Positions 1 to 42,660 of a DNA stretch of 42,660 nt are shown piece by piece. Below the pieces are notes generated by a model. It was not told the DNA's origin. It searched no databases and was given only the letters and a program-made list of their open reading frames with translations. Every line of letters begins with the position of its first letter. Within the stretch, counting starts at the first letter, position 1. Origin of the DNA: a virus; IMG/VR virus record IMGVR_UViG_3300012930_000017, positions 1 to 42,660 of that record; one strand, given 5' to 3'. The position numbers and the translations under genes were made by a program.

Positions 1-200
1 CGCTGCTGCAAGGCCGGGTCGGTAATCCGCTGCATCGTGTCGACGGCCGACCGGAGCGAGGCGAGCGGGTTCTTCAGCTCATGGGTGACGTCTGCGGCGA
101 ACGCCTCGGTGGCGTCGATGCGATGGCGCAGCGCCTGGCTCATGTCGGACAGCGCACGCGCCAGCGTACCGATCTCGTCGCGGCGCGACGGCAGGCGCGG
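1..200 (-). pseudogene. Sensor histidine kinase fragment (HAMP end + dimerisation/phosphoacceptor helix), not phage
   Basis: Read on the minus strand, about the first 200 bases encode an unbroken stretch running from the end of a HAMP linker (SRRDEIGTLARALSDM) into the phosphoacceptor helix (AFAADVTHELKNPLASL). The H of HELKNP is the usual autophosphorylated histidine. The style resembles ChvG/ExoS-like kinases of alphaproteobacteria, especially sphingomonads; that assignment is from memory of the family. The fragment runs off the window edge and stops making sense at about position 200, where plus-strand phage coding begins. No start or stop is present. It is best read as foreign DNA joined to the phage contig, not as a phage gene. 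Confidence 0.75.
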
Positions 201-203
201 GCA

Positions 204-440
204 TACTGCGGCCAGGGCTCCAGCACGGCACCGACCATCCCGGCCGTAGCCCAGCTCCAGCTAAATCACACCTGGACGTACACGGGCTCCTCGCTGGTGA
301 CGATCCCCAAGGTTGTGCTCTACAACAGCCTCGCGGTCGCTGGCACTATCCCGATGCTGGAGACGCTCCTCAACGCCCAGGCGACCGTGAACACGACCGG
401 CGACACCATCCAGCTCGCCGGCTGGCTCATAAATCTCTAG
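204..440 (+). CDS. C-terminal part of a virion protein, 5' end cut by the chimeric junction
   Basis: The reading frame that ends with TAG at 438-440 codes for about 78 phage-like residues rich in T, V, N and L (for example NHTWTYTGSSLVTIP and ATVNTTGDTIQLAGW). This is a beta-rich composition typical of tail or capsid decoration proteins. The frame also stays open upstream into the kinase fragment, but that is antisense to the kinase and unlikely to be real. The true start is therefore missing. I do not recognise the family. Position just before other appendage-like genes suggests a structural role. Confidence 0.45.
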   Translation, partial: YCGQGSSTAPTIPAVAQLQLNHTWTYTGSSLVTIPKVVLYNSLAVAGTIPMLETLLNAQATVNTTGDTIQLAGWLINL

Positions 441-485
441 CTCGCCGGGTATCGGTGCCGTGGCCTGCTGCGCCACCGATGCAAC

Positions 486-776
486 GTGCTCATCGGCCTC
501 GCCCACGAGGACCCGGCGGTCCTTCGCGCCGCGATCGCCTACCTCGCCCGCTACGCCCTGGAGGCAAAGCTGATGGAGATCGACCTCGTCATCAAGGGCA
601 CGTTGGCCGAAGAGTCCGAGAGCGTGGCGTACGACGAGCGCGCCGACCACGTCGCGGCCGATGCCGCCCGAGCAGCGATCGCGGCCTTGACCAAGGCCGG
701 GATCACCGTGACCCACGCCGCACTCAGCAGCGGCCACTTCGCGGGCGGCACGCTGGACCTCTTGGCCACGACCTGA
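486..776 (+). CDS. Hypothetical alanine-rich helical protein, 96 aa
   Basis: GTG start at 486, TGA at 774-776. The product is acidic, alanine-rich and predicted mostly helical (AIAYLARYALEAKLMEIDL, then ERADHVAADAARAAIAAL). No signal peptide, membrane segment or catalytic motif is visible, and I do not recognise a family. The frame is open back to the TAG at 438-440, so an earlier CTG start near 465 is possible, and no clear Shine-Dalgarno helps to decide. It lies between two beta-rich putative virion proteins, which makes a small virion-associated or assembly role plausible but unproven. Confidence 0.6.
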   Translation: MLIGLAHEDPAVLRAAIAYLARYALEAKLMEIDLVIKGTLAEESESVAYDERADHVAADAARAAIAALTKAGITVTHAALSSGHFAGGTLDLLATT

Positions 777-778
777 CG

Positions 779-1117
779 ATGGGCGCAGGCGACAACAACT
801 TCGCCGCGGCGGTCGACGTGACGGGCTCTCGCAGCCTCAACTCGCCGGTCACGAACGGGTCCCGGCGACGGATGGTCTACGTCTCGCTCGTCTGCGCTGC
901 GGCGGTCGCCGGCCAGGCGCTGGCGGGCTTCTCCACGGCGGCGGGCGGCACATCGTGGTCGATGCCCACGATCGCCGGATTCCCGTCGGGGGTCATCGTC
1001 ACCGGCCGGTTCCAACTCGTGATCCCCGTGGACCCGGGCGGCTCCTACCAGGTGACGACCTCGGTCAGCGGTACCGGCACGGTGACCGTGCAGCAGTGGA
1101 TGGAGGTGGACGGTTGA
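779..1117 (+). CDS. Putative small virion protein, 112 aa
   Basis: The ATG at 779 sits two bases after the previous stop. The product has a middle stretch that looks like a weak hydrophobic segment (VYVSLVCAAAVAGQALAGF) and then a beta-rich C-terminal half (GVIVTGRFQLVIPVDPGG, TTSVSGTGTVTVQQW) typical of small jelly-roll or Ig-like phage decoration folds. The stop TGA at 1115-1117 overlaps the TTG start of the next gene, so the two are probably translationally coupled. The family is not recognised. The role as a virion surface component is inferred from composition and neighbours. Confidence 0.55.
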   Translation: MGAGDNNFAAAVDVTGSRSLNSPVTNGSRRRMVYVSLVCAAAVAGQALAGFSTAAGGTSWSMPTIAGFPSGVIVTGRFQLVIPVDPGGSYQVTTSVSGTGTVTVQQWMEVDG

Positions 1118-1857
1118 GCGCGATCCTGCTGCCCGAACGCCGCGCGGACCCGACCCGTCGCCGCGACCTCGTCACCGCGCGCCCCGGCGATGTGGGCCGG
1201 GAGCTCCGTGACGCCTACTGGCGCCGACGCGCGGCCGAGGCCGGCATCCGCCCGGTGGGCGGTTCGTCGAACCAGACCAACCAGTGGGTCGAGCCGATCT
1301 GGAGCAATGTGGCCGACGGCCCGCAGGTCGTCAGCGTCAACGCCGAGACCGCCCTCCTCAACTCGACCACGCAGCAGCCGTGGTTCTACCCGGGCTTCTG
1401 GGGCGCGGGCACGGCCAAGGGCAAGGTCGTCGACATCGAGGCGACTGGCGTCCTCCAGACGACCAGCACGCCGACTTACACGTTCTTCGTCCGGCTGGGC
1501 TCGACGCAGAACGTCATCACGGGCACGATCGTCGCCCAGACCGCCGGCCTGGTCATGGTCAGCGCCGCCGCGGGCGCGGGCACGTACTGGGAGATGCGCT
1601 GCCGGATCTTCTGTCAGACCCCAGGGATCGGCACGGGCGCGGCGACCATCACCAGCTCGGGCATCATCCTCTGCTCCGGCTTCCCGAGCCCCTTCTTCGC
1701 GCAGATGGAGGTGAGCACGCCGCCCAACGCGACGTGGACCACCACCCTGGACGGCTCGCTCAGCCAGTACCTGATGCTGAGCATGAACCCGGGGACCAGC
1801 TCGGCCTCCAACAACTGCACCCTCAAGACGCTCAGGGTCTGGGCGACCACGCTGTAG
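1114..1857 (+). CDS. Putative virion appendage protein, 247 aa, TTG start
   Basis: The best start is TTG at 1114, overlapping the upstream stop as TTGA. The open frame continues upstream but reads as a shadow of the previous gene. A charged helical N-terminus (about residues 1-45, with RELRDAYWRRRAAEAG) is followed by a beta-rich domain dominated by T, S, G and V (GGSSNQTNQWVEPIWSN, TPTYTFFVRLGSTQNVI). This matches the general look of small tail or head fibre proteins. No catalytic motif is seen. The family is not recognised; an appendage role is inferred. Confidence 0.6.
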   Translation: MSAILLPERRADPTRRRDLVTARPGDVGRELRDAYWRRRAAEAGIRPVGGSSNQTNQWVEPIWSNVADGPQVVSVNAETALLNSTTQQPWFYPGFWGAGTAKGKVVDIEATGVLQTTSTPTYTFFVRLGSTQNVITGTIVAQTAGLVMVSAAAGAGTYWEMRCRIFCQTPGIGTGAATITSSGIILCSGFPSPFFAQMEVSTPPNATWTTTLDGSLSQYLMLSMNPGTSSASNNCTLKTLRVWATTL

Positions 1858-1866
1858 GCGCTGACC

Positions 1867-3825
1867 GTGGCCATCACGGTCGACCGGTACTCAACGCGGT
1901 CGGACAACAGCACCACCTCCGCGTTCGCCACCAACCCGGTGGCCGGCGGCAAGGTGCTCGTGGGGATCGCCTCGTTCTGGAGCGGTGGCGTCCCGGCGCT
2001 GGCCTCGATCACCGACAACGGCGGCAACACTTACGTCCTCGACGCGAGCTTCTTGAATTCGTTCGGTACCGGCAAGCAATTCCTGTACAGGGCCGACAAC
2101 ATCGCCCTGCCCGGCGCCGGTCAGCTCACGATCACGCTGAGTTGGACCAACGTGAGCCTCTACGAATGGGGCGCGGTAGCGCTCGCCGGCGCGGCGACCG
2201 GCGCGGCGCAGAGCACCAACACCGCCGAGAACTCCAGCGTCACCTCGTCCTCCGTGGCGGCGGGCACGGGCGCTGGGACGGGCAGCTACTACTTCGCGAT
2301 CCACAACGACAACGCGACGACGCCGGAGACGGAGACCACCACCGGCGTCTTCACCCAGCGATTCAGCCTCGGCACTGCCGGGAACATCGCGTTCCAGATC
2401 TCCGACTTCATCGGCTCCGGCAACCAGACGGCGACGTTCGCCTGGACCGGCGGGAGCGCAACGGCTCGCGAGCTGATCGCGGTCTACTCGGCAGCCCCGG
2501 CCGCAGCTGCCGGCGGACTCTGGCCTTCTCGCCCGCTCGGTCGCGGCCCCTTCCTCATGGTTGGGCGATCCGCGCCGGTCTGGGCGTGGCCGGCTGGTGG
2601 CCCGATCGTCAACGTCGCCGTCGCGAGCGACGCCCTGGGCGCTCCGACGGATGCGGTCACCCGCTCTGCCCAGGCGGCCGCCCGCTCGAGCACGGATTCC
2701 CCCGCGGCGCCCACCGATGTCGCCACCAGGGCAGCCCAGGCCATCCACCGCACCGCAGCGGACACGCTCGGCGCTCTCTCGGATACGGCCAGCCGGGCGC
2801 TCCAGTCTGCGGCGCGGACCGCCACCGATACCCTGGCCGCCGTGTCCGAGGTCGCGACGCGAGCCCTCCAGTCGGCCGGGCGCACGACCTCGGACACGCT
2901 CGCGGCTCCGAGCGATGCAGTCACTAGGGGCGCGCAGGGCCCCTCGCGCTCCGCCACCGACAGCCCAGCCGGGCCGACGGATGCTGCGACGCGCTCGACG
3001 CAGGCGCCGACCCGTACCTCGAGCGACAGCCTGGCCAGCATCTCCGATGTCGCGACGCGAGCTGGGCAGGCCCTGGTTCGAAGCGCCAGCGACGCCCTCG
3101 CCGCCCTGACCGACCTCGTCACCCGGGCCGCGCAGGCATCGACACGAACGTCCTCTGACTCGCCGCCGGTGCCGTCCGACACGGCCTCGCGCTCGACGCA
3201 GACGCCCTTGCGCACCGGCGCCGACGCGCTGGCCGGGGTCACCGACAGCGCCACGAGAGCGCTCCAGGCGTTCACGCGCACGGCGACCGAGACCATCGTT
3301 GGTCTGGGCGACCAGGCGTTCAAGGCGGGGCAGCACGTCGTGGTATCCGCGGCCGACACCCTGGCGGCCCTGACGGATCTCGCGACGAGGGCGCAACAGA
3401 CGTTCACGCGGGCGGGTTCCGACGGACTCGCCGCGCCGGCCGACGCCGCGTCCCGCGCGGCCCAGTCGCAGAGCCGTTCGGCGTCCGACTCGCCAGGGGC
3501 GCTGGCTGACGCGGCGGCCAAGGTACAGGCGGCCTCCCGCTCCGCCGCCGACGCGCTGGGCACCCTCGCCGAGAGCGCCAGCCGGGTCGTCGAGCAACAC
3601 CGGGTGGCGACTGACTCTCTAGCGGGAGCGGTTGATTCGGCGATGCGGTCACCGATGGCCGCGGCGCGCGGCACAGCGGACGCTCTAGCGTCGCTGATCG
3701 ACGCTGCCATCGCGCGGGGCGGAGGGCCGTCGGGCGTGCCGGTCAGGGGGCCTACGCGGCTGCTGGGAGCCCTCGCGAACCGGCTACGCGGGCTCGGCGG
3801 ATCGAACCGGATGGGAGGTGGGTGA
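1867..3825 (+). CDS. Repeat-rich virion protein: beta-rich head plus 22-residue helical repeats, 652 aa
   Basis: GTG start at 1867. Residues 1-220 are beta-rich (GGKVLVGIASFWSGG, ITDNGGNTYVLD), like phage minor structural or adhesin domains. A short hydrophobic Pro/Trp-rich link (PVWAWPAGG) follows. Residues about 254-616 are sixteen tandem units of 22 residues (two have 21), with consensus close to S/T-D-x-L-A-A-x-T-D-A-A-T-R-A-A-Q-x-x-x-R-T-x. The period suits a long helix or coiled rod. The C-terminus is basic and Gly-rich. The stop overlaps the GTG of the next gene. A fibre shaft or periplasm-spanning rod is plausible; an enzymatic role is unlikely. Confidence 0.65.
   Translation: MAITVDRYSTRSDNSTTSAFATNPVAGGKVLVGIASFWSGGVPALASITDNGGNTYVLDASFLNSFGTGKQFLYRADNIALPGAGQLTITLSWTNVSLYEWGAVALAGAATGAAQSTNTAENSSVTSSSVAAGTGAGTGSYYFAIHNDNATTPETETTTGVFTQRFSLGTAGNIAFQISDFIGSGNQTATFAWTGGSATARELIAVYSAAPAAAAGGLWPSRPLGRGPFLMVGRSAPVWAWPAGGPIVNVAVASDALGAPTDAVTRSAQAAARSSTDSPAAPTDVATRAAQAIHRTAADTLGALSDTASRALQSAARTATDTLAAVSEVATRALQSAGRTTSDTLAAPSDAVTRGAQGPSRSATDSPAGPTDAATRSTQAPTRTSSDSLASISDVATRAGQALVRSASDALAALTDLVTRAAQASTRTSSDSPPVPSDTASRSTQTPLRTGADALAGVTDSATRALQAFTRTATETIVGLGDQAFKAGQHVVVSAADTLAALTDLATRAQQTFTRAGSDGLAAPADAASRAAQSQSRSASDSPGALADAAAKVQAASRSAADALGTLAESASRVVEQHRVATDSLAGAVDSAMRSPMAAARGTADALASLIDAAIARGGGPSGVPVRGPTRLLGALANRLRGLGGSNRMGGG
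2626..3714 (+). repeat. Tandem 66-bp coding repeats (16 x 22 residues)
   Basis: The repeat is visible at protein level: each unit begins S/T/A-D and has D or E at position 9, R at 13 and Q at 16, for example ADTLGALSDTASRALQ and TDTLAAVSEVATRALQ. DNA copies have diverged strongly, so this is an old or selected protein repeat and not a recent DNA duplication. The Asp and Arg positions recur about every 4-11 residues, consistent with an amphipathic helix. Two late units are 21 residues long. Confidence 0.8.
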
Positions 3826-4166
3826 CGGGCACCTACTACTGGAACAAGCGGGGCGACACGGCGCCACCGGTGACGGACACGCTGGAAGACGGCTCCGGCG
3901 CTGCCGTGGACCTGACCGGAGCCACCGTCAAGTTCCACGCCGTGGACCGCCTGGCCGTGGCCGTGGTCGCCAGCGGCACTGTGACCATGATCGGGGGCGG
4001 TCCGCTGGATACGACCGGCGGCGTCCAATACCAGCAGATCGCCGCCGATGTCGATGTCGCTCAGGATCTGCTGGTCGAGTGGCAGGTGACTTTCGCGGAC
4101 GGGCGCGTGGAGACCTGGCCCAACGACGACCAAGCCGTCTGGCGAATTACGCCCGACCTGGCCTGA
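3822..4166 (+). CDS. BppU-like Ig-fold baseplate/tail protein, 114 aa
   Basis: GTG at 3822 overlaps the previous stop (GTGA). The protein resembles the small N-terminal BppU-type module found in many phages: a start like 'KRGDTAPPVTDTLEDGSG', then VDLTGATVKFH, a middle GTVTMIG strand, a 'GGVQYQQIAADVDV' stretch, and an ending with 'EWQVTFADGRVETWPND'. These strands are typical of the family as I know it. It probably contributes a small immunoglobulin-like domain to the baseplate or to fibres. No enzyme motif is present. It is the last gene before the terminase pair, with a 30-base gap. Confidence 0.65.
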   Translation: MTGTYYWNKRGDTAPPVTDTLEDGSGAAVDLTGATVKFHAVDRLAVAVVASGTVTMIGGGPLDTTGGVQYQQIAADVDVAQDLLVEWQVTFADGRVETWPNDDQAVWRITPDLA

Positions 4167-4196
4167 CCTATGGCCAAGCCTCTCTCGGACTGACCA

Positions 4197-4739
4197 ATGG
4201 CTCGCTGCTCGGCTCGACGAACGAACGGCACTCCCTGCTCGGCCTCGGCAGTCCGTGGGGCCACCGTATGTGTGGCACATGGAGGAGCTGCCTCTCAGGT
4301 CCGGGAGTCGGCCGCTCGTCGCCTGGCGCTGATCGCCGTCCAGCGCGAGTTGGCCACGATTGAGCCGGACCCCATCGACCCGGTCGACGCCATGCTCCAC
4401 CAGCTCGGCTTGGCCGCCGCCTGGGAGCGGTACCTGCGCGGCGAGGTGGCCGGACTCGCGACTCTCGACGATCAGGGCATCGGCGGCTCCCGGAAGGTGG
4501 CCGTCACCGTGGAGCTCTGGAATGACGAGCGCGACCGACTGACCAAGCTCGCCAAGCTCGCCCTCGACGCCGGGATCGCCGAGCGCCAGGTGCAACTCGC
4601 CGAGCGCCAGGGCGCTCTGATCGCGGATCTGATCCGCAGGGTGCTGGATGATCCGGACCTCGACCTCACGGCCTCGCAGCGGTCAGCCGCAGGTCAGGTC
4701 GCGGCCCGGCACCTCCGAGAACTTGGCCAGGCGTCCTGA
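4197..4739 (+). CDS. terS: Terminase small subunit-like protein with Cys/His finger, 180 aa
   Basis: ATG at 4197. Residues 1-35 carry a Cys/His pattern (MARCSARRTNGTPCSASAV, then VCVAHGG) that recurs at the N-terminus of a family of small terminase subunits with the HGG-x-x-x-x-V-R signature. The rest is helical and charged, with a coiled segment (AGIAERQVQLAERQGALI), as expected for an oligomeric DNA-recognition subunit. It lies directly before the large terminase and overlaps its likely start by 17 bases. The subunit would recognise phage DNA and load the large subunit. A general DNA-binding protein is the alternative. Confidence 0.7.
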   Translation: MARCSARRTNGTPCSASAVRGATVCVAHGGAASQVRESAARRLALIAVQRELATIEPDPIDPVDAMLHQLGLAAAWERYLRGEVAGLATLDDQGIGGSRKVAVTVELWNDERDRLTKLAKLALDAGIAERQVQLAERQGALIADLIRRVLDDPDLDLTASQRSAAGQVAARHLRELGQAS

Positions 4740-7005
4740 TCCGTTCGGCGCTGCGGCCGACATGCTGGACGGCGACGAGGCCCGCTGGAGACCGCTCCCG
4801 CATCAGGTTCCGCCTGACCTCGACTCCGGGGACTACGATTTCTTCGTCCTGGCCGGGGGGAGAGGAACGGGGAAGACGGATGCGGGGGCCCACGCCTTCG
4901 ACCTGTACATGCAGGCCCACCCGGGCGCCCGCGGTCGGATCATCGCTCCGACGCTCGGAGACGCTCGCGAGGCGTGCGTGGTCGGACCCTCCGGCATCCA
5001 GGCCCACAACGCCGAGGTCCACTGGAACTCGAACGAGGGCGCCCTCTACTGGCCCAACGGCAGCCGGGCGAAGATCTTCGGCGCCCACCACCCCGAGGAT
5101 GTCGAGCGGCTCAGGGCGGGAGGCAACAGCGCCCTGGATTGGTACGAGGAGTTGGCCGCCTGGGCGAAGCTGGACGAGGCGTGGAACCAGGCCCGCTTCG
5201 GACTCCGCCTCGGGTCGCGGCCCCGTACCATCGTCACCACCACCCCCAAGACGCGCCCGCGCTTCCTGTGGCTGATCGGCCAGCCCCAGGACGGGATGCC
5301 GGAGTGCCCGAAGATCGTCCTGCGGCACGGCACCACCGCCGACAACCCTCACCTCTCGGAGCATGTCCGGCGCGAGCTCTACGCGACCTACGAGGGGACC
5401 CGCCTGGGCGACCAGGAGCTGCGCGGCTTGGTGATCGCGGACCTGGCCGGGGCGCTCTGGAAGCGGGCTCTGCTGGACGATCTGCGCGTGCGTCAGGCCA
5501 ACCTCCCCGAGTTCGTGCGCATCGTGGTAGGCGTGGACCCGTCCGGTGGGGTAGCCGAGACGGGCATCGTGGTGGTCGGCCTCGGAACCGACCACCACGG
5601 CTACGTGCTCGACGACTGCTCAGTGGGCGGTAGCCCGAATGCCTGGGGCGTCGCGGTCGTGGACGCCTACGACAAGTACCAGTGCGACAGGATCGTCGCC
5701 GAGGTCAACCAGGGAGGCGCCATGGTCGCGTCCACCATCGGCACCAGCAGGCCGAACCTGCCCATCCGGACGGTGCGCGCCGCGAAGGGGAAGATCGCCC
5801 GCGCGGAGCCGGTCTCCGCTCTCTACGACCAGGCGCGAGTGCATCACGCCGGGACCTTCCCCCGTCTGGAGGACCAGATGACGAGCTGGGAGGCGGCCAG
5901 CGGGCAGGAGTCTCCGGACCGCCTCGATGCCTGCTTCATTGCTGGAACCCAGATCCTCACCGATAGCGGGCCTGTGTCGATAGAGAGTGTTGAGGTCGAT
6001 GATCTCGTCTGGACGAGAGCAGGCTGGAGGCGGGTCGAGTGGTCTGGCATGACCGATCCAGCAGCCGACGTCATCCGGGTGTGCACGACGACGGGAGAAT
6101 TCACGGCTACCCCCAATCAACGAATGTGGGTCGCGGGCAGAGGGTGGGTCACAGTGGATGCCCTCGTGTCTGGTGATAGACTGGAGGCGTGCAACGCGCT
6201 CTCCGAGAGGAGGTCGTCTACAGGGGTCAGCGGTTCGTCCGATACCCCCTGGCCGCCTCCCGATCGTCCCGTGTCTACTACACCGCCCGGGACGATAGCG
6301 GGAATCGCCTGGCTGGATTCCAGCAACTCCATGTCGAGGTTTGGAGAGACGCCCACGGCAGACAGCCTGTTCCCGCTGGTTGCCTTGTCCACCATCGCGA
6401 CTTCGACCCGCTCAATAACGACTCCTCGAATCTGGCGGCGATCACTTACCGCGAGCACTCCAAACTGCATGAAGGGCAGACAGACCGGGATTCGCCTGAG
6501 TGGTTGGAGCATTTGGCCAGGATTCGTCCCATGGCGGCCGAGTGGCATGGGAGCGAGGCGGGCCTGGAGTGGCATAGCGAGCACGGCAGGCGATCATGGG
6601 CTGGCCGGCAGTCGGAGGAGCGCAGATGCGAGGCTTGCGGCACCGCCTTCCAAGGGTGGTTCGGCGAACGTAGCCGGTTCTGCTCACGGGCCTGCATGCG
6701 ACGAGCGGCCGACCGTGCGCACCGCTACCAGCGGCAGGTCGCTTGTCCGGCCTGCGGAACACCGTTTTGGCAATGCCTCTACCGGGCCAGGCCCACGGCT
6801 TGCTCTCGCAAATGTGCTTGGGTGCTACGCCGTGCGCGGCAGGCAGCCGGTATATGACCTGACCGTCGCCGGTCAACACGAGTTCTACGCGAACGGCTAC
6901 CTCGCTCACAACTGCGTTTGGGCCATAACCGACCTGATGCTCGGCGAGGCCGAGTGGGCGCCGCAGGGCCTCGTGGTGGCCGGCGGCGGGAGGAACTACG
7001 GATGA
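4723..7005 (+). CDS. terL: Terminase large subunit interrupted by an intein (760 aa precursor, ~433 aa mature)
   Basis: ATPase and nuclease that packages DNA into the prohead. Walker A is GGRGTGKT (Lys about residue 51). Walker B-like ALDWYEELAAW is near residues 137-147, and a coupling-type TTTP follows at IVTTTPKTRP. The nuclease domain begins at GVDPSGG (Asp about 272). The conserved end motif is split: SPDRLDA lies before residue 404 and VWAITDLMLG after the intein, rejoining as DRLDA-CVWA, which matches the usual DALVWA of the family. Upstream of 4723 the frame reads as a shadow of the small subunit; starts at ATG 4648 or ATG 4762 are possible, and no Shine-Dalgarno is evident. The +1 extein residue is Cys. 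Confidence 0.9.
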   Translation: MARRPDPFGAAADMLDGDEARWRPLPHQVPPDLDSGDYDFFVLAGGRGTGKTDAGAHAFDLYMQAHPGARGRIIAPTLGDAREACVVGPSGIQAHNAEVHWNSNEGALYWPNGSRAKIFGAHHPEDVERLRAGGNSALDWYEELAAWAKLDEAWNQARFGLRLGSRPRTIVTTTPKTRPRFLWLIGQPQDGMPECPKIVLRHGTTADNPHLSEHVRRELYATYEGTRLGDQELRGLVIADLAGALWKRALLDDLRVRQANLPEFVRIVVGVDPSGGVAETGIVVVGLGTDHHGYVLDDCSVGGSPNAWGVAVVDAYDKYQCDRIVAEVNQGGAMVASTIGTSRPNLPIRTVRAAKGKIARAEPVSALYDQARVHHAGTFPRLEDQMTSWEAASGQESPDRLDACFIAGTQILTDSGPVSIESVEVDDLVWTRAGWRRVEWSGMTDPAADVIRVCTTTGEFTATPNQRMWVAGRGWVTVDALVSGDRLEACNALSERRSSTGVSGSSDTPWPPPDRPVSTTPPGTIAGIAWLDSSNSMSRFGETPTADSLFPLVALSTIATSTRSITTPRIWRRSLTASTPNCMKGRQTGIRLSGWSIWPGFVPWRPSGMGARRAWSGIASTAGDHGLAGSRRSADARLAAPPSKGGSANVAGSAHGPACDERPTVRTATSGRSLVRPAEHRFGNASTGPGPRLALANVLGCYAVRGRQPVYDLTVAGQHEFYANGYLAHNCVWAITDLMLGEAEWAPQGLVVAGGGRNYG
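6177..6182 (+). promoter_or_regulatory. -10-like TAGACT box for the nested HNH gene
   Basis: TAGACT fits TANNNT and is preceded by TGA, giving an extended -10 look (TG-n-TAGACT). It lies 6 bases before the GTG at 6189, the spacing expected for a leaderless transcript. A GGAGG overlaps the spacer at 6183-6187, too close to the GTG for a normal Shine-Dalgarno. No convincing -35 is visible. The role is inferred. Confidence 0.45.
6189..6857 (+). CDS. HNH homing endonuclease nested out of frame inside intein 1, 222 aa
   Basis: GTG start at 6189, in a frame different from the terminase-intein frame. An N-terminal DNA-recognition segment (about 1-60) is followed by a clear HNH core: LVHHRDFDPLNNDSSNL (His 68-69, Asn 76-77) and a later ITYREHSKLH. 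The C-terminus carries two Cys4-type zinc fingers (CEACGTAF ... FCSRAC and CPACGTPF ... CSRKC). It probably makes the double-strand break or nick that spreads the intein or its surroundings. The TGA at 6855-6857 lies inside the sequence encoding intein block F, so the gene end and the splicing domain overlap. It would be made as a separate protein, not excised with the intein. Confidence 0.88.
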   Translation: MQRALREEVVYRGQRFVRYPLAASRSSRVYYTARDDSGNRLAGFQQLHVEVWRDAHGRQPVPAGCLVHHRDFDPLNNDSSNLAAITYREHSKLHEGQTDRDSPEWLEHLARIRPMAAEWHGSEAGLEWHSEHGRRSWAGRQSEERRCEACGTAFQGWFGERSRFCSRACMRRAADRAHRYQRQVACPACGTPFWQCLYRARPTACSRKCAWVLRRARQAAGI

Positions 7006-7331
7006 CCGAGATCGAGCTGGTCGACCGCTACACCGGCATGAGCGGCGTCCCTCGGCCGTGGCGCGCCTGTCGCCCGTGCCAGGGGCTCGGCATCGACATC
7101 GTCGCTTCGACCGAGGAGGCCGACGTCGCCTGTCCGGACTGCGGAGGGACGCGCCGCCGGCCGCTCTATCGGAGCCTGCTCGACATCCCCTGGCGGATCG
7201 GCAAGGCGCTCCGCTTCGGGTGGCGCGAGGTCGTCTGCGCCCGGTTCTGCGCCGGGTACCCGCACCTCTCCAGAGAGCGAATGCAGGGCCGGCGGATCGC
7301 GCTCCGGGCGATGCTCGCGGACTTCGTGTGA
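7002..7331 (+). CDS. Small zinc-ribbon protein, 109 aa
   Basis: ATG at 7002 overlaps the terminase stop, with GGAGG eight bases upstream. Two CxxC pairs (CRPCQGLG near residue 24 and CPDCGGTRR near 43) form a DnaJ-like zinc-ribbon pattern. The C-terminal half is basic and helical, with two further Cys residues (VCARFCAGYP). It is probably a small zinc-binding protein that contacts nucleic acid or a packaging partner. The position between terminase and portal suggests an accessory packaging role, but no specific family is recognised. Confidence 0.65.
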   Translation: MTEIELVDRYTGMSGVPRPWRACRPCQGLGIDIVASTEEADVACPDCGGTRRRPLYRSLLDIPWRIGKALRFGWREVVCARFCAGYPHLSRERMQGRRIALRAMLADFV

Positions 7332-7350
7332 GCGGCTGGGTGGGCCGCAG

Positions 7351-7593
7351 ATGACCGTCCGCAAGGCCGCGCTCGCTCCGTTCGTCCGCCGTGCCCCAGA
7401 CGCCGGCGTGGACTGGACGGAGCGGTCGAACCCGGTCGTCGGCACCGGCCACACCACCTACGGCCCCGGCAGCGCAGCCCGGGTGCAGGGTGACGACCTG
7501 GCCTCGCGGACGAATACGGACGGCACCATGCAGCCCTACTCGGCGGACGACCCCGCCGTGTTCCGCAAGCTGTTCGGGATCGAGATCGAGTGA
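7351..7593 (+). CDS. Small hypothetical protein between terminase and portal, 80 aa
   Basis: ATG at 7351, ending at 7593 and overlapping the portal GTG by four bases (GTGA). The product is polar, with a GHTTYGPGSAARVQGDDL segment and an acidic end (FRKLFGIEIE). No membrane segment or motif is visible. Coupling to the portal gene and position suggest an accessory packaging or capsid-assembly protein. The family is not recognised. Confidence 0.55.
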   Translation: MTVRKAALAPFVRRAPDAGVDWTERSNPVVGTGHTTYGPGSAARVQGDDLASRTNTDGTMQPYSADDPAVFRKLFGIEIE

Positions 7594-9659
7594 TCGCTCC
7601 GCCCCCCGACGGCGCCGGCACGGACCCGAACTTGCTGATCCCGCGGCGCAACCCGAACCTGATCGAGCGGATCGCCGGCGCCATCTTCCGGGCGCAGCCG
7701 CAGTACGGTCCCCAGCCGGACCAGCGGCAGAGCACGCAGTCGGGCATCACCGTCCAGGCCCTCCAGACGGTCTACGACCAGGTCTTCCGGAGCCAGCTCG
7801 ACAGGCTCTCGCTCTACCAGGATGCGGACGAGATCGACGACCTCTCGGAGGAAGTGTCGGTCGCGCTCGACACCATCGCGGACAACGTCACCACCTCCGA
7901 GGACGGCGTCCAGATGTCGTTCTCGACCGCCTCCGAAGACCCCGCGGTGGCCGAGGTAATCGAGCAGGTCAACGCGGACGCAGCACTCCACACGGTGGTC
8001 TACAGCGTGGTCCGGAACCTCATCAAGTACGGCGACAGCTTCTCGGAGGTCGTGGTCAATGCGAACGCCCAGATCACGCAGATGCGCCAGTTGCCGCCGG
8101 TAACGATGTACCGGAACCAGGACGCCCGGGGAGACCTGAAGCTCGGGGCGCCGGAGTACGACGACGACGGGGCTGGCCGGAACCAGGGCGGCGAGTGCGC
8201 CTTCGAGCAGCGCGACCAAGACACCCAGTCCATCGTGGCGGCATTCTATCCCTGGCAGATCGTCCACATCAGGAACAACCACGACGGCTTCAGCCCCTAT
8301 GGCCGGAGCCACCTTCGCGTTGCACGCGTAATCTGGCGGAAGTTGAAGGCGATCGAGGAGGCGATGATCATCGCCCGCCTCGCCCGTGCCTACCCGAAGT
8401 ACAGGTACAAGGTCGACACCACCGGCCTCGCCCCCCCTGAGGCGGAGGACGCGCTGAACCGATTCCAGCGCGCCGTCAATCAGCGCCAGACGGTCGGCGG
8501 CCGGCGCGAGCAGCCGTACTGGATCCTCAGCGACATCTTCTTCACCGCCCCCAAGGTCAAGGACGGGAGCGGCAAGTTCAGCGAGAACGCCACCGACGTC
8601 TCCGTTCTGGAGTCCCAAGGGGCGGCCGTCTTCAACATCGATGACGTGAAGTCGTACTTCCATCGCAAGCTCCTCTGCACCCTCCGCATCCCGCCGGCGC
8701 ACATGGGCTGGGAGGAGTCCGTCAACGCCAGAGCCACGGTCAGCGCCCAGGACGTCCAGTACATCCGCTTCCTGCGCCGCGTCCAGCAGCTCGTCGGCCA
8801 GGCCCTGGAGCAGGTCTACGACACGGCCCTGGTGCTGGCCGGCATCGACCCGGCCACCGCCGAATACGAGATCTCCTGGCCCATGCTCAGCGCCAACGAC
8901 GAGTCCGCCGCTGCCGATGCCGAGTTCAGCCGGGCCCAGGGCGACGAGATCTATGCCGAGCTGAAGGCCATCGACGCCGAGTGGATTCAGCGCCACCGCT
9001 TCGACATGACCGACGAGGAGATCGAGGAGATCGAGGCGCGGATGGAGGAGGCCAACCAGGCGGCCGCTGCGGCAGCAGAGGTCACCGCGCCGCCGGCCGA
9101 CGGATCAGGCGCGCAGGACTCGGTGCCAGTGGAGGCCCTCGACGAGGTCGACCCCGAGGACGACGAGGGGCGCGAGGTCGTGGCCGAGGACGAGATCGTC
9201 CAGGCGTGGTCGGCCGCAGCTCGAGCGTCAGCCCTGGCGCACCGCCGCGCCAGGGCGGCCCAGAAGGCGAAGGCTGCCGGCGGCAAGACGAAGGCTGCGC
9301 CCAAGACCACCACGCACGCCCCGGTCACCGGGACGCACGCGCACCCGCACGTTCACGGCGAGGTAGTGCACGAGCACGCACATGCCCACGTCGCCAGCGG
9401 CAGTCACTCCCACGCGCACGCCGTCCGCCGCGCTCCGACGATCCGAGCCGGCCACGCCTTCGTCTCCGGCGACTCCGATGAGATGCCCGACGACTACGCG
9501 GCGCCGCGCGGCCCGGTCGATCGCAGCTCAGTCGTCCTGCTCTCGGAGGCGATCAAAAGCCGGACCCTGGCCATCCTGGAGCGGGAGGCTGAGCGCGTCC
9601 TCGAAGAGCAGCGGAGGGCGCTCTCCCGCGCTCGAGAGATCACCGAGGATGTCGCGTGA
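7590..9659 (+). CDS. Portal protein, T4 gp20-like, with C-terminal His-rich segment, 689 aa
   Basis: The portal forms the ring at the capsid vertex through which DNA passes. The body carries family-like features: YGRSHLRVARVIWRKLKAIE, VDTTGLAPPEAEDALNRF, and DDVKSYFHRKLLCTLRIPPA, which resembles T4-type gp20 portals. GTG start at 7590. Residues after about 470 depart from a minimal portal. An acidic helical region (DEEIEEIEARMEEANQ) is followed by an Ala/Lys-rich linker and, at about residues 575-612, an extraordinary His-rich stretch (THAHPHVHGEVVHEHAHAH, GSHSHAHAV). A second helical region closes the protein. The stop overlaps the next GTG. Confidence 0.82.
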   Translation: MIAPPPDGAGTDPNLLIPRRNPNLIERIAGAIFRAQPQYGPQPDQRQSTQSGITVQALQTVYDQVFRSQLDRLSLYQDADEIDDLSEEVSVALDTIADNVTTSEDGVQMSFSTASEDPAVAEVIEQVNADAALHTVVYSVVRNLIKYGDSFSEVVVNANAQITQMRQLPPVTMYRNQDARGDLKLGAPEYDDDGAGRNQGGECAFEQRDQDTQSIVAAFYPWQIVHIRNNHDGFSPYGRSHLRVARVIWRKLKAIEEAMIIARLARAYPKYRYKVDTTGLAPPEAEDALNRFQRAVNQRQTVGGRREQPYWILSDIFFTAPKVKDGSGKFSENATDVSVLESQGAAVFNIDDVKSYFHRKLLCTLRIPPAHMGWEESVNARATVSAQDVQYIRFLRRVQQLVGQALEQVYDTALVLAGIDPATAEYEISWPMLSANDESAAADAEFSRAQGDEIYAELKAIDAEWIQRHRFDMTDEEIEEIEARMEEANQAAAAAAEVTAPPADGSGAQDSVPVEALDEVDPEDDEGREVVAEDEIVQAWSAAARASALAHRRARAAQKAKAAGGKTKAAPKTTTHAPVTGTHAHPHVHGEVVHEHAHAHVASGSHSHAHAVRRAPTIRAGHAFVSGDSDEMPDDYAAPRGPVDRSSVVLLSEAIKSRTLAILEREAERVLEEQRRALSRAREITEDVA

Positions 9660-9943
9660 CCACCCACGAGGAGGCCCTGCTTGTCGACCGCGTCTCGGCC
9701 GAGGTGGCCGCCGCCTTCCGGCCGCGGCTGCGCGAGATCGAGCGCGAGTCCGATCGCCTGCTCGGTGAGCTGCGCTCCATGCGCCGACGCCACCTGGCCG
9801 ATGTGGAGCGGCTGACCCGAGAGGCCGAAGAGGCTCGTGCCGAGGCAGGCCGGCAGACCCGACGGGCCGCCGAGTTCGAGGCATTGTTGGCCGAGGCCAC
9901 ACAGCCGACGCTCTCTGTCGAGGGGGCCGGCGCCGCGGCGTGA
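9656..9943 (+). CDS. Small coiled-coil protein, 95 aa
   Basis: GTG at 9656 overlaps the portal stop. Almost the whole protein is a charged helix (LREIERESDRLLGELRSM, ADVERLTREAEEARAEAGR), predicted to form a coiled coil, with a short flexible tail (VEGAGAAA). It sits between portal and MuF-like genes, each overlapping by four bases, so it is probably made with them. A capsid assembly or scaffold-like role is possible. No family is recognised. Confidence 0.6.
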   Translation: MTTHEEALLVDRVSAEVAAAFRPRLREIERESDRLLGELRSMRRRHLADVERLTREAEEARAEAGRQTRRAAEFEALLAEATQPTLSVEGAGAAA

Positions 9944-11007
9944 CCGTCCGCCGCATTCCTCGTTCGGTCCTCCAGCGGACCGACCAAGACGCCCAGGTGG
10001 GCATCTACGCCCGGAGTCTGCGCGCGATCTGGGATGACTGGCTGCGAACCTCGCTCGCCCGCGGCCTGAGCATGCTCTCGCTCGGCGACCGACTCCAGCA
10101 GGCGGCTGAGGCCAGCTACGCTGCTGCCTTCCTGCGCGGAAAGCGCCACGCCTACCCGGCGGCCACCATGGCTCCAGACGATCAGCAGTGGGTGCGTCGA
10201 GCGCTGGCGGAGAATCGCAGCTATCTGGACGGGCTGGGCTCGACGATCCAGGAGAAGGCGACCCTCCAGCAGATGCAGGGCGCTGACCTCGCGGATCTCC
10301 CCCGAGCGTTCGCCAGCCGCGTCGAGCGGTCCGGAGGGTCACTCTGGCGGGTCACCGAGGCCGGGTACGCGTCCGGCGTGCGAGACCTCTCGGCGGCGCT
10401 CGGGATGCGCTTCGGTCTCCCCCTGCGCCAGGAAGACGGCGGCCAGTCGGACGGCCAAGACGAGGAGGCCGCGCTCCTTTCCCTGGCCGCCCTGCTGCGA
10501 ATCACGTCGACCGCCCTGCGTCGGCTGCTGGCGGGCGGCTCCGTGAGTGCCCTCCAGATCGCCGAGAGTGCCGCGGCACAGGAGGTCGCTGCGGCAGCCG
10601 GGGTGCTCCCCGATACGGTCGCCACGGCCGCCACAGAAGCCCTTAGCGGCGCCGGCGCGGCTTCTCCGCTGGCCGCGGCCGACGTCTTCGCCACGGACGA
10701 GGCCGCCCTCGCAGGCGACGAGGAGTTGGCGACCGCACTGGGCGTCACGGTGGGCGATCTGCTGAGGCTCGGCAGCCGGGCGGCGCGCGATGGCGGCATC
10801 CGGATGGGCACTGCCTACCGGACCCAGAATGACGGCGACGTCTGCCTGCCCTGCCAGTCCGATGGCTCGGGAGGCGAGATGGCCGATGGCGTGTACTGGG
10901 AGCCCGACTCGCCGCCCCTGCCAGGAGAGAGCTGCCGGGGTAGGCAGAACTGCCGCTGCTATCTGGAGGCGGTCTACGAGCTCGGCGGAGCGTCCGAGGC
11001 GGCCTGA
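9940..11007 (+). CDS. MuF-like minor head protein, 355 aa
   Basis: GTG at 9940. Most of the protein is Ala-rich and helical. The C-terminus carries the feature typical of phage head-morphogenesis (MuF) proteins: a run such as RTQNDGDVCLPCQSDGSGG, then PPLPGESCRGRQNCRCYLE, with Cys residues that may bind zinc. The position directly after the portal is the usual one. The protein probably enters the prohead with the portal and helps assembly or is ejected with DNA. No fused toxin domain is seen. The 3' end overlaps a convergent minus-strand gene by 34 bases. Confidence 0.7.
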   Translation: MTVRRIPRSVLQRTDQDAQVGIYARSLRAIWDDWLRTSLARGLSMLSLGDRLQQAAEASYAAAFLRGKRHAYPAATMAPDDQQWVRRALAENRSYLDGLGSTIQEKATLQQMQGADLADLPRAFASRVERSGGSLWRVTEAGYASGVRDLSAALGMRFGLPLRQEDGGQSDGQDEEAALLSLAALLRITSTALRRLLAGGSVSALQIAESAAAQEVAAAAGVLPDTVATAATEALSGAGAASPLAAADVFATDEAALAGDEELATALGVTVGDLLRLGSRAARDGGIRMGTAYRTQNDGDVCLPCQSDGSGGEMADGVYWEPDSPPLPGESCRGRQNCRCYLEAVYELGGASEAA

Positions 11008-11198
11008 TCCAGCACCAACCAGCGGTCGTGCCCGGTGCCGCGGCGATGCTCGCTAGCCCATCTCCCACGCGCCGCAGGCGACTCGAATGGTATCGGCCCC
11101 TTGGCCTCCGGGTCGCACTCCCGGCAGACCAGCACGTAGTAGGTCCGCCGGGCGTTCCGTAGCCGCGAGACGTCGGAGGGCGGGTCCACGAGGTCCAC
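10974..11198 (-). CDS. Small minus-strand gene inside the head operon, 74 aa, probably leaderless
   Basis: The minus strand encodes a plausible small protein with SRLRNARRTYYVLVCRECDP, then GPIPFESPAARGRWASEHRRG and GHDRWLVLDQ. This resembles small phage proteins with a CRxCDP and a RGxWAxxHxxGTGH pattern. I prefer GTG at 11198; GTG at 11189 is the alternative. A TACGAT box lies 6 bases before the GTG. Flanking genes are all on the plus strand, so this gene runs against the late operon and ends inside the MuF-like gene. Function unknown. Possibly a single-gene insertion (moron). Confidence 0.6.
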   Translation of the reverse strand: MDLVDPPSDVSRLRNARRTYYVLVCRECDPEAKGPIPFESPAARGRWASEHRRGTGHDRWLVLDQAASDAPPSS

Positions 11199-11204
11199 GG
11201 CCGC

Positions 11205-11210
11205 ATCGTA
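11205..11210 (-). promoter_or_regulatory. -10-like TACGAT box of the small minus-strand gene
   Basis: TACGAT on the minus strand sits 6 bases before GTG 11198, the same geometry as at the other isolated minus-strand genes of this window. No Shine-Dalgarno and no clear -35 are present. It is probably a leaderless-type promoter; inferred from the repeated pattern. Confidence 0.45.
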
Positions 11211-11233
11211 GCGCCGCTCCCCGGGAGGTCCGG

Positions 11234-12895
11234 ATGACCAGACCCCTCCGCCAGCAGACGACTGACGCGGCCCTGAACCTGCCCGTCGGTGTCGCCAAGC
11301 CAACCACCGCAGGAGGCCCCATGGCCAAGTACAGCGCCGAGCAGCTCCGTGGCCTCCTGAAGAAGGGGCAGGCCATGGCGAACGACTCCGGCGAGCCGTC
11401 CTACCCCGTCGTCGACGCGGAGGATCTCGCCAACGCGATCCGTGCCGTCGGGCGCGGAGGCAAGTCTGCGGACGCCATCCGCAAGTACATCATCGGGCGC
11501 GCTGGCGAGATGGGGAAGTCGGACGCGATCCCCGACACCTGGGCTGCGGACGGGTCGCTGAAGCAGGAGGCCGAGCCGACCTACGACGGCGACTACCGGA
11601 TCGAGCCCGACGGCCGGCGCGTCTATGACCCCGACCACGACGGGGACGACGACAGCACCGCCATGGGCGACACGGACCACGACCACGTCCGGCCCGACGG
11701 CAGCCTGACACCGCTCGCCCAGCGCACCAAGCAGGCCATGCGCGCCGAGCGCGCCGAGCGCGGCGCGCTGTCCACGGTCCTGCTCCTGGAGGGCGAACTG
11801 CCCGGGCCGGTCATCCTCCAGGAGGCCACGCCGGAGAACGGCGGTCTGATGCGAATCCGGGTGCCCTTCTACGTCGGCGAGAGCATCGCCCGGGCGCCCG
11901 GCTTCGACAAGCGGATCTTCTTCCCCCGATCCCTACTGCCCTTGATCGTGCAGGAGGGCCGCCACCAGATCGCCGAGGGGCGCCAGCCCCTGACCGTCTA
12001 TGCGCGACACGCCCACGCCATGGCTGACGACCATCTGCCGGTCGGCGCCGTCGTGGACCTCGAACAGGAGGGACGCATTGGCTACGCGACCCTCGAAGTC
12101 TCTCCCACGACCGACGGCCGCGACGTCCAGGTGCTCGCGCAGAACAAGCACCTCAACGCGGTCTCGCTTCGCTCGGGCCTTGGCCGGTTCGAGCTGGAGG
12201 AGAAGACGGTCAACGGGGAGTCGATGCTGACGCCCAAGCGTCTGGCGATCACCGGCGTGGACTTCGCGCCGGACAGCCCGGCGCAGCCGACGTACGGCGT
12301 TGAGATCTTGCAGGAGGACGCGCGTGTCGAAATCCCTCCCGTTCACACCCCCACTCCACCAAGGAGGACAGAACACGTGCCAGACACCGAGCTGAATCTC
12401 GGCGCCCTGCGTCGCGAGCACGCGTCGCTGGTGTCCGAGATCGAGGCTCCCCTGCGAAGGGACCTGGCCGAGGTGACCACCGAGCGAGACACGCTCAAGG
12501 CCGAGCGGACCACCCTCCAGCAGGAGCGTGACGCGCTGGCCGGCGAGCGGGACGGCCTCGTCAGCGAGCGCAACGCGCGCCTGCGGAACGAGAAGCTCGT
12601 GGACATCGCGGCGCGGTTCCCCGAGCCCGAGAAGGCGCTGCCGGTGCTCCAGGAGCTGTGCCGGGACTGCCAGACGGACGCCCAGGTCGCCGAGCGCGCC
12701 TTCCCCGTCCTGCTGGAGGCTCTGAGCGCTGCCAAGACGCGGCAGGTCGACACCAAGCCGCCCAAGGAGGCGCTGCTGGACCTATTCCGCGTGGGCGGGG
12801 CCGGCCAGCCGGGGCTCAACCAGGAGAACCCGGACAAGCCCAGGGCCGAGGAGCCGGACGCGGCAGCCCTGGCCGGCGGCGCGGCGGAGTTCTGA
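11234..12895 (+). CDS. Prohead protease fused to scaffold domain, 553 aa
   Basis: ATG at 11234 with GGGAGG five bases upstream. The first ~180 residues include a helical lead region (EQLRGLLKKGQAMANDSG) and an acidic, His-containing link (DPDHDGDDDSTAMGDTD). The middle domain looks like a T4 gp21/assemblin-type serine protease: YARHAHAMADDHLPVG (candidate catalytic His), LEVSPTTDGRDVQVLAQN, then NAVSLRSGLG (candidate Ser) and LAITGVDFAP. After about residue 380 comes a scaffold-like coiled coil (TERDTLKAERTTLQQERD) and an acidic end. The protease would mature the prohead and cut its own scaffold. The stop overlaps the capsid ATG. Confidence 0.78.
   Translation: MTRPLRQQTTDAALNLPVGVAKPTTAGGPMAKYSAEQLRGLLKKGQAMANDSGEPSYPVVDAEDLANAIRAVGRGGKSADAIRKYIIGRAGEMGKSDAIPDTWAADGSLKQEAEPTYDGDYRIEPDGRRVYDPDHDGDDDSTAMGDTDHDHVRPDGSLTPLAQRTKQAMRAERAERGALSTVLLLEGELPGPVILQEATPENGGLMRIRVPFYVGESIARAPGFDKRIFFPRSLLPLIVQEGRHQIAEGRQPLTVYARHAHAMADDHLPVGAVVDLEQEGRIGYATLEVSPTTDGRDVQVLAQNKHLNAVSLRSGLGRFELEEKTVNGESMLTPKRLAITGVDFAPDSPAQPTYGVEILQEDARVEIPPVHTPTPPRRTEHVPDTELNLGALRREHASLVSEIEAPLRRDLAEVTTERDTLKAERTTLQQERDALAGERDGLVSERNARLRNEKLVDIAARFPEPEKALPVLQELCRDCQTDAQVAERAFPVLLEALSAAKTRQVDTKPPKEALLDLFRVGGAGQPGLNQENPDKPRAEEPDAAALAGGAAEF
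12377..12895 (+). CDS. Scaffold protein from an in-frame internal start, 172 aa
   Basis: Inside the protease gene, AAGGAGG at 12361-12367 is followed nine bases later by GTG at 12377, in the same frame. Initiation there would give the C-terminal coiled-coil scaffold alone (starting MPDTELNLGALRREHASL). This is the lambda C/Nu3 arrangement, where extra scaffold is made without the protease. The coiled coil (about residues 18-75) and acidic C-terminus fit a scaffold. The strong ribosome-binding site in a place that needs none for the full protein is the main evidence. Confidence 0.65.
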   Translation: MPDTELNLGALRREHASLVSEIEAPLRRDLAEVTTERDTLKAERTTLQQERDALAGERDGLVSERNARLRNEKLVDIAARFPEPEKALPVLQELCRDCQTDAQVAERAFPVLLEALSAAKTRQVDTKPPKEALLDLFRVGGAGQPGLNQENPDKPRAEEPDAAALAGGAAEF

Positions 12896-14187
12896 TGACA
12901 GACCTCGCCGTCGAGAACGTCGACTCCCAGACCGTCCTGGACTACAGCCGCAACACCGCGCTCCAGGCGGAGCTGCTCGTCCGGAAGTGGTCCAGGCGCC
13001 CCACGCTGAACTCCCGCACCGGCAAGGCGGAGTTCGTCGACTGGCTCGGCCAGGAGAGCGTGGAGAGGGGCCTCGGACCGCCCCTCAAGGACCACCGCGC
13101 CCGCCTGACCATGGCCGTGCTGCTCGAGAACCAGATGCGGTTCCAGGACTCGAAGCGGCTGGCCGTGACCAACGGCAGCGTCCTCATGCAGGACACCGCC
13201 GACCCCGACCTCGCGCTGCCGACCAAGTTCAGCCTGCCGATCGTGAGGCGCATGTACGCGCTGATCATCGATCAGGATTGGATGGTCACCCAGCCGCTCC
13301 CCGGCCCCACGGGCTACGTGTTCTGGCTGGACTTCCTGCGCGAGCAGGACTCGACCAACATCCTCTCGGTCGAGTACAACGCCTTCCTGACCGCCGAGCT
13401 GGGCGTGCCTCAGAAGGGCAAGATCAGCCTCTCGCGGACGACCATCACCGCCGTCAAGCAGCTCATGGGCATGTCCTGGTCCCTGGAGGCGATGGAGGAC
13501 GCGCGGGCTCAGCTCGGCCTCGACATCGAGTCGGAGCTGATCGGGGCCTTCTCCCAGGAGTTTCTCCGGAACCTCATGGGCAGGCACCTCAAGGACATCT
13601 ACATCGCGTCGGTCAGCGGGACCAGCACGGGCGCTTCGCTCGTCAACCCCTGGTCCGGCGCCAACCCGCAGCACCAGCTGCCCAACAAGGGCAGCCTGAC
13701 CGACACCGACTACAAGGCGTCGATCTACGCAGCGGTGATCGACGCCGACGCCGACTTCCAGCGCGCCAACCGCTACCCCTCGGACGGCATCCTCGCCGGC
13801 TACGGGATGGCGGCCTTCCTGCAGAAGCTCAACACGGTCACCGGGACCGAGTCCCCGAGCCAGACCAACATGTCCTCCCTGGGCATCTCCGACTACGGCC
13901 GCTACACGGGCCGCTGGCGGATTCAGGGGACGGACTTCCTCCCCGACAACGTGGGCATCCTCTACAAGAGGAACCCCTCGCAGCTGGAGGCCGCGTACAT
14001 CTACGCGCCCTACCAGCCGGTCAGCGTCACGCCGGCGGTCTACGCCGACTACGACGCGTCGACCGGGGCCTACCAGAACAAGGACGCTTTCGTTCGCAAC
14101 ATTCGCGAGCGCAGCGCCCAAATCGTCACGAAATCATACGCATGGCAGCCGATTCTCGGCCCCAGCAGCGGTTTCGGCCAGTTCTAG
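12895..14187 (+). CDS. Major capsid protein, T4 gp23-like, 430 aa
   Basis: ATG at 12895 overlaps the protease-scaffold stop (TGATG). The protein has the expected size and position and a C-terminal half resembling gp23-type capsid proteins (GISDYGRYTGRWRIQGTDF, VGILYKRNPSQLEAAYIY, APYQPVSVTPAVY), ending in a short SSGFGQF tail. An N-terminal helical segment of about 60 residues (ENVDSQTVLDYSRN...) could be the part removed by the protease. With the gp20-like portal and gp21-like protease it forms a T4-type head module here joined to a siphovirus-like tail. A terminator-like hairpin follows. Confidence 0.82.
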   Translation: MTDLAVENVDSQTVLDYSRNTALQAELLVRKWSRRPTLNSRTGKAEFVDWLGQESVERGLGPPLKDHRARLTMAVLLENQMRFQDSKRLAVTNGSVLMQDTADPDLALPTKFSLPIVRRMYALIIDQDWMVTQPLPGPTGYVFWLDFLREQDSTNILSVEYNAFLTAELGVPQKGKISLSRTTITAVKQLMGMSWSLEAMEDARAQLGLDIESELIGAFSQEFLRNLMGRHLKDIYIASVSGTSTGASLVNPWSGANPQHQLPNKGSLTDTDYKASIYAAVIDADADFQRANRYPSDGILAGYGMAAFLQKLNTVTGTESPSQTNMSSLGISDYGRYTGRWRIQGTDFLPDNVGILYKRNPSQLEAAYIYAPYQPVSVTPAVYADYDASTGAYQNKDAFVRNIRERSAQIVTKSYAWQPILGPSSGFGQF

Positions 14188-14210
14188 CGGACTGGTAAAC
14201 TAGACACGAC

Positions 14211-14240
14211 AGGGGCCTCGGCTCGAGACCGAGGCCCCTT
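14211..14240 (+). terminator. Terminator-like hairpin after the capsid gene, with a second weaker hairpin to 14277
   Basis: AGGGGCCTCGG at 14211-14221 pairs perfectly with CCGAGGCCCCTT starting at 14229, around a 7-base loop. Only two T residues follow, so intrinsic termination may be partial. A second imperfect stem (ACCCCG...CGGGGT with GAGG/CCTC) spans 14250-14277. Partial termination would let the capsid message outnumber the downstream messages. A TAAACT at 14196-14201 just upstream could instead be a -10 box, which makes a 5' leader structure an alternative. Confidence 0.6.
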
Positions 14241-14308
14241 CCACAGAAGGACCCCGCGAGGCGGCAACCTCCGGGGTCGTGGTCAGCACCTAAACAGGAG
14301 GAGCCGAC

Positions 14309-14980
14309 ATGACGGAGAGTACCAGCACGGAGGCGTCAGCTCAGCGGCGCTGTTCCCGGTGCGGAGAAGACAAGCCCGCAACGGCCGACTTCTTCCACCG
14401 CAACGGCCCTCGCTTGCGGCACATATGCAAGGAGTGCCTGAAGGCGTACAACCGAGCGCGGTACCAGGCAGACCCCGAGGCGAGGAAGGCGAGTGCTCGC
14501 GCCTGGGAAATAGCGAACCCGGAGGCCGTGTTGGCTTCGCGACGGCGCAACGCCCCCGCAGCCCGCCGCCGCACCAAGGAATGGCAACTCGCGAACCCCG
14601 AGCGCGCGGCTGCCCAGCAGAGAGCGATGCGCCTAAAGGACCCGGAACGCTACCTTGAGTACGTCAGGGAATGGACGCGGCGCCATCCGGAACGCAGCCG
14701 GACGATGCGCCAAGAGATCGCGCATCGGCGACGGGCTCGCATGGCGGGGCTCCCGAGCGAAGACGTCGATCTGGCTGCTCTCCTGCTGGAGCATGGCCGC
14801 TGGTGCTACCTGTGCGAGCGGGGGATCGGCCTTGACCAAGTGCTGGAGTTCGACCACGTCGACCCCATCGGCCGAGGCGGAGGGCATGTATCGGCGAACG
14901 TACGGCCCACCCATCGGCACTGCAACCGGCGCAAGTCGGATCGGCTCCTCTCCGAACTGACCCTCCCGTTCGCCGCGTAA
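14309..14980 (+). CDS. Free-standing HNH endonuclease, 223 aa
   Basis: ATG at 14309 with AGGAGG upstream at eight-base spacing. The N-terminus has a Cys4 finger (RRCSRCGEDKPATADFF, then ICKECLKAYN). The middle is a basic helical region with recurring ANPE motifs (residues ~50-130). The C-terminal HNH domain shows WCYLCERG, LEFDHVDPIGRGGGH and RPTHRHCNRRKSDRL, with the Cys, Asp-His and His-x-x-Cys-Asn residues expected. It lies directly after the capsid gene, a common site for phage homing endonucleases. No intron or intein surrounds it. It probably cuts related phage genomes lacking it near this locus. Confidence 0.85.
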   Translation: MTESTSTEASAQRRCSRCGEDKPATADFFHRNGPRLRHICKECLKAYNRARYQADPEARKASARAWEIANPEAVLASRRRNAPAARRRTKEWQLANPERAAAQQRAMRLKDPERYLEYVREWTRRHPERSRTMRQEIAHRRRARMAGLPSEDVDLAALLLEHGRWCYLCERGIGLDQVLEFDHVDPIGRGGGHVSANVRPTHRHCNRRKSDRLLSELTLPFAA

Positions 14981-14997
14981 GACCTCTCGCCTTCCCG

Positions 14998-15025
14998 CCG
15001 CGGGACGACTCAGGCCGTCCCGCGG
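14998..15025 (+). terminator. 10-bp stem hairpin before the glycosylation island
   Basis: CCGCGGGACG at 14998-15007 pairs with CGTCCCGCGG at 15016-15025 around an 8-base loop. Five C residues follow and there is no T-run, so it may be a weak terminator or a processing/stability element between the HNH gene and the sugar genes. Confidence 0.45.
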
Positions 15026-15051
15026 CCCCCTCTCACCAGAGGACCGCGCCC

Positions 15052-16380
15052 TTGATCTCGTCCCCACGCCCCCTCCTGGTCACCAACACGACCAGGGCGC
15101 CGCGCCGCTGCGGTCAGTGGATGCTGCCTCCAGACCAGGCGGTCGCAGTGCCCATGGAGTTCCTGGAGGCATACGGCGGCGCCCGCGGCCTGACCTTCGA
15201 CTTCTCGGGCGTGCAGGACATGCTGCGGACCCACGACGAGCGCGGGCGCCTGACCTTCGACTTCCACTGCCCGCTCTCGGCGCTGGACGGCTACGGACGC
15301 CATGCCTTGACCATCTGGCGGGGACTCCAGGAGATCGGGGCCGCGCCCGTGCTGCGCGACGTCGAGTGGCGCGACGCACTGCATCTGCCCTCGCACGTGC
15401 TGGCGGAGGCCCAGGCCAACGGGCCGCGCCTGCCGACCCGCATCGGCGTGGTCATGACGGTGCCCTACGACCGCCACCTGATCTCCCACTCCAGCGTCTG
15501 GAAGGTCGGGATCACCCAGTTCGAGACCGACCACGTGCCGTCCTTCCACGTGCACCAGGTCAACCGGCTCGACCATCTGATCCTGACCAGCCACTTCCAG
15601 CCGGCCGTCTGGCGCCGCTCGGGAGTCCGCAAGGATCTCCCGATCTCGGTCCTGACGCCCGGCGTGGACACCGAGTTCTACGCCTACCGCGAGCGCCCCG
15701 CCCGCGACCGCTTCCGCTGCCTGATCCTCGGCGCCCTGACCGCCCGCAAGGACCCGATCGGCGCCGTGAAGGCGTTCCAGGAGGCGAGCGACGGCGACCC
15801 CGGCTGGAACCTCACGATCAAGACCCGGCGGGCGGACGGCATCCTGCTGCTGCTCGACGCGCTCGGCGTCCGGCATCCCCGAGGCGAGCTGCCCGGCTAC
15901 CCGTGGTCCGGCGCGGCACCCGTCGACTCCCGCGTCGAGCTGGTGCTCTGTGACGACTCCCCCGATATCGTCCGCCAGCGCTACTGGGACCACGACTGCT
16001 TCCTCTGGCCCAGCAAGGGCGAGGGCTGCGGACTGCCGCCCTTGGAGGCCATGGCGACCGGGATGGAGGTCGTCATGTCGAACAACTCGGGCATGGCGGA
16101 CTACGCCTTTCCGGAGCACTGCTGGCCGGTCGGGACCTCGGCCATGGAGCCGGCCGACGTCCCGGGAGGCTTCTCGCGGCAGTACGTCGACACGTACGGC
16201 CCGGTCGGCCAGTGGTGGGTTCCCGACTTCGGCCAGGTGGTCAGACAGCTGCGGCGCTGCCACGACGCCTGGGCTCGGGGCCGAGGTAAAGGCCAGCGGG
16301 CGGCGGCGTACGTGCGGGCACACCACACGCTCGCGCACCAGGCGCGATCGGTTCAGGAGGTAGTCGAGCGATACGTATGA
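15052..16380 (+). CDS. Glycosyltransferase, GT4-like (GT-B fold), 442 aa
   Basis: TTG at 15052 with an AGAGGA-like site about eight bases upstream. The C-terminal half has the hallmark acceptor/donor motif of GT4 retaining enzymes: CFLWPSKGEGCGLPPLEAMA (the E-x7-E region), preceded by a Rossmann-like CLILGALTARKDPIGAVKAF. An N-terminal extension of about 70 residues lacks clear motifs. The enzyme would transfer a sugar from a nucleotide sugar to an acceptor. It opens a run of sugar genes between capsid and neck genes, so decoration of capsid or tail proteins is the likely job. Host surface modification is the alternative. The stop overlaps the next ATG. Confidence 0.8.
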   Translation: MISSPRPLLVTNTTRAPRRCGQWMLPPDQAVAVPMEFLEAYGGARGLTFDFSGVQDMLRTHDERGRLTFDFHCPLSALDGYGRHALTIWRGLQEIGAAPVLRDVEWRDALHLPSHVLAEAQANGPRLPTRIGVVMTVPYDRHLISHSSVWKVGITQFETDHVPSFHVHQVNRLDHLILTSHFQPAVWRRSGVRKDLPISVLTPGVDTEFYAYRERPARDRFRCLILGALTARKDPIGAVKAFQEASDGDPGWNLTIKTRRADGILLLLDALGVRHPRGELPGYPWSGAAPVDSRVELVLCDDSPDIVRQRYWDHDCFLWPSKGEGCGLPPLEAMATGMEVVMSNNSGMADYAFPEHCWPVGTSAMEPADVPGGFSRQYVDTYGPVGQWWVPDFGQVVRQLRRCHDAWARGRGKGQRAAAYVRAHHTLAHQARSVQEVVERYV

Positions 16381-17375
16381 GAGCCCTGGTCACCGGCGCC
16401 GCCGGCTTCGTCGGCAGCCACTTCGTCCGCCATGCGCTACAGCAGCGTCCCGACTGGGAGATCGTGGCCCCGGTCAGCGGCCGGCACCGCGGCGACGCGG
16501 CGAACCTCGCGCTCGTGTTCGCATCGCCGCGGTTCCGGGCGTTCCACCACGATCTGCGCTGGCCGATCTCCGACCGCCAAGCGGACGACATCGGCCCCGT
16601 CGACGCCATCGTCCACTGCGCCGCCGAGTCCCACGTCGAGCGCTCCATCAGCGACCCGGTCCCGTTCATCCAGAACAACGTCGACACCACGCTGCACGCC
16701 CTGGAGTTCGCCCGCCGGCAGCCGCGCCTCCGGGCCTTCGTTCAGATCTCCACGGACGAGGTCTACGGGCCGCCGCAGTCGGGCGAGCGCCACGCGGAGT
16801 GGTCGGTGATCCGGCCCTCCAACCCGTACGCGGCGAGCAAGGCGTGCCAAGAGGCGATCGCGTATGCGTACTGGCGGACGAACGATGTCCCGGTGCTGTT
16901 CACGAACACGATGAACAACTTCGGCGAGGGCCAGCACGGCGAGAAGTTCGTGCCGTACGTCACCGAGAACATCCTGGCCGGCCGGCGCTTCGGCATCCAC
17001 GGCCGCGACGGCGTATTCAGTTCCCGCTGCTGGACCTACGTGGTCAACCACGCCGACGCGCTGCTGTTCCTGCTGGACCGGGAGCTTCCGCGCTATCCGT
17101 CCAGCCGGGATCCCGAACGGGTCAACATCGTCGGCGACACCGAGCTCGACTCGCGGCGGATGGTGGAGCGCATCGCCGCCTGGCTGGGTCGGGAGGCCGA
17201 CTGGTACCCGATCGACTACCACGCGACTCGCCCCGGCCACGACCTCCGCTACGCGCTCGACGGCTCCCGACTGGCCGCCATGGGCTGGACGCCGCCCCAC
17301 AGCTTCGAGGACGGCCTGGGCCGGACCCTGGCATGGGCAGCCGGCAATGTTCGCGCGGAGGCCGGCGCCAGATGA
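16377..17375 (+). CDS. NAD-dependent sugar-nucleotide 4,6-dehydratase/epimerase, RmlB-like, 332 aa
   Basis: Short-chain dehydrogenase of the extended type. The NAD-binding GAAGFVG is at residues 7-13. AESHVERSI matches the family motif near 83. STDEVYG (about 122-128) supplies the Thr-Asp-Glu triad of 4,6-dehydratases, and NPYAASKACQ has the Tyr-x-x-x-Lys catalytic pair. A later stretch, NNFGEGQHGEKFVPYV, is also typical. It probably makes a 4-keto-6-deoxy sugar nucleotide, NDP-glucose type. With the nucleotidyltransferase encoded just downstream it suggests a local pathway for an unusual sugar. The ATG overlaps the upstream stop. Confidence 0.85.
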   Translation: MRALVTGAAGFVGSHFVRHALQQRPDWEIVAPVSGRHRGDAANLALVFASPRFRAFHHDLRWPISDRQADDIGPVDAIVHCAAESHVERSISDPVPFIQNNVDTTLHALEFARRQPRLRAFVQISTDEVYGPPQSGERHAEWSVIRPSNPYAASKACQEAIAYAYWRTNDVPVLFTNTMNNFGEGQHGEKFVPYVTENILAGRRFGIHGRDGVFSSRCWTYVVNHADALLFLLDRELPRYPSSRDPERVNIVGDTELDSRRMVERIAAWLGREADWYPIDYHATRPGHDLRYALDGSRLAAMGWTPPHSFEDGLGRTLAWAAGNVRAEAGAR

Positions 17376-18067
17376 AGGCGGTCATCCTCTGCGGCGGCAA
17401 GGGCGGCCGCATCCGGGGGGAGGAGGCGGTGAGTCTGCCCAAGCCGCTGGTTCCGATCGGCGGACGGGCCATGATTCACCGCGTCATGGATCACTACCAT
17501 CGCCATGGGGTCGCGGAATTCGTCCTGGCCCTGGGCCACCGCGGTGACGAGATCGCGTCGGCTCCCGGCTACAACCCGGACTGGAGCGTCCACTTCGAGG
17601 ACACCGGGCCACCCGATGAGGTGGGTAAGGCAGGCCGGCTGTTGCGGCTCGCCCACCTGCTGCGCGAGCCCTTCTTCCTCGGCTACTGCGACGACCTCAG
17701 CGACGTGGACCTCCTCGGCCTGGCCGTGCTGCGCGAGCACTGCGGCGCCCTCGTTGCCATGACGGCGGCTCGTGCGCGCCTGCCCTTCGGGGTTGCAGGG
17801 ATGGTGGGCGCGAGAGTCACCAGCTTCGAGGAGAAGCCGCTCGGGCCATGGGCCAACGTCGGCTCCTACTGCGTGCACCCACAGTTGCTGTCCCGGATCG
17901 ATGGCGACGCGGCCGATCTGGAGGCGGATGTGCTGCCCGGCCTGGTTCGCGAAGGGCGCGTGTGCGCGATGCGGCACGCTGGCCTGTGGCTCCAGGTCAA
18001 CACGCCGATCGAGCTGGCGCGAGCGAACGAGCTGCATGCGGCCGGACGACTGGCGCTGACGGCGTGA
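17372..18067 (+). CDS. Sugar-1-phosphate nucleotidyltransferase, RfbF-like, 231 aa
   Basis: ATG at 17372 overlaps the dehydratase stop. The N-terminus has the nucleotide-binding loop and Lys of this family (MKAVILCGGKGGRIRGEE, then LPKPLVPIGGRAMIHRVM), followed by GVAEFVLALGHRGDEI and a metal-site-like YCDDLSD. These resemble glucose-1-phosphate cytidylyltransferase (RfbF) more than RmlA, though the substrate cannot be fixed by eye. It would activate a sugar phosphate to CDP- or dTDP-sugar for the dehydratase encoded just upstream. At 231 residues it is slightly shorter than typical RfbF. Confidence 0.82.
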   Translation: MKAVILCGGKGGRIRGEEAVSLPKPLVPIGGRAMIHRVMDHYHRHGVAEFVLALGHRGDEIASAPGYNPDWSVHFEDTGPPDEVGKAGRLLRLAHLLREPFFLGYCDDLSDVDLLGLAVLREHCGALVAMTAARARLPFGVAGMVGARVTSFEEKPLGPWANVGSYCVHPQLLSRIDGDAADLEADVLPGLVREGRVCAMRHAGLWLQVNTPIELARANELHAAGRLALTA

Positions 18068-18912
18068 AGCTCTCGGTGGTGACCGCCATGTGTGGGCGGC
18101 CGGAGATCACCTGTCGGTTCCTGGAGGAGACCGCCGCGCGCTGCACGACGGACCCGGAGCTCGTGATCGTCAACAACGGGTCCGCAGACGAGGAGATGGA
18201 GCAGGTCGCGCTCCGGGCGCTCGCTCTGGGCCTGGCGCCGCAGGCGCACACGCTGGCCAAGGCACCCCAGACAGAGGGCAGTATCCGCGCCTTCAACTTC
18301 GGCGCCCGCTGCGCCACGGGCGATGTCCTGGCGATGCTGCACAACGACGTGCTCGTCCGCGAGGAAGGGTGGGATCGCCGCCTGTTGGAGTTCGTGAGCG
18401 GCCAGGCGCGCGCCGGGATCGTCGGCTTCCACGGCGCCCAGGGCCTCGGCGCGTTGGACATCTACCGCACGCCGTACCGCCTGGAGCAGCTGGCCCGCTG
18501 GAACTGCTGGTCGAATCTGGAGGACTGGGAGGCCCACGGTAATCACGCCGAGGCCGCACTGCCGGTCGCCGTCGTGGACGGCCTCGCGATCTGCTGCTGG
18601 CGTGCGGACCTCCTGGCCTGGGGCGGCTTGGACGAGGGCCTCGGGCCGCACCACATGTACGACAACGACATCTGCCTGACCGCCCTCGCCGCCGGCCGGA
18701 CCAACTACGTCCTGCCGATCCTGGCGCGCCACCTGAGCGGCCAGACGGCGAACTACCCGCGCCACAACGAGGCGTTCGTGCACCTCGGCGGAGACGCGGG
18801 CATTCACCGCACGGCCCATGCGCGCTTCTACGAGAAGTGGCGAGGCCGGCTGCCGGTCTACGTCGGCCAGTCGGCCGAAGAGACCGCCTGGTGGAGAATG
18901 CAAGGGCGATGA
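18064..18912 (+). CDS. Glycosyltransferase family 2-like, 282 aa
   Basis: GTG at 18064 (GTGA overlap). The N-terminus is a GT-A nucleotide-binding strand (MKLSVVTAMCGRPEITCRFL) with ELVIVNNGSADEEM. The region GDVLAMLHNDVLVREEGW gives an N-D-x motif in place of the usual D-x-D. Later, GGLDEGLGPHHMYDNDICL resembles the catalytic E/D-D region. It is an inverting GT2-like enzyme using a nucleotide sugar, probably that made by the two preceding genes. It is translationally coupled to both neighbours, arguing for a common pathway. Confidence 0.78.
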   Translation: MKLSVVTAMCGRPEITCRFLEETAARCTTDPELVIVNNGSADEEMEQVALRALALGLAPQAHTLAKAPQTEGSIRAFNFGARCATGDVLAMLHNDVLVREEGWDRRLLEFVSGQARAGIVGFHGAQGLGALDIYRTPYRLEQLARWNCWSNLEDWEAHGNHAEAALPVAVVDGLAICCWRADLLAWGGLDEGLGPHHMYDNDICLTALAAGRTNYVLPILARHLSGQTANYPRHNEAFVHLGGDAGIHRTAHARFYEKWRGRLPVYVGQSAEETAWWRMQGR

Positions 18913-19670
18913 GGTGGGCCTACGCCGTCACGACCTACGCCTCGGGGCCGATGCTCCAGACCACGTTGGCCTCGATTCCCGAGGACTCTCGCGTCCTGGT
19001 GGTCGACACGCGGACCAGCCGCTGGCCGCTGGCGCGATCCTGGAATCACGCGGTCGACACGCTGCTGGAGGAGGGCTTCGACGCCGTCATCGTCATGAAC
19101 GACGACGTCGTCCTGCGACCCGACACCGGCGAGCTGCTGGCCTGGGGTCTGCTGGAGGGGCAGTTCATGGTCGACCGGCCCTACGTGAGCGACTGGGGTG
19201 CTGCGGGCCACCCGGAGTTGCTGCTGCTCTCCGCGCGCCACGCCGCCAACTCGGACGCCTGCACCGACGTACCGGACTGGGACCTGCTGCATGGAGCCGA
19301 GCCGAAGTGGCAGCCGGGACCGGACTTCTCGACGTTCTGCGTCGGGCACCGGTTCCGCGAGGTGGTGGGGCGCTTCGACGAGGGATTCGAGCTGTGGTTC
19401 GAGGACAATGACACCCACAGGCGCATCCGCATGGCGGGCTGCGAGGCCGGGGCGCTGGCGCCGTACTGGCACTTCCGGAACGGGACCATCCGCACGGATC
19501 GGGCCTGGGCCGCAGCTGCGACGGCCCCGGGCGGCACCTTCGAGCGGTCGAAGCGTCGGTACGCGGAGAAGTGGGGAGCGCCATTCGACGCCGGCAGCCC
19601 CCTGGGCCGCGAGACGCTGGCCGTGCCGCGATTCGGCGACGGCGTCCTGACCCCGGCGGCGACCTCGTGA
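18909..19670 (+). CDS. Second GT2/GT-A-like glycosyltransferase, 253 aa
   Basis: ATG at 18909 overlaps the previous stop. It is a GT-A-like protein: RWAYAVTTYASGPMLQTTL at the start, DAVIVMNDDVVLRPDTG (a N-D-D metal site) near residues 61-75, and GRFDEGFELWFEDNDTHRRI, matching the late acidic motif of GT2 enzymes. It is shorter at the N-terminus than typical members, with only one nucleotide-binding strand before the metal site. It probably adds a second sugar in the same chain. The stop overlaps the next GTG. Confidence 0.75.
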   Translation: MRWAYAVTTYASGPMLQTTLASIPEDSRVLVVDTRTSRWPLARSWNHAVDTLLEEGFDAVIVMNDDVVLRPDTGELLAWGLLEGQFMVDRPYVSDWGAAGHPELLLLSARHAANSDACTDVPDWDLLHGAEPKWQPGPDFSTFCVGHRFREVVGRFDEGFELWFEDNDTHRRIRMAGCEAGALAPYWHFRNGTIRTDRAWAAAATAPGGTFERSKRRYAEKWGAPFDAGSPLGRETLAVPRFGDGVLTPAATS

Positions 19671-19936
19671 GCGGCGCGCGGCCAGCAGCCGGGCACCCGC
19701 CGGACCACGAGCCGTGGTGGCTGTTCCTGCGCCAGGAGATGCGCGAGGGGGACATCCTCGTCGATGTCTTCTACTGCGCCCGCTGCCTGGGGCGGATCGA
19801 ATGCGAGGCGACGGGCTCGCCGGTGCCGCCCGATCGAGCTGACGCGCGCCGTCGCGGGCCGCTCCAGGTGCTGGGCTCGGCAGCGCGGGGCGAGCACCCG
19901 GGAGAGATCCGGTTGTCGGGACGGGGGGTCCGCTGA
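19667..19936 (+). CDS. Small hypothetical protein with CxxC pair, 89 aa
   Basis: GTG at 19667 overlaps the preceding stop and its TGA overlaps the next ATG. Residues 14-40 read as a real protein (PWWLFLRQEMREGDILVDVF, then YCARCLGRIECEA), with three Cys that may bind a metal. The C-terminus is basic and low-complexity. I do not recognise it. Its place in the sugar operon suggests a small partner of the transferases. Confidence 0.55.
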   Translation: MSGARPAAGHPPDHEPWWLFLRQEMREGDILVDVFYCARCLGRIECEATGSPVPPDRADARRRGPLQVLGSAARGEHPGEIRLSGRGVR

Positions 19937-20796
19937 TGCACTCGCTCGTCCGGGCCAAGATCGCCTGGTTCACCGACGAGGGCCACGAGATGCGCGGCGT
20001 CGTCCACATAGGGGCCAACGATGGCGAGGAGGTCGCCTGGTACCTCCAGCGCGACCATCGCCCAGTCCTCGCCTTCGAGCCGCACCCAGAGCCGTTCGGG
20101 GAACTCCAGGCGATGTACGGCGACCCTCACGGCGTCATCTGCGTGAACATGGCGCTGGGGGACCGGGACGGCGAGCTGACCCTCCAGATCCCCGAGGACG
20201 GCGACACGAAGCACGCCTCGAAGTACCCGCCGGTCCCCACTGATGGCGACAACCACGCGTGGACGCTGGTGCCCAACGCCGCGGCGATCACGGTCCCGCT
20301 CCGGCGCTTCGATAGCTGGGCCGCCGAGACGTGCATCGACCTCGCGCCCTTCGACGTCCTCGTGATCGACGTCCAGGGCATGGAGCTGGAGGTGCTGCGC
20401 GGGATGGGCCGCACCCTCGACGGGTTCCGGTTCCTGAACATCGAGTGCTCGGAGCAAGCGATGTACGACGGCGAGGCGTCCGCTCAGGAGGTCATCGACT
20501 GGCTCCGCGTCCAGGGCTTCGAGCCGCAGACGCCGATCGAGACGCACGACGATATTCTCTTTTTAAGGGTTCGCGAGCCCGAGGCGGCGGACGCGCGGGT
20601 AGAGTCTGTCGCTGACCTCGGGCGCGCAAGCGAGTCGGTGGATCGCGACTCGGCGCGGGGCTCGAAGCCAGTAGCGGACCCGAGGCCACCGCTGCGTGAG
20701 TGGGCTCGCGAGAACGGCTGGCCGGAGATGAAGGACGGGCGCCGGCGGGTCCCGGACGAGGCCAAGCAGGCGTACGCCGAGGCGTTCCCCGGATGA
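19936..20796 (+). CDS. FkbM-like methyltransferase with C-terminal Lsr2-like DNA-binding tail, 286 aa
   Basis: ATG at 19936. Residues 1-210 are a FkbM-type SAM-dependent methyltransferase: GVVHIGANDGEEVAWYL (SAM loop), VLAFEPHPEPFGEL, PFDVLVIDVQGMELEVL and FRFLNIECSEQAMYDG. A polar linker of about 40 residues follows a T-run (TTTTTA at 20560-20565). The last ~34 residues (LREWARENGWPEMKDGRRR, VPDEAKQAYAEAF) closely resemble the C-terminal DNA-binding domain of actinobacterial Lsr2, including the REWARxNG start and basic turn. The methyltransferase probably caps a sugar. Why it carries an Lsr2-like tail is unclear. The stop overlaps the next ATG. Confidence 0.8.
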   Translation: MHSLVRAKIAWFTDEGHEMRGVVHIGANDGEEVAWYLQRDHRPVLAFEPHPEPFGELQAMYGDPHGVICVNMALGDRDGELTLQIPEDGDTKHASKYPPVPTDGDNHAWTLVPNAAAITVPLRRFDSWAAETCIDLAPFDVLVIDVQGMELEVLRGMGRTLDGFRFLNIECSEQAMYDGEASAQEVIDWLRVQGFEPQTPIETHDDILFLRVREPEAADARVESVADLGRASESVDRDSARGSKPVADPRPPLREWARENGWPEMKDGRRRVPDEAKQAYAEAFPG

Positions 20797-21305
20797 TGAC
20801 CGGCATCCCCACGGCGCTCACCCGGGCCGAGGCCGCGCAACTCCAGGAGTTGGCCCGCGGCGGCCTGGTGCTCGAGCTGGGCGCGCAGTACGGCGCGAGC
20901 ACCATCGCCCTGGCCGGGACGGCGCGGCGGGTTCACTCGGTCGACTGGCACGCGGGCGACTCCATGGCCGGGCACATGAACAGCCTGGAGGCGTACTTCG
21001 CAAACCTGCGCCGGGCCAACGTGACGAACGTCGTGACCCACGTGGGCCGCTTCGAGGACGTCCTGCCGCTGTACCGAGACGGCAGCTTCGACGGCAGCTT
21101 CCTCGACGGCGAGCACGACCGGGCCAGCGTGGAGCGCGACACCGAACTGGCCATGCGCCTGGTCCGCCGCGGTGGCTTCTTCGCCTGGCACGACTACGGC
21201 CGCTTCGAGGTCGCCGGGGTCGTGGGTCGAGTGGTGGGCGACCTCGCGCACACGCACCCCAAGTCGATCCACCGCGTCGACTACCTGGCCTGGGTCCACC
21301 TCTGA
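20793..21305 (+). CDS. Class I SAM-dependent methyltransferase, 170 aa
   Basis: ATG at 20793 overlaps the previous stop. The SAM-binding loop is LVLELGAQYGASTIALAG, followed by VHSVDWHAGDSM and the strand DGSFDGSFLDGEHDRASVE with an acidic pair, as in Methyltransf_24-type O-methyltransferases. GGFFAWHDYGRFEVAGV is the later core strand. It probably methylates a sugar hydroxyl together with the preceding enzyme, finishing the decoration. Its stop overlaps the start of the first neck gene, showing that sugar and tail genes share one transcript. Confidence 0.78.
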   Translation: MMTGIPTALTRAEAAQLQELARGGLVLELGAQYGASTIALAGTARRVHSVDWHAGDSMAGHMNSLEAYFANLRRANVTNVVTHVGRFEDVLPLYRDGSFDGSFLDGEHDRASVERDTELAMRLVRRGGFFAWHDYGRFEVAGVVGRVVGDLAHTHPKSIHRVDYLAWVHL

Positions 21306-22138
21306 TGCCGCAGGCGCTGAACACGTTCCAGATCCAGCTCGGGCCGAGCCGGTGGGACGCCGTGGCCTACGTGCGAGGGCTCTGCGACGACGTCCTGACG
21401 CCCTACGTCGTCCCCAACGAGACCTACGCCAGCTTGGCCGAGGACGTCGCCGAGGACTTCTCCCGCTTCGTCCCGCTCGACTACTGGGTCGGCAGCCCCG
21501 CTCAGGGCACCTCGCCGCTGGTCACGGTCGCCAACCAGGCGGTCTACGTCTGCTCCCCGGCCAACGGCTTCATGGTTCCGCCAACGCGCATCACCGAGTT
21601 CGCCTACGGAGCCACGGAACTGCTCAATGCGGGTACCGAGCTGGCCTGGCTCGTGCTGCTGCCGTCCTCGCCGCTGAACCGCTTCGCGTTCAGCCCCTAC
21701 CTGCTCGATTCCCCATCCGAGCGCATCCTGCGGGACCAAGCGCTCGCTGAGCTGTCGAAGTACGGCCAGGGCGCCTACGCCTTCGATCGGGACCCGGCCA
21801 CCGGGCTCCTCTCGGCGGCCATCTACCCGGCCCCGACGATCGCCGGCCTGCCCCTGTTCGCGCACTACCAGGCGAGTCACGTGGCGACCACCGACAGCCT
21901 CGGCAGCGCCATCTACGCCACGATCCCGGAGGACAGGAAGCGCCACTTCGCGAGGCTGCTCTACTGCCTGGTGCTGGAGTTCGAGTTGCGGCGGGCGGCC
22001 CGCGCGACATCGACCTCGGCGGGCATCCTGCGCGGAACCACCTCCCCGGGGGCGATCGCAGCCATGGTCGACCGCATCCGGAACGAGACGTACCAGCAGC
22101 TCGGGGCCGCCACGCCGGTAGCGATCCACACGTACTGA
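21305..22138 (+). CDS. Head-tail adaptor/neck protein, 277 aa
   Basis: ATG at 21305 overlaps the methyltransferase stop. It has a helical N-terminus (WDAVAYVRGLCDDVLTPYV), a central beta-rich domain (NAGTELAWLVLLPSSP, AAIYPAPTIAGLPLF) and helical C-terminal segments (HFARLLYCLVLEFELRRAA). Position between head and tail genes and this helix content suggest a connector protein that sits under the portal. No firm family is recognised. A small convergent minus-strand gene begins to overlap its downstream spacer. Confidence 0.55.
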   Translation: MPQALNTFQIQLGPSRWDAVAYVRGLCDDVLTPYVVPNETYASLAEDVAEDFSRFVPLDYWVGSPAQGTSPLVTVANQAVYVCSPANGFMVPPTRITEFAYGATELLNAGTELAWLVLLPSSPLNRFAFSPYLLDSPSERILRDQALAELSKYGQGAYAFDRDPATGLLSAAIYPAPTIAGLPLFAHYQASHVATTDSLGSAIYATIPEDRKRHFARLLYCLVLEFELRRAARATSTSAGILRGTTSPGAIAAMVDRIRNETYQQLGAATPVAIHTY

Positions 22139-22155
22139 GGGGTCGCGCAGGGAGG

Positions 22156-22308
22156 CTACTGGTTGTCCGGATGGTCCGGGTTGGGCACCGCGCCTTGCCC
22201 GCAGGCGCCTCCGCACTCTCCGCCACACAGGGGACAGATCCACCTCGGCGGCGGCGGTGCCGGGGCCGGAGCGGGGTCGTCTTCAGCCAAGACATCGGTA
22301 GAGATCAT
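22156..22308 (-). CDS. Tiny minus-strand zinc-knuckle protein, 50 aa, probably leaderless
   Basis: In the 180-base spacer between two neck genes, the minus strand encodes a small protein: ATG at 22308, MISTDVLAEDDPAPAPAP, then WICPLCGGECGGACG and NPDHPDNQ, stop at 22156-22158. Four Cys in CxxC-x3-C-x3-C look like a small zinc knuckle. There is no Shine-Dalgarno. TAGGCT lies exactly 6 bases before the ATG. The gene is divergent from the next plus-strand gene and shares its 13-base intergenic space. Function unknown. Confidence 0.55.
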   Translation of the reverse strand: MISTDVLAEDDPAPAPAPPPPRWICPLCGGECGGACGQGAVPNPDHPDNQ

Positions 22309-22314
22309 GAGGTG

Positions 22315-22320
22315 AGCCTA
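22315..22320 (-). promoter_or_regulatory. -10-like TAGGCT box of the tiny minus-strand gene
   Basis: TAGGCT (TANNNT) on the minus strand, 6 bases before ATG 22308, with no Shine-Dalgarno. It has the same geometry as the other leaderless-type boxes. It is only one base before the ATG of the divergent plus-strand gene at 22322, so initiation on both strands would compete here. Confidence 0.45.
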
Positions 22321-22321
22321 C

Positions 22322-22777
22322 ATGGCCCCCACCGCCGTCCAGCTCGCCCAGTACCACTTCCACCGCTCGCTCTGCCGCGCCGGCATCCCCGGCCTTGGTC
22401 CGATCGGCCAGAGCACCCTCCAGCACCGGGCCTTGCAGGGCACGCTCTCGGCGCCGTCCCCAACCGGTAACGTGCTCTACACCGGCCCGGCCCCGTCGAC
22501 CACAGATGGCGTCGCGTCCTCGACGCGGGTCTGGGCAGTCTCCGAGCCGATGTCCACCAGGGCTGGCAGCGGCGGCGGCACGGAGACGGAGATCGGGCAG
22601 CAGGGACTGCCGATGCTTCGGGCGCAGTGTCCGTTCATCGACGACACCAGCGCCCCCGTCGCGATCGCGGAGGACGACATCTTCGTGGACGCCGCCGGCA
22701 TCAAGTACCGCGTGGCCAGCCCGACCCCGACTCCCGACGCGAGCCTCTGGACGTTCGAGTTGGTCAAGCTGCGCTGA
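22322..22777 (+). CDS. Head closure (stopper)-like protein, 151 aa
   Basis: ATG at 22322 preceded by a GAGGTGAG ribosome site. Beta-rich protein whose C-terminus (DDIFVDAAGIKYRVASPTPT, LWTFELVKLR) resembles small head-tail joining/stopper proteins. The middle is polar and Gly/Ser-rich (STRAGSGGGTETEIG). It would seal the connector before tail joining. Stop and next start overlap (TGATG). The exact family is uncertain. Confidence 0.55.
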   Translation: MAPTAVQLAQYHFHRSLCRAGIPGLGPIGQSTLQHRALQGTLSAPSPTGNVLYTGPAPSTTDGVASSTRVWAVSEPMSTRAGSGGGTETEIGQQGLPMLRAQCPFIDDTSAPVAIAEDDIFVDAAGIKYRVASPTPTPDASLWTFELVKLR

Positions 22778-23268
22778 TGGCCCTCACCATCGCAGAGGGG
22801 GGTGGCCGTGCCGGCATCTCGTTCGACGAGGCGGCCTGGACGAAGGTCGTCAACCGCTACAAGAACGCATCCGAGAAGGTCGCCCTGGTGCAGCGGGGGC
22901 TCGTCCAGTGGGCGGTGGCTGAGGGGATCAAGGAGGCCCGCCACCAGATCGACACGCTGGTCTACAAGGCCCCGATCACGGCCTCCGGGTACATCCGGAC
23001 CGGCGACACCCGGCGCGCGATCACCCGGAAGACCGCGACGACCTGGGCTCCTCGGGCCGGTGCCTCGGCCACGATCCACGTCGACCCGGCGATCGCCAAC
23101 CGGAACGGGTTCTACTACCCGGCGGTGCTGAACGTCGGCATGCGCAAGCGCCGCGCCTACTACGCCCGGCCCTTCTGGACGGCGACCAAGGCCGTCATGC
23201 GGGTGCGCTACGCAGCGCAGGGTCGCATCGCTCTGCGCCAGCTCAGCCAGGAACTGAGGATCGACTGA
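22777..23268 (+). CDS. HK97 gp10-like tail-completion protein, 163 aa
   Basis: ATG at 22777 overlaps the previous stop. The pattern fits HK97-gp10-like neck proteins: an early helix (ISFDEAAWTKVVNRYKNASE), the small motif IRTGDTRRAITRKTAT, a beta strand ATIHVDPAIANRNGFYYP, then YARPFWTATKAVMRVRY in place of the usual RPFLRPA. It helps join tail to head. Order relative to the terminator gene that follows is normal for siphophages. Confidence 0.65.
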   Translation: MALTIAEGGGRAGISFDEAAWTKVVNRYKNASEKVALVQRGLVQWAVAEGIKEARHQIDTLVYKAPITASGYIRTGDTRRAITRKTATTWAPRAGASATIHVDPAIANRNGFYYPAVLNVGMRKRRAYYARPFWTATKAVMRVRYAAQGRIALRQLSQELRID

Positions 23269-23269
23269 G

Positions 23270-23785
23270 GTGGTCACCGACGAGATCCGCAACCAGGTGA
23301 TGGGCAGCCTGCTGGCCTACAGCTTCTCGGCTGCCTTCCCCTCGGGATACACGGGTGCCAAGGCGGTCACGATCATGCACGGCTGGCCGAGCGACCTGAT
23401 CGACAACATGCTGGCCGAGACCGACGGGCAGATGACGAGACCGGTCGTCAGCGTCAACGAGGTCGACGTCGCCGATACGCACCGCAGCCTCGGGAACATC
23501 GCTACCGCCGGGGCGCCGGTCGGCATGGTGCGCCGAGCAACCAGGATCGAAGCGACGTACCTCGTCGGCTGCTGGGCGGACCAGCGACTCGGGGGTGCGG
23601 ACATGGCAGAGGCGATCGGAGGACTGGTCATCGGCTGGGCCTTCGTCTCGTCCGAGAGCCTGGCCGCCTACCGACACCTGCGCGCGTCGGCCAGCCGGCC
23701 CGCGTACCACGTACGAGAGCAGCTCTGGTGCTACGACGTGACCCTCACGGGGACCGCGCTGCTCTCGTACGACTCGACCACCTGA
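23270..23785 (+). CDS. Tail terminator-like protein, 171 aa
   Basis: GTG at 23270, one base after the previous stop. Alternating helices and strands (MGSLLAYSFSAAFP, VTIMHGWPSDLIDNML, TRPVVSVNEVDVA, ATYLVGCWADQRLGGADM) and the position just before the tail tube gene fit the tail terminator that stops tube growth. The second half has EQLWCYDVTLTGTALLSY. A 176-base spacer follows with no gene I can support; its last 15 bases hold the ribosome site of the tail tube gene. Confidence 0.55.
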   Translation: MVTDEIRNQVMGSLLAYSFSAAFPSGYTGAKAVTIMHGWPSDLIDNMLAETDGQMTRPVVSVNEVDVADTHRSLGNIATAGAPVGMVRRATRIEATYLVGCWADQRLGGADMAEAIGGLVIGWAFVSSESLAAYRHLRASASRPAYHVREQLWCYDVTLTGTALLSYDSTT

Positions 23786-23946
23786 TCGGGATCGGGGCCA
23801 GCCACCCCGCCCGCCTCCGTCGCCTTCCTCTCCATTCGTCGAGGCATCGGGCAGATCGCGCCCGGCGCGGAGATGGCCCGCGACGAGCCCTGCTCGCGAA
23901 CTCGCGAGCCCACCCTGCGGCGCCTCGCCAGCAGCCGCACATAACG

Positions 23947-23964
23947 AGGAGGAGATACCCCATC
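23947..23964 (+). promoter_or_regulatory. Strong ribosome-binding site before an ATC start (tail tube gene)
   Basis: AGGAGG (23947-23952, within GAGGAGGAG) is followed nine bases later by ATC at 23962. No ATG, GTG or TTG in the correct frame lies at usable distance. The first canonical-type codon after it is CTG at 23974 (spacing about 21). The coding frame with tail tube features begins here, so ATC is the best supported initiator. Confidence 0.6.
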
Positions 23965-24441
23965 AGTCCCTCCCTGAACGCCCTCCAGCCCGAGGGCGTC
24001 TCCTTCGGCACCGAGATGCTCCTACAGGCCATCGGGCCGTCGGGGCTCTACGTAACAGTGGGCGAGATCTACCAGCTCGACTTCGAGTTGGACGACATGC
24101 TGACGCCGCTACCCGTCCTGGGCAGCCGGCGCATCGGCTACCGCAAGGGCCAGCTCAAGGTCAGCGGGACCATCAAGTCCTACTGGCTCAACGCGGCCGT
24201 GCACTCGATGATCCTCACGGCCTCACCGGTGGCAGCGGCGGGCAGCGCGTCCGTCACCTACCACTCCAGCCTGCCCAACCAGCGGTACAACATCCGGATC
24301 AACTCGTCGAACCCCAGCGGCTACAACGTGACGTTCATCAACGTCTCGCTGGCCAAGGACGGGCTCTCGATGGCGCCCGACAAATTCGTCGAGGAGAGCA
24401 TCCCTTTCAACGCCGAGGATCTCATCTGGGGCAGCGCATAG
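23962..24441 (+). CDS. Major tail tube protein-like, 159 aa, probable ATC start
   Basis: The product starts SPSLNALQPEGVSFG and is beta-rich, with VGEIYQLDFELDDMLTPL, YRKGQLKVSGTIKSYWLN and PNQRYNIRINSSNPSG, as in tube-forming tail proteins. Size and position (after the terminator, before chaperones and tape measure) agree. No canonical start exists in frame near the Shine-Dalgarno; ATC at 23962 is at the ideal spacing. The open frame does run further upstream over the spacer and the 3' end of the preceding gene, but those residues are Arg/Pro-rich shadow. One tube gene and no sheath gene indicate a siphovirus. Confidence 0.7.
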   Translation: MSPSLNALQPEGVSFGTEMLLQAIGPSGLYVTVGEIYQLDFELDDMLTPLPVLGSRRIGYRKGQLKVSGTIKSYWLNAAVHSMILTASPVAAAGSASVTYHSSLPNQRYNIRINSSNPSGYNVTFINVSLAKDGLSMAPDKFVEESIPFNAEDLIWGSA

Positions 24442-24506
24442 GCGCGAACGGCTCGTAGCGGGCCGGCCCAGACACTCAACCACAAGCGCAGGAGCCGGCA
24501 AAGGAC

Positions 24507-24812
24507 ATGGAGACGGACTTGGCACAGGCAACGGACGCGACCGGGCGGGCAGAGGCGCCCGCGCACTACCACTACGAGGTGAGCGACGCCTCTCCCGCCG
24601 CAGCGCGAGCGCTCCGACAGCGCATCAACGGCTGCCACTGGACCTTCGCGACCCAGCTTCTCGACATTCTCGACTGGGTCTGCCCCACCGAGCGCCAGCA
24701 CGAGCACGCGCGCCGGAAGGCTCTGGACCTGATCAACGGCCAGGAGCGGGCCATGGCGGCCATCATCAACAGGGCGCTCGCGCCGGAGGCCAGCGATGCC
24801 GCGGCCAGGTGA
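24507..24812 (+). CDS. Small helical protein before the tail chaperones, 101 aa
   Basis: ATG at 24507. After a low-complexity start, residues 20-90 are helical (AARALRQRINGCHWTFATQ, LLDILDWVCPTERQHEHARR, ALDLINGQERAMAAII). It overlaps the next gene by 17 bases. It may be an early tail-assembly factor or a divergent chaperone subunit. No motif or family is recognised. Confidence 0.55.
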   Translation: METDLAQATDATGRAEAPAHYHYEVSDASPAAARALRQRINGCHWTFATQLLDILDWVCPTERQHEHARRKALDLINGQERAMAAIINRALAPEASDAAAR

Positions 24813-25236
24813 CTCGCTGGGCGCCCTGGATGTCGAGGCGCTGGAGGTCACGGCGCAGACCGAGGATGCCCAGGACATCGACATCGACGCCTGGCTCACC
24901 GATCAGGCTGCGGCGGCCAAAGAGACCGGCGAGGTCGTCATCGACGGCAAGCGCATCAAGATCGCGGTCGTCTCGGAGGGCGAGGAGAACAGGCTGATCA
25001 AGCGCGCCCGCCGGCCCAACTCCAAGGACCCGCGGGACACCAAGGTCGACATGCTCCTCTACCGCAGGGAGTACGTGGCGTTCTCGCTCAGCAAGGCGTA
25101 CGGGCGCCCGGTCCTGGCCGAGGCTCTCGAGAGCATGCCGCCGGGGAACCTGACGAAGCTCCAGAACGAGATCCAGCGGCTGTCCAAGTACGAGCATCCC
25201 GAGCACCAGCTCGACCCTTTCTCGTTTTTGGGCTGA
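24796..25236 (+). CDS. Tail assembly chaperone, upstream (G-like) product, 146 aa
   Basis: ATG at 24796. Acidic first third (AQTEDAQDIDIDAWLTDQ), then a mixed domain (GEVVIDGKRIKIAVVSEGEE, AFSLSKAYGRPVLAEALE, KLQNEIQRLSKYEHPE). Such proteins precede the tape measure and hold it during tail assembly. The gene ends with GTTTTTG at 25224-25230 just before its TGA, and the downstream short gene is in the -1 frame, so a longer fusion should also be made. Both position and frameshift signal support the assignment. Confidence 0.72.
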   Translation: MPRPGDSLGALDVEALEVTAQTEDAQDIDIDAWLTDQAAAAKETGEVVIDGKRIKIAVVSEGEENRLIKRARRPNSKDPRDTKVDMLLYRREYVAFSLSKAYGRPVLAEALESMPPGNLTKLQNEIQRLSKYEHPEHQLDPFSFLG

Positions 25237-25280
25237 GCATGCGCTCGGAGGTCGGCCCCGGGGGCCGGCCAACTCCGAGC
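25224..25280 (+). other. -1 programmed frameshift signal of the tail chaperone pair
   Basis: The heptamer G-TTT-TTG lies in the zero frame two codons before the stop at 25234-25236. A -1 slip joins the frame to the downstream gene (…SFLGLSMRSEV). A strong stem follows: GCTCGGAG at 25243-25250 pairs with CTCCGAGC at 25273-25280, with extra GGCC/GGCC pairing inside. Distance from heptamer to stem is 12 bases, slightly long but usable. Confidence 0.7.
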
Positions 25281-25478
25281 TTCCCTCAGGCGCACACGCT
25301 GCGCTGGCTCCTCTCCTGGTGCTCGCGCCACGGGCTCAACCCTCAGCGCTTCTACGAGGAGGAGTTCAGCCTGTTCCCGCGCGCCTACCTACTGGTTGCC
25401 GCCTACGAAGCGTGGGAGGCCGATCAGCGGGCGAAGGACATCGAGAAGGCTCGCCGGGGTTCGGGACGCCAGTCGTAG
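25239..25478 (+). CDS. Tail assembly chaperone, downstream (T-like) part made by -1 frameshift
   Basis: There is an ATG at 25239, but the frame is open through the slip site, so the natural product is probably a fusion spanning 24796-25478 (about 227 aa). The downstream part has AHTLRWLLSWCSRHGLNPQR and YLLVAAYEAWEADQRAKDIE, a helical bundle as in many GT-type C-terminal domains. It ends with TAG at 25476-25478, directly followed by the tape measure ribosome site, which even overlaps the stop codon. Confidence 0.7.
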   Translation: MRSEVGPGGRPTPSFPQAHTLRWLLSWCSRHGLNPQRFYEEEFSLFPRAYLLVAAYEAWEADQRAKDIEKARRGSGRQS

Positions 25479-25493
25479 GAGGTCGCTGCCATC
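25477..25493 (+). promoter_or_regulatory. Ribosome-binding site before a second ATC start (tape measure gene)
   Basis: AGGAGG at 25477-25482 overlaps the chaperone TAG, and ATC follows after eight bases at 25491. In this frame the only codons between the TAG and the ATC are GAG GTC GCT GCC. No ATG, GTG or TTG occurs in frame before 25611. The coding signal clearly begins at the ATC (IEELALKFTAYDFISGV). Confidence 0.65.
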
Positions 25494-28400
25494 GAAGAGC
25501 TCGCTCTGAAGTTCACGGCCTACGACTTCATCTCGGGGGTCGCTCAGAAGGCTGGCGAAGCTCTGGGGCTACTGAAGTCGAGGGCACTGGACAGCGGTTC
25601 GAGCCTGGAGACGATGGGCCAGAAGGCGAAGTTGGCCTCCGTCAACGCCGAGGCTCTCGGGCTCAGGGCGAAGCTGGCGGCCGACAACGCGGTGATCCTG
25701 AAGGAGAAGGCAGAGGCTGCCGGCGAGGGCGCCGGCATGCTGGCGACCAAAGCGGAGCTCGCAGCCAAGAACGCTGAGTCGCTGGGCTTGCAGGCCAAGC
25801 TGGCCGGAGCCGCAGCCGCCGAGATGGCCACCAAGGCAGAGGCGTCGGCGGCCGGGTGGCTGACGCTCGGGAACGCGGCCAAGGTCGTCGGGGCGGCGTG
25901 GATCGGGGTTCAGGTGGCGCTCGTGGCTGCGGTGGCGGCGACGGTCCCGATGGCCGCCGCGTTCCAGAGCGCCACCGAGATGGTCCACACCCAGGCGGGC
26001 ATGGCCCAGTCGGATATCGGGAAGGTCCGCCAGGGACTGCTCGACATGGCGCCGGCCGTCGGCATCGGGCCGACCGAGCTGGCCAACGGCTTCTATCATG
26101 TGGCGAGCGCCGTCACCAACCTGCCGCCAGCGCTGCGGAACGTCAACGACGAGCTGAAGATCTTCGGCGAGGCGGCGAAGCTATCGAAGATCGGCAATGC
26201 CGGCCTGGAGCAGTCGACGCAGGCCGTGATCGGCGTCATGGCCGCCTACGGGTCCGCGAACTACACCGCCACCCAGGCCGCAGCCCAACTCAACGCGATC
26301 GTCGGCGCGGGCGACATGCGCATGGAGAAGCTGACCGCCGCCATGGCGACCGGCATCCTCCCGGCCGCCAAGACCGCTGGCATCTCCCTCCTCGACGTCG
26401 GCGCGGCCCTGGCGACTCTCACGGACAACGTCACGCCGGCGGACGAGGCCGCGACCCGACTCCGCATGACGTTCTCGATGTTGTCCGCCCCGACGGGTGC
26501 CGCCCAGAAGGCACTCGCCGCGATCGGCATCAACTCCACCCAGCTCGGCTACGACATGCGCAAGCCGGACGGGCTGCTCGTCGCGCTGACCGATCTGAAG
26601 TCGCACCTGGGTCACATCGACGCCTCCGCGCTCAAGGGTGGGATCGGCGAGGTGAAGACGGAGCTGGACCACTTCGGGTTCAGCGCCGACCAGATCGACA
26701 AGATGCTCAGCAAGCTCGGCCCGGATGCGGTGGAGCAGTCGGTGATCCTGGCCCGCGCCTTCGGAGGCGGCCGCTCAAGCGCCGCGGTCATGACCCTGCT
26801 CACCGAGTTCGACTCGTTCAAGGACAAGTACGGGGCCATCACGGCGGGAGCCAACAATTGGGGGGACGCCTGGGCCCAGACCACAGCCACTGCCGAGTTC
26901 CAGTGGTCGCGTTTCACGTCCCAGGTGCAGCGCGGCGCCATCATCATCGGAGCCACCCTCCTGCCGATCGTCACCAGCGGCCTCCAGGGACTCACCGATG
27001 GGCTCGGCAAAGTGGCTCCGGTGGTCGCCCGGGTCTGGAACGCCCTGCCGGCTCCGCTCCAGGCGACGATCTCGCCAGTCGTCGCCGCGGTGAGCCACGT
27101 CGACCAGATCCAGAGCGGCTTGGGCCAGCTCCAGCGCACGGCCACCCCCCTCGTGCAGGCCATCGGCGCCGGCATGGCCGCGCAGCCGTTGTCGCCCACG
27201 AGAGGCGCTGATCTGGCGGGCGGCCCGAGAAGCCTCACGGCGGGCCAGCAGGCAACGGTCGCCACGCAGACCGCCCTGCAGAAGGGTGGCCTGGACGCGG
27301 CAGGCGCCTCCATCGGCCAGTTCATCGCTGGTGCCCTGACCGCCCTGCACCAAGCCTGGGGCTGGGCCGTCGGCGTCGTGAAGCCGCTGCTGGACGAGGT
27401 CCGGGTCTGGTGGCACCAGCACGGCCAGGAAGTGATGAAGGTCGTCAATGGCGCGCTGAACGAGCTGCGGCGGACCTTCAGCCAGGCGATGGGCGGGATC
27501 ATGGCCGTCGTCGGACCGGCGCTGGTCGCAATCCGGTCGTGGTGGAAGGGGCACGGCGACGAGGTGCTCATGGTCCTCCGGGCGACCTGGAACACGATCG
27601 TGGAGGTCATCTCGATCTTCCTGCCGATCATCCTCCACCTGATAGGCGGCGCCTTCCAGTTGATCAAGGATATCGTGAGGCTGGCCTGGGATCTGGTCAT
27701 CGGCGTACTGCGAATCGCCTTCGACATCGTGGGCGGCATCTTCACCGTCGCGCTGGACATCATCACCGGCCACTGGGACCGGGCCTGGACGGACCTGCTG
27801 GCGATCTTCGGCAACGTCTGGAACGACATCAAGAGCCTGCTCGGCAACGTCCTGGGTGACCTCGGCGGCCTGCTCGGCGACTTCGTCGGCATCGTGGCCC
27901 AGCTGGGAGGCGACATCATGGGCGCCCTCGCCCGCTCCTTCAAGGACGGCGCCAACGACGTGATCAACGTCCTCAACGGGCTCATCGGCGGCCTCAACCA
28001 GGTACTCGGCAACTTCGGGATTCACATCCCACTCGTTCCGTTGATCGGCGCCAGCGGTGGCGGCGGCGCCGGCCTGGGCATGCGAGTGGGCAGCAGCCAC
28101 CAGGGCGGGATGGAGGTCGGCGGCATCTTCGACCGCGCGACCGCGATCGTGGGCGAGGGCAGCTTGGCGCATCCCGAGTGGGTGATCCCGACCGACCCGC
28201 GCCACCGCGGCAACGCCATGGGCCTGCTGAACAGCCTCCTGCCCGCGCTCGGCCTGGCCAGCGGCGGCTGCCTGAGCTGCGGCGCCCGCCACCAGATGGG
28301 CGCGGGCGCGCCCGGCACCACCCCGGGGAGTTGGGGAGGGCAGTGCGTGACCTTCGCCCAGAACATCCTCGGAACTTACTGGCCGGTATCGGCTGCCAAC

Positions 28401-29960
28401 CAGTTGACTGCATACGTCAACTCGCAGATGGCAGTACCCGGCGAGGCGGCCGTGTTCACTGGCGGGCCCTTCGGTCACGTGGCCGTGGTCACTGGCCCAG
28501 GTGACGGGTTCTGTATAGCTGGCGGTACGCCAATCCTGACCGATCGCGGCGAGGTGCCGATCGAGTTGGTCGAGCCCGGCGATCGAGTGCGGACCCGTGG
28601 CGGATGGAACCGCGTCCTATGGTCCGGCATGACTCGCAGGGACGCCGAAGTCGTCGCGATCTCAGCCGGCGGTCGAGAGTTGGTCGTTACCCCGGACCAC
28701 CACGTCTGGATGAGCCGGTCGCTGGCGGTCCCGGAAGGCAGCGTAGTTGCATTGGTCGCTGCAGTAGATGCGGCGAGCAGTGGGGCGGGCGATCAGAACT
28801 CCGCACCGCACGCAGTGCGTCCGGACGATGCATCCGTGCTCGGCTCGCCACTGCTCGCGCTTCCGCTCGTTGATGCAGATGCGGCACCGACGCCAACCGC
28901 TGGCGGTGTAGGCGGACTCCGGTCCATATGGATGGCCCGCAGGACAGGCGTCCTTGTCGCGGTTGGCGAGAGGGATTATGGCGGCTTGGCCGATGACGCC
29001 GTGCGCGGCCTCGGATCTCCGGATTCCGAGATACGGCAGCAGCAGATCGGCTACTCGCCTAGCCTCTGGCGTGCTGCGAGTTCTCCAGCGCCACTGGGTC
29101 TTGTTGCCTGGGACCTGACCGACACGTTCTACGACCGATCCGCATCCGACGATGGCCGCGAACCGTCGCACGATGTCCTCATCGGTCATAGACAGGGTGG
29201 CGCGCGGGATGCGATGGCGCATCGTCTTCCCGCTGTAAAAGCAACCCTCTCCCTCGAAGAGCCCAGCAGCCCATGCGATGTCGATCTCGGTCGCCACGGC
29301 TCTGATTTTACCCGGGGACAGTGGGTTCCTGCCATTCAAATCGGGTCTGGCGATACGGTCTGGCTGACCAGTCCCAATATGGACATAGTTCCAGTCACGG
29401 TAACGAGCGTCCGGCCGCGACCGCGCGTGGATACTTACGACCTCACGGTCGAGGGGGACCACGAGTTCTTTGCCGACCGCATTCTGGTCCACAACTCGTT
29501 CCCGGTCATCGACTCCAACTGGGTTGGCCCCGAGACCATCGGGACTCACGTCATGTCGCGCAGCATGTACGGCTTCGCTGGCTTCATCAACCTGGGCCGG
29601 CCGCCGAACCCTGCTGTGCTGGCCGCCTCCCACGCCAGCGGCTTCAGCCTCAAGGGCCTGGTCGACTCTACCCTCTCTCCGCTGGAGAAGACCCTGGCGA
29701 CCGGCTGGATCGGCCAGTTGGAGAAGGGCGTCATGGACCTGCTCGCCACCGGGGTCAAGGGCGCGCTGCCATTCGACCAGGGTGGCGTCCTGCCGCCGGG
29801 CCTGACCCTGGCCTACAACGGCACCGGTCGCGGCGAGACGGTGCTCGGCCCCGGCCAGCAGCAGCAGGGACAGACCATCAACGTCTACGTCACCCAGCCC
29901 AACGCCAGCGCTCACGAGATCGCTTGCGAGATGGCCTGGGCGCTGAAGACCACCAACTGA
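25491..29960 (+). CDS. Tape measure protein with CHAP domain split by an intein (1489 aa precursor)
   Basis: Sets tail length and is ejected on infection. Residues 1-130 are Ala-rich helical repeats (AKLASVNAEALGLRAKLAA). The tail core domain (about 140-450) has AAFQSATEMVHTQAGMAQ and GMRKPD-type helices. Hydrophobic helices span about 680-810 (EVISIFLPIILHLIGGAF). A CHAP peptidoglycan hydrolase domain begins near 945: GGQCVTFAQ (Cys 952) and FGHVAVVTG (His 996). An intein (residues 1008-1335) interrupts it, and VIDSNWVG follows. A Gly-rich LPFDQGGVLPPGLTL segment lies near the end. Start is ATC at 25491; an ATG at 25611 (MGQKAKL) would lose 40 plainly coding residues. Confidence 0.85.
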   Translation: MEELALKFTAYDFISGVAQKAGEALGLLKSRALDSGSSLETMGQKAKLASVNAEALGLRAKLAADNAVILKEKAEAAGEGAGMLATKAELAAKNAESLGLQAKLAGAAAAEMATKAEASAAGWLTLGNAAKVVGAAWIGVQVALVAAVAATVPMAAAFQSATEMVHTQAGMAQSDIGKVRQGLLDMAPAVGIGPTELANGFYHVASAVTNLPPALRNVNDELKIFGEAAKLSKIGNAGLEQSTQAVIGVMAAYGSANYTATQAAAQLNAIVGAGDMRMEKLTAAMATGILPAAKTAGISLLDVGAALATLTDNVTPADEAATRLRMTFSMLSAPTGAAQKALAAIGINSTQLGYDMRKPDGLLVALTDLKSHLGHIDASALKGGIGEVKTELDHFGFSADQIDKMLSKLGPDAVEQSVILARAFGGGRSSAAVMTLLTEFDSFKDKYGAITAGANNWGDAWAQTTATAEFQWSRFTSQVQRGAIIIGATLLPIVTSGLQGLTDGLGKVAPVVARVWNALPAPLQATISPVVAAVSHVDQIQSGLGQLQRTATPLVQAIGAGMAAQPLSPTRGADLAGGPRSLTAGQQATVATQTALQKGGLDAAGASIGQFIAGALTALHQAWGWAVGVVKPLLDEVRVWWHQHGQEVMKVVNGALNELRRTFSQAMGGIMAVVGPALVAIRSWWKGHGDEVLMVLRATWNTIVEVISIFLPIILHLIGGAFQLIKDIVRLAWDLVIGVLRIAFDIVGGIFTVALDIITGHWDRAWTDLLAIFGNVWNDIKSLLGNVLGDLGGLLGDFVGIVAQLGGDIMGALARSFKDGANDVINVLNGLIGGLNQVLGNFGIHIPLVPLIGASGGGGAGLGMRVGSSHQGGMEVGGIFDRATAIVGEGSLAHPEWVIPTDPRHRGNAMGLLNSLLPALGLASGGCLSCGARHQMGAGAPGTTPGSWGGQCVTFAQNILGTYWPVSAANQLTAYVNSQMAVPGEAAVFTGGPFGHVAVVTGPGDGFCIAGGTPILTDRGEVPIELVEPGDRVRTRGGWNRVLWSGMTRRDAEVVAISAGGRELVVTPDHHVWMSRSLAVPEGSVVALVAAVDAASSGAGDQNSAPHAVRPDDASVLGSPLLALPLVDADAAPTPTAGGVGGLRSIWMARRTGVLVAVGERDYGGLADDAVRGLGSPDSEIRQQQIGYSPSLWRAASSPAPLGLVAWDLTDTFYDRSASDDGREPSHDVLIGHRQGGARDAMAHRLPAVKATLSLEEPSSPCDVDLGRHGSDFTRGQWVPAIQIGSGDTVWLTSPNMDIVPVTVTSVRPRPRVDTYDLTVEGDHEFFADRILVHNSFPVIDSNWVGPETIGTHVMSRSMYGFAGFINLGRPPNPAVLAASHASGFSLKGLVDSTLSPLEKTLATGWIGQLEKGVMDLLATGVKGALPFDQGGVLPPGLTLAYNGTGRGETVLGPGQQQQGQTINVYVTQPNASAHEIACEMAWALKTTN
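28662..29297 (-). CDS. LAGLIDADG homing endonuclease nested antisense inside intein 2, 211 aa
   Basis: GTG start at 29297 on the minus strand, stop TGA at 28664-28662. Residues 8-18 are AWAAGLFEGEG, a clear single LAGLIDADG motif, followed by PRATLSMTDEDIVRRFAAIV, GCGSVVERVGQ and ADLLLPYLGIRRSEA, as in homodimeric members. The C-terminus has CPAGHPYGPES, WRRCRICINERKRE and a Cys4 finger (CVRCGVLI ... YCSDQC). Its last codons lie antisense to the intein block B, so the enzyme and an essential splicing motif are encoded by the same bases. The enzyme would target the uninterrupted CHAP/tape-measure site or a nearby one. Confidence 0.88.
   Translation of the reverse strand: MATEIDIAWAAGLFEGEGCFYSGKTMRHRIPRATLSMTDEDIVRRFAAIVGCGSVVERVGQVPGNKTQWRWRTRSTPEARRVADLLLPYLGIRRSEAAHGVIGQAAIIPLANRDKDACPAGHPYGPESAYTASGWRRCRICINERKREQWRAEHGCIVRTHCVRCGVLIARPTARRIYCSDQCNYAAFRDRQRPAHPDVVVRGNDQLSTAG
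29305..29310 (-). promoter_or_regulatory. -10-like TAAAAT box for the antisense LAGLIDADG gene
   Basis: TAAAAT on the minus strand, 7 bases before GTG 29297, with no Shine-Dalgarno between. The box sits exactly at the edge where intein-like sequence resumes on the plus strand. TTGAAT lies further upstream but about 23 bases away, too far for a standard -35. Leaderless expression independent of the tail operon is inferred. Confidence 0.5.
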
Positions 29961-29961
29961 C

Positions 29962-30867
29962 GTGCCGACGCTGGCCACGACGCCGTATACGCTCAGCTAC
30001 AACGGCCTCTCGATCGGCGCCGGCACGGCATACGACCTCCAGGCGATGACCGGCTTCGACGATCTGCCCGAGGTGCGCAAGGCAGACCAGCGTCGGTCGG
30101 CCGACCACGGCGCCTTCCTGGGCATCGACTACCACGGCGGCCGAACCGTCGAGTTCGCGTTCTGGATCCCGGCCAGCAGCCTCGCGGACTACGAGAGCCG
30201 CCTCGGCGTGATCCAGGCCGCGATCAACGTCCAGCCGCTGGTCGAACTGCCGCTGCTCTACGCACTGGGCGACGCGGTCCAGTACCAGATCCTCTGCCGG
30301 CCGTCCAAGCGCGACATCCCGCGGACGCTGGAGTGGGCGGGCACCACCGGCCTGGCCACCATCCAGATGATCGCGTCGAACCCCCGCAAGTTCGCGCCTT
30401 CGGTCACATCGGCCGTCACCAGCCTCGCTGCGATCAGCGGCGGGATGACGTTCAACGCCACCTTCCCGCTCTCGTTCGGCGCGGTGGGCGGCGGCGGCAC
30501 GCTGACTCTGACCAATGCCGGCAACTTCCAGACGGCCCTCAACTTCAGCATCGCGGGGCCGGTGGCGAACCCCATCATCGACAACCTGACGACCGGCCAG
30601 TCGCTGCTGTTCGGGATCACGCTGGCCAGCGGTGACACCCTGGTCATCGCCAACGCCGGGACCTCGGTAGCCAGCATCGTCCTCAACGGCACCGCCAGTC
30701 GGTACAACGCGCTCCTGGCCGGCTCGGCGCCGCTCCAGCAGTTCGGCCTCCCCGGCGGACTCCCGGGACCATGCGCGGTAGGTACCTCGCAGCAAATTCG
30801 CTACCGGAACAACGGCGCAGGATCAGCCAGTCAGCTCACGGTCACCTACCAGAGCGCTTGGGTCTGA
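29962..30867 (+). CDS. Distal tail (Dit)-like protein, 301 aa
   Basis: GTG at 29962, right after the tape measure stop. The N-terminal half resembles siphovirus Dit: YNGLSIGAGTAYDLQAM, then DLPEVRKADQRRSADHGAFL, YHGGRTVEFAFWIPA and ESRLGVIQAAINVQPLVELP. The C-terminal half is a beta sandwich (GGGTLTLTNAGNFQTAL, DTLVIANAGTSVASIVL). Dit forms the hub at the tail tip. A 99-base spacer follows in which I see no gene. Confidence 0.75.
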   Translation: MPTLATTPYTLSYNGLSIGAGTAYDLQAMTGFDDLPEVRKADQRRSADHGAFLGIDYHGGRTVEFAFWIPASSLADYESRLGVIQAAINVQPLVELPLLYALGDAVQYQILCRPSKRDIPRTLEWAGTTGLATIQMIASNPRKFAPSVTSAVTSLAAISGGMTFNATFPLSFGAVGGGGTLTLTNAGNFQTALNFSIAGPVANPIIDNLTTGQSLLFGITLASGDTLVIANAGTSVASIVLNGTASRYNALLAGSAPLQQFGLPGGLPGPCAVGTSQQIRYRNNGAGSASQLTVTYQSAWV

Positions 30868-30966
30868 GGGCCGCCGCACGAGAAAGCGGTTCTCCCTGCG
30901 CTCCGACCGAGCTCCGACCCAGGGCCTGCCCGCCCGCTCTCCAGTCGCAATCCTTCGCGAGGTCGC

Positions 30967-32058
30967 ATGGCCGTCTACCGCTACCGCTTCTACGACCTGG
31001 CCACGAACTCGCTGTTGGGCGAGTTGCCGCTGATCGGGGTCACATTCGCTTCGAAGTTCAACGATGTTGGGGACTTCAGCGCCAGTCTGCTGATGGCTGA
31101 TTCGCGGATCGCCGCCATGCAGCCCCTGACGGTCACCCAGCCGGGGCGCACGGCCGTCTACGTGGATCGCGACGGCACACTCGTGTGGGGCGGCGTGGTG
31201 GTCCTGCGCGGATACCAGGCCAGCACCTTCATGCTCGCGATCCGGGCCTCCGAGTTCATGTGGTACTTCAGCCAGAAGAGAGTCATCGCCACCACCAAGG
31301 CGTACACCAACCAGGACCAGCTCTTCATCGCCCAGGATCTCGTCAACTACGCCCAGGGGGTCGCCAGCGGGTCCATCGGCGTGGTGGTCCCGAGCAACAC
31401 ATCCGGCGTGTTGCGCACGGTGACCTACAACTCGACCGATCGGAAGAAGGTCGGCCAGGCCATCGCCGACCTCGCTCAGCTCGACAACGGGTTCGACTGG
31501 GCGATCGACGTGGCCTACGTGGCGGGGCTCCCGACCAAGACGCTCACGCTCAGCTACCCGCGCCGGGGGGTCACGTTCCAGAACTCCGGCTGGACCTTCG
31601 AGTACCCGGGCAATATCCACGACTACACCTGGCCGGAGGACTCGTCCAGCCAGGCCATCACCGCCTACGTCCAGGGCGCTGGCACCGGGACGAACATGGT
31701 CAGCGCCACCAACACCAACACCGCGCTCCTCGACGGCGGCTACCCGCTCATAGAGGACCTCTTCCAGGCCAAGGACCAGACCGACCCGGGGATGCTGGCG
31801 GCCCGCGCCGTGGCGGCGGTCAAGGCGTACGCCAACCCGGTCGTCCTGCCGCAGTTGTACGTGCGCGCCAACCAAGATCCGCTGCTGGGCTCCTACAAGG
31901 CGGGTGACGACGTCCGCGTCCGGATCACCGACCCACGCTGGCCAGCTCAGGCGGGGGCGCCCGGCCTGGAGACCTTCTACCGGATCACGACGATCCAGGT
32001 GACCCCTCAGGACAATGCTCCCGAGACGGTCACGCTGACCCTGGGGGCCGTCCCCTGA
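30967..32058 (+). CDS. Tail tip protein, ReqiPepy6 Gp37-like, 363 aa
   Basis: ATG at 30967. It has the look of the Gp37-like minor tail family of actinophages: YRFYDLATNSLLGELPLIGV, FASKFNDVGDFSASLLM, DRDGTLVWGGVVVLRGY, and a middle segment on binding-like strands (WTFEYPGNIHDYTWPEDSSS). The C-terminal part ends with RITTIQVTPQDNAPETVTL. It probably forms the tail-associated hub beyond Dit. The stop overlaps the CTG start of the next gene. Confidence 0.72.
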   Translation: MAVYRYRFYDLATNSLLGELPLIGVTFASKFNDVGDFSASLLMADSRIAAMQPLTVTQPGRTAVYVDRDGTLVWGGVVVLRGYQASTFMLAIRASEFMWYFSQKRVIATTKAYTNQDQLFIAQDLVNYAQGVASGSIGVVVPSNTSGVLRTVTYNSTDRKKVGQAIADLAQLDNGFDWAIDVAYVAGLPTKTLTLSYPRRGVTFQNSGWTFEYPGNIHDYTWPEDSSSQAITAYVQGAGTGTNMVSATNTNTALLDGGYPLIEDLFQAKDQTDPGMLAARAVAAVKAYANPVVLPQLYVRANQDPLLGSYKAGDDVRVRITDPRWPAQAGAPGLETFYRITTIQVTPQDNAPETVTLTLGAVP

Positions 32059-32531
32059 GCTACACACCGCTCCCGGACGACTTCGTCCGCGCGTTCAAGG
32101 CGCTGGAGCGCCGAGTGGCGATCCTCGAGAACGTCAATCCTGGCGCGGTCGGCCAGACCGCCTCTGCTCTCACCGTCATGGGCGGGATCACAGCCACGGC
32201 GGCCATCGCTGCCGGCGGGATCGTTACCGGCTCCGGGGGCCTTGTCGTCGGTGCTGGCGCCACCCTGACGCTGGTCACCGTCTACACGCCGACCCTGACG
32301 CCGGCCGCCTGCGCCGCCTCGATCGGGTTCCAGCAGCAGACGTTCACCGTCACCGGCCTGACCACGGCAGACAAGATCTTCGTCAACGGACCGGCGCCGG
32401 CCGCCCTCGCGGCGATGGTCGCCGCTCGGGTCTCAGCCGCAGACACGCTGGCCCTGACCTTCGCCAACCTCAGCGCCGCCGCCAACGTCCCGGCCGCCGG
32501 CGTCTACACCGTGCTCGCCATCAGGAGCTGA
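32055..32531 (+). CDS. Small tail-tip or fibre-linked protein, 158 aa, CTG start
   Basis: Coding sequence clearly extends upstream of the first GTG (32112): SYTPLPDDFVRAFKALERRV reads as a helix typical of such tail proteins. The only start there is CTG at 32055, overlapping the previous stop as CTGA, in line with the ATGA/GTGA/TTGA junctions elsewhere. After the helical N-terminus comes an Ala/Gly/Thr-rich, beta-like domain (GGLVVGAGATLTLVTVYTP, FTVTGLTTADKIFVNGP) similar to phage proteins built on a short spike fold. An appendage role is inferred. Confidence 0.65.
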   Translation: MSYTPLPDDFVRAFKALERRVAILENVNPGAVGQTASALTVMGGITATAAIAAGGIVTGSGGLVVGAGATLTLVTVYTPTLTPAACAASIGFQQQTFTVTGLTTADKIFVNGPAPAALAAMVAARVSAADTLALTFANLSAAANVPAAGVYTVLAIRS

Positions 32532-32534
32532 CCT

Positions 32535-32822
32535 TCAGAGCGGCGCTGCCGCAGGCCAGTGCCCGAAGCCATTGCGGCGGCGCACCTTGCAGCCGGCCGG
32601 GCCGATTTCGACCTCGTGCCGGCCGCTATCGGCGGGCACGGCTATCTGGAGAACCACGCGCCAGCCGTCAGGCACGGGTGGCAGCGAGTTGACTCCCGGC
32701 CACAGCGCCTCTGGCGCGGGCGTGCCGGTGACGACCTGGAAGCATCCGTCCCGCTCAACGAGAAGGTCGACCCGGTCCCGCGGAGCAGCCCAAGCCAGCG
32801 ACAGCGTGATCGGTTCGGTCAC
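32535..32822 (-). CDS. Minus-strand gene in the tail operon, 95 aa, probably leaderless
   Basis: GTG at 32822 on the minus strand. The product reads as a compact beta-rich protein: TEPITLSLAWAAPRDRVDLL, VERDGCFQVVTGTPAPEALW, VVLQIAVPADSGRHEVEIG and a basic end. It fills the gap between two plus-strand genes, ending four bases after the upstream gene's stop codon. TAGGGT lies 6 bases before the GTG. No family is recognised. It is the third lone minus-strand gene in the late operon. Confidence 0.6.
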   Translation of the reverse strand: MTEPITLSLAWAAPRDRVDLLVERDGCFQVVTGTPAPEALWPGVNSLPPVPDGWRVVLQIAVPADSGRHEVEIGPAGCKVRRRNGFGHWPAAAPL

Positions 32823-32828
32823 CTGCCG

Positions 32829-32834
32829 ACCCTA
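32829..32834 (-). promoter_or_regulatory. -10-like TAGGGT box of the minus-strand gene
   Basis: TAGGGT on the minus strand, 6 bases before GTG 32822. No Shine-Dalgarno is present, and no -35 is obvious. It shares the spacer with the ribosome site of the divergent plus-strand gene at 32849. Confidence 0.45.
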
Positions 32835-32848
32835 CCACCGGAGAGCCC

Positions 32849-33328
32849 ATGGCCCTGACCGATCACGTCGTCGTGCTCGCCCACCTGCAACCCCAGGTGA
32901 TCAGCGCCCCGCCTGCGCAGAATTGGGAGGAGACGCTGCGTCGACTGGGGATGCCCGAGGAGACGATCGCCGCCCTGCCGCCGTCGGCTCGCGCGCAGTC
33001 GGTCGGTGTCGCTGGCGATGCGGTCGTCTCGGCGTCGGCGCTCGACATCCGGCCGGGCGGCATCGTCACCGAGGTCGACTGGCCGTGCAGCTGCGGCGCT
33101 CGACTCCACGCACACCACGACTTCGTGCTCGCGGCATGGGCGAAGCACGTGGCCGAGGCCGAGGGGATCGACGCCGACCACCTGGAGCGCCACGCCGTGC
33201 AGGAGATCGATGGGAAGTGGCGGCCCGACGGCAAGCCGCGGGTCCACTGCCGCTGCGGCGCCCGCTTCGAGAGCGCGAGCCTGATTCCGGATCTGACCGC
33301 CTGGGAACAGCACGTGAGGGCGGCGTGA
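32849..33328 (+). CDS. Small Cys-rich protein of the tail region, 159 aa
   Basis: ATG at 32849, GGAGAG five bases upstream. The C-terminal half contains two CxC-G-A pairs (WPCSCGARLHAHHDFVLAAW and VHCRCGARFESASLIPDL) that together could bind zinc, each followed by a similar helix (HHDFVLAAW, LTAWEQHV). This looks like an internal duplication of a small zinc-binding unit. The N-terminus is helical. No known family. Confidence 0.6.
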   Translation: MALTDHVVVLAHLQPQVISAPPAQNWEETLRRLGMPEETIAALPPSARAQSVGVAGDAVVSASALDIRPGGIVTEVDWPCSCGARLHAHHDFVLAAWAKHVAEAEGIDADHLERHAVQEIDGKWRPDGKPRVHCRCGARFESASLIPDLTAWEQHVRAA

Positions 33329-33546
33329 CGGACACCTACTTCCCGTCCGGCCCGCGCTCTTGGTGGCCGCCGTACCTGCGCCGGCGCGTCCGCGAACTGA
33401 CGGACGACGTGCTCCAGGCCGAGGGCGAGAGGGCCGAGCGGGTCTGGGCCGCCCAGGCAGACCCGCCCGATGTTCGCATCGCCGTTACCGGTGACCCCGC
33501 CCAGATCGCCCGGTCCGCGGCCTGGGTCACGAGGGCCGGGAGGTGA
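33325..33546 (+). CDS. Small hypothetical protein, 73 aa
   Basis: GTG at 33325 overlaps the previous stop and its own stop overlaps the next GTG. The start TDTYFPSGPRSWWPPYLRRR and a charged helix (LTDDVLQAEGERAERVWAAQ) look like real protein. It may be a short tail-tip linker or chaperone for the fibre protein encoded next. Family not recognised. Confidence 0.55.
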   Translation: MTDTYFPSGPRSWWPPYLRRRVRELTDDVLQAEGERAERVWAAQADPPDVRIAVTGDPAQIARSAAWVTRAGR

Positions 33547-34460
33547 CTGCGAACGCGGTCCCGTACGCCGTGCAGGCGCTCAGCCACCCGGCCGACAACT
33601 TCCGCCGCGCCCAGAGCTTCGCGAATCTCGGCCAGCAGGGGGTTCGCTCATGGGTCGTCGGCGACATGCTCGTCACGGCCAACGGCACACCGAACATGTC
33701 GGTCAACGTGGCGGCCGGCCAGTGCCTCATCAACGGCACCCAGAACTCCACGAGCCAAGGGAGCTACCACGGCCTCAACGACGCCTCCGTGAACCTGGCC
33801 ATCGCCGCCTCGGACGCCACCAACCCACGCATCGACATCGTCGTCGCCCAGGTCCGCGACGCAGCCTACAGCGGCGCCAACAACGACTTCATCCTGGCGG
33901 TGGTCACCGGGACGCCCGCCGGCTCCCCGGCAGCGCCCGCGACCCCGGCCAACGCCATTGTGCTCGCCCAGATCGCGGTTGCGGCCAACGCGACCACGAT
34001 CGTCAGCGGCAACATCACGGACAAGCGCCCGATCGTCGGGGTGCCCTTCAAGGCATATGGCTACGCCGCCAACAACCAGAGCCTCACGGCCGGGACGCCG
34101 GTCCTGATCAACGTCAACGCGATCGACTACGACCCCAACGGCAACTTCAACACCACGACCCATCTCTACACCTGCCCCGTGCCCGGCACCTACTGGGTCG
34201 CTGGCGGGCTGGAGAGCGACACCAACACGACCCTCATGGCCTCCATCCGCCAGGCCGGTAGCCGGAGTCAGACGTACTTTGGCGGCACCACCCTGAACGC
34301 CGCCGGCAACCGACCGATCTCGATCGTGACCGCCCTGATCAAGGCTGCCGCCAGCGACACCTTCGGCTTGTGGGAGGAGGTCACCACCGTCAGCGGGAAC
34401 GTCGGCGACGTGAACACGCTGGGCAAGAACTTCATCTCTGTCCAGTGGACCGGGCCGTAG
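33543..34460 (+). CDS. Tail fibre / receptor-binding protein with C1q-like end, 305 aa
   Basis: GTG at 33543. Residues 1-170 resemble the N-terminal collar found in many actinophage fibre proteins: VQALSHPADNFRRAQSFANL, WVVGDMLVTANGTPNMSVNV, GAGQCLINGTQ-type strands and IDIVVAQVRDAAYSGANNDF. Residues 180-305 look like a C1q/TNF-type jelly roll (AIDYDPNGNFNTTTHLYTCP, PGTYWVAGGLESDTNTTLM, FGLWEEVTTVSG), a common trimeric receptor-binding head. It is the likely host-recognition protein. Confidence 0.72.
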   Translation: MTANAVPYAVQALSHPADNFRRAQSFANLGQQGVRSWVVGDMLVTANGTPNMSVNVAAGQCLINGTQNSTSQGSYHGLNDASVNLAIAASDATNPRIDIVVAQVRDAAYSGANNDFILAVVTGTPAGSPAAPATPANAIVLAQIAVAANATTIVSGNITDKRPIVGVPFKAYGYAANNQSLTAGTPVLINVNAIDYDPNGNFNTTTHLYTCPVPGTYWVAGGLESDTNTTLMASIRQAGSRSQTYFGGTTLNAAGNRPISIVTALIKAAASDTFGLWEEVTTVSGNVGDVNTLGKNFISVQWTGP

Positions 34461-34473
34461 CGGTCGACACCCC

Positions 34474-34707
34474 ATGAGCCACGCCATCCTCGCCGCCATG
34501 GCCCTCCTCGCCCTGGCCTGCGACAGCCCGGCACCCTCCCCGCCACGGCCGGCCACGCCCACACAGCCTTCCGAACCGGCCAGCAGCACTCCCAATCGCC
34601 CGCTGGCGCCGCCCTTCCGGCCCACCTCGACCTGTCCGCCGGGCGGCAACCCGATCCGCACGCCGCCCATGGCCGTCCCGCCGTCACCCGGAGGTTGCCC
34701 CCCATGA
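34474..34707 (+). CDS. Small Pro/Ser-rich lipoprotein-like protein, 77 aa
   Basis: ATG at 34474. A short hydrophobic signal (SHAILAAMALLALAC) ends in Cys-Asp, lipoprotein-like, although the -3 residue is Ala where Leu is usual. The rest is disordered Pro/Thr/Ser (PAPSPPRPATPTQPSEPASS) with two more Cys. If lipidated it would sit on the host membrane. A role in lysis or superinfection exclusion is possible but not shown. The sequence alone cannot exclude a spurious open frame. Confidence 0.45.
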   Translation: MSHAILAAMALLALACDSPAPSPPRPATPTQPSEPASSTPNRPLAPPFRPTSTCPPGGNPIRTPPMAVPPSPGGCPP

Positions 34708-34934
34708 TCCGAGCGAAGTTCAGCGTCCAGCAGATCAGCCGGAGCACCTACGGGCACTCCGTCCGCCTCCAGCCCGTGACCAGTGGCGGCGAGGAGAACC
34801 GGGCGTTCTACGCCGCCACGCCGGCCGGCCAGCTCGAGATGAGCGGCCTCAAGCAGGAGGTCGTGGACCTGTTCGGCGAGCCGGGCTCGGAGTTCTACGT
34901 GGACTTCACGCCGGCCCGAGAGCCGACTCCGTGA
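34704..34934 (+). CDS. Small beta-rich hypothetical protein, 76 aa
   Basis: ATG at 34704 with GGAGG at eight-base spacing. The sequence (IRAKFSVQQISRSTYGHSV, then LQPVTSGGEENRAFYAATP and EVVDLFGEPGSEFYVDFTPA) matches a small beta-barrel protein common in actinophages; I recall similar small proteins with a 'F..P..G.EFY.DFTP' ending. Function unknown. The stop overlaps the GTG of the next gene. Confidence 0.65.
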   Translation: MIRAKFSVQQISRSTYGHSVRLQPVTSGGEENRAFYAATPAGQLEMSGLKQEVVDLFGEPGSEFYVDFTPAREPTP

Positions 34935-35176
34935 CCGATCCCCTCGCCCACCTCCAGCATCCGGCCGTCGCGGTCGCCGAGGCCGCCTGGGGCCGACATG
35001 TCCACGGCACCCCTGACCGTCTGGGCTGCGAGCAGTGCCAGGCCGCGCCCGGCCCGCCGCCGCCCGACTGCCCTGAGGAGCAGCGCGATCTCTACGCCTG
35101 CGACGAGGGCGTCCGCCTGCACGAGCAGGCCGTACGAGCGGCTCACGCGGCCCTGGAGGCACCGGATGGGCGGTAG
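34931..35176 (+). CDS. Small Cys/His protein, 81 aa
   Basis: GTG at 34931. Helical with scattered metal ligands (WGRHVHGTPDRLGCEQCQAA, then PDCPEEQRDLYACDEGVRLH). One CxxC and two single Cys could bind zinc. It overlaps the lysin gene by 11 bases. No family is recognised. It may be a small accessory of the lysis region. Confidence 0.55.
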   Translation: MTDPLAHLQHPAVAVAEAAWGRHVHGTPDRLGCEQCQAAPGPPPPDCPEEQRDLYACDEGVRLHEQAVRAAHAALEAPDGR

Positions 35177-36107
35177 CGGCGTCCTGGCCGGCTGGGACGC
35201 CTCCGGCTGGCAGGGGGGCGTCTACAGCGGCGGAGGCGGCTTCTCCTTCGCTCTGGCCAAGGCGACCGAGGGCTACGCCTGGGTGGACCCGGCATTCGAG
35301 CGTCATCTGGCCTCAATCCGGGCTCATGGGCTCGTCGCCGGCGCCTACGCCTTCGGTTGCCCCGAGCTGGGGCCGCCGGAGCCGCAGGCCGACTTCTTCG
35401 TCGCCGTCGTCCGCTCGGTCGTCAGCGACCTTCGCGGCCTGCTGCTGGCGCTCGACCTCGAGGTCGGCCGCGGCCCGCTGGCGGCGTGGCGCGACCGCTT
35501 CTGCGACCGGGTGGAGCTGCTGGCTGGCGTGCCCTGCTGGTGGTACAGCTACGACTCGTTCCTCCGGACCCGGGCGCTCAACACGGGTGGCACGCGCTAC
35601 CCGTTCTGGGACGCCTGGCCGGACGCCAATGGCTCGCTGCCGACGTACGCGTTCGGCCGGCCGAGGATGCAGCAGTGGGGCCTGACCACGGTGCCCGGGA
35701 TCGGCGGCATGGTCGACGCCAACCGCTTCTTCGGCACCATCGCCGATCTGCGCGCACTCACCGTCGGTGGCTCGGTGGCGCCGGCGCCGTCGACCACCCC
35801 CATCCGAGGAGACGAGATGCCCCTCATGATCCCGCGGCGATCCGGCGGCTACGACGTCTTCGGAGTCATGCCCGACGGCGCGCTCCGCCATGCGCTGCTC
35901 ACCGCCCCGGGTGCGGTGGAGGTCCCCTTCGACGATCCCCTCCCTGGCCGCTGGGCCTCGGTCTTCGCGGCCCGGTGGAGTACCGACGAGACGCATCTGG
36001 AGGTCTTCGGCTTCGGCTGGGACGGCGGCGCCGGCGGGAGCGTCTGGAAGAACGACTGGGACGTCAGCGATGGGCTCTGGGTCGGGCCGACGCGGCTGGC
36101 CGGCTGA
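35166..36107 (+). CDS. Endolysin, GH25 muramidase, 313 aa
   Basis: ATG at 35166 inside the end of the upstream gene. The N-terminal ~200 residues are a GH25 lysozyme: LAGWDASGWQGGVYSGGG (Asp 11), ALAKATEGYAWVDPAF, GLVAGAYAFG, LLLALDLEVG (Asp 97, Glu 99) and MQQWGLTTVPGIGGMVDANR. A linker (APAPSTTPIRGDE) leads to a C-terminal domain of about 100 residues with strands like GGYDVFGVMPDGALRHALL and LEVFGFGWDGGAGGSVWKND, probably for wall binding. It cuts host peptidoglycan for release. No signal peptide, so a holin is needed. Confidence 0.85.
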   Translation: MGGSGVLAGWDASGWQGGVYSGGGGFSFALAKATEGYAWVDPAFERHLASIRAHGLVAGAYAFGCPELGPPEPQADFFVAVVRSVVSDLRGLLLALDLEVGRGPLAAWRDRFCDRVELLAGVPCWWYSYDSFLRTRALNTGGTRYPFWDAWPDANGSLPTYAFGRPRMQQWGLTTVPGIGGMVDANRFFGTIADLRALTVGGSVAPAPSTTPIRGDEMPLMIPRRSGGYDVFGVMPDGALRHALLTAPGAVEVPFDDPLPGRWASVFAARWSTDETHLEVFGFGWDGGAGGSVWKNDWDVSDGLWVGPTRLAG

Positions 36108-36117
36108 GCGGCGTGAC

Positions 36118-36327
36118 GTGGTCGCCGACCGGCTGAGCGCCGCCGTCGCCGTCAGGCCCTTCGGCCTGTGGCGCCGGTTCAAGTCCGCCTCGCGAGAGCG
36201 GCCACCGTCGATGCGGCCGCGCGATTCGGTGGACAAGGCCCGGGAGCGGCTGGAGGACCGGCAGCGCCGGGAGCGCGCGCTGGAGCTGGAGCTGGACAGC
36301 TACCAGCGAGCTGAGCGGCGGCCGTGA
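36118..36327 (+). CDS. Small basic coiled-coil protein, 69 aa
   Basis: GTG at 36118, ten bases after the lysin stop. A start VADRLSAAVAVRPFGLWRRF is followed by a charged helix (RDSVDKARERLEDRQRRERA, LELELDSYQR). Its stop overlaps the GTG of a membrane protein. It resembles the short coiled-coil protein at 37133 in size and charge. It may be a membrane-peripheral partner of the holin-like proteins. Family not recognised. Confidence 0.5.
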   Translation: MVADRLSAAVAVRPFGLWRRFKSASRERPPSMRPRDSVDKARERLEDRQRRERALELELDSYQRAERRP

Positions 36328-36737
36328 TTCTGACCTTCGCCCAGGTCACTGCGATCGGCGTCGCCGTGGCGATCACCGGCTTCTCGCTCCAGGTCGTCTA
36401 CCTGCCGCAGTCGATCTTCGACCTCCGCATCAGCCTGCGGAAGGCCCGTGCAGCGCAGGCCGCGGCCACCACCGAAGTCGAGCGGGAGGCTGCTCGCCGA
36501 GATGGTCGGACCCAGATCTTCTACGTCCTCGCTCGGATCGCCAACAGCGTCGCCCTGATGACGGTGCACGTGGTGATCGTCGTCAGCATCGCCGTGGTGC
36601 TCCGGGCGGTGCGGCCGGGCGTGACGCCCTCGGCGACCGGCTTCCAGCTCGCCTGGTCCCGCGTGGTGGTGTCCGCCGTCGTGGTCGTGGCCACCTCCTC
36701 CCAGCTCGCGGCCCGCTGGTGGGCGCTGCACCTCTGA
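36324..36737 (+). CDS. Membrane protein of the lysis region, 137 aa, three TM segments
   Basis: GTG at 36324. TM1 about residues 4-27 (FAQVTAIGVAVAITGFSLQV), a cytoplasmic-looking charged helix (ISLRKARAAQAAATTEVERE), TM2 about 70-90 (ALMTVHVVIVVSIAVVLRAV) and TM3 about 108-128 (RVVVSAVVVVATSSQLAARW). It lies between lysin and holin-like genes. It could be a holin, an antiholin or another lysis membrane factor; I cannot say which. Confidence 0.6.
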   Translation: MILTFAQVTAIGVAVAITGFSLQVVYLPQSIFDLRISLRKARAAQAAATTEVEREAARRDGRTQIFYVLARIANSVALMTVHVVIVVSIAVVLRAVRPGVTPSATGFQLAWSRVVVSAVVVVATSSQLAARWWALHL

Positions 36738-36794
36738 CCCCTCCCCCGGCGGCCATCCGGCCCGGGGCTGTCCGACACCGTGAGGCCCCCATGA

Positions 36795-37136
36795 ATGGAC
36801 CCGGCGTGGCTCTCGGGCTTCGGGGATCTGGCGAACCGCCTCGGTTTTGGTGGCCTGGCCCTGGTGGTGATCTCCGGTCTCGCCTGGGTCTGCCGGACGC
36901 TCTGGCGGACACTGCTCGACGAGCAGGGCAAGGGGTCCAAGCGGGACGCGCTGATCCTCGACCAGGAGACGGAGCACCAACGGCTCTTGGTCCGCTTCGA
37001 GGAGTCGATGGACCGGATTCGCGCCCTGACGGCGAAGCTGGAGCTGGCCGAGGAGCGGAGCCGGCAACTGGAGGACGATCTGGCGCAGCACGAGGGGTCC
37101 CGACCGCCACCGGCGCGAACCAGGAGGCGCACGTGA
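36795..37136 (+). CDS. Membrane-anchored coiled-coil protein, 113 aa
   Basis: ATG at 36795 (another ATG at 36791 is in a different frame). One TM near residues 15-36 (LGFGGLALVVISGLAWVCRT), then a long charged coiled coil (RFEESMDRIRALTAKLELAE, ERSRQLEDDLAQHEG) and a basic tail. One TM followed by a coiled coil fits small holin-associated or spanin-like proteins. Position between other membrane genes supports a lysis role. The stop overlaps the next GTG. Confidence 0.58.
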   Translation: MDPAWLSGFGDLANRLGFGGLALVVISGLAWVCRTLWRTLLDEQGKGSKRDALILDQETEHQRLLVRFEESMDRIRALTAKLELAEERSRQLEDDLAQHEGSRPPPARTRRRT

Positions 37137-37300
37137 ACCTGATCCAGCGCCTGTTCCAGCGACGACCCGAGCGGCCGGGCGATGGCGACGACGATGTCGT
37201 GACCGCAGCCCGTCGGCGGCTGGAGGACGACCGGAAGCGACGGGAGCAGGTCGAGGAGGACCTGCGCATCCTGGCACGCAGGCCCACCAGCGATGGCTGA
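37133..37300 (+). CDS. Small charged coiled-coil protein, 55 aa
   Basis: GTG at 37133 overlaps the previous stop. Sequence (NLIQRLFQRRPERPGDGDDD, then VVTAARRRLEDDRKRREQVE) is amphipathic at the start and helical after. It overlaps the following gene by 8 bases. It is like the protein at 36118 in composition. Too small to assign. Coupling with membrane genes on both sides suggests a partner protein. Confidence 0.5.
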   Translation: MNLIQRLFQRRPERPGDGDDDVVTAARRRLEDDRKRREQVEEDLRILARRPTSDG

Positions 37301-37652
37301 GGCGCTCCGCGTCGGGATCTGGATCTATACCGCCCTCAGCGTGGCCGGCGTGCTTCTGGCGGTCGTCACGCTCGTCGACGGGACCGCCAACCTGATCGTG
37401 GTCCTGCGCCTCCGCCATGCCCGCAGCGGGGCTGCCTGGCTCTGGCTGGGGATCGGCGCCACCGCATTCATTGCCCAGCTCGTCCACGCCGTCATCGGGC
37501 TGTTCGCCGTCATCCGGCCTGCCGTACCGATCCCGGCGACCGAGTTGGGCGGGTACGTCGCTCTGGTGTCCGGCATCGGGCTGGCGGCCCTCGTCGTGCT
37601 CGCCATCCAGATCGCGACCATCCTCGGCCGCGCAGCCCTGCGGCACCGATAG
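37293..37652 (+). CDS. Membrane protein, 119 aa, three TM segments
   Basis: ATG at 37293. TM1 about 8-30 (IWIYTALSVAGVLLAVVTLV), TM2 about 48-74 (AWLWLGIGATAFIAQLVHAV) and TM3 about 88-112 (ALVSGIGLAALVVLAIQIAT), with short charged loops. It is similar in layout to the protein at 36324. A holin-like or lysis-control role is likely from position, but the family is not recognised. Confidence 0.58.
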   Translation: MAEALRVGIWIYTALSVAGVLLAVVTLVDGTANLIVVLRLRHARSGAAWLWLGIGATAFIAQLVHAVIGLFAVIRPAVPIPATELGGYVALVSGIGLAALVVLAIQIATILGRAALRHR

Positions 37653-37678
37653 CACCTGATCCTCGAAGGAGTCCCGCT

Positions 37679-38254
37679 CTGCTCAAGCTCGTCACCGTCC
37701 TGCTGCTCATCGTGGCCTGCGGGGCGCCTGCGTCCCCGAGTCCGACCGCCTCCGCGGCGCGCCACCACTCCCCGTCGCCGAGTTCCACGCCGGCCCAGTC
37801 GTGCCGCGCGCGCCCGGACGGTGGCCCGCTGCTGGTGCTGCCCGACGCGACCTGCACGCCGGGCGCGACCAACCCGGACGTCACGCCGGCGACCCTGGCG
37901 ACGACGATCTGCAAGACCGGCTGGACAGCGACCATCCGGCCGCCGGTCAGCTACACCGAGCCCCTGAAGCGGCAGCAGATGCAGGAGTACGGGTTCGCCG
38001 ACCCGCTCAGCGCCCACGAGGAGGACCACCTGATCCCGCTCGAGCTGGGCGGCGCGCCCCGGGATCCGCACAACCTCTGGCCGGAGCCGGGGCGCACGCC
38101 GAATCCCAAGGACGGGCTGGAGAACCGACTCAGGGCCGATGTCTGCGCCGGTTCGATCGCACTCGGCGAGGCGCAGCACGCCGTCGCCTTCGACTGGGTC
38201 GCCGCGCTGCGGAAGTACGGCTCCCTGGACCCCACGGGAGGAGAGACCCCATGA
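37679..38254 (+). CDS. Secreted HNH-like lipoprotein, 191 aa, CTG start
   Basis: CTG at 37679 with AAGGAG seven bases upstream gives LKLVTVLLLIVACGAP, a complete lipoprotein signal with lipobox I-V-A-C. Later starts (GTG 37712) would destroy the signal. After a Ser/Pro-rich linker comes a domain with HEEDHLIPLELGGAPRDPHN, LWPEPGRTP and KDGLENRLRADVCAG. This is the pattern of small secreted HNH-like proteins (EDHLIPLELGG-NLWPE). It would lie on the outer face of the membrane. It may degrade incoming DNA or act in exclusion; alternatively it is a non-catalytic wall-associated factor. Confidence 0.7.
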   Translation: MLKLVTVLLLIVACGAPASPSPTASAARHHSPSPSSTPAQSCRARPDGGPLLVLPDATCTPGATNPDVTPATLATTICKTGWTATIRPPVSYTEPLKRQQMQEYGFADPLSAHEEDHLIPLELGGAPRDPHNLWPEPGRTPNPKDGLENRLRADVCAGSIALGEAQHAVAFDWVAALRKYGSLDPTGGETP

Positions 38255-38595
38255 CCTACCTCAAGGCAATCGCCGCCATCTCGGCCGCGATCCTCTCCGT
38301 CATCGTCGCCCAGCTCACCGACGGACGCATCACCGCGCAGGAGGCGGTCGTGATCGCCATCGCGTTCACGAACGCGATCAACGTGTGGCTGGTGCCCAAC
38401 CTGCCGTCCGGCCTCGCGTGGGCGGCCAAGGCGCTCGTGGCGGTCAGCGGCACCGTCCTGGCGGCCCTCTCGACCATGCTCCTCAGCGGCAGCATCACCG
38501 GCCCGGAGGTGGCTCAGCTCGCGATGCTGGCCTTGCAGGCGCTGCTCGTGTTCCTGGCCCCGAACGCGACCGCTCGGGCTCGCGCCGCGGCCTGA
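38251..38595 (+). CDS. Holin-like membrane protein, 114 aa
   Basis: ATG at 38251, GGGAGGAGAG upstream. Hydrophobic stretches at about 5-22 (KAIAAISAAILSVIVAQL), 31-52 (EAVVIAIAFTNAINVWLVPN), 60-80 (AKALVAVSGTVLAALSTMLL) and 89-105 (AQLAMLALQALLVFLA) resemble actinophage holins that permeabilise the membrane to release the lysin. The very short charged C-terminus fits. It is the last plus-strand gene before the terminator. Confidence 0.65.
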   Translation: MTYLKAIAAISAAILSVIVAQLTDGRITAQEAVVIAIAFTNAINVWLVPNLPSGLAWAAKALVAVSGTVLAALSTMLLSGSITGPEVAQLAMLALQALLVFLAPNATARARAAA

Positions 38596-38697
38596 GCGTT
38601 GCCGGCCATCTCGCCGGCCTGACCTCGAATCTCTTTCTCCCAGTCTCGGCCCGCTGCCCCGCGTAGGGTGGCGGGCTACCTCACCGTGCCTGGGTAG

Positions 38698-38750
38698 ACG
38701 AAGAAAGCCGCCCGCTCGCGCCTTGAGCGCGAGCGGGCGGCTTTCTTCGT
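38698..38750. terminator. Perfect 24-bp hairpin between convergent gene blocks
   Basis: The arms at 38698-38721 and 38727-38750 are fully complementary, with a 5-base loop (CTTGA). The foot of the stem is GAAGAAAG/CTTTCTTC, so there is an A-rich left side and T-rich right side, suited to termination in both directions. It closes the late operon on the plus strand and the minus-strand block on the other side. A weaker structure (GCCCGC/GCGGGC at 38649-38676) lies just before it. Confidence 0.85.
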
Positions 38751-38771
38751 CGTGGGCGGGCGGCCGGAGCC

Positions 38772-39359
38772 TCACCGGCGGTGCGGGCGCACGAGGAACG
38801 CCGACTTCCACGGCTCCCGACCCAGCCGCAGCGCCCCCAGGCATCGCGGGCAATCTGCCAGCGAGACTGGCAGGTCAAAGTCCCAATCCAGGGTAGGCCA
38901 GCGCCCGCAGAGCGTCCGCTTGCCGTTCCCGGCCATGACGTGGTAGGCGAGGTTCCGCCGAACCACGGAGCCCGCGGGTATGTCCAGTTCGGCCGACCGC
39001 TCCTCGATCGAGTGGTGGCAGTTCGCGCACCACCACGCGGCCGTGATCTTCGGCCCTTCGGGGTCGCGGGGGTTCCGGACCTGGAGCGGGCCGGACATCA
39101 TCGGGTGCTTGCACTCCGGGCAACGCTTCTCGCGGGCCGTGGTCGCCACGCTCATGCCTCCCGCGCCCCGAGCCTGATAGAAGTCCCCCAGCAGACCCCG
39201 AGCGATCTCGTTCATCTCCAGGCCCGCATCGGCGCGGCAGGCCGGACAGCGCTGGCGACCGAGGTCAGAGACCACGACGCCGGCTCGGTGGGCTCCCGCG
39301 CCGTGGTCCACCAGCAGCGCCCACATGCGCTCGACCCTGTCGTCGTCGGTCGTGCTCAT
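38772..39359 (-). CDS. Zinc-finger protein, 195 aa
   Basis: ATG at 39359 on the minus strand. At least four CxxC pairs: RCPACRADAG, RCPECKHPMM, WCANCHHSIE and DCPRCLGALR, plus LCGRWP. The pairs alternate like two stacked zinc ribbons. The N-terminus is helical (DDRVERMWALLVDHGAGAHR). It may bind nucleic acid or regulate the host. The start overlaps the stop of the upstream gene by 4 bases, so the two are coupled. Family not recognised. Confidence 0.65.
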   Translation of the reverse strand: MSTTDDDRVERMWALLVDHGAGAHRAGVVVSDLGRQRCPACRADAGLEMNEIARGLLGDFYQARGAGGMSVATTAREKRCPECKHPMMSGPLQVRNPRDPEGPKITAAWWCANCHHSIEERSAELDIPAGSVVRRNLAYHVMAGNGKRTLCGRWPTLDWDFDLPVSLADCPRCLGALRLGREPWKSAFLVRPHRR

Positions 39360-39613
39360 CGCGTTGCCTCGACCGGCGGGGTCGCCGCGATGGTCCCCGT
39401 CCGCACGTACTCCTCCAGCAGCCCGTGGTAGGAGCGCGAGGCGGCCGGGTTGCACGTCTCGGTGAGCGACATCTGGAGCGCCAGGAAGTCGTAGAACCTC
39501 CCATCGCCGGACCTCCCGCGTGCCAGCCGGGCCGTCCGGCGCCTCACGAGGTCGCCGGCCAGGAAGTCGCGCTCGTGCGGCCGGATGTCCTGGGTGTGGG
39601 CGGTGAGTGCCAT
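39356..39613 (-). CDS. Small hypothetical protein, 85 aa
   Basis: ATG at 39613 on the minus strand. Sequence (ALTAHTQDIRPHERDFLAGD, then FYDFLALQMSLTETCNPAAS, SYHGLLEEYVRTGTIA) is a plausible helical protein. It overlaps the next gene downstream and follows the previous one after two bases. No family is recognised. Part of the minus-strand early-type block. Confidence 0.55.
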   Translation of the reverse strand: MALTAHTQDIRPHERDFLAGDLVRRRTARLARGRSGDGRFYDFLALQMSLTETCNPAASRSYHGLLEEYVRTGTIAATPPVEATR

Positions 39614-39615
39614 GG

Positions 39616-39825
39616 CTACTTCTCCTCCTGCGACAGCGGGACCGCTCCGACCCGGATCGCCGCGGGCGCGCATCCATCGCACACCGGAACCAGCCGGCCG
39701 AAGATGTCGTAGATCGTCTCGGTCCGCCGGCCGCACGCGGCGTCCAGCGTGTGCGACTCGGGGTCCGCGAAGGGGTCGATCGCCCGTCTGCCCCAGCCGC
39801 AGCGCATCGTGGTCGCCGTCGTCAT
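39616..39825 (-). CDS. Small Cys-containing protein, 69 aa
   Basis: ATG at 39825 on the minus strand, overlapping the stop of the HTH gene. Two possible zinc ligands pairs (RCGWGRRAIDPFADPESH, DAACGRRTETIYDIFG, then VPVCDGCAPAAIRVG). Short, polar, no membrane segment. Function unknown. Confidence 0.55.
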   Translation of the reverse strand: MTTATTMRCGWGRRAIDPFADPESHTLDAACGRRTETIYDIFGRLVPVCDGCAPAAIRVGAVPLSQEEK

Positions 39826-40037
39826 CGCTTCGCCTCCCGCTTGCCGCGCTGCCGTCGCCCCGCCTTCGGCCCTGTCCGCCGTGGCCGTGCGTTGAACTCC
39901 TCGATCGCCTGCTCGGTCGTGAACCACGCGCCGGCCTCCTTCACCGCCCGGAGCGTGCCGGCCGCCGCGTGCCGAGCGAGCTGCGACTGCGATAGTCGCG
40001 GCTCGGTTAGCGGCACGGCGCGGGCCAGGGAGATCAC
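39822..40037 (-). CDS. Small HTH protein, excisionase-like, 71 aa
   Basis: GTG at 40037 on the minus strand (MISLARAVPLTEPRLSQSQL). The middle, RLSQSQLARHAAAGTLRAVK with AWFTTEQAIEEFNAR, resembles the winged-helix pattern of excisionase-type/HTH_17 domains, where a helix-turn-helix is followed by G-x-L-x-A-V-K and a W-x-x-x-x-E-x-I-E-x-F segment. The C-terminus is very basic (RPRRTGPKAGRRQRGKREAK). It probably binds DNA as a small regulator or directionality factor. No integrase is in the window to pair with it. Confidence 0.6.
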   Translation of the reverse strand: MISLARAVPLTEPRLSQSQLARHAAAGTLRAVKEAGAWFTTEQAIEEFNARPRRTGPKAGRRQRGKREAKR

Positions 40038-40041
40038 CGGC

Positions 40042-40488
40042 TCAGTCCCAGCTCGGCGCGGCGTGGAAGCCGCACGACTTGCCGGTCTGCGCTCGGGCGA
40101 TCCACAGCAGGTAGTCGGCGGTACCGCTCGGGATGCTCTGGCCCTGGAAGTGCACATCCTCGACCCCGAGGAGCCTGGCCAGCTCGGCGCGGTCGCCATC
40201 GCTCATGTAGCGCCTGTGCTCCGCGCACTGCTCTGGGCTCGGGCACTCGGCTCCGTCGAACTGGTGCCGGCAGACGCGGCGGGCGGGCATCGGCATGATG
40301 GATAGCCAGCCGTAAGCGGTCCCTCGGCCCCCCGTCACCGACCACGGCCGACCCGAGCGCCGCTTCAGCGCGTCCCGGATGAGCCTGATGGCCATGCCGC
40401 GATCGATGAATCCCTCCGGGATCTCGGCGCCGTGGAAACGAGCGAGGTTCGCCTGCTCGGTTTTGTCGGCCTGTACGGTGCTCTGCAT
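40042..40488 (-). CDS. Hypothetical protein, first gene behind the clear promoter, 148 aa
   Basis: ATG at 40488 on the minus strand, 7 bases after a good -10 box, so probably leaderless. Helical start (QSTVQADKTEQANLARFHGA), then FIDRGMAIRLIRDALKRRSG, a YGWLSIMPMPARRVCRHQF segment with Cys/His (CRHQFDGAECPSPEQCAEHR) and a C-terminal part with SIPSGTADYLLWIARAQTG. It may bind zinc. Not recognised. It is likely transcribed first and strongly in this small operon. Confidence 0.6.
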   Translation of the reverse strand: MQSTVQADKTEQANLARFHGAEIPEGFIDRGMAIRLIRDALKRRSGRPWSVTGGRGTAYGWLSIMPMPARRVCRHQFDGAECPSPEQCAEHRRYMSDGDRAELARLLGVEDVHFQGQSIPSGTADYLLWIARAQTGKSCGFHAAPSWD

Positions 40489-40495
40489 AGCCACG

Positions 40496-40524
40496 ATTAT
40501 GCGTGATAGCGCGCGGGAAGTCAA
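40496..40524 (-). promoter_or_regulatory. Sigma70-type promoter for the minus-strand block
   Basis: On the minus strand, TTGACT (40524-40519) and CATAAT (40501-40496) are separated by exactly 17 bases. They match the housekeeping consensus at 5 of 6 positions each. The ATG at 40488 lies 7 bases after the -10, so transcription would begin at or next to it: a leaderless message. This is the strongest promoter visible in the window and is placed as expected for early expression. Confidence 0.75.
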
Positions 40525-40612
40525 GTACGGAGTAGGTTCCGACTGGGGCTCCGCATCGCGCGGATTACGCCTACCCCTCCCGCTCCGCCGCCGCGAGCCC
40601 GCGGGGTAGCGA

Positions 40613-40634
40613 GGCTGGCCATGCCCCGCCAGCC
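40613..40634 (-). terminator. Possible hairpin after the NLTPH-family gene
   Basis: GGCTGGC at 40613-40619 pairs with GCCAGCC at 40628-40634 around an 8-base loop. It lies after the end of the minus-strand gene at 40661 and before the promoter region, so it could end that transcript. There is no T-run, so confidence is low. Confidence 0.35.
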
Positions 40635-40660
40635 GAGCCCCCGTTCCAGCCGCAGCGCCG

Positions 40661-41077
40661 TCAGAGGGTCGAGAACGAGCGGCAGCCGACGGGCTGGCCG
40701 TCTGCGCCCCGGACGACGTCGTCGGGGATCAGCAAGTCAGCGGTCGGGCGGCCCTGGGCTCGCGCAGCCTCAGCCGTGATTCGGGAGACGATGTAGGCGG
40801 CTCCGATGGTCGGCTCGGGCAGGCCGTCCACGTCGCCGAACCGCACCCGGTTGACCGGCACGAAGACCGGGCCGCCAGCGTCGTCCGCGACGTACACGTG
40901 ATCGCGCCGCTCCCGGCGAGCCTCTGCCCGCGCCTCCCCCGCGCTCGGGTAGCGAGCCCAGACGGCGTGGTGCGCGCCGTTCGCCAGCACTGTCCCGAGC
41001 CCGTTGTCGCAGGGCTCAGGCGTCGGGCCGGCGAGCACGACAACCTCGTGGGGCGTCAGGTTGGCCGCGATGTCCAT
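40661..41077 (-). CDS. Conserved phage/bacterial NLTPH-family protein, 138 aa
   Basis: ATG at 41077 on the minus strand, sharing the junction with the stop of the gene before it. The pattern IAANLTPHEVVVLAGPT, then VRFGDVDGLPEPTIGAAYIV and DLLIPDDVVRGADGQPVGCR matches a widespread small family (NLTPH...YIVS...D-L-x-x-P-D...R) found in phages and bacteria whose function is unknown to me. This copy has an insert with ARAEARRERRDHVYVADDAG. Good evidence for a real gene. Confidence 0.7.
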   Translation of the reverse strand: MDIAANLTPHEVVVLAGPTPEPCDNGLGTVLANGAHHAVWARYPSAGEARAEARRERRDHVYVADDAGGPVFVPVNRVRFGDVDGLPEPTIGAAYIVSRITAEAARAQGRPTADLLIPDDVVRGADGQPVGCRSFSTL

Positions 41078-41515
41078 TCAGCCCGTCTCCCGCGGCGCGT
41101 CCTCGGACGACCGCCACTCGTCGATCGTGGCGTACCGCCGCACGGCCGTCGACGTGGGGAAGATGCCGTAGCGGTCCTCGGTGGCGACGCAGACGACAGC
41201 CCGTAGGCCCTCCACCTCGGCGTAGGTCCCGGAGCCGGGCCGAGCCGGGTGGAGGTCGAAGCCGGCAGCGGCGAAGTCCGCCTGCTGGAGGCTGTACGTG
41301 CGGTGGAGCACGACCGTGCCGTGCGACTGCATCCACTCGCGCTCGGCCTCAGTGAAGGCCGCCGGCACCTCCCGGATAACCCGGCTGGCCTGGTACACCT
41401 CGTCGCCTACGGTGACCGTGATGCGGCCCTCTGGGTCCCGGACGGTGTCGTGGGCCGTGTAGCCGGACCAGTCGCGATCCATGACCGCGAACGCGGTGGT
41501 CGTGGTCGTCTTCAT
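41078..41515 (-). CDS. Hypothetical protein, 145 aa
   Basis: Start chosen at ATG 41515 because AGGAGG (41528-41523) is seven bases before it; ATG 41521 is only one base from that site. Sequence: TTTAFAVMDRDWSGYTAHDT, VRDPEGRITVTVGDEVYQAS, then EWMQSHGTVVLHRTYSLQQA and a C-terminal half with VVCVATEDRYGIFPTSTAVR. Mixed alpha/beta protein with no catalytic motif I can name. Its 3' end abuts the ATG of the next gene. Confidence 0.6.
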   Translation of the reverse strand: MKTTTTTAFAVMDRDWSGYTAHDTVRDPEGRITVTVGDEVYQASRVIREVPAAFTEAEREWMQSHGTVVLHRTYSLQQADFAAAGFDLHPARPGSGTYAEVEGLRAVVCVATEDRYGIFPTSTAVRRYATIDEWRSSEDAPRETG

Positions 41516-41526
41516 TGCCATGCCTC

Positions 41527-42651
41527 CTATGCGTCGCTCGCGGCCGGTTGTGACATCCGGCCCGTCCGCCGGGCCCACTCCTCGATCGTCCTCCAGCGCC
41601 ACGCGGGGCGCCCGCCGACGGTGAAGTCGGGCTCCGGCAGGTGGCCGCGCTGGCCCCACTGGTCTACCGTGGCGCGGCGGACGCCGAGTCGCGCGGAGAT
41701 CTCGACCGCTCCCACCGGCTCATCCGCCAGGATCAGCTCGACCGACCCCAGCGCCGCCGCGGCCAGCACGTCCTCGTGACCGCCGCGCTCGGCCCACGCC
41801 ACCACCCGCCGCCGCGTGGCCTCGCCGTCGGGCACAGGCTCTCCGTACCAGGACGGCGAGCCGTAGGACCGGAGCGGGTTCATGGCGCCGCTGCCACCCG
41901 TGAAGGAGCCGAGGATGTTCCGGCGCGTCTCGGGCTTGGCCTCCGCCGTGCGGATCGCTTCCCAGAGCGCGGCCGAGAAGCGATACGAGTGCTCGGGCCA
42001 CCGGTAGTCCTCGCGCTCCACGACGTCCGTTGGCGCATCGGCCGGCGGGCGCATGGGGTGATCCGGCGTCGCGGCGACCTGGATGTGAAAGTCCGGCGTC
42101 AGGCCGCGGCGGTAGGTGCGAATGTCCCAGCCACGTTCGCGCAGAGCGGCCCAGCACCGGGCCTGCGCGTCGAGGGTGTAGATGCCTGCCGTCTCGTTGG
42201 ACCAGTAGGCCGCGTCGTCACCCGACCGGCCGGACCTTCCCCCCGCGAGGAGGAAGGCGGTGGCCCGCTCGACCGGATCGGTGATGTTCAGTTCCTCCTG
42301 CGTGGGCAGGAGACGGTTGCGCGTCGGCAGCCCGGACCAACCGATCAGCTGAATCCGCGAGCCCTCTCCGTACAGGGTCGCGCCCTCGGGCTTGTCGTAC
42401 TCCAGGACCGCGCCTCCGCCGGGGAGCGCGTCCACCATGCGAGCGGCCGATTCCAGGATCTCCCCGTCGATGCCACGCGGCCCCAGATCCCAGACCCGGT
42501 CCGACTGGTCGCGGTCCGAGTCGAAGTCGGAGGAGTCGTACATGTGCTGGAGGCGACGTGGGTCCAGCTCGGCCACCTCCCGCAGCGACACGCCCTCGGC
42601 GCCCCGCTGGATCAGCAGCGAGACCAGGTCGCGGCCAGTCTCCAGCGCCAT
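41527..42651 (-). CDS. Large protein with C-terminal HTH, 374 aa, may extend beyond the window
   Basis: The ATG at 42651 is only nine bases from the window edge, and the frame remains open beyond it, so a longer protein is possible. Residues 1-300 are not recognised: helices (RDLVSLLIQRGAEGVSLREV) alternate with polar stretches (DYRWPEHSYRFSAALWEAIR). The C-terminal ~65 residues, EPVGAVEISARLGVRRATVD, QWGQRGHLPEPDF and AWRWRTIEEWARRTGR, form a MerR/AlpA-like HTH of the type also seen in excisionases. It may be a DNA-binding early protein. Confidence 0.65.
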   Translation of the reverse strand: MALETGRDLVSLLIQRGAEGVSLREVAELDPRRLQHMYDSSDFDSDRDQSDRVWDLGPRGIDGEILESAARMVDALPGGGAVLEYDKPEGATLYGEGSRIQLIGWSGLPTRNRLLPTQEELNITDPVERATAFLLAGGRSGRSGDDAAYWSNETAGIYTLDAQARCWAALRERGWDIRTYRRGLTPDFHIQVAATPDHPMRPPADAPTDVVEREDYRWPEHSYRFSAALWEAIRTAEAKPETRRNILGSFTGGSGAMNPLRSYGSPSWYGEPVPDGEATRRRVVAWAERGGHEDVLAAAALGSVELILADEPVGAVEISARLGVRRATVDQWGQRGHLPEPDFTVGGRPAWRWRTIEEWARRTGRMSQPAASDA

Positions 42652-42660
42652 CAGTGCGCC

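Follow-up and report, generated by a model that had tools for sequence, protein, structure and literature searches.

Homing inteins are usually described as single polypeptides that carry two activities. In the canonical arrangement (PMC8966425, PMC6801210), the two parts of the Hint fold flank an endonuclease that is in frame with them, and loss of the endonuclease leaves a mini-intein. A different organization has been reported for the ShiLan insertion (Arsenault et al., 2025; PMC11855218), where an HNH endonuclease gene with zinc fingers and a GTG start lies in the third frame of a phage DNA methylase gene, whose own frame stays open. The authors call its homing active; they identified no splicing domain in the insert, which is presumed to be retained in the methylase protein. 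In fractured genes (Dassa et al., 2009), as relayed in PMC10882715 and PMC10448857, two split-intein halves are arranged around an endonuclease gene. PMC11855218 also cites a preprint for the frequent occurrence of overlapping frames (Gosselin et al., 2025; 10.1101/2025.01.02.630785), and the actinobacteriophage inteins of "non-canonical architecture" mentioned in that connection could possibly represent the same phenomenon as the one described here.

The locus studied here lies in the gene for the large terminase subunit (TerL) on a 42,660-nucleotide stretch of viral DNA (IMG/VR record IMGVR_UViG_3300012930_000017), which we call the window. Its features are as follows.

4648 to 5931, plus strand: N-extein of TerL, matching Pfam Terminase_6N (2.6e-15) and Terminase_6C (3.4e-09).
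5932 to 6912, plus strand: intein of 327 residues in a contiguous open frame, from Cys1 to the final His-Asn, matching Pfam Hint_2 (2e-07).
5932 to 6198, plus strand: N-terminal splicing segment of the intein, residues 1-89, blocks A and B, with Gln replacing the block-B His.
6177 to 6182, plus strand: TAGACT, a hexamer resembling a -10 box, 6 nt ahead of the HNH start codon.
6189 to 6857, plus strand: nested HNH endonuclease ORF of 222 residues with a GTG start, matching HNH_3 (7.8e-10) and phrog_15471 (2.3e-29).
6211 to 6783, plus strand: the overlap as read in the intein frame, residues 94-284, a disordered and unconserved linker (pLDDT mostly below 45, dN/dS about 1.1).
6793 to 6912, plus strand: C-terminal splicing segment of the intein, residues 288-327, blocks F and G, the 5' part being common to the HNH C-terminus.
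6913 to 7005, plus strand: C-extein of TerL, beginning at Cys+1 (CVWAITDLML); the restored motif matches the intein-less TerL of phage mu1/6.

Like the ShiLan insertion, the window thus carries a zinc-finger HNH gene that begins with GTG and is read out of frame, in the same phase, within an open gene; unlike it, the HNH gene is surrounded by a Hint domain. The endonuclease occupies the same place between the parts of the Hint fold as in canonical inteins, but it is out of frame and outside the intein polypeptide, with a phase of -1/+2 in the window and in all contiguous inteins of the same family. The likeness to fractured genes, i.e., two intein halves around a separately encoded endonuclease with the host gene present as two ORFs, is seen in three relatives (L023, L079 and L092), whereas the window shares with 122 other loci an uninterrupted intein ORF that the endonuclease gene overlaps in a different frame. 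The original prediction, that the endonuclease is a separate gene not fused to the splicing protein, stands, with two qualifications: an out-of-frame HNH as such had already been published for ShiLan, and other phages have the same layout. The pairing of an unbroken Hint intein with an HNH gene in another frame appears to be new, with the split relatives linking ShiLan-type insertions to fractured genes; our literature search found no paper on this combination, although the preprint 10.1101/2025.01.02.630785 may report something similar.

Read from the sequence, TerL is one ORF (4648-7005), starting either at ATG 4648, which overlaps the upstream gene, or at ATG 4762, and interrupted by the contiguous intein. 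The N-extein also matches the PHROG terminase large subunit family (8.6e-26), and TerL is 44.8% identical to its homologue from Streptomyces phage mu1/6. Excision of the intein would join SPDRLDA to CVWAITDLM, and the alignment of this motif with the uninterrupted mu1/6 protein (SPDRMDALVWAATHLM) is gapless. The intein frame, in which blocks A, F and G and the terminal His-Asn had been recognized beforehand, is open from Cys 5932 to Asn 6912, exactly at the coordinates given then. The nucleophile at position 1 is the Cys at 5932, a residue found in 122 of the 124 distinct same-phase inteins assembled below, and the intein ends as VYDLTVAGQHEFYANGYLAHN-C, with His-Asn followed by Cys. The label "B-like" was well chosen for the remaining block: at 6109-6126 the window has TPNQ, with the catalytic His changed to Gln, and it is one of only three loci in which the TxxH motif is not kept (121/124 keep it). 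Because of this substitution, splicing of the window copy may be slow or impaired.

Beyond Hint_2, the intein frame gave a weak match to Pfam Intein_splicing. Custom profiles of the intein ends scored 128 bits for the N-block and 60 bits for the C-block, the window itself being among the training sequences. The best Foldseek match of the intein model was the gp41-1 intein (2.0e-05), and by model and profile together the best matches with solved structures were the gp41-1 and NrdJ-1 inteins. These data also bear on whether the insertion could instead be a group I intron with an HNH ORF in it. HNH ORFs are frequent in phage group I introns (a point discussed in PMC11855218). Since no Rfam match to a group I ribozyme core was found within the window, and the intein frame is open, with Hint homology and a predicted Hint fold, we rejected the intron and give it practically no chance of being correct.

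The nested gene reads one base ahead of the intein codons, from GTG 6189 to the TGA at 6855-6857, which falls within the codons of block F; length and coordinates are precisely those first proposed. Separate searches with the two frames had been recommended, a lack of any match in the nested frame being named as evidence against the reading. Both frames returned clear families, Hint_2 for the intein and HNH_3 (PF13392) and phrog_15471 for the nested frame, and 27 of the 27 family members tested match HNH_3. Residues H68, H69, N76, N77, N81, H90 and H94 are invariant in the HNH family and all present in the window. The two Cys4 fingers that had been noticed beforehand are conserved as well, C147/C150/C165/C169 being invariant and C186/C189/C205/C209 nearly so. 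The nearest Foldseek match of the HNH model was I-HmuI, at an E of 0.21 that is too weak to be informative by itself.

How might this gene be expressed? Across the 124 loci, the HNH frame starts at a median of 87 codons into the intein, directly past block B, with an ATG, GTG or TTG at this position in 123/124, and equally in 123/124 the stop falls within the intein. No Shine-Dalgarno sequence for the HNH gene is conserved across the loci, and in the window a GGAGG lies only 1 nt from the GTG. The TAGACT hexamer is no more than suggestive of an internal promoter that would give a leaderless HNH mRNA. In the window's own GC-rich clade, a TATAAT-like box at this distance of 6 nt from the HNH start is striking, and hexamers with at least 5/6 matches occur in 7 loci versus 2.1 expected from synonymous nulls, a significant excess. 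With AT-richness controlled the promoter signal is weak, TATAAT just narrowly outscoring shuffled AT-rich hexamers, and a leaderless internal transcript therefore remains only a lead.

Is the double-open frame a product of chance? The HNH insertion might have wrecked the intein, with GC-rich DNA merely giving the appearance of an open frame, and the original prediction had cautioned that alternative frames often stay open in such DNA. This caution was justified: synonymous shuffling of the HNH codons gives an expectation of just 2.0 intein-frame stops in the window, with P=0.054 for none, so that the window by itself is borderline evidence. We therefore turned to relatives. In an HNH-led search, an HNH alignment was run against IMG/VR and GTDB, and the loci were scored with profiles of both intein ends. 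The HNH phase was identical in 79/79 loci with both intein blocks, 78 of them without a stop in the intein frame, and the C-block was in frame with the N-block. An independent intein-led search found the same layout in 78/79 loci, the remaining one being a mini-intein. Pooling the searches gave 156 loci, which represent 125 distinct HNH-carrying inteins after clustering at 80% nucleotide identity. In 123 of these 125, at locus GC contents from 0.27 to 0.71, the HNH gene is in the identical phase and the intein frame contains no stop; the two exceptions are L023, with 12 stops, and L092, whose halves are in different frames.

Against synonymous codon shuffles, the 124 same-phase inteins were expected to contain 239.3 intein-frame stops and contain 12, all of them in L023; 123/124 loci are free of stops, compared to about 20 expected by chance. 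By contrast, ten free-standing HNH homologues from the first set show no avoidance (55 stops versus 50.3 expected), and neither does the third frame in that set (1258 versus 1330.6). With stop-free relatives down to 27% GC, and a deletion in one relative (L149, described below) that preserves the intein frame, a chance opening is refuted at the level of the family, and we regard it as extremely unlikely. A second possibility was a recent frameshift or assembly error masking an ordinary in-frame endonuclease, in which two compensating indels would have shifted the HNH segment alone. Such indels would indeed leave the C-block in the frame of the N-block, as observed, but they do not account for 124 distinct inteins, from many phages, that share one phase and mostly have a start codon just past block B and a stop inside the intein. 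In-frame homologues had been put forward as the finding that would tell against a separate gene, and the comparison returned none: in 0 of 125 distinct loci was the HNH in frame with the intein. This comparative set refutes the error, to which we assign next to no probability.

The identical phase and the avoidance of stops across relatives thus indicate that the nested layout is a real, widespread design, present in more than 100 other phage genes, and not a sequencing slip. It occurs in TerL of the named phages TJE1 (Tetrasphaera), Highwayman (Acinetobacter, 39% GC) and MD07 (Rhodobacteraceae), and L075 is likewise a true nested case. Two further nested-HNH inteins lie elsewhere in genes that look like terminases from their flanking motifs, as judged by eye: at IFTDDI|C, a Walker-B-like site (L069, 2313-3260), and at VDWGFA|C, in the first nuclease motif (L077, 2753-3649). 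In the nested class, the two activities correspond to two overlapping genes and have been kept so in more than 120 distinct inteins. This affects intein annotation, since in its own frame the middle of such an intein resembles junk, and the nuclease is concealed by TerL annotations.

A test of codon-substitution constraint in both frames had also been suggested. Between the window and L009, dN/dS came to 0.29 for the HNH frame, to 1.15 when these bases were read as intein codons and to 0.22 for the intein N-block; between L009 and L007, the corresponding values were 0.19, 1.67 and 0.07. For the window and L009 the values ranged over 0.25-0.29 in the HNH frame and 1.12-1.15 in the intein frame of the overlap, or about 0.25 against about 1.1. 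Substitutions concentrate at codon position 3 of the intein outside the overlap and switch to codon position 3 of the HNH frame inside it. The HNH gene is therefore under ordinary protein selection, while the overlapped intein frame is selected essentially only for the absence of stops. The predicted structures agree with this division: AlphaFold modelled intein residues 1-93 and about 285-327 with confidence (pLDDT ~95) and residues 94-284 mostly below 45, and it modelled the HNH frame confidently throughout (mean pLDDT 94.6). For studies of overlapping genes, the family provides a large natural data set, one of the two frames being under selection solely against stop codons.

In principle, a conventional fused endonuclease-intein could be made from the same bases if ribosomes underwent programmed frameshifts, first into the HNH frame and then back out of it, and the constant phase and location of the frame switch are what such frameshifting would predict. 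It would, however, need two shifts of opposite sign, and classical -1 heptamers occur in just 13/124 switch regions and are not conserved. The HNH frame, moreover, has its own start codon and stop, and the intein frame is open, which frameshifting does not require. Frameshifting is accordingly unlikely, and we would put it only slightly above a chance opening, at a very low probability.

Within TerL, the insertion sites cluster in the nuclease motif NHxxDAxRY, where three adjacent registers account for 29, 27 and 11 of 74 loci. Identity between elements often exceeds that between their TerL hosts (70-74% versus 42% for L054/L057, 51-55% versus 21% for L037/L073), although the pairs were picked on HNH similarity, which inflates the contrast of HNH over TerL. 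On these sequence comparisons, the element appears to move horizontally between TerL genes. The HNH may also move between unrelated inteins, as is suggested by L158, whose HNH is 56% identical to those of L056 and L137 while the intein N-blocks are 29-39% and the TerL proteins 22-24% identical; across loci, the correlation of HNH and splicing-domain distances is significant but weak (r=0.19). Could the HNH work for the terminase, perhaps in packaging, a role that phage HNH proteins can have, instead of in homing? Nearly all copies are in TerL, and free-standing HNH homologues without an intein are found near or beside terminase genes in L004 and L011. Most related TerL proteins, on the other hand, have no HNH, the HNH is deleted in L149, and it moves relative to TerL, so that we consider a role in the service of the terminase improbable. 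In L068 (2500-3800), TerL is intact, an HNH gene comes after it, and the TerL C-terminus then recurs as a second copy (DALRYACMFVERQSEGVFV, then DAMRYACMWAESSSKGVYV); it looks as if the insertion had duplicated the end of the TerL gene.

We consider it highly probable that the element is a homing intein and that its endonuclease has a separate gene overlapping the intein. In this model, a mobile intein interrupts the nuclease motif of the large terminase, with the HNH gene nested in the -1 (+2) frame at the usual spot between the halves of the Hint fold. Judging from the sequence and the structure model, the TerL-frame precursor would fold its two ordered intein ends around a disordered loop of ~190 residues and splice the intein out. 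Separate initiation at the internal GTG would yield a free HNH protein of 222 residues. As its family and the horizontal transfer suggest, this protein would cut TerL alleles lacking the intein, and repair would copy the whole element. Accumulation of stops in the intein frame could be survived as a split intein with the HNH between its halves, and loss of the HNH by an in-frame deletion would leave a mini-intein.

One element type is in fact seen contiguous, split and deleted to a mini-intein. L149 has a mini-intein of 144 residues at a TerL site identical to that of the window. Read in the HNH frame, it joins ...ESVVSNGITF to PVPATCSSSCGAYLRARNKAA..., which are both ends of the L009 HNH; the deletion amounts to 543 nt, with the intein frame kept and both HNH remnants out of frame. 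In the split versions, the N-half ends in stop codons and is followed by the HNH ORF and then the C-half. The three TerL genes split in this way are located as follows.

L023, 2726 to 3760.
L079, 2400 to 3730.
L092, 300 to 1552.

The C-half of L023 has its own ATG at 3509, preceded by AGGAAGGA, a good ribosome-binding site. From their sequences, these three loci are candidate new natural split inteins. The endonuclease in this family is of the HNH_3 type, whereas that of the fractured genes is reportedly of a different family.

More tentatively, and with somewhat less than even confidence, we propose that nested-HNH inteins form a large separate class of homing inteins and an evolutionary source of natural split inteins. 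An independent endonuclease gene would let the intein frame break inside, and a C-half gaining its own start, as in L023, would complete the transition to a fractured gene. A concrete path would thereby lead from contiguous inteins to the split forms employed in biotechnology, with L023 as a testable intermediate and L149 as a natural deletion.

The window contains a second intein, at 28512-29495 on the plus strand within a tape-measure/CHAP ORF (25614-29960), which matches Hint_2 at 6.2e-09. On the opposite strand, an ORF at 28662-29297 encodes a LAGLIDADG-like protein with a treble-clef end. The openness of this antisense frame is uninformative, the genome being GC-rich, and no intein was found in four weak relatives. 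The protein matches phrog_5046 (1.5e-23) and, by tblastn, the LittleE gp14 region (3e-14), and it may represent an antisense-encoded endonuclease within an intein.
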